A stretch of 20,412 nucleotides of DNA from a virus. Shown here piece after piece: positions 1 to 20,412 of this stretch. The stretch lies in the IMG/VR virus record IMGVR_UViG_3300009183_000447, positions 1-20,412 of that record. One strand, given 5' to 3'. Position 1 is the first letter of the stretch. Each line of letters begins with the position of its first letter. The notes beneath the pieces are model-generated. The model saw only the letters and a program-made list of their open reading frames with translations. It was not told where the DNA came from and made no database searches. The position numbers were made by a program, and so were the translations under genes.

Positions 1-549
1 AGCCTCCCGCTTCTCAGGGGCCAGACGCTTCACATCGATCTTGCTTCCGTTATCAACCTGCACAGGACCGCCATAAGCGCCTGTGATCTCGTTCTGCTTC
101 ACATCCCTCCAGAACTCGGGGAATCGGTTCTTCATCTGGAAGATATAGGATGTGGAATTAAATCCTTCGAACCCCCCGAAAGTGGCTATTCTTCCGTTCT
201 CTTCCCACCAAGCTTGGGACAATAATCCTGCTATTTTTAAAGCGTCAGATACTTCCTCGTAGGTTTTGGACCATCTCCAGAGCGTATCGCGAGTAACGCC
301 AATAGAAACAGCGACTTGAGTAATTGACCCACCATAGCGGCCTACTTCTATGATCTTATCTATCATCCACTCTGGTTGGTACTTGCTGTTAAAGTGCCTG
401 TCAGCGCGAGGGTGAACCTCTATCTTTGGCACGACAGTGCCTTCGCCCAAGCCATCGACAACCTTCATCTCCCCGAAAACAGGCCCCGGCTTGTACTTAG
501 GTTTCTTCTTCTCGGGCTTCTTGCCTTCAGGGGTGTCAGAGTTTGTCAT
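1..549 (-). CDS. Phage terminase small subunit (partial, runs off left edge)
   Basis: The reading frame opens at an ATG at 549 and stays open for 183 codons to the left edge, so the C-terminus is missing. The N-terminal 20 residues are Lys/Pro-rich and probably disordered. A helix-turn-helix follows at about residues 74-95 (SITQVAVSIGVTRDTLWRW), then a helical region with YIFQMKNRFPEFWRD at 135-149. This architecture is typical of homeodomain-type small terminase subunits, which recognise the packaging site and recruit the large ATPase/nuclease subunit. The large subunit would be expected further left. The first 14 bases overlap the end of the upstream gene, which suggests translational coupling. 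The family call is by recall of the HTH plus the FPEFW-type tail; another phage DNA-binding protein is possible. Confidence 0.72.
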   Translation of the reverse strand, partial: MTNSDTPEGKKPEKKKPKYKPGPVFGEMKVVDGLGEGTVVPKIEVHPRADRHFNSKYQPEWMIDKIIEVGRYGGSITQVAVSIGVTRDTLWRWSKTYEEVSDALKIAGLLSQAWWEENGRIATFGGFEGFNSTSYIFQMKNRFPEFWRDVKQNEITGAYGGPVQVDNGSKIDVKRLAPEKREA

Positions 550-1201
550 AGAATTTACGCTCACTCTCAATCCGGTCGGCTGCTTGGGACAGGCGCTTAA
601 ACCTAGCAGACGAAGTGTCGCAAAGCTTTACAAGCCTATCCAGCGTCAGACCGCCCTGATAGAAGTTTCTTAAGGTCGTGTATTTCTTACGGCGCTTAAA
701 GATCTCGTTCTCCATCGCGGCAAGGGCGGATCTTTGCTCAATATAGCTATCGATCAGACCATCCAGATCTTTCCCAAACCAGCTATTACCGTTCTTCTTG
801 ATCCACTTTAGAGCGCGTTCTCTGGCCTTTGCTCTAACTCTGTGGCGTTCCTCAAGTTCCTCTACGGTTGGCTGCCTCACGCTTTCCCGGTAGCGTTGCC
901 ATTCCTCGGCACGTTTCCGGTTTTCCTCTTCCCGGCGCTCAATGGCCTCTTGGTAGGTGACCCACCGCTTTTGGACCCGGCTGCGGAAATCGTCATCCTG
1001 TTTTAGCTTCTCCTGCGCCCATAACAGCGTGGCCCGCTTATGATCGTCGTCATAGAGCTTCAGAGGCAGGTCTACGACCGAAATGCCGAACTCGACCCCT
1101 ACGATGTATTTGCCCCACTCGACCCCCGGCTCAGAGCGATACTGAACCAGAAGCTTGATCGGGATCTCGGGCGTTTGTGATTCTGCGGTATCCATATCCA
1201 T
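536..1201 (-). CDS. Hypothetical charged coiled-coil phage protein
   Basis: This 221-residue protein has no family I recognise. Residues 1-50 look globular. The middle, about 65-140, is very rich in Glu, Arg and Lys (EAIERREEENRKRAEEWQRY and similar), as expected for a long helix or coiled coil. The C-terminal third is also helical and basic. An ATG at 1201 is preceded by GAGGGG with six bases of spacing, which supports this start; a second in-frame ATG lies two codons on. It ends 14 bases inside the terminase small subunit gene, so the two are probably co-translated. Position suggests a packaging or head accessory role, but that is inference only. Confidence 0.6.
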   Translation of the reverse strand: MDMDTAESQTPEIPIKLLVQYRSEPGVEWGKYIVGVEFGISVVDLPLKLYDDDHKRATLLWAQEKLKQDDDFRSRVQKRWVTYQEAIERREEENRKRAEEWQRYRESVRQPTVEELEERHRVRAKARERALKWIKKNGNSWFGKDLDGLIDSYIEQRSALAAMENEIFKRRKKYTTLRNFYQGGLTLDRLVKLCDTSSARFKRLSQAADRIESERKFYDKL

Positions 1202-1244
1202 ATCGTTCCCCTCACATCAATATTAGCACAACTGGCTGGAAACT

Positions 1245-1412
1245 CTAGCCTTTCATGCGCTGGTCGATATCGTTCTGGCCCAAATCCCCAGCATCTTGGA
1301 ACGGCTCAACAGCCTTCAGCTCCTGCCAGCGGACCCAACCGGCCCAGCCGATCAGGACCAGAGGCCCGCCGAAGAAGATCAAGAACAGGACAAGAACAGT
1401 TATATCAAGCAT
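1245..1412 (-). CDS. Small single-pass membrane protein, unknown
   Basis: This 55-residue protein starts MLDITVLVLFLIFFGGPLVL, a strongly hydrophobic segment that should span the membrane once. A Trp-rich juxtamembrane stretch (GWAGWVRWQELK) and a polar C-terminal tail follow. I chose the ATG at 1412 because GGAGG lies six bases upstream; an ORF extension to 1433 would put that site inside the coding region. It is the first gene of the leftward packaging-side unit and lies back to back with the rightward early promoter at 1474. A holin-like or membrane-inserted phage role is possible, but size and one TM segment alone do not show it. Confidence 0.5.
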   Translation of the reverse strand: MLDITVLVLFLIFFGGPLVLIGWAGWVRWQELKAVEPFQDAGDLGQNDIDQRMKG

Positions 1413-1473
1413 GGTTGGCCTCCAGAACGTCAAGGTAGCCTAAACTTTTTTTGCGGTAAAGCTGTTTTTCTAG

Positions 1474-1501
1474 TTGACATGCCCATTGGGCAGTATATTG
1501 T
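1474..1501 (+). promoter_or_regulatory. Sigma70-type early promoter with palindromic operator (copy 1)
   Basis: TTGACA at 1474-1479 and TATTGT at 1496-1501 are 16 bases apart. The spacer begins with the perfect palindrome TGCCCATTGGGCA at 1480-1492. The arrangement recurs at 2360-2387 and, on the other strand, at 7231-7258. An operator between -35 and -10 implies repression, or activation, by a dimeric protein. It drives the gene at 1537. Confidence 0.72.
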
Positions 1502-1536
1502 GACTACATCAACAACGCATACAGATGGAGATTGAT

Positions 1537-1899
1537 ATGAAAATTTTTGATTTCACCAACGGCACCAAGGGCGAATTGCTCGGCCACATTCCTGTTCAGC
1601 ACGCCAATCATGGCTGGCTTGTTGAGAAGAACGGCAAGGTCTATCGCGTTCGCCTGACCAAAGGCAGCTATGAGTGGACTTCTGGCGCAACGCACGGCGT
1701 GTGGGAAAATAACAAGCTCGTTGGCGAGAAGGCCATCCGCGCCGAAGACTTCGGTGTTGGCGCGATCTGCTTCTGCTGGGGCAAAACTTCGCACGACGAT
1801 AAGTGGCAGTGGAGCGTGATCGGCACGCCCGAATGGAACCGCCAAGCTTGCATCGACGGACTTTTGACTTCGGAATTTGTCAAAGAAAAAACAGCATAA
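1537..1899 (+). CDS. Hypothetical early phage protein
   Basis: This 120-residue protein is not one I recognise. It is rich in aromatic residues (several Trp and His) and has alternating short beta-like stretches, with no signal peptide or membrane segment. I use the ATG at 1537. The upstream in-frame ATG at 1525 belongs to ATGGAGATTGATATG, a recurring sequence here in which GGAG acts as the ribosome binding site. It is the first gene after the operator promoter at 1474, so it is probably made early. A GC hairpin follows three bases after its stop. Confidence 0.55.
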   Translation: MKIFDFTNGTKGELLGHIPVQHANHGWLVEKNGKVYRVRLTKGSYEWTSGATHGVWENNKLVGEKAIRAEDFGVGAICFCWGKTSHDDKWQWSVIGTPEWNRQACIDGLLTSEFVKEKTA

Positions 1900-1901
1900 C
1901 A

Positions 1902-1917
1902 GGGGGCTTCGGCCCCC
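1902..1917 (+). terminator. Intercistronic UUCG hairpin (no U-tract)
   Basis: GGGGGC, loop TTCG, GCCCCC form a perfect six-base-pair stem with a very stable cUUCGg loop. It is followed by ACCCACCC rather than a T-run, so it is more likely an mRNA-stabilising or partial terminator element between two cotranscribed genes than a full terminator. Confidence 0.55.
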
Positions 1918-1942
1918 ACCCACCCCACTGATGGAGATTGAC

Positions 1943-2320
1943 ATGAGCATTGCATCCGTTGCCGCTTCCGCCCGCCGCGCCCTCGCCCATCCCGCTCACC
2001 GCAAGGTGAAGCGCGGTGCGGTGGTGGTGGTTGAGAATAATTCGTCCTCGACCGACATCAACGGCAAGAAGAACCGTTACCAGTATTATTTTCTGGCATA
2101 TGCCCACCGCGTGAACCGTCAGGGCATCGTGACCGAATGGCGCAAGCCTGACAGCCACTATGGCTTTTCGGTCGATGCCAACCAGCGCATTCTGACCATC
2201 GATCTGGATGCCTATCAGGCAGCAGCGCAGGACATCTGCTCGCGCACCTTCGACAATTACTTTGGTGACCCCCAGAAGGTCCGGGATCTCGTCAATGACC
2301 GGGTCGAGGCCCTCCGATAA
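1943..2320 (+). CDS. Hypothetical early phage protein
   Basis: This 125-residue protein has a basic, Ala-rich N-terminus (ASARRALAHPAHRKVKRGAV), a beta-like centre and a helical C-terminus. I recognise no family. The start at 1943 follows ATGGAGATTGAC, the same translation-start cassette used by its neighbours; longer in-frame starts upstream would run through the hairpin at 1902-1917. It is the second and last gene of the first early unit and is followed directly by a terminator. The basic N-terminus could bind nucleic acid, but this is only a suggestion. Confidence 0.55.
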   Translation: MSIASVAASARRALAHPAHRKVKRGAVVVVENNSSSTDINGKKNRYQYYFLAYAHRVNRQGIVTEWRKPDSHYGFSVDANQRILTIDLDAYQAAAQDICSRTFDNYFGDPQKVRDLVNDRVEALR

Positions 2321-2324
2321 ATTT

Positions 2325-2345
2325 AAGGGGCTTCGGCCCCTTTTT
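2325..2345 (+). terminator. Rho-independent terminator of first early unit
   Basis: AAGGGGC, loop TTCG, GCCCCTT (2325-2342) is a seven-base-pair stem running into five T (2341-2345). It lies five bases after the stop at 2320 and just before the next promoter, so it separates two transcription units. Confidence 0.82.
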
Positions 2346-2359
2346 CTTTCACATGCCTG

Positions 2360-2387
2360 TTGACATGCCCATTGGGCAGTGTATTGT
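2360..2387 (+). promoter_or_regulatory. Sigma70-type early promoter with palindromic operator (copy 2)
   Basis: TTGACA at 2360-2365 and TATTGT at 2382-2387 are 16 bases apart, with TGCCCATTGGGCA at 2366-2378. It matches copy 1 base for base from -35 to -10 except one spacer position, although the flanks differ. It drives the genes at 2421, 2743 and 2970. Confidence 0.75.
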
Positions 2388-2420
2388 GTGCATATCGAAG
2401 CATTGATTTGGAGATACCCC

Positions 2421-2732
2421 ATGTACCGCAACCTGACCTCTGACTACTCCTTCACCTACGATTTCGAACTCGACCTCGATACCACCTTCACCGCCATTGG
2501 CACGGCTGACGTTGACTACGACATCACCAGCGCCGATTCATCGGTTGGCGAATGCGGTGGCCCGGATGATTTCCGCATCACCGAGATCAAGGCCACGATC
2601 CTCAACGTCGATACCGACAACTCGATCTTGGTCGTCCTTAAGAGCGGCCAGCCGCTGTTCGCCCAGATCGAAAAGCAGATCCTCGACCGCGCCATCTACG
2701 CGGCCATCGATGATTACAACGATAACCGCTAA
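2421..2732 (+). CDS. Hypothetical acidic early phage protein
   Basis: This 103-residue protein is strongly acidic, with many Asp/Glu and Thr (DLDTTFTAIGTADVDYDITS), a beta-rich first half and a helical C-terminus (AQIEKQILDRAIYAAIDDY). No family is recognised. Small acidic early phage proteins often bind host proteins or mimic DNA, but nothing here proves that. The start at 2421 has GGAG seven bases upstream. It is the first gene after the promoter at 2360, and its stop overlaps the AAGGAG used by the next gene. Confidence 0.55.
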   Translation: MYRNLTSDYSFTYDFELDLDTTFTAIGTADVDYDITSADSSVGECGGPDDFRITEIKATILNVDTDNSILVVLKSGQPLFAQIEKQILDRAIYAAIDDYNDNR

Positions 2733-2742
2733 GGAGATTGAT

Positions 2743-2958
2743 ATGTTCCACGTTCTCGCCCAGCGCATCACCCCTCGCGCCGCCTCCTACGCGGAGGTGG
2801 TCGCGGTCTTCTACGATCTCGAAGAAGCCGAAGCTCACGCCCTCGAACTGAACCAGAAGGTCTTCACTCCCTGCTTCCACTGGGCCGAGCCGGTTCCTCA
2901 GCCTGAACCCAGCCCGCTTGATGATTTTAACTACGCTGGCTCCCGCCACCACTACTGA
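2743..2958 (+). CDS. Small hypothetical early phage protein
   Basis: This 71-residue protein starts at the ATG at 2743, preceded by AAGGAGATTGAT, a strong ribosome binding site overlapping the upstream stop. It contains a likely beta strand and helix (AEVVAVFYDLEEAEAHALEL), then a Pro-rich tail (EPVPQPEPSP) and a His/Tyr end. The helix resembles short phage proteins in which a residue-counting repeat ends in EEAEAHA, but I cannot name a family. A longer frame open from 2497 overlaps the preceding gene and lacks a ribosome site, so I reject it. Confidence 0.5.
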   Translation: MFHVLAQRITPRAASYAEVVAVFYDLEEAEAHALELNQKVFTPCFHWAEPVPQPEPSPLDDFNYAGSRHHY

Positions 2959-2969
2959 TGGAGATACCT

Positions 2970-3125
2970 ATGAAGATCGTCACCGAACAGCCTTGGATCG
3001 TTTGGACCGCCGTTGATGAAGACACCTATGACGGCGAGAACCGCACCGAGATGGGGATAGGTGCCACCGAGCAGGAAGCCATTGAGGATCTGCTCTGGCA
3101 GCTAGAAGAAGCGGAGGGGGCTTAG
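2970..3125 (+). CDS. Very small hypothetical early phage protein
   Basis: This 51-residue protein begins MKIVTEQPWIVWTAVDEDTY and ends in an acidic helix (EQEAIEDLLWQLEEAEGA). The start at 2970 is preceded by GATGGAGATACCT, the same translation-start cassette, with GGAG seven bases upstream. It is short but well placed: it follows the previous stop by 11 bases and ends in a terminator. Its TAG stop (3123-3125) overlaps the TAA stop of the convergent primase gene within a hairpin loop. It looks like a phage protein with a beta strand and an acidic helix; no function is assigned. Confidence 0.55.
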   Translation: MKIVTEQPWIVWTAVDEDTYDGENRTEMGIGATEQEAIEDLLWQLEEAEGA

Positions 3126-3140
3126 GCCCCCTTTTCTTTT
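3116..3140 (+). terminator. Terminator at convergent gene ends, loop within both stop codons
   Basis: GGGGGC (3116-3121), loop TTAG (3122-3125), GCCCCC (3126-3131), then TTTTCTTTT (3132-3140). The T-run makes it a good terminator for the rightward early unit. On the other strand the stem is the same but the tail is TCCGCTTCT, so it is weaker leftward. The loop lies within the stop codons of the genes on both strands. Confidence 0.8.
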
Positions 3141-4048
3141 ATCAGGACATCATTCCAATCCGTCCCCTTCTCGACCGGCACCTGCACATCGACCCGCCGA
3201 CCGAACTTCAGCACCAGCCGATTCGCGAGCGTGTAGGCCGCTTGCTGGCCGGTGTAGTTTCTATCGTTGTCGGCAAAGATCACGATCTCCTTCGCCTCCT
3301 CGGGCGGCACCCATTTCGCCATCATGGAGCTGTTGGTCGCAGACCACACCGGGCACTTGTAAAGGATCGCGGCGCTCATCGCGGTCTCGATGCCCTCGGC
3401 AACACCCATGAACTCGGCTGCGGGCCAGATCCTGATCGCGGACCCCTCGGGCAATCCCCCAGCCATGACCTTGCGCTGAAGATCAATAGGAGCCTTCTGC
3501 CCGTCAGGGGTCAGGTAGGTGATATGCAGGTTCACGCCCTTATCGTTTTGGTCCGATATCCGGGCGACCATTGCGGGGTAGATCTCTCCGTCATGCGGAT
3601 GCTTCAGGCCCTTATGCTCTAGGATCGCTTTAGAAGGCCAAGGACGGCCAAGGCGGCGTGTCTGGTATAACCCTACCGGACTATCCGCTGAAGGCGGCTC
3701 ACAGGCCCGCCAGACCTCCTGCATGGCCTTTTTCTGAGCCTTGGGGTCTTCAGGCTTCTTCGGTTCTGGCATCGGGGTGGTCCCGATAGTGTCCTTCACC
3801 AGCAGCCAAAGCTCGCGGAATGTTTTACCGGTAACTCTTTCGGCCAGCATGAAGCCATCGCCGGGGCCGCAGCCCGAGCAAAAGAACGAACCGGTGCCAT
3901 CCTTGTCGTCCCAGCGGAATCGGTCGGTGCCGCCGCACACTGGGCAAGGGCCATGCCTCCCCGTCAGGAAGCGGGCATCGACCCCCATCGTTGGAAGCAA
4001 AGCCCGCCAGCGCCCCCTGCAAAGCTCTTTAGCCGGTGCGCTGCTCAT
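3122..4048 (-). CDS. Phage DNA primase (zinc ribbon plus Toprim)
   Basis: This 308-residue protein has an N-terminal zinc-ribbon with CPVCGG (C35, C38) and CSGC (C57, C60), separated by a TDRFRW segment, as in phage P4/T7-type primases that read template DNA. A linker follows, then a Toprim domain: the acidic motif VAEGIET (E218) and IFADND (D260, D262), which bind catalytic metal. It should synthesise RNA primers for phage DNA replication. The start at 4048 lies seven bases after the helicase stop. The gene is the last of the leftward replication operon and ends convergently in the terminator at 3116. The fold is confident; no fused helicase domain is present, and helicase activity is supplied by the separate adjacent gene. 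Confidence 0.85.
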   Translation of the reverse strand: MSSAPAKELCRGRWRALLPTMGVDARFLTGRHGPCPVCGGTDRFRWDDKDGTGSFFCSGCGPGDGFMLAERVTGKTFRELWLLVKDTIGTTPMPEPKKPEDPKAQKKAMQEVWRACEPPSADSPVGLYQTRRLGRPWPSKAILEHKGLKHPHDGEIYPAMVARISDQNDKGVNLHITYLTPDGQKAPIDLQRKVMAGGLPEGSAIRIWPAAEFMGVAEGIETAMSAAILYKCPVWSATNSSMMAKWVPPEEAKEIVIFADNDRNYTGQQAAYTLANRLVLKFGRRVDVQVPVEKGTDWNDVLIKEKGA

Positions 4049-4055
4049 TGGCCTT

Positions 4056-5510
4056 CTACCTCTGTTTTGCTTTCACGATGTTGTAGTGCTTGATCCAGCT
4101 CATGGTCTGCGGGCGGATCATCAGGTCTGGGATTTTCTTGACCGCGTTGGGTGGCCCGACACCGAGCCGCGCCCGATAGGCGTGATAGGCCCAGCCCTCC
4201 TTGTAGCCCCGGTTGTGCGCGAACCCGAGCAGCTCCCGATAAAACCATTCCTTCTCGTGGAACGACCAATCCTTCGGTTTCACCTGCATGGAGCGTGTGA
4301 TCTCGTGCAGCTCGCCCATGACGCTTTCGATCTCGCTTACCGGCTGCGCTTCGAAACCGCATGAAGGACAGATCCGCACTTTCGGCGGACGCAGGAACGC
4401 ACACTTCGGGCATTCCTTCGGAAGCTTTTCTTTCTTCTCCGGCGTTTTCTTTTTTGACGATCCATCATCCAGCGCATCGTGGTGAATGTCAGTCACGAAG
4501 CCGAGACGGATTGTCGTGTCGCTGTGGTCCAACACCAAGCAATGATCTTTGCCCTTTGCCGGTCGAAGTCCGCGCCCGATCATCTGGACGTAGAGCATCT
4601 CGCTTTTCGTAGGCCGGGCCAGAATGATGCAGCGAACGTCAGCGTCGAAGCCTGTCGTCAAAACGCCCACGTTGCAGATCACACGCACATCGCCGTTCTC
4701 AAATTTCTTGACGATGTCGTTGCGTGCATCACGATCGGTATGCGCGTCCATGTAGTCCGCATTCACGCCCGCTGCGATGAATTGCTGCTGCACATGCTTC
4801 GCGTGAACACGATTGACGCAGAAGCAAATCGTTTGTCGATCTTCTCCGCGTTCCATCCATGTCGAAACAATATCGGCAACCAGTGCGCCTTGGTCCATCG
4901 CTTCGCCAAGACCCTTCAGCTCGAAGTCACCTGCAACCGTTTTCACGTTTGACAGATCAGGATGCGCCGGGGCGAAAACCTTAAAATCCGAAAGGTGGCC
5001 GAGGTCGATCAGCTCCTGCATCGTCACAGCGATGATCAAATCATCCCAAACCTTCGCCATGCCTCTCGCCCACGGTGTGGCTGTCAGCCCAACGAACGGG
5101 ATGTGCTTCCAATCGGTGTTCTTCGCCCACTCGTGGATGAACTTAAACTGCACATGCGCTTCATCGATGATCACGAGATCCGCGACAGGAATGTTTCGGC
5201 GCATCAGCGTCTGGATCGAACAGACCTGCACAGGCTGCTGGTGATCGGTCATCTCGTGGTCGCCCTGCATGACAGCGACCTCCCAGATGCCGTTCTGCGT
5301 GAACCGCTGCACCGTCTGATCGATCAGGCTCAGTGCCGGGACGGCGAAGATCACGCGCTTTCCCTTTTCCCGAGCCATACGGATGATGGCGGCAGCGATA
5401 ACGGTTTTACCGGCACCAGTGGGCAACTGCATGACCGGGCGCTTGTGTCCGGCGGCGAGTGATTGGCGAAGTGATGCTATGGCATCGGTCTGGTATTTTC
5501 TCAGTTCCAT
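4056..5510 (-). CDS. SF2 DEAD/DEAH-type helicase with C-terminal zinc finger
   Basis: This 484-residue protein shows all main superfamily 2 helicase motifs: Walker A PTGAGKT (30-36), DEAH (117-120), LTATPWA (143-149) and the arginine-finger motif QMIGRGLRP (310-318). TTGFD at 286-290 fits motif V. A CPKC...CPSC zinc finger (C368, C371, C382, C385) follows, then a basic helical tail. It is an ATP-dependent DNA translocase or helicase of the ResIII/Rad25-like group often found in phage replication modules. It probably unwinds DNA at the fork or at an origin opened upstream. The start at 5510 has GGAG with about six bases of spacing. It lies between the DUF1376 and primase genes, which supports a replication role. 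Confidence 0.87.
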   Translation of the reverse strand: MELRKYQTDAIASLRQSLAAGHKRPVMQLPTGAGKTVIAAAIIRMAREKGKRVIFAVPALSLIDQTVQRFTQNGIWEVAVMQGDHEMTDHQQPVQVCSIQTLMRRNIPVADLVIIDEAHVQFKFIHEWAKNTDWKHIPFVGLTATPWARGMAKVWDDLIIAVTMQELIDLGHLSDFKVFAPAHPDLSNVKTVAGDFELKGLGEAMDQGALVADIVSTWMERGEDRQTICFCVNRVHAKHVQQQFIAAGVNADYMDAHTDRDARNDIVKKFENGDVRVICNVGVLTTGFDADVRCIILARPTKSEMLYVQMIGRGLRPAKGKDHCLVLDHSDTTIRLGFVTDIHHDALDDGSSKKKTPEKKEKLPKECPKCAFLRPPKVRICPSCGFEAQPVSEIESVMGELHEITRSMQVKPKDWSFHEKEWFYRELLGFAHNRGYKEGWAYHAYRARLGVGPPNAVKKIPDLMIRPQTMSWIKHYNIVKAKQR

Positions 5511-5544
5511 TTCGGCTCCGTGGAAATTGACCTACTCAATCTAA

Positions 5545-6003
5545 TTAGAAAGATTCATCTTCTTGGTTCAGGTAAGGTTCTGTATCTGTATCTGTATGGT
5601 TAAACGGTCGTTTAGTGGTTAAACGTCCGTTCAGCGTTTGTTTAACGACCGTTGGATTGTTGTTGACTGACACACGTTTAGCGGCAGACAATTTTCCGGC
5701 TATCGAAGCCTTCTTGCTCTTCGCATCGACCGCCAGCAGCTCCAGATCCACCCTTTTGTGCCGCCACATGCCATCTTCGACAACGAAGAACTCAACAAGC
5801 GTTGAGCGGACGTTGAGCCAATGTTCCAAAGACAAGCGGGCAATGCCACTTAGCCGACGATCATCGTCAGGAAGCGGGGTGCCGCGCTGCCAATAGTTCA
5901 TGATCAGAAGCAGGTATGCGCCATGCTCAACAGTGGTCAAATGCTGAGTGTCCGACAGGTAATCTGTCGGGTAAAATTTCATGTAAGGTAAGGCGCTTGC
6001 CAT
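5545..6003 (-). CDS. DUF1376 (YdaU-like) phage replication protein
   Basis: Residues 6-90 match what I know of DUF1376/YdaU: PYMKFYPTDYLSDT, HGAYLLLIMNYW, LPDDDRRLSGIARLS and WRHKRVDLEL. The domain is common in phages and prophages where an O-like replication initiator would sit, next to helicase or helicase-loader genes; its exact biochemistry is unclear to me. At 152 residues it is shorter than many members. The C-terminal 40 residues are Lys/Thr/Asn-rich and are encoded by tandem DNA repeats (5579-5653) that may be an origin. The start at 6003 has only a weak ribosome site. It is preceded by a gap full of inverted repeats and followed by the helicase. Confidence 0.8.
   Translation of the reverse strand: MASALPYMKFYPTDYLSDTQHLTTVEHGAYLLLIMNYWQRGTPLPDDDRRLSGIARLSLEHWLNVRSTLVEFFVVEDGMWRHKRVDLELLAVDAKSKKASIAGKLSAAKRVSVNNNPTVVKQTLNGRLTTKRPFNHTDTDTEPYLNQEDESF
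5579..5653. repeat. Iteron-like repeats inside DUF1376 gene; candidate replication origin
   Basis: TCTGTA occurs three times in tandem (5579-5596). It abuts two tandem 19-mers, TGGTTAAACGGTCGTTTAG (5597-5615) and TGGTTAAACGTCCGTTCAG (5616-5634), which differ at three bases. A shorter third copy, TGTTTAACGACCGTT, lies at 5639-5653. All three hold the core AACG-N2-CGTT. Because 19 is not a multiple of three, the copies are read in different codon frames, so the repetition is at DNA level, not protein level. AT-rich sequence (CTAATTAGAAAGATT) flanks it at 5541-5555. The position inside a replication gene resembles the lambda origin inside O. Confidence 0.55.
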
Positions 6004-6004
6004 C

Positions 6005-6068
6005 GATCAACTCAATAGGTTGTGGTTGATCCGATGAGACGCGTAACGTATAGTAGAAACCGTTACGC
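6005..6068. promoter_or_regulatory. Operator-like inverted repeats over a rightward promoter
   Basis: GATCAAC (6005-6011) and GTTGATC (6025-6031) form a perfect seven-base inverted repeat. GCGTAACG (6041-6048) and CGTTACGC (6061-6068) form a perfect eight-base one with 12 bases between. A rightward promoter, TTGATC (6026-6031), 17 bases, TATAGT (6049-6054), lies across both, so a protein bound here should control it. The inner half-sites AACG and CGTT match the iteron core at 5603-5653, with ten more bases (about one helical turn) between them. Confidence 0.5.
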
Positions 6069-6136
6069 ACATCGGAACACCGCCATGTTCCGTTTCGACC
6101 CCAGTGGACTGCAATCCGCTGGGGTCAGTTCTTTAT
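6061..6136 (+). ncRNA. Candidate oop-like antisense small RNA
   Basis: A transcript starting about seven bases after TATAGT would begin near 6061. It would fold into GGAACA-ccgcca-TGTTCC (6074-6091), then a strong terminator stem GACCCCAGTGGA, loop CTGCAA, TCCGCTGGGGTC (6097-6126, one G-U pair), followed by AGTTCTTTAT. The RNA would be about 76 bases and would overlap the last codons of the HTH gene on the opposite strand. Lambda OOP RNA (about 77 bases, between cII and O, antisense to the cII end) has the same placement. The RNA is predicted only from sequence. Confidence 0.45.
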
Positions 6137-6316
6137 CGTAGCCTCTTTCTTTTCAGCCAGCAAGCGAAGCGCCAAAATTACTGACATCGGAATGCGCCGC
6201 TCCCCAGCCAGCCATTTGTAGATAGTTCGCTCATGTACGCCAACGGCCTTTGATACGGCTGCGTTGGTGACGTTTAGTCGGTCGAGCAGGTTTTGCAATT
6301 CGCGAATCGTTTCCAT
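6125..6316 (-). CDS. Small HTH DNA-binding protein (XRE/CII-position)
   Basis: This 63-residue protein is almost entirely one helix-turn-helix unit: LDRLNVTNAAVSKAVGVHER (11-30) followed by TIYKWLAGERRIPMS (31-45). It resembles short XRE/Cro-type regulators that bind DNA as dimers. I choose the ATG at 6316, which lies one base after the TGA of the upstream gene with GAGG seven bases before it; the longer frame to 6439 overlaps that gene almost fully. It sits immediately before the DUF1376 replication gene, the place of cII in lambdoid phages. It may regulate the operator promoters or the promoter at 6026. Its last two codons and stop overlap the candidate antisense RNA. Confidence 0.68.
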   Translation of the reverse strand: METIRELQNLLDRLNVTNAAVSKAVGVHERTIYKWLAGERRIPMSVILALRLLAEKKEATIKN

Positions 6317-6317
6317 T

Positions 6318-6620
6318 TCATGCCTCGCATTCTTCAGGGAAGTAGGTTTTGCGGTGGATCTTTCCGGCATCCGTCTGCGCGGCAATTTCCCATGCGTGCG
6401 ACCACGCTTTGGCAAGGCTGGTGAAAGTACGCTTGTCATGCGAGCCAGCAGAGTGAACCGTCCACTTCGCGCCCTTGCAGGGGTGCGTGATCACAGCGGC
6501 CAAGATGCGGCCAGCGCCGGGCAGAACGGGATCAACATACGCGCCGACTTCGCACCAGCCGTCATCGCGGCGGTCTGTGACTTTGGTGACGTAATGAACT
6601 TTGGTTTCGTAGATGGGCAT
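6318..6620 (-). CDS. Hypothetical early phage protein
   Basis: This 100-residue protein has alternating beta-like segments (YETKVHYVTKVTDR, AKWTVHSAGSHDKRTFTS) and a helix containing AKAWSHAWEIAAQT. I know no named family. The start at 6620 is the second ATG of ATGGAGATCGATATG, the common translation-start cassette; the first ATG (6632) is treated as part of the ribosome site. A UUCG hairpin lies 27 bases upstream. The gene belongs to the leftward operon driven from 7258 and precedes the HTH gene by one base, so the two are coupled. Confidence 0.55.
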   Translation of the reverse strand: MPIYETKVHYVTKVTDRRDDGWCEVGAYVDPVLPGAGRILAAVITHPCKGAKWTVHSAGSHDKRTFTSLAKAWSHAWEIAAQTDAGKIHRKTYFPEECEA

Positions 6621-6646
6621 ATCGATCTCCATTTGGTAAGAAATGA

Positions 6647-6664
6647 GAGGGGCCGAAGCCCCTC
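6647..6664 (-). terminator. Intercistronic UUCG hairpin, leftward operon
   Basis: Read leftward it is GAGGGGC, loop TTCG, GCCCCTC: seven base pairs with a UUCG loop, followed by TCATTTC, a weak tail. It lies between two cotranscribed genes and probably attenuates or protects the transcript. Confidence 0.5.
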
Positions 6665-6670
6665 GTTTTA

Positions 6671-6820
6671 TTAACGCTCTTGGGCAACCTCGTTCACCAC
6701 AGCTTTGAGGCGGACCAGAACTTCCTCATCGGTCAGGCCAGAGGCGCGATGGGAATCGACGTAAGAAGCCAAGGCTGGGATAGCGGTAATCACTTCATTT
6801 AGTTTGTCAGTGGCGGTCAT
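6671..6820 (-). CDS. Very small hypothetical phage protein
   Basis: This 49-residue protein runs from the ATG at 6820 to TAA at 6671-6673. It begins MTATDKLNEVITAIPALASY and contains a second helix DEEVLVRLKAVVNEVAQER, so it looks like a two-helix acidic protein. AAGGA lies seven bases upstream of the start, a good ribosome site. UUCG hairpins flank it on both sides (6647 and 6853), which gives each cistron its own bracketing structure. Function is unknown; two-helix proteins of this size in phage early operons are usually unnamed. Confidence 0.55.
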   Translation of the reverse strand: MTATDKLNEVITAIPALASYVDSHRASGLTDEEVLVRLKAVVNEVAQER

Positions 6821-6852
6821 GAGATGTTCCTTTTGATAAAAGATAAGGTGGG

Positions 6853-6870
6853 AGGGGGCCGAAGCCCCCT
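6853..6870 (-). terminator. Intercistronic UUCG hairpin, leftward operon
   Basis: Read leftward it is AGGGGGC, loop TTCG, GCCCCCT: seven base pairs with a UUCG loop, followed by CCCACC. It has no T-run, so it is not a classical terminator. It lies four bases after the stop of the gene at 6875-7183. Confidence 0.5.
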
Positions 6871-6874
6871 TTGA

Positions 6875-7183
6875 TTAGAAAGCCTTGATCTTCACGCGGG
6901 GGCGGATCGTCGGGTTGATCGCTTGAGCGTGGCAACGCTGGAAGTCTTCAGCGGACAGGAGCGTCTGGGCCAGATCCTTCGAGAAGGTGACCGGGTAGGT
7001 CTTGGTGAAAATCACATCGGCAGAGTTGCCGACGATGATGGCTTCGAGAACGTCCTTCTTGTTGGGGGCAAAGGCAGCAGCCTTGATGAGCTGTTCCTTG
7101 ATCGCCGTGCGCTGGGCATTGAGGTCAGAGATCTCAAGGTCGAGGCGGGCATATTCGTCTGCGAGGGCTGCGAAGTCGGTCAT
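6875..7183 (-). CDS. Hypothetical helical early phage protein
   Basis: This 102-residue protein has a long amphipathic N-terminal helix (DEYARLDLEISDLNAQRTAI, then KEQLIKAAAFAPN), probably a coiled coil. A compact beta segment (VLEAIIVGNSADVIFTKTYP) and a basic C-terminus follow. The pattern is seen in small phage proteins that carry a coiled-coil followed by a strand pair, but I recall no name. The start at 7183 follows ATGGAGATTGAC, the common translation-start cassette. It is the first gene of the leftward replication operon, 48 bases downstream of the -10 of the operator promoter. Confidence 0.55.
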   Translation of the reverse strand: MTDFAALADEYARLDLEISDLNAQRTAIKEQLIKAAAFAPNKKDVLEAIIVGNSADVIFTKTYPVTFSKDLAQTLLSAEDFQRCHAQAINPTIRPRVKIKAF

Positions 7184-7230
7184 GTCAATCTCCATATCAA
7201 TCAGGCCCGGTCTAGATCGACCGTGAAGCA

Positions 7231-7258
7231 ACAATAACATGCCCAAAGGCCATGTCAA
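7231..7258 (-). promoter_or_regulatory. Leftward promoter with variant of the shared operator (copy 3)
   Basis: Read leftward, TTGACA (7258-7253) is followed after 16 bases by TATTGT (7236-7231). The spacer holds TGGCCTTTGGGCA (7252-7240), differing from TGCCCATTGGGCA at two positions; one half-site is thus imperfect. It drives the replication operon that begins at 7183. The weaker palindrome could mean weaker repression than at 1474 and 2360. Confidence 0.68.
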
Positions 7259-7267
7259 CTGCTATTT

Positions 7268-7789
7268 TTACTGCCCAAAGAACAGGGTTGTGATCGGCTT
7301 ATTTTGGAATAGATACCAGCAGCAATTCTCTTTGCCCACGCTGGCCGAGCCATCAATCCACTTCACCCGGCCTATCGACACCACCCGAGAGCAGATCTCC
7401 AAATAGGGCTTGGCCTGTTTGGTGTGCATCCAATCAGCGTCAAAGAGCAGCCATGTCGGTGCTAAAGTTGAGCATCGCTCTATGATCTGGTGCAGGACAG
7501 GGCGGTCCCACGGCGGGTTAGTGATGATGCTATGCGCCCCCTTCAGGTCCGGGGCGGTGATAAACGAAGCGTCGAGCTTGCCCACGTTGCTGGCCCGAGG
7601 CTCGACATCGTAAGCGGCCCAGCACTGATGGCCGAAGAGCGTCAAATAATTGACGATGTTCCCAGCACCGGCACAAGGCTCGCAGTAGATCGTATTGGGC
7701 TGCAAATGCTTCAGCAGCGGCTTGATGGCCGAAGCTGGCGTGTCATAGGTCTGAAGGGTCTTATGCTCAAAATTGCTGCGCTTTCCCAT
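7268..7789 (-). CDS. Putative DNA adenine methyltransferase (NPPW)
   Basis: This 173-residue protein has a methyltransferase motif I region, CEPCAGAGNIVNYL, that binds S-adenosylmethionine. After it comes the catalytic motif NPPW, typical of amino-group (N6-adenine or N4-cytosine) DNA methylases. The order FEHKTLQTYDTPASAI, motif I, NPPW fits the small phage adenine methylase type. No separate target-recognition domain is evident, so specificity is unknown. It could protect phage DNA from host restriction or mark it for regulation. I prefer the ATG at 7789 because AGGA lies 5-6 bases upstream; the ATG at 7801 is the alternative. Its start overlaps the end of RusA by 23 bases. The motif IV differs from the DPPY of CcrM. 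Confidence 0.75.
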   Translation of the reverse strand: MGKRSNFEHKTLQTYDTPASAIKPLLKHLQPNTIYCEPCAGAGNIVNYLTLFGHQCWAAYDVEPRASNVGKLDASFITAPDLKGAHSIITNPPWDRPVLHQIIERCSTLAPTWLLFDADWMHTKQAKPYLEICSRVVSIGRVKWIDGSASVGKENCCWYLFQNKPITTLFFGQ

Positions 7790-8144
7790 ATAATTCCTCA
7801 TCCATAGGTTCGACTATAATCAAGCATTCGGGGCCTTTTTCGACCCACCGCATATCAATCCATCCGCAGAGCGAATCATCCTCTACGACCCGAGCTTCTG
7901 TAAGCACATCGCTGACAGCCTTTTCGAGGTTCCCGATGTCCCGCTTGCGTCGATCCGGTCGAACGGCCAGCAGGGTCATTTTGTACATGCCGGTCACCCG
8001 AAGCGTCCGGCACTGTTCTTTGATGGCCCACAGAGCGTGCACGCGCCATTCTTTGTACTTGGGCGAGCTATACACTCTCCCGGTCTTAGTTGCCCTCCAC
8101 AGGCGGTTCACGCTTGGCGGGTACGGCAGGGTAAGCCGGATCAT
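7767..8144 (-). CDS. rusA: RusA-family Holliday junction resolvase
   Basis: This 125-residue protein begins MIRLTLPYPPSVNRLWRATK, the RusA N-terminal signature. It contains RRKRDIGNLEKAVSDVL and then VVEDDSLC, carrying the conserved acidic residues that bind catalytic magnesium. Length matches the family (about 120 residues). RusA enzymes cut four-way DNA junctions, which would resolve recombination intermediates before packaging. The start at 8144 has AAAGGA six bases upstream; an in-frame extension to 8195 adds an unconserved basic segment. It overlaps the upstream HTH gene by 59 bases and the methyltransferase by 23. It should act with the ERF/YqaJ recombination genes on the opposite strand. 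Confidence 0.88.
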   Translation of the reverse strand: MIRLTLPYPPSVNRLWRATKTGRVYSSPKYKEWRVHALWAIKEQCRTLRVTGMYKMTLLAVRPDRRKRDIGNLEKAVSDVLTEARVVEDDSLCGWIDMRWVEKGPECLIIVEPMDEELYGKAQQF

Positions 8145-8292
8145 TCTTTGTCCTTTTGCGAGCTGCCAGATACCTCTGGAGCGCCCTGTAAACATCGGCC
8201 TCGTGGGCCTTCAGCCTATCCGCTATCTCGGCAGTATTAAGCCCCTTGTGCCACAGCATCCCCACAACAACGTAGGAGATCTTCTTAGTCAT
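8086..8292 (-). CDS. Small HTH protein
   Basis: This 68-residue protein contains one helix-turn-helix, GLNTAEIADRLKAHEADVYR, then ALQRYLAARKRTK and an unstructured Pro-rich tail (AYPAVPAKREPPVEGN). The HTH looks like those of phage regulators and terminase-like small proteins that read host or phage DNA; no family name is certain. The start at 8292 overlaps the previous stop in ATGACTAA, so it is probably made by coupled translation. The last 19 residues are read from DNA that also encodes the start of RusA in another frame, and the Pro-rich tail may be a by-product of that overlap. Confidence 0.58.
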   Translation of the reverse strand: MTKKISYVVVGMLWHKGLNTAEIADRLKAHEADVYRALQRYLAARKRTKNDPAYPAVPAKREPPVEGN

Positions 8293-8476
8293 AGAGATCG
8301 GGTCGAAGTTTTTGGCGCGGGATGCCGGTGATTTTCGAGATCTGCGACAAGTGCCTAAACGGAACCGACCTCCATTGATTAACGGCGGCGCGTGTGACGT
8401 TGAGCTGCCGAGCCAGTTCAGACATCGAACCGACAGCGGCAAACACTTCGAGGAGTATCGGGGTCTTGTTTTTCAT
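8285..8476 (-). CDS. YdaS/Cro-like repressor
   Basis: This 63-residue protein matches the YdaS/Cro-type family: FAAVGSMSELARQLNVTRAA then VNQWRSVP, and near the end ITGIPRQKLRPDLYD, the signature C-terminus of this group. Such proteins bind operators as dimers and control early phage promoters; some are antitoxin-like. The start at 8476 has no clear ribosome site, and a leftward TTGACA with a weak -10 (8484-8512) places transcription start close to the ATG, so the mRNA may be leaderless. It is divergent from the recombination operon, with the operator-like TTGACAGGCGTGTCAA between them. It is likely to autoregulate and control the rightward operon. Confidence 0.78.
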   Translation of the reverse strand: MKNKTPILLEVFAAVGSMSELARQLNVTRAAVNQWRSVPFRHLSQISKITGIPRQKLRPDLYD

Positions 8477-8483
8477 GCCGGGC

Positions 8484-8512
8484 AAGATGCCGAAAATTGA
8501 CAGGCGTGTCAA
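8484..8512 (-). promoter_or_regulatory. Leftward repressor promoter with inverted repeat operator
   Basis: TTGACA (8512-8507), 17 bases, CATCTT (8489-8484) is a modest promoter for the YdaS-like gene. TTGACA and TGTCAA flank GGCG at 8497-8512, a perfect six-base inverted repeat that doubles as the -35. A repressor dimer bound there would cover this promoter and lie upstream of the rightward promoter at 8530. Confidence 0.5.
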
Positions 8513-8529
8513 CTTTTGGAAAGGAACCC

Positions 8530-8558
8530 TTGACGGGCTTTCGCGCTGCGACTACATT
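8530..8558 (+). promoter_or_regulatory. Rightward promoter of the recombination operon
   Basis: TTGACG (8530-8535), 17 bases, TACATT (8553-8558) fits a sigma70 promoter. It starts about 30 bases upstream of the ERF gene, whose ribosome site is TGGAG at 8575-8579. The palindrome TGCCCATTGGGCA is absent, so its control differs from that of the three early promoters. Confidence 0.6.
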
Positions 8559-8587
8559 CGACCCGTGATTGATATGGAGACACACAA

Positions 8588-9157
8588 ATGAAATGGTCAG
8601 AAAATATTACGAATATCGCTGCTGCTCTAGTGCAGCTCCAATCCGAAATCGAAGGCGTGACAAAGACCGCCAGCAACTCGCACTTTAAGAGCAAGTATGC
8701 AGATCTACCTACCGTAATCGCAGCACTTCGTGAGCCGCTTGCAAGAAATAATCTTTGCGTTCTCCAAAGCCCGCACAAGGTCGATGGTGGTGTCGAGGTT
8801 GAGACAATGGTCCTGCATAAGTCAGGCGAATGGATCAGCGATGTTTGCTACATCCCGATCAACAAGTGGGATGCCCACGGCATGGGCAGCGGGATTTCCT
8901 ATGGCCGGAGATACGGGCTCATGGCTATTTTCTGCATCGGCACCGAAGATGATGACGGCAATGCCGCTGTCGAAAAAGGCCCGTCGAAGCCTGTCACGGA
9001 CGTTGTTTATAAAGAGGGCCTCAAGGCCGCTAATGTCAGCAGCAAGGCTCTCACCGCGTGGTGGAGTGCATTGAGCGAAGAAGAGCGTGAACAGGTCTCT
9101 GCGGATCAACGCATAGATCTGAAAGCTCGCGCCAAAGTTTACGATGAAAAACAATAA
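8588..9157 (+). CDS. erf: ERF-family single-strand annealing recombinase
   Basis: This 189-residue protein carries the ERF hallmarks: FKSKYADLPTVIAALREPL (33-51), LHKSGEWI (76-83) and the strongly conserved GMGSGISYGRRYGLMAIF followed by EDDDGNAA (98-127). ERF proteins form rings that anneal complementary single strands, as in P22, and support phage recombination and concatemer repair. The C-terminal 55 residues, after NAAVEKG, form a less conserved helical region that may contact partners. It is the first gene of the rightward operon, with GGAG eight bases upstream of the ATG at 8588, and is followed by the YqaJ exonuclease, its usual partner. Confidence 0.9.
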   Translation: MKWSENITNIAAALVQLQSEIEGVTKTASNSHFKSKYADLPTVIAALREPLARNNLCVLQSPHKVDGGVEVETMVLHKSGEWISDVCYIPINKWDAHGMGSGISYGRRYGLMAIFCIGTEDDDGNAAVEKGPSKPVTDVVYKEGLKAANVSSKALTAWWSALSEEEREQVSADQRIDLKARAKVYDEKQ

Positions 9158-9168
9158 GAGAGCAAATA

Positions 9169-9786
9169 ATGGAACAGAGAACTGAAGAGTGGTATGCCGC
9201 TCGTCTTGGCAAAGTCACAGCGTCACGCGTCAGTGATGTAGTTGCGAAGACAAAGAGCGGTTACTCGACCAGCCGAGCCAACTATATGGCAGAGCTGGTT
9301 TGTGAGCGGCTAACTGGGAAACAGGGGGACTTTTTCCAGAATGCTGCAATGGCGTGGGGGACAGAGAAGGAACCTCTTGCCAGAGGGGCCTACGAGGAGC
9401 GTAACGGTATTCTCGTAGAAGAGGTTGGCTTTGTCTCCCACCCTACCATCTTGATGGCTGGTGCATCTCCTGATGGACTTGTGGGTGATGATGGTCTCGT
9501 TGAGATCAAATGCCCCAACACCGCCACGCATATCGACACGCTGTTAGATAAAGAAGCGCCGTCTAAATATGTGAACCAGATGCAATGGCAGATGGCTTGC
9601 ACTGGCCGAGCATGGTGCGATTTCGTATCATATGATCCGCGTATGCCAGAGAACATGCAGTTCTTCGCCACGCGTGTCATGCGAGATAATTTTCTCATCA
9701 TTGAGCTGGAACGTGAGGTCGAAAAGTTCTTGTTCGATCTGGATCAAAAGATCATCAAACTGAAGGAAACAACAAATGGCCTATGA
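9169..9786 (+). CDS. YqaJ-family (lambda exonuclease-like) 5'-3' exonuclease
   Basis: This 205-residue protein begins with RTEEWYAARLGKVTASR (4-20), the YqaJ signature. It has catalytic acids in GTEKE (E66), ASPDGL (D102) and VEIKCP (E112, K114), the PD-(D/E)XK arrangement of lambda exonuclease. MQWQMACTG follows. It should degrade one strand of linear duplex DNA to make single strands for the ERF annealer encoded just upstream, 11 bases away. The pair is a standard two-component phage recombination system. The start at 9169 has GAGAG upstream. Its last 11 bases overlap the next gene. The catalytic residues are all present, so it is likely active. Confidence 0.9.
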   Translation: MEQRTEEWYAARLGKVTASRVSDVVAKTKSGYSTSRANYMAELVCERLTGKQGDFFQNAAMAWGTEKEPLARGAYEERNGILVEEVGFVSHPTILMAGASPDGLVGDDGLVEIKCPNTATHIDTLLDKEAPSKYVNQMQWQMACTGRAWCDFVSYDPRMPENMQFFATRVMRDNFLIIELEREVEKFLFDLDQKIIKLKETTNGL

Positions 9787-10015
9787 GCGCAAAAATAATA
9801 CAGGATCTCTGTTTAAGAACGACAAGATCACCAGCGAAAAATCGCCTCAGTATAAAGGCACCGTGCTGATCGATGGTGTCGAATATTGGCAATCGGCTTG
9901 GGTTAAAGAGACCAAAGACAATCGCAAGTTCTTCGAACAGGCTTTCACACGCAAAGATGCACCGGCAGAAAAGCCAGCGCCTCACGGAGAAACCAACGAC
10001 GAAGTGCCATTTTGA
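9776..10015 (+). CDS. Small phage protein with SSB-like acidic C-terminal tip
   Basis: This 79-residue protein reads MAYERKNNTGSLFKNDKITS, then VLIDGVEYWQSAWVKETKDN. I have seen this short phage family beside recombination genes, but I do not know a named function. It has a beta-rich core with several aromatics, a linker, and the tail NDEVPF. That tail resembles the DDDIPF tip by which bacterial SSB recruits replication and repair partners. It overlaps the YqaJ gene by 11 bases and ends in TGATG shared with the next start. I suggest a small single-strand DNA-binding accessory factor, as inference. Confidence 0.65.
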   Translation: MAYERKNNTGSLFKNDKITSEKSPQYKGTVLIDGVEYWQSAWVKETKDNRKFFEQAFTRKDAPAEKPAPHGETNDEVPF

Positions 10016-10332
10016 TGGACAGCAATCTGCCGCTCTCGGAACAGTTCCGCATCATCGCTAAAAAATGGGTTTATGCGGATTCTGCGGCCAACATCTTGGA
10101 GGAGAGCAAGTCTGCTTTCCTTTCCAAAAGCATGGCCGATCTTGGCGATATGCCGGTGTCGAAGGCTGAGATGACCGTCAAGGCATCTTCGCAATGGACC
10201 GACTACATCAACGAGATGGTTGAGGCGCGAAAGAAGGCGGCTCTCCTGAAAGTGCAGCTAGAGTATATCCGTATGCAATTTAGCGAATGGCAATCACATG
10301 CAGCCACACGCCGCGCAGAAATGAAACTTTAG
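10015..10332 (+). CDS. Conserved phage hypothetical protein, helical
   Basis: This 105-residue protein is nearly all helix: EQFRIIAKKWVYADSAANIL, then EESKSAFLSKSMADLGD, PVSKAEMTVKASSQWTDYIN and a helical C-terminus ending RRAEMKL. I recall similar proteins next to ERF/YqaJ in many phages, with no known function. The start shares one base with the preceding TGA (TGATG), so translation is coupled. Its constant place beside recombination genes suggests a part in DNA metabolism. The strong positive charge at the end could bind DNA, but this is unproven. Confidence 0.62.
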   Translation: MDSNLPLSEQFRIIAKKWVYADSAANILEESKSAFLSKSMADLGDMPVSKAEMTVKASSQWTDYINEMVEARKKAALLKVQLEYIRMQFSEWQSHAATRRAEMKL

Positions 10333-10341
10333 GAGAAACAT

Positions 10342-10563
10342 ATGACCGAAGATAAAGTGTTCGAAAACCTTCTTGATAAATTGGATGAGGTGATAGCCGA
10401 CCATGAGGCAATAGTTGCTTTGGAAGCTGTGTTCACCGTGGGCGCTGGAATTATTTGCGATGTCGCAAACAACAAAAAAGATGCAATAGTCGTACTGGAT
10501 GATTGCATCAGAAATATGCGCGAATTAATTGATCAATATTTAGAAGCGCATAATATGAATTAA
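10342..10563 (+). CDS. Small acidic hypothetical phage protein
   Basis: This 73-residue protein is acidic and helical (KVFENLLDKLDEVIADHEAI, then IRNMRELIDQYLEAHNMN), with a short hydrophobic centre (AVFTVGAGIICDVA). I know no family. The start at 10342 has AGGAG seven bases upstream, a clear site. The gene is more AT-rich in its second half than its neighbours. It lies between the helical conserved gene and the HNH gene in the rightward operon. Its two acidic helices could form a dimer. Confidence 0.55.
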   Translation: MTEDKVFENLLDKLDEVIADHEAIVALEAVFTVGAGIICDVANNKKDAIVVLDDCIRNMRELIDQYLEAHNMN

Positions 10564-10584
10564 ATAATAGGTTGAGATGAAACT

Positions 10585-10938
10585 ATGAAACGTGTTCGCA
10601 TAACAGCGAAAATGAGGGTGGATATTTTCACGCGGCACTTTGGCATTTGTCACCTGTGCAGCATGAAGGTCGTGCCCGGACAAGATTGGGATGTATCACA
10701 TGAAATACCTTTGGAAGCGGGTGGATTGGACGATGCCAGTAATTGGCTTGTCGCTCATCGCACTTGTCATCGCCAACACACAGCTAAGGTAGACGCGCCT
10801 TTGATCGCCAAGGTCAAACGCATTCACCAGCGGCACATCGGCGCGAAAAAATCCAGAAACCCTATGCCCGGGGGGCGTGGGTCTAAATGGAAAAAACGTA
10901 TGGATGGCTCGGTTGTTCTGAGAGATCAGGATGGCTGA
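10585..10938 (+). CDS. HNH endonuclease
   Basis: This 117-residue protein contains a zinc-bound HNH nuclease. C23 and C26 come from CHLC, then SHEIPLEAGGLDDASNW carries the catalytic His, the central Asn follows, and HRTCHRQH closes with the second Cys and His. A basic tail (GAKKSRNPMPGGRGSKWKKR) follows and should bind DNA. HNH proteins nick or cut DNA in packaging, recombination or as homing elements; here it lies in the recombination operon, so a DNA-processing role fits best. The ATG at 10585 begins a basic helix (MKRVRITAKMRVDIF). The upstream AATAGGTTGAG gives a modest ribosome site. The end overlaps the next gene by eight bases. Confidence 0.85.
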   Translation: MKRVRITAKMRVDIFTRHFGICHLCSMKVVPGQDWDVSHEIPLEAGGLDDASNWLVAHRTCHRQHTAKVDAPLIAKVKRIHQRHIGAKKSRNPMPGGRGSKWKKRMDGSVVLRDQDG

Positions 10939-11422
10939 TCACCCGTACGGCGAATACGATGGCTTCAGGGAGCGCCTATTTGGATCTAGGGCGGCTATGG
11001 AGGCTGTGAAGGCATGGTTGGAGCGCAATGGCCGCAAAGTCGTTATGCCCGAGCTTATGGTCTTCCCGGAGGGTAGTGATTATCGTGGCTATGCAGACAA
11101 CGGAGATCTATTCATTGTCGATCCCATCGCGGGTCACATGAGAATTGAGATTAAGCATTTGCCTGAGAAGAATTTCGATGGCCCGGACAACTGGTCCTTT
11201 AAGGAGATCTTGATCTCGAAGAAAGGATCTGTAGACCGCGCCAAAGGATCAGTCACAGCATACGTCACCGTGAATGCTCAAATGACCCATGCCGCTATCG
11301 TTCTTGGCTCGACAAAAGATAGCTGGTATGTGACAGAGAAGTTCGCAAGAAACCAAAATCAGTTTGAGGTCTACTACGCCTCACCTCTTAAGAATATCAT
11401 TTATCGGAGGATTAAATTGTGA
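10931..11422 (+). CDS. Putative PD-(D/E)XK-like nuclease
   Basis: This 163-residue protein has a possible PD-(D/E)XK core: GDL (D59), then HMRIEIKH with E73 and K75, 13 residues later. A helix at the N-terminus (RAAMEAVKAWLERNG) precedes the core, and strands follow (AYVTVNAQMTHAAIVLG), the fold order expected of this superfamily. I recognise no named family, and many proteins share the motif by chance. The protein overlaps the HNH gene by eight bases and shares GTGA with the next start, so it is tightly embedded in the recombination operon. A nuclease role that pairs with HNH is inferred. Confidence 0.5.
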   Translation: MADHPYGEYDGFRERLFGSRAAMEAVKAWLERNGRKVVMPELMVFPEGSDYRGYADNGDLFIVDPIAGHMRIEIKHLPEKNFDGPDNWSFKEILISKKGSVDRAKGSVTAYVTVNAQMTHAAIVLGSTKDSWYVTEKFARNQNQFEVYYASPLKNIIYRRIKL

Positions 11423-11763
11423 AATATCTGCTCACAATGAATATGCCATCCGCACAGAACTATCTTGTGCATCAGATTACAGTCGAACATGAAACAGAAG
11501 ATTGCACTGAATTTTGCGAGCTTCTAAATCAACATGAATTTATCACCTGCCGTCTTCTCTATCGAAAAAGAAACCAACGCGGCGAAACCGTTTGGCAAGA
11601 TAGAGGCGACATGGTGCTAAATAGCGCACATATTGGGAAAGTGCAGCTTTACATTGAGAGAGAGGAATATAACGATGATGAAGCATACGGAAATTTTGGG
11701 TCAGACAATCAATACGCTCCGGGAGCGCGGGGGCCAATACGGCCCCGAAGAGGCGTGCTTTGA
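11419..11763 (+). CDS. Hypothetical phage protein with overprinted C-terminus
   Basis: This protein of 114 residues starts with GTG at 11419, sharing GTGA with the previous stop; GGAGG lies eight bases upstream, a strong site. Residues 1-85 form a plausible beta-rich domain (LVHQITVEHETEDCTEFCEL, then HEFITCRLLYRKRNQRGETV, QDRGDMV). The last 29 residues (from about EEYNDDEAYG to GPIRPRRGVL) are low in complexity and are read from DNA that also encodes the next gene in another frame. No family is recognised. The protein may be adapted to the early operon; the tail could be a by-product of overlap. Confidence 0.52.
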   Translation: MKYLLTMNMPSAQNYLVHQITVEHETEDCTEFCELLNQHEFITCRLLYRKRNQRGETVWQDRGDMVLNSAHIGKVQLYIEREEYNDDEAYGNFGSDNQYAPGARGPIRPRRGVL

Positions 11764-12052
11764 GCGCATCGCAACGCTGGCTTCTATTGTCCTGAATAAG
11801 TCGATCTCACCTTACGACATCACTATAATTCTTCACTGCGTGAAGCTTGGTCGTCTTCAGGAAAACCGCAACAACGCGGACAACTATATTGATGGCATTG
11901 CATATCTGGCTTTTAGCGGCCAGTTTGCAAACCTGCCTAATTCGGTCAGCATTGCCCTTGAGGATGATATTGCAGCAATGGCGAGCAAGCTTGCGCCGCT
12001 TAAATATTCGGTCCCCAAGCCAGAGCAGCAGACCGAAAATAGCGCATCTTAA
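11675..12052 (+). CDS. DUF6378-like phage protein
   Basis: This 125-residue protein has the signature of a phage family I recall as DUF6378: an N-terminal RERGGQYGPEEACFERIATL, then YDITIILHCVKLGRL and NADNYIDGIAYLAF. Function is unknown; a nucleotide-related role has been suggested for similar folds (MazG-like helices), which I cannot confirm. The ATG at 11675 (or 11678) has GAGG nine bases upstream. It begins 89 bases inside the preceding gene, a long out-of-frame overlap needed to keep the conserved RERGGQYG segment. The C-terminal 30 residues are Pro/Gln-rich. Confidence 0.62.
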   Translation: MMKHTEILGQTINTLRERGGQYGPEEACFERIATLASIVLNKSISPYDITIILHCVKLGRLQENRNNADNYIDGIAYLAFSGQFANLPNSVSIALEDDIAAMASKLAPLKYSVPKPEQQTENSAS

Positions 12053-12060
12053 TAATATAG

Positions 12061-12089
12061 GGGGCGGCTGCTTAGGTGGTCGCCCCACC
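12061..12089 (+). promoter_or_regulatory. Alternative hairpins upstream of the GcrA-like gene
   Basis: GGGGCG (12061-12066) can pair with CGCCCC (12081-12086), while GGTGG (12075-12079) can pair with CCACC (12085-12089). The two stems exclude each other and end just before the ribosome site at 12092. They may control read-through or translation; no T-run follows, so it is not a clear terminator. Confidence 0.3.
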
Positions 12090-12103
12090 GCATGGAGATT
12101 GAT

Positions 12104-12544
12104 ATGAGCGATATACAAGATCAGATTCAGAAGCTTTGGAATCAGAATAAAAGCGGGATGCAGATTGCCGTCATCCTTGGTGTTTCTCGTGGCGTGGTCA
12201 TGGGGCATGTCCATCGTATGCGTAAAAAGGGCATGTTTGACTATCGCATTCAGCCAAAACCAAGAGTAAAAAAAGATAAGCCTCAATTAACATCAAGTGA
12301 CATCAAGGTTGTTCCTAAAGAAGAACCAAAAGAAGTCACAAGACTGTTTGAGTTTAGGGAACCAAAAGGCCCCATTAAACTTACAGAGCTTCAGGGCTTA
12401 TCATGCCGGTACATCCTTGGACCTACTAAAGGCCCAGATACAATGTACTGCGGCAAGCGCAAGGCGCGTGGATCTTACTGCGAAGAGCATTACAAAATTT
12501 GCTTCGATATGATCCGCACAAAAAGTTCTAAGGCTCGTTCGTAA
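12104..12544 (+). CDS. GcrA-like transcriptional regulator
   Basis: This 146-residue protein resembles GcrA, the alphaproteobacterial cell-cycle regulator that binds sigma70 and methylated GANTC sites. The N-terminus holds the HTH, IQKLWNQNKSGMQIAVILGV followed by SRGVVMGHVHRMRKKG. A charged linker follows, and the C-terminus has LTELQGLSCRYIL, MYCGKRKARGSYCEEH, the Cys-rich tail seen in the family. The start at 12104 follows ATGGAGATTGAT, the common translation-start cassette. It is the last gene of the rightward operon. A phage copy could redirect host RNA polymerase to phage promoters; a GACTC lies in the promoter just downstream (12555-12559). The family is fairly clear; the target is inferred. 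Confidence 0.72.
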   Translation: MSDIQDQIQKLWNQNKSGMQIAVILGVSRGVVMGHVHRMRKKGMFDYRIQPKPRVKKDKPQLTSSDIKVVPKEEPKEVTRLFEFREPKGPIKLTELQGLSCRYILGPTKGPDTMYCGKRKARGSYCEEHYKICFDMIRTKSSKARS

Positions 12545-12549
12545 TGTCG

Positions 12550-12577
12550 TTGACGACTCAAAATGCTATGGCACAAT
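12550..12577 (+). promoter_or_regulatory. Rightward promoter overlapping a GANTC site
   Basis: TTGACG (12550-12555), 16 bases, CACAAT (12572-12577) is a weak sigma70-like promoter. GACTC at 12555-12559 overlaps its -35 and is a CcrM-type methylation site (GANTC), the element GcrA uses. The GcrA-like gene ends six bases before. Transcription would start near 12584. Confidence 0.42.
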
Positions 12578-12583
12578 TAGCTT

Positions 12584-12650
12584 GCTGTGGAATGACCCAC
12601 GGCAAATTGACGAAACTGACTTGGCCCGGTGCTTATGCGCCGGGTCTTTT
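12584..12650 (+). ncRNA. Candidate short RNA or attenuated leader
   Basis: From a start near 12584 the RNA could fold into GCTGTGG, loop AATGAC, CCACGGC (12584-12603). An unpaired linker of 21 bases follows, then a terminator: CCCGGTGC, loop TTAT, GCGCCGGG (12625-12644, one U-G pair), then TCTTTT. The product would be about 67 bases. It may instead be an attenuator for the glycosyltransferase gene that starts 12 bases later, or simply the terminator of the upstream operon. Confidence 0.4.
12625..12650 (+). terminator. Rho-independent terminator
   Basis: CCCGGTGC, loop TTAT, GCGCCGGG form an eight-base-pair stem (12625-12644) with a T-rich tail TCTTTT (12645-12650). It ends the recombination operon or the short transcript from 12584, and lies 12 bases upstream of the glycosyltransferase start. 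Confidence 0.75.
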
Positions 12651-12662
12651 CGTGAGATACAC

Positions 12663-13394
12663 ATGATACCGAAAATAATTCACTTCATCTACCCGTGGAC
12701 AGAAAAAACACGCCCGTGGTCACTGGTGAATACGCTGGCTGTCAGGCTAGCTAAAAAACACCACCCAGATTACGAGATAATTGTCTGGACGAACTCCCCA
12801 ACCCGCGTGCCGCTTCTTGGTGTAACCGTCAAAAAGTGCGAGCTTCCAACACAGGTTGGCGGTGTTGATATTGTCTGGCCGCAGTACATATCTGACGTTA
12901 TGCGCCTCCAAATCTTATTGGATTGGGGCGGCGTTTACATGGATACCGATATATTAACTTTGCAGTCTGTCAGCGAGTTACTTACAGACCGCCTTGTGGT
13001 TTCGTGGGAAACAGAGAACTCAGAATCTATATCTAACGCCTTGATGATCAGCCCGCAGGGGAATTTGTTCCTGTCTGCTTGGTTGGACAAAATGCCGGAA
13101 GCAATGACAAACGAAACGTGGGCTTATGGCGGCGTTGTTCTTCCGCGCAAGTTGGCTATGAACCCGTATCTAATAGATCAAAGGATCATTTTGCCGCATA
13201 TGTTCTGTTGCCCATTGGACCTATCCAGAAACTGGCTGTTTGATCCATCTCTAAAGGATGAAGCCAAATATCGCAGCAAAGAATCCCATGCGATCCATGT
13301 CTTTGAGACGTTCTGGCGCGACATCATTAAAGACATCACGCCGAAATGGATTGAGAAAAATGACTGCCTGTTCAGTGAGCTTGTGAGGATGTAA
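12663..13394 (+). CDS. Glycosyltransferase with DXD motif (Gly_transf_sug / OCH1-like)
   Basis: This 243-residue protein opens with MIPKIIHFIYPW and has PDYEIIVWTN, then ISDVMRLQILLDWGGVYMDT with the DXD motif D94-T95-D96. This is the pattern of the sugar-binding DXD family that uses nucleotide sugars with a divalent metal. It probably modifies a host surface glycan or a virion protein. The start at 12663 is chosen because it matches the family N-terminus; an open frame extends to 12582 but crosses the terminator. It lies in an AT-richer segment, shares one base with the next gene (TAATG), and is oriented opposite to the tail genes. This is typical of a moron. Confidence 0.83.
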   Translation: MIPKIIHFIYPWTEKTRPWSLVNTLAVRLAKKHHPDYEIIVWTNSPTRVPLLGVTVKKCELPTQVGGVDIVWPQYISDVMRLQILLDWGGVYMDTDILTLQSVSELLTDRLVVSWETENSESISNALMISPQGNLFLSAWLDKMPEAMTNETWAYGGVVLPRKLAMNPYLIDQRIILPHMFCCPLDLSRNWLFDPSLKDEAKYRSKESHAIHVFETFWRDIIKDITPKWIEKNDCLFSELVRM

Positions 13395-14077
13395 TGGAAA
13401 TCCATTCTTTATTCCCAACACTTCTTTTAAGAGAAGAAAATGAAAATAGTGAGCACATTAAAAACATTGTGCTGAACAGCATGATGAAACATATGGATGA
13501 AGATGGTCGCTCCAGTGAAGACACAGGCCATGTCACTCTTCACCATGAACCTCTGTATGAACCAATTTTCGGTATGGCTACGCACTTGGCGAAACAATAT
13601 TGCGAAGTAATGCAGATTGATCCTGCCTTGTTTAATTTTAATGTTGTTAAATCTTGGTTTAACATCATCAAAAACAAATCAACTCCATTGCATAGCCATG
13701 CAGATGCTCATTTATCTTTTGCCTATTATGTAAATGTCCCTCAGTTACACGCGCACGATATTAGATTTTATGCTCACCCAGATAAATATGAGCCTTATTC
13801 TGGGTTTGCGAGGTGGAATTTGCCAGCCGAATGGAACATATTTAATTCATATGCGTGGTCATTCCCCGCAACTGAAGGGTGTATGTATCTTTGGCCCGCA
13901 AGAATGCAGCATGACACGGTTGGAAATCAGACCGAATTTGATCCGGGCGTTAAAACGATTGATGAAGCTAAAGGATACAGGATCACTCTTGCGGGTGATA
14001 TTTTGCTCACCTACAAGGAAAAATCGCGTTCTCCATTAGGGCTTCAGCCAAAAAGAAATTGGAGAACTTTTGGATAA
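13394..14077 (+). CDS. Putative 2OG-Fe(II) oxygenase
   Basis: This 227-residue protein resembles the phage family of putative 2-oxoglutarate/iron oxygenases (TIGR02466-like). It opens MEIHSLFPTLLL, has HSHADAHLSFAYYVNVP (H100, H102, D104), then WPARMQHDTVGNQT (H173) and YRITLAGDIL (R196). H102, D104 and H173 are the likely iron ligands and R196 the likely 2-oxoglutarate contact. Such enzymes hydroxylate or otherwise oxidise proteins, sugars or bases; the substrate is unknown. The start overlaps the glycosyltransferase stop by one base, so both may act on one substrate. The gene is visibly AT-rich. Its TAA abuts the TAA of the convergent tail gene with no gap. Confidence 0.78.
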   Translation: MEIHSLFPTLLLREENENSEHIKNIVLNSMMKHMDEDGRSSEDTGHVTLHHEPLYEPIFGMATHLAKQYCEVMQIDPALFNFNVVKSWFNIIKNKSTPLHSHADAHLSFAYYVNVPQLHAHDIRFYAHPDKYEPYSGFARWNLPAEWNIFNSYAWSFPATEGCMYLWPARMQHDTVGNQTEFDPGVKTIDEAKGYRITLAGDILLTYKEKSRSPLGLQPKRNWRTFG

Positions 14078-14875
14078 TTACTTACCCTCAATCCTATCAA
14101 TTTTGGCATTGAGTTCTTTGACAGCCTCAATCAACACGCCGACCATGTTTGCATAGGCGACAGAGAGGATGCCGTTGTTGTCTTTGACAACTTGCGGAAG
14201 AACCTCTCTTGTTTCCTGTGCAATCACGCCAATGCCAGCTTCGCCGCTGTTGATCATTGTGTAGCTGACACCGCGAAGCTTCAGAACCGTCTCCAAAGCA
14301 TTGGTCAAAGTCTCAACGTCTTTTTTAAGACTTGCGTCTGAATAAGCCGTGACGTTGCCTGTTGCGGTGATGTTGCCACCAGCAGTGATATTAGTTGTAG
14401 CGGCAATGCTGGTTCCTGCACTGATGCTGCCCGTAACGGTCAAATTTCCAGTTACGGTGTTGTTGTCATAGATGTAGCTAAGAGGACGAACATTGGTTCC
14501 ATCGCATACAACCATGATGCGCGTAGAGCGTGGAACGACAACGCTAGTGCCGCCGCCGCCAGACGCAATCGTAATAGCCCACGGACCACCAGAAGCATCT
14601 GTGGTGCTGTTGTAGACAATCCACTGACCGCCAACAGTAGTTGGGATCGTATAGGTCACGCCAGCCGAAATAGCGCCGCTGATGTTAAGGAACAGCGAAC
14701 GGTATTGGGCTGCGGAAAGCGTAGCCGAGCCAGAAGTTGCATTGAGGCTAGTGCTACCACCAAAAGCTTGGTCAATGATAGTAAAGTCGCCGTTGGCAGG
14801 TACGTTCCATGTATCGACGTAATCGCCGTTGGCTGGCAATTCCAGAACTTTATTGGTCGTAAACGTCGAAGCCAT
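14078..14875 (-). CDS. Tail fibre/spike protein with C-terminal S74 intramolecular chaperone
   Basis: This 265-residue protein has a beta-rich N-terminal part (ELPANGDYVDTWNVPANGDF, FLNISGAISAGVTYTIPTTV). A Gly/Thr-rich repeat at about 141-177 (GNLTVTGSISAG, GNITATGNVTA) suggests a beta-helical stalk. From residue 179 comes an S74 chaperone domain: SDASLKKDV with the Ser-179 and Lys dyad, GVIAQETREVLPQVV, SVAYANMVGVLIEAVKELN. S74 domains help trimeric fibres fold and then cut themselves off before the Ser. Here it is at the C-terminus, as usual. The start at 14875 has GAGGG upstream, overlapping the end of the previous gene by no bases. The size suits a short tail spike or fibre tip. Confidence 0.85.
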   Translation of the reverse strand: MASTFTTNKVLELPANGDYVDTWNVPANGDFTIIDQAFGGSTSLNATSGSATLSAAQYRSLFLNISGAISAGVTYTIPTTVGGQWIVYNSTTDASGGPWAITIASGGGGTSVVVPRSTRIMVVCDGTNVRPLSYIYDNNTVTGNLTVTGSISAGTSIAATTNITAGGNITATGNVTAYSDASLKKDVETLTNALETVLKLRGVSYTMINSGEAGIGVIAQETREVLPQVVKDNNGILSVAYANMVGVLIEAVKELNAKIDRIEGK

Positions 14876-14877
14876 GA

Positions 14878-17031
14878 TCAGCCCTCAAGGTTTTGATTGG
14901 CAATCTGAAGCGCCTTGACAACCGTTTCATCCGGCTTGTTCAGAAGTGCCTCAGTATGCTTGCCGATGTTCTTTTTCGCAATCTCAGCTCTACGCATAAG
15001 ATCTGCGGCGTGGGATTCTACGGGAATGCGACCGCCAGCCTTTCGGTGAATACGACCACCGTGGGCCTCTTGCGGTGCCTGTTGAGGCGCAGCCGTTTGG
15101 GCAGCGACCGGAGGCACATTCTTAGCGGCGTTATAGAACTTCGCAAGGAAAGACCGAGCATCCTGATTTTCAGCAATCAGGCGACCAAGGCGCTGAGATT
15201 GAGATGGGTCCGCAGCGAGTTTGAGAACCTGTTCTGCAATCTTGCGTTCGCGAACGGTATAGGCAGCACGACCAGCGCCAGCCAAAACAGCAGTTGCAAT
15301 AGCGCCCGGAGACATGCTGAACGACAGCGCCTGAAGAAGGTTTTCACCGGCATAAGCGGTCTCGCCAAGGATACCAGCAAGATAGCCGGTCCCAGCGCCG
15401 CGCAGGAAGCCTGTGCCGCCACCGCCCGCAGCCAAAGTCTTCATGGTGCTGTTCAGATATTCAGAGTTCACCGAACCAAGAAGACGGTCGGCATTTTGTT
15501 CGCCCAAAGCAAATTTCATTTTGTCGGCATTAAACTGACCCGTTTTGCCGCCATAAACACCAAGAGCCGATGTCGGGTTTTTGTCCAGCGCATCCCTGTA
15601 AGCAGCAGCGTAGCCATAAGCAAAATCTTGCTTCTGAGCTGGTGTCAGCTTCTTATCGACAAGCTTCTCAATGTTATTGAGATTACGGAAATTGCCATCG
15701 CCGTAATATTTATAGCCAGCTTCCATCGCGTTGCGAGCGCCGTAAAGCTCTGAAGCCTCAAAGCGAATTTGCTTATAGTCTGGAACAGTTTGGTCCAGAA
15801 CTTTAACAAGATCAGATTTAAGGCCCTGAAGATTAGCAACTTGAGATCCAGCGCCGGGACGCGCCGACTTCGTGATCGGGTCCATGTAGGAGCCAATGTT
15901 CGAATCTATCTGTTGCTTAACCTCATCCCAGAACCGCAGAGAAGCGCCTTGCGGAGGGACAGCCCAGCCTGTTTTTGTTTTAGCAAGACCAAAAGTGGCT
16001 GGGTTTACGCCTTGGATTCGAAACTGTTCCAGAACGTCATCAATCGTACCTTTCGGCAACCGATTGATGATTTTTTGGAGACCCGAATTTTGTACGGATT
16101 GAGCCTCTGGCATACCCATGACGCGGGTGTAATTGACATCGTTCAGATCATTGACGCGCTTTTTCAGCAGATCAACTTCATCAAACATCTGGACGGGGCG
16201 CTGGAAGATGTCGTCAATGACACCCTGAACTTTAGGAGCTGCTTGCTGCCTGAAATTCTCAACCGCAGCATTGTAAGCACCAACGGCTTCATCACCAGAG
16301 CGTGCAGCAGCGGCCTTGAGTAGCTTCTGCATTTCAGGGCCACCGGCAACGGCAGGTGCAATTTCACCGGCTGCAAGCATTCCGGCAGGAGCGTTTGCCA
16401 TACCTGTTGTGATGTCTCTCGCACCTGCACCAGCGATGCGCTGGGCCGCGACAGATTCGGAACCTTTCAGTGCAGACGCAACTTTACCAGCAGCAGAAGG
16501 AGCAGCAATACCGCCAGCGACCGCTCCAGCAAGCTTGGCTGCGGCCTCATACGGGGTTCCAGCATATGAACTTTCGTTTTTGCGAATAACGTCTTCTGCA
16601 AGCTGAGAACCAACACCAGCGCCGATAGCGCCAAGCCCGCGAGCAGCTAGTTTGACTTGACCGCCGGGCAAAAACACGGATGGCAGAAACTCCGCTGCCG
16701 ATCCAACATATCGACCAGCAGCCGTCTGCGGTTGATAAGCCAAAGCTTCGCGAACGGCAGGAGACATGCTGCTGAGTTTTTCGACGTATTCTTCTGTGGT
16801 TGGCGGGCGATATTTTTCAGCACCGAACAAAGAAGGAATGTCGCCAAGCATACCGGGGATTGCAGCAGCGCCACGCACGCCTTTGGCAAGCGCAGAGCGA
16901 GCAACATCTTCGCCAGTGCTTACCTGTGGCGCGGCTGGCTCTTCACCGGGTGTACCGATCTCAAAATCGGACCCTACGGAGCTTTTTTGCTTTCCTTCTG
17001 GAGCGCCAATTTCGAACTCAAAGCCAGCCAT
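14878..17031 (-). CDS. Large virion-associated (internal/ejection-type) protein
   Basis: This 717-residue protein is Ala/Gly-rich with long hydrophobic helical stretches (AAAKLAGAVAGGIAAPSAAG, LAGILGETAYAGENLLQALS), as in internal virion proteins that cross the host envelope during DNA entry. The N-terminus carries a short duplication, FEIGAPEGK and FEIGTPGEE. The middle (about 220-500) is helical. The C-terminus has HGGRIHRKAGGRIP (657-670) and a helical tail ending LLNKPDETVVKALQIANQNL, a pattern I recall from phages of Rhizobiales. I know no named function. The stop of the preceding gene lies within its ribosome site (TGAGGAACGATAA), so the two are coupled, and GAGGG follows for the tail gene. 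Confidence 0.65.
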   Translation of the reverse strand: MAGFEFEIGAPEGKQKSSVGSDFEIGTPGEEPAAPQVSTGEDVARSALAKGVRGAAAIPGMLGDIPSLFGAEKYRPPTTEEYVEKLSSMSPAVREALAYQPQTAAGRYVGSAAEFLPSVFLPGGQVKLAARGLGAIGAGVGSQLAEDVIRKNESSYAGTPYEAAAKLAGAVAGGIAAPSAAGKVASALKGSESVAAQRIAGAGARDITTGMANAPAGMLAAGEIAPAVAGGPEMQKLLKAAAARSGDEAVGAYNAAVENFRQQAAPKVQGVIDDIFQRPVQMFDEVDLLKKRVNDLNDVNYTRVMGMPEAQSVQNSGLQKIINRLPKGTIDDVLEQFRIQGVNPATFGLAKTKTGWAVPPQGASLRFWDEVKQQIDSNIGSYMDPITKSARPGAGSQVANLQGLKSDLVKVLDQTVPDYKQIRFEASELYGARNAMEAGYKYYGDGNFRNLNNIEKLVDKKLTPAQKQDFAYGYAAAYRDALDKNPTSALGVYGGKTGQFNADKMKFALGEQNADRLLGSVNSEYLNSTMKTLAAGGGGTGFLRGAGTGYLAGILGETAYAGENLLQALSFSMSPGAIATAVLAGAGRAAYTVRERKIAEQVLKLAADPSQSQRLGRLIAENQDARSFLAKFYNAAKNVPPVAAQTAAPQQAPQEAHGGRIHRKAGGRIPVESHAADLMRRAEIAKKNIGKHTEALLNKPDETVVKALQIANQNLEG

Positions 17032-17041
17032 TTATCGTTCC

Positions 17042-20000
17042 TCACTGAGCCGTGAAGTAGCGCAGGATTTCTGGGCCATATTTGTTGCCGATAGCCTTAC
17101 GGAGATCTGGGTGCAGATCACCGGCGTTACCAGCCAGATATGGCATCAGATAGGTCGAGACTGTCTTGCCGCTCGCATCCTTATAACGGAACGGTGTCAT
17201 ATACATCTCGGCCAAAGCTTTCTTCTCATTACCGTATTGCGGCTCCATGCGAGTCGCAAACTTATCAACCAAACCATCACCGATGTAACGGGACTCATTG
17301 CGGTTGAGGCCAACTTTTTGTTCAGCCACAGAGCGAGCTTGCTTCAGATAACGGTTGAGATCGATTTCACGCTGTTGCGTTTGATAGATATCCGCAAGAA
17401 GCGCGGCTGCACCTTCAGGCGTGTTCGCCTGAGACGGGATAGCTGTCAGGATGCGTTCCAAAGCGCCGTATGCACGTTGCCCGGCTTCATTGGTACGCAT
17501 AGTGCCGAGTTGCGTCGAAATCTTCTTTGCAATTTCAGCGTTTGCAAGATCGGACGGCTTGGAGATTTTGACATCAACACCAAGCGTTCCAAGAGTTGAG
17601 TTAACCCAGCTAACGATAGGCGTTGCCACCGCTGTTGAGAACTGGCCCGTGCTGACTGCATTTGCGCTACGAGGAATGCTGCCAAGAGATTTAGCAAACA
17701 TATTACGCTGTTGCGTGTCAGCTTGCGCCCTTCCAGCAACCGCATCTTGAGCATCAAACGGATTAGCCGATGGCGATGTTGCCAAACGCTGTGTGCCTGT
17801 CTGCTGAACCAGCTTTGCATTGTTAATTGCAAGAGCTTGGTCATCAGATGGAAGCGTACGATATGGAGCAACGACCTTTGGAGCTTCTGGCGCACCGGGG
17901 GCTGTTGGGGCAGATGGTGCTTCGACAGCAGTCTTTTCAGCTTCGCCAATAGAATATCCCGGCTCTTTAGGCTGGGCGCGTGCCCCACCCGGACGCGGAG
18001 AGAGATCATATGGCTGACCCGCTGCTTGGGCGCGATAAAACTCAGCAATCGGGATAGTTTTAAGCTCATTGCCAACGTAGACCTTAACACCAATGGTGCG
18101 GCCTTCACTGTCGGTAATGATCGCGTTGCTCGGAATATCCGAGTAAATCTTTTCAGTGCCAGCTTTGCTCGCAGCAATATCCTGCTGTTGCTTCTCAAGG
18201 TTAGCGTAGGCTTGTGCGCCAGCGCCGAGACCCTGAAGAGCTGCCGCGCCAAAATAACGGCTGGGCGAAGCAGCCATCTGACCAAGACCGATAAGTCCCG
18301 GAATGAGGAGCTGCTTGAGGTTAACTTCCTCTTTGCCTTCAGGCGTTGTCGTGGTCGGAAGGTTGCGAAGCGCCCAAGATTTTTGAGGAGCAACGCCGCC
18401 AGCGGGTGCTTCTGATCCAATATCTTGAGAGAGACCAGCTAGGCGGTTCATCCAGCCTTTGCCATACTTTCCGTATGTTTCAGGATCGTTCTGAATCAAA
18501 CGGTCGTAATGCTGCTGGCGAAGTTGCAAGAGCTTTGCGGGATCATCACCTGCTTGCTGAAGAAGCTGATTTGTGCGGCCAACACCCAAATTAACAGCAG
18601 TGTCGAAAGCGACATGCTTCATTTTGGGGTCCATGTTTTCAGTAACAACAGGATTCCAGTAGCGTTCGCGATAAATGCCAGCGCGGTATTCAGGATCTTG
18701 CTTGACGCGTTCCAGATCGACATCTGGATTTGCCTTGCTGCTGATGCCCATCATTGTCGGGCCACCAGTGTCTTCAGCATATCCACCTTCGAAACCAAGA
18801 GTGCGCTTGAGAGAATCCTCAAATCCGCCAAGTGCATAGTGCGGACGAGGGGCAACACCGCCGCGATAACGGGGAGCTGCGTCTTCTGTTGCACGATCAT
18901 AGTCGAGCGTCAGGAAGCCATTACGCTGTCCAACAGCCTCTGGCTTGCGATCCATTACTTCTTGAGCCATCAAGCCCATCTGGGTCGGGCCATCGCCAAT
19001 GTTGTAAGTGTAGATTTTCTGACCATCGTAGGTGTTGCCAACATGCTCAATGTTGCTCTTTAAACGGCGGTCAGACATGAGCATTGGCAAGACTTTAGCG
19101 GCTGTTGTAGCGAGTGTTATAGCAGTGCTCACATCGCTTCCGCCGCCGCCGCCGCCAGTGGGAGGAGGTGGAGCATTAAGTTTGTTTTCATCCTGAGATT
19201 CGGTTGCGTCATCAATGTAAGCGCCGACACCTTTCGAAGGATCTTGCAGCTCCATAGGATCAATGACTTTACCCAAGCCAGCATAACCGCGACGATGGAT
19301 CTGTCCGCCGCGAGCAGCGCCCATGATGCCCGTGTCAATATTTGACATGAGGTTAGGGTCAACATCCGCAGTCTGAATTGGCATTTCAGCATTGGTTGGC
19401 GGCGTGGATGCTTCGCTAACTTTAGTTGGAGCAACACCGCCAGCGGGAGCCTTAACAGGAGCTTTAGCGGGAGGACCAGCGGCAACGCCAGATCCCTGAT
19501 TTTGACCCGCATTAGATGTGCTGTCTGATGGTCCAAACTTTTTGCGAAGACCAGCAATCATGCCCTTTTCGCCAAAGAGACCTTTCTCCCCAGCAAGGCT
19601 TTCATACATATTTTGGCCGCTCTGAAGCTCGCCCATCATCTGCTTAAAGCCGCTTTCTTGCGGCTTGGGAGCAGCAGCAGTCATGAGACCGCGAGGTGTC
19701 GCAAGAGACGGCGGCGGAACAACGCCTTTGCCGCCCATCGGGCTTTGGCCCTGTGGCCCACCATAAAGACCAGCTTGAGCAAATGGAGCCAGAGACTGAC
19801 GATTAGACTCAAGGATAGCTTTCATATCGGTCGGATCAAGCACCGCACCGCTTAAGGCATAACCACCGCGAGCAAACGAACCGGGTTCGTGGACTGCGCC
19901 ACCCATCCAGTTAGGAGGAACCAGACCTTTGGCCCCGCGTGCAGCAGCTTCTTCGGTAGCGCGGTCGTAATCAACCGTCTTAAAGCCACGGGCCTCGCCA

Positions 20001-20412
20001 ACGGCTTCTGGATGATGCTTTTCGACATCCTGCGCCATAAGGCCGATTTGCGTGCCCTGCTCGCCCTTGTAGTTGTACTTGTAGATCGGCTGGCCGTCGA
20101 AGGTCTCACCAATCGTCTCAATGTTCTCTTTGAGACGTTCGTCAGAGAAGAACGAAGACGGCTGTGTCGTGGTCGTGGTCGAGCCAGAAAGCGCACCAGT
20201 GCCCATCGCAATGTTGGCGAGGAACTGAGCCACTTGGAACGGGTAACCGCGCTCTTGCAGGAACTGTTGATAATTGGCCGTAAGATCGGCCTGTTTTGTC
20301 TGCTGCTCCAACGTGCCAGCACCGATCTGGGCCTGTGCACCCTGCAATGCTGCCTGTTGCGCCCCAGTGCCCAAGCCAGCGACCTGCTGACCCGCTTGAG
20401 CCAAAGCCTGAC
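17042..20412 (-). CDS. Giant virion protein with two S74-like cassettes and a GH108-type muramidase (partial)
   Basis: At least 1,122 residues are visible; the frame runs off the right edge, and the TTG at 20404 is not a convincing start. Numbering from that TTG, the parts are: a helical Gln/Ala-rich start (1-85); an S74-like cassette (87-152, SDERLKENIE...GLMAQDV...DYDRATEEAA); Pro/Gly linkers; GGQIHRR (366-372); a second S74-like cassette (444-510); a muramidase (529-655) with FEGGY (E539, likely catalytic), GGPTMMGIS, IYRERYWNPV and FDTAVNLG, typical of GH108/N-acetylmuramidase; then a helical, Ala-rich second half with no known domain. It is probably a virion peptidoglycan hydrolase and ejection or tail protein. 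The cassettes lack the C-terminal helices of full S74 domains. Confidence 0.75.
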   Translation of the reverse strand, partial: QALAQAGQQVAGLGTGAQQAALQGAQAQIGAGTLEQQTKQADLTANYQQFLQERGYPFQVAQFLANIAMGTGALSGSTTTTTQPSSFFSDERLKENIETIGETFDGQPIYKYNYKGEQGTQIGLMAQDVEKHHPEAVGEARGFKTVDYDRATEEAAARGAKGLVPPNWMGGAVHEPGSFARGGYALSGAVLDPTDMKAILESNRQSLAPFAQAGLYGGPQGQSPMGGKGVVPPPSLATPRGLMTAAAPKPQESGFKQMMGELQSGQNMYESLAGEKGLFGEKGMIAGLRKKFGPSDSTSNAGQNQGSGVAAGPPAKAPVKAPAGGVAPTKVSEASTPPTNAEMPIQTADVDPNLMSNIDTGIMGAARGGQIHRRGYAGLGKVIDPMELQDPSKGVGAYIDDATESQDENKLNAPPPPTGGGGGGSDVSTAITLATTAAKVLPMLMSDRRLKSNIEHVGNTYDGQKIYTYNIGDGPTQMGLMAQEVMDRKPEAVGQRNGFLTLDYDRATEDAAPRYRGGVAPRPHYALGGFEDSLKRTLGFEGGYAEDTGGPTMMGISSKANPDVDLERVKQDPEYRAGIYRERYWNPVVTENMDPKMKHVAFDTAVNLGVGRTNQLLQQAGDDPAKLLQLRQQHYDRLIQNDPETYGKYGKGWMNRLAGLSQDIGSEAPAGGVAPQKSWALRNLPTTTTPEGKEEVNLKQLLIPGLIGLGQMAASPSRYFGAAALQGLGAGAQAYANLEKQQQDIAASKAGTEKIYSDIPSNAIITDSEGRTIGVKVYVGNELKTIPIAEFYRAQAAGQPYDLSPRPGGARAQPKEPGYSIGEAEKTAVEAPSAPTAPGAPEAPKVVAPYRTLPSDDQALAINNAKLVQQTGTQRLATSPSANPFDAQDAVAGRAQADTQQRNMFAKSLGSIPRSANAVSTGQFSTAVATPIVSWVNSTLGTLGVDVKISKPSDLANAEIAKKISTQLGTMRTNEAGQRAYGALERILTAIPSQANTPEGAAALLADIYQTQQREIDLNRYLKQARSVAEQKVGLNRNESRYIGDGLVDKFATRMEPQYGNEKKALAEMYMTPFRYKDASGKTVSTYLMPYLAGNAGDLHPDLRKAIGNKYGPEILRYFTAQ
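18875..19075 (-). repeat. S74-like cassette, internal copy 2
   Basis: Residues 444-510 of the large virion protein, SDRRLKSNIE to DYDRATEDAA. By eye, about 43 of 67 aligned residues match copy 1. Ser-444 and Lys-449 keep the S74 cleavage dyad spacing (S-D-x-x-x-K). Confidence 0.7.
19949..20146 (-). repeat. S74-like cassette, internal copy 1
   Basis: Residues 87-152, SDERLKENIE to RATEEA. Ser-87 and Lys-92 have the dyad spacing. GLMAQDV and VDYDRATEEA match copy 2. It lies well upstream of the C-terminus, unlike a classical S74 domain. Confidence 0.7.

Follow-up and report, generated by a model that had tools for sequence, protein, structure and literature searches.

Antisense-RNA control of copy number is a hallmark of plasmids. 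In repABC plasmids, a countertranscript (ctRNA) is made between repB and repC, the origin lies inside repC, and the ctRNA refolds the leader from a long hairpin that exposes the Shine–Dalgarno (SD) sequence into a closed form (PMC3155836, PMC6090056). In pMV158, RNAII is encoded between copG and repB, just upstream of the repB translation signals (PMC4485353). Among phages, lambda OOP shares 52 nt with cII and has its 5′ end at 38,675 (PMC5869508), and the antisense RNA sar of P22, 68/69 nt long, acts on translation initiation (PMC12197685). Here, we describe a cassette ahead of a phage replication gene that probably works most like the repABC ctRNA, sits like lambda OOP and is similar in sequence to none of these.

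The cassette lies in an IMG/VR virus record of 20,412 bases, analysed at its full length and called the window below. A minus-strand replication operon in the window consists of a small HTH gene, a 121-nt gap, a DUF1376 gene, a helicase gene and another open reading frame (3122–4048), and the stretch ahead of the replication gene very probably makes an antisense RNA of ~73 bases, judging from its sequence and that of its relatives. The features are as follows.

4056–5510, minus strand: DEAD/ResIII-type helicase gene, downstream of the DUF1376 gene; served to fetch syntenic loci
5545–6003, minus strand: DUF1376 gene, primosomal/replication type (PF07120, E = 1e-25; PHROG primosomal protein)
5597–5634, plus strand: two iteron-like 19-nt repeats within the DUF1376 gene, a possible origin
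6026–6054, plus strand: antisense promoter, −35 TTGATC (6026–6031), 17-bp spacer, −10 TATAGT (6049–6054); 9/12 matches, TTGATC in all members
6062–6136, plus strand: predicted antisense RNA, ~73 nt, 3′ end about 6134–6136, based on a conserved G, constancy of length and the fold
6073–6092, plus strand: hairpin 1, 7-bp stem CGGAACA/TGTTCCG, invariant across relatives, with a variable loop
6097–6126, plus strand: intrinsic terminator stem, 12 bp, with one wobble that can pair in the small-RNA (sRNA) sense only
6125–6316, minus strand: small HTH gene, upstream in the operon (HTH_3, E = 5e-6)

Taken alone, the promoter match does not exceed chance, the region having 5 such matches versus 3.1 ± 1.6 expected; unlike it, the succession of promoter and terminator in this gap is above chance. 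The terminator is the strongest terminator-like site among those listed in 3000–9000, its T-rich tail (AGTTCTTTAT) reaches 6136, and the fold of the 76-nt RNA has a z of −5, with 0/200 shuffles as good. Promoter, 12-bp terminator stem and T-rich tail are all where a sequence-only reading of the window had put them. The small hairpin that it reported is also present, with a 7-bp stem at 6073–6092 in place of limits at 6074–6091, and its transcript of about 76 bases becomes a predicted RNA of ~73 nt, the most likely +1 being G6062 because a G 7–8 nt past the −10 is conserved. Around the −10 there is a dyad (outer arms 6030–6036/6070–6076, inner arms 6041–6048/6061–6068), and the −35 region (6024–6036) is complementary to the DUF1376 start region (6001–6011). 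The predicted RNA is antisense to the HTH–DUF1376 mRNA, in a leader of ~120 nt; its 5′ end lies ~59 nt before the DUF1376 start codon, and its other end reaches ~10 nt into the HTH gene.

This arrangement closely resembles that of OOP: both are flanked by a small regulator gene on one side and an initiator gene for replication on the other, run antisense to these genes and have a hairpin followed by a terminator; here an own promoter and intrinsic terminator are likewise predicted, and the length is ~73 nt versus 77 nt. There are also differences. OOP begins ~11 nt ahead of the O start (38,686), the RNA here ~59 nt ahead of the start codon; the 52 nt of OOP over cII compare with ~10 nt over the HTH gene in the window, and at least six relatives have no overlap; and no sequence similarity was found between the phage cassette and OOP. 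The order of small regulator gene, antisense RNA and initiator gene is shared with pMV158 (copG–RNAII–repB), whose RNAII has 48 nt and one hairpin and is not known to take part in a three-way leader pairing like that of the phage cassette (PMC4485353). P22 sar targets the antirepressor gene ant, whereas the phage cassette faces a replication gene.

At least 16 distinct loci, all from uncultured phages, carry the cassette; in every one it precedes a replication-initiator-type gene and a helicase gene. All relatives are metagenomic virus contigs; their loci are related, and the p-values given below are thus indicative and overstate independence. Two contigs (L002, L003) are near-identical to the window. 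Another pair (L015/L018) is ~95% identical to the window yet carries another DUF1376 gene, and its alignment with the window breaks inside the gap, with hexamers, hairpin stem and terminator kept and spacer and loop changed. Between ~5574 and ~6070, with flanks ~95% identical on either side, this pair shows a mosaic exchange to another DUF1376 subtype, one junction falling within the antisense cassette. A pattern scan with flank checks placed the cassette in L049, L111, L114, L135–L138 and L140. By an independent route, relatives were fetched by the helicase alone and scanned with a covariance model of promoter and hairpin only, which additionally found the cassette in L163, L164, L167, L169, L170, L204, L216 and L221/L224, always on the antisense strand and ~450–580 nt upstream of the helicase gene. 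A two-gap pattern added L239, L240 and L242. The terminator, absent from the covariance model, is still correctly placed in each of the loci, in mostly different sequence.

What is kept is specific. All members have TTGATC, with a −10 that changes to TATAAT, TATTAT or TATATT in relatives; the stem of hairpin 1 is constant and its loop variable (e.g. GGGCAU in L167, AUGCAG in L169). A promoter leading to a terminator is present on the antisense strand of 13/13 measured loci and on the sense strand of 0/13, with 0.01 expected, and, counted from the conserved +1 G, the RNA is 71–75 nt long in all 13. Promoter and hairpin stem are conserved, as is terminator pairing through changed sequence; a lack of such conservation among related phages is one of the two outcomes that the sequence-only reading had named as refuting its antisense RNA. 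Outside this group, blastn against 50,697 phage records gave no match to the cassette, nor did 72,556 plasmid records, and Rfam gave no relevant match even at E ≤ 10; sub-threshold Rfam matches to mir-622 and NsiR1 were dismissed. Several other candidates were set aside: the distant DUF1376 loci L005–L013 have unrelated operons and no cassette; 106 matches of the first pattern scan, with a 5-nt loop, are an unrelated repeated sequence; and 16 matches in a genome-contig scan, none with promoter and terminator context, were taken as chance, as were L036 and L236, which likewise miss that context. Sequence resembling CATCGGAACAGGAAATGTTCCG, of the 5-nt loop class, occurs in L016, L017, L019 and ~100 other IMG/VR contigs in an apparently conserved context and has no relation to the cassette.

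Which gene does the cassette accompany? Its left neighbour is always of replication type, of several kinds: DUF1376 (two subtypes), replication-initiation/DnaD-like (L163, L176) and another replication family (L182, and L220 by sequence resemblance). Its right neighbour is an HTH gene in most loci, a C5-methylase gene in L163 and a DnaA domain-IV gene in L216, L220, L221, L239, L240 and L242 (identified by a Pfam test for L216 and L220 and by sequence similarity for L221, L239, L240 and L242). The RNA runs about 12 nt into the right neighbour in L159 and does not reach it in L163, L176, L182, L204, L216 and L220. Since the overlap is not kept and the right neighbour is replaced, the conserved object is the replication-gene leader, not the HTH end; on comparative sequence grounds, the conserved partner of the predicted RNA is the leader and ribosome-binding site (RBS) of the replication gene. 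The sequence-only reading was thus right about the overlap with the HTH 3′ end in the window and about the oop-like position, orientation and size; the control of the HTH gene that its OOP analogy implies is doubtful, for the cassette persists beside a DnaA domain-IV or methylase gene. In other words, the cassette moves with the leader while both adjoining genes are exchanged, which makes the target prediction sharp and a reporter test easy.

Read as mRNA, the leader contains four segments and a pair of hairpin arms.

6086–6092, minus strand: segment 1 (CGGAACA), partner of segment 2
6070–6079, minus strand: segment 2 (UGUUCCGAUG), pairing with segment 1 or segment 3
6041–6068, minus strand: inner arms of the leader hairpin around the −10 (GCGTAACG ... 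CGTTACGC), a dyad
6024–6036, minus strand: segment 3 (CAUCGGAUCAACC), in DNA shared with the −35, pairing with segment 2 or the DUF1376 RBS
6001–6011, minus strand: segment 4 (GUUGAUCGAUG), the DUF1376 ribosome-binding region and start codon, complementary to segment 3

The pairings 1:2, 2:3 and 3:4 are mutually alternative, as in an attenuator. Segments 2 and 1 close a hairpin, 1′. The 2:3 pairing has a core of UCCGAU with AUCGGA, lengthened by variable inner arms around the −10; among its six core pairs, every non-Watson–Crick case is a G-U in the mRNA sense, and the dyad hairpin has a z of −3 to −7 in the 16 loci. The leader hairpin is better in the mRNA than in the sRNA sense in 14/16 loci (p = 0.009, loci related), and the terminator is better in the sRNA than in the mRNA sense in 16/16 (p = 2e-4, loci related); the same DNA holds two RNA structures, one per strand. 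The 3:4 hairpin, at −8 to −16 kcal/mol in 16/16 loci, has a strand bias of 10/16 (p = 0.01), weaker than those of leader hairpin and terminator. Segment 4 itself differs among loci: GUUGAUCGAUG in the window, GUUGACCGAUG in L159, GGUUCAUCUGAUG in L163 and GGUGAUCUGAUG in L164. Segment 3 pairs with replication-gene RBSs at a mean of −12.4 kcal/mol, versus −4.6 for 94 other RBSs on the same contigs (p = 1e-8, loci related), and replication-gene RBSs are unpaired at 0.25, versus 0.55 at the starts of other genes (p = 1e-8, loci related). A segment-swap test was weak (p = 0.05) because segment 3 hardly varies. Two further ideas were rejected: a small leader open reading frame from the GAUG of segment 2, whose start codon is not conserved, and the leader hairpin as a leftward terminator, as it is without a U-tract. 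Comparison across the loci establishes the cassette, its conservation, its antisense orientation and, as a property of the sequences, its potential for 1:2, 2:3 and 3:4 pairing.

From this we infer that the RNA is made, lowers translation of the replication gene and sets phage DNA copy number. It probably acts on the replication gene as a plasmid copy-number brake does, and we lean towards a cis-antisense RNA (6062–6136) that damps DUF1376 expression or translation through pairing with the leader. The ~73-nt RNA would be transcribed from its own promoter against the DUF1376 leader and ended by the intrinsic terminator at the HTH stop codon. With 2:3 paired, the leader would form a long hairpin with the RBS freer; with 3:4 paired, SD region and start codon would be buried, the off state. 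The antisense RNA would pair with segments 1 and 2, so that 2:3 would be blocked, segment 3 left free for the RBS and 3:4 locked; part of the effect may come from RNase III cutting the duplex. In folding models, the states lie within 1.2–7.9 kcal/mol (the cost of forcing 2:3), with a mean RBS openness of 0.42 with 2:3 and 0.24 without it. At equilibrium, the free leader is mostly RBS-closed, and modelled antisense binding changes openness from 0.24 to 0.23. Because the equilibrium leader is already mostly closed, the switch needs 2:3 to form co-transcriptionally or by the action of some factor, and this is the weak point of the model.

The parallel with the repABC ctRNA (RepE) of α-proteobacterial plasmids, e.g. 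p42d, lies in an antisense RNA encoded between the initiator gene and the gene before it in the operon, perhaps also in a leader that may form either a long SD-free hairpin or a refold downstream of the antisense site (the pairing potential is conserved, but the closed fold is favoured at equilibrium), and in an origin in the initiator coding sequence. The last is suggested here, as an inference, because iteron-like repeats are found in several replication genes: those next to the cassette have repeats spaced 11, 12 or 23 bp in several cases, and L158, L163, L164, L176 and L204 carry different iteron-like arrays. The phage cassette differs from the ctRNA in its length (~73 versus ~50 nt), in its initiator genes and in belonging to a phage rather than a plasmid. 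Its off structure would hide the RBS but is not an intrinsic terminator, since no U-tract follows the 3:4 hairpin in the leader sequences; and searches of Rfam and of the 72,556 plasmid records gave no sequence homology to known ctRNA families or plasmids.

Other explanations account for parts of these data. If the RNA were a strict oop analogue, it would pair at the HTH end of the HTH–DUF1376 mRNA, and RNase III cleavage would mainly lower the HTH regulator. The OOP-like position, orientation and size speak for this, as do the overlap in the window and L159 and the action of OOP on cII in lambda (PMC5869508); the six loci with no overlap and the survival of the cassette when the HTH gene is replaced speak against it, and we think it rather improbable. 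Transcription from the promoter might instead open or prime a nearby origin, with the RNA as a by-product. Iteron-like repeats do lie inside the adjoining replication gene, and in lambda pO is still important in the regulation of replication, OOP not being its primer (PMC12197685); but transcription here heads away from the iterons and ends ~73 nt on, where a terminator is strictly kept, and this reading, which we consider unlikely, would explain neither why segment 3 is complementary to the RBS nor why the leader hairpin folds better in the mRNA sense. Loops with the anti-SD-like ACACC/CACCU beside a conserved stem suggest a small RNA that acts in trans, its C-rich hairpin loop pairing with SD regions of host or phage mRNAs. 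Yet the loop varies, as in L167 and L169, and the position of the cassette is never uncoupled from the replication gene; such a role appears quite unlikely.

The dyad could also be a DNA operator over an ordinary promoter, e.g. a site for the HTH protein, conserved as a protein site, as the TCCGATG/CATCGGA arms on both sides of the −10 would allow. An arm spacing of 28–33 bp that varies in single steps is hard to reconcile with such a site, as are the exclusively G-U departures at the six core positions, the folding bias towards the mRNA sense and the persistence of the dyad where the HTH gene is gone, and we hold the operator to be very unlikely. Finally, the antisense RNA might be an activator of the replication gene that, for instance, opens an inhibitory fold or trims the leader. 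The free leader is predicted to be mostly closed, so an activator would have work to do; modelled antisense binding, however, leaves the RBS closed, and the antisense RNAs ahead of rep genes described in PMC4485353 and PMC6090056 are repressors. We see very little chance of activation.

Gaps of unrelated sequence at the same place, and of the same design in appearance, were found in other helicase loci, namely L172, L173, L175, L177, L184, L188–L191, L193, L194, L200, L203, L207 and L229. Four of 14 unrelated-sequence gaps pass a strict promoter–terminator test, with 0 expected; RBS burial in them is not significant, and start codons are mis-assigned in several loci. As 4/14 pass and RBS burial is not significant, these cassettes are a lead only; F2-type gaps were dropped as cassettes because their promoter consensus is too weak. 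It is conceivable, if rather doubtful, that phage replication modules recurrently place a copy-control antisense RNA of the plasmid style between their regulator and initiator genes, in at least 2–3 sequence-unrelated families of the same design (the TTGATCCG/CGGAACA family and the cassettes of L175, L184, L189–L194, L200–L207, L229 and L172–L173), with lambda oop as a displaced relative whose better-known effect on cII is secondary. For the cassette described here, a conserved copy-control RNA ahead of the replication genes would mean that an RNA lets these phages slow their own replication; it would connect the control of replication in plasmids with that in phages and offer a testable explanation of why RNAs occur at the oop position.

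Some of the unrelated-sequence cassettes in the gap between HTH and replication gene share a conserved CAAGTCCAAC and a hairpin CCAACNNGCG..CGCNNGTTGG, in which TGCG/CGCA becomes TGTG/CACA in L190. In L189 and L190, the loops of the putative antisense RNAs (UGUCACCC and GCGUCACC) are perfectly complementary, over 8 nt, to the SD of the replication gene.

The window itself holds further repeated elements. Three near-identical promoters, TTGACATGCCCATTGGGCAGTATATTGT, lie at 1474–1501 (plus), 2360–2387 (plus) and 7231–7258 (minus), each with a palindrome TGCCCA..TGGGCA between −35 and −10; they resemble a shared early promoter/operator set, their core is found in several relatives too, and the one at 7231–7258 would drive the HTH–DUF1376 operon. 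A start module, TGGAGATTGA(T/C)ATG, occurs in six copies versus 0.14 expected (1526, 1932, 2732, 6631 on the minus strand, 7194 on the minus strand and 12093), placing one SD before many small genes with MEIDM-type N-termini. Short GC hairpins of the GGGGGCTTCGGCCCCC type, possibly bidirectional terminators, recur between small genes at 1899, 2323, 3113, 6647 and 6851.
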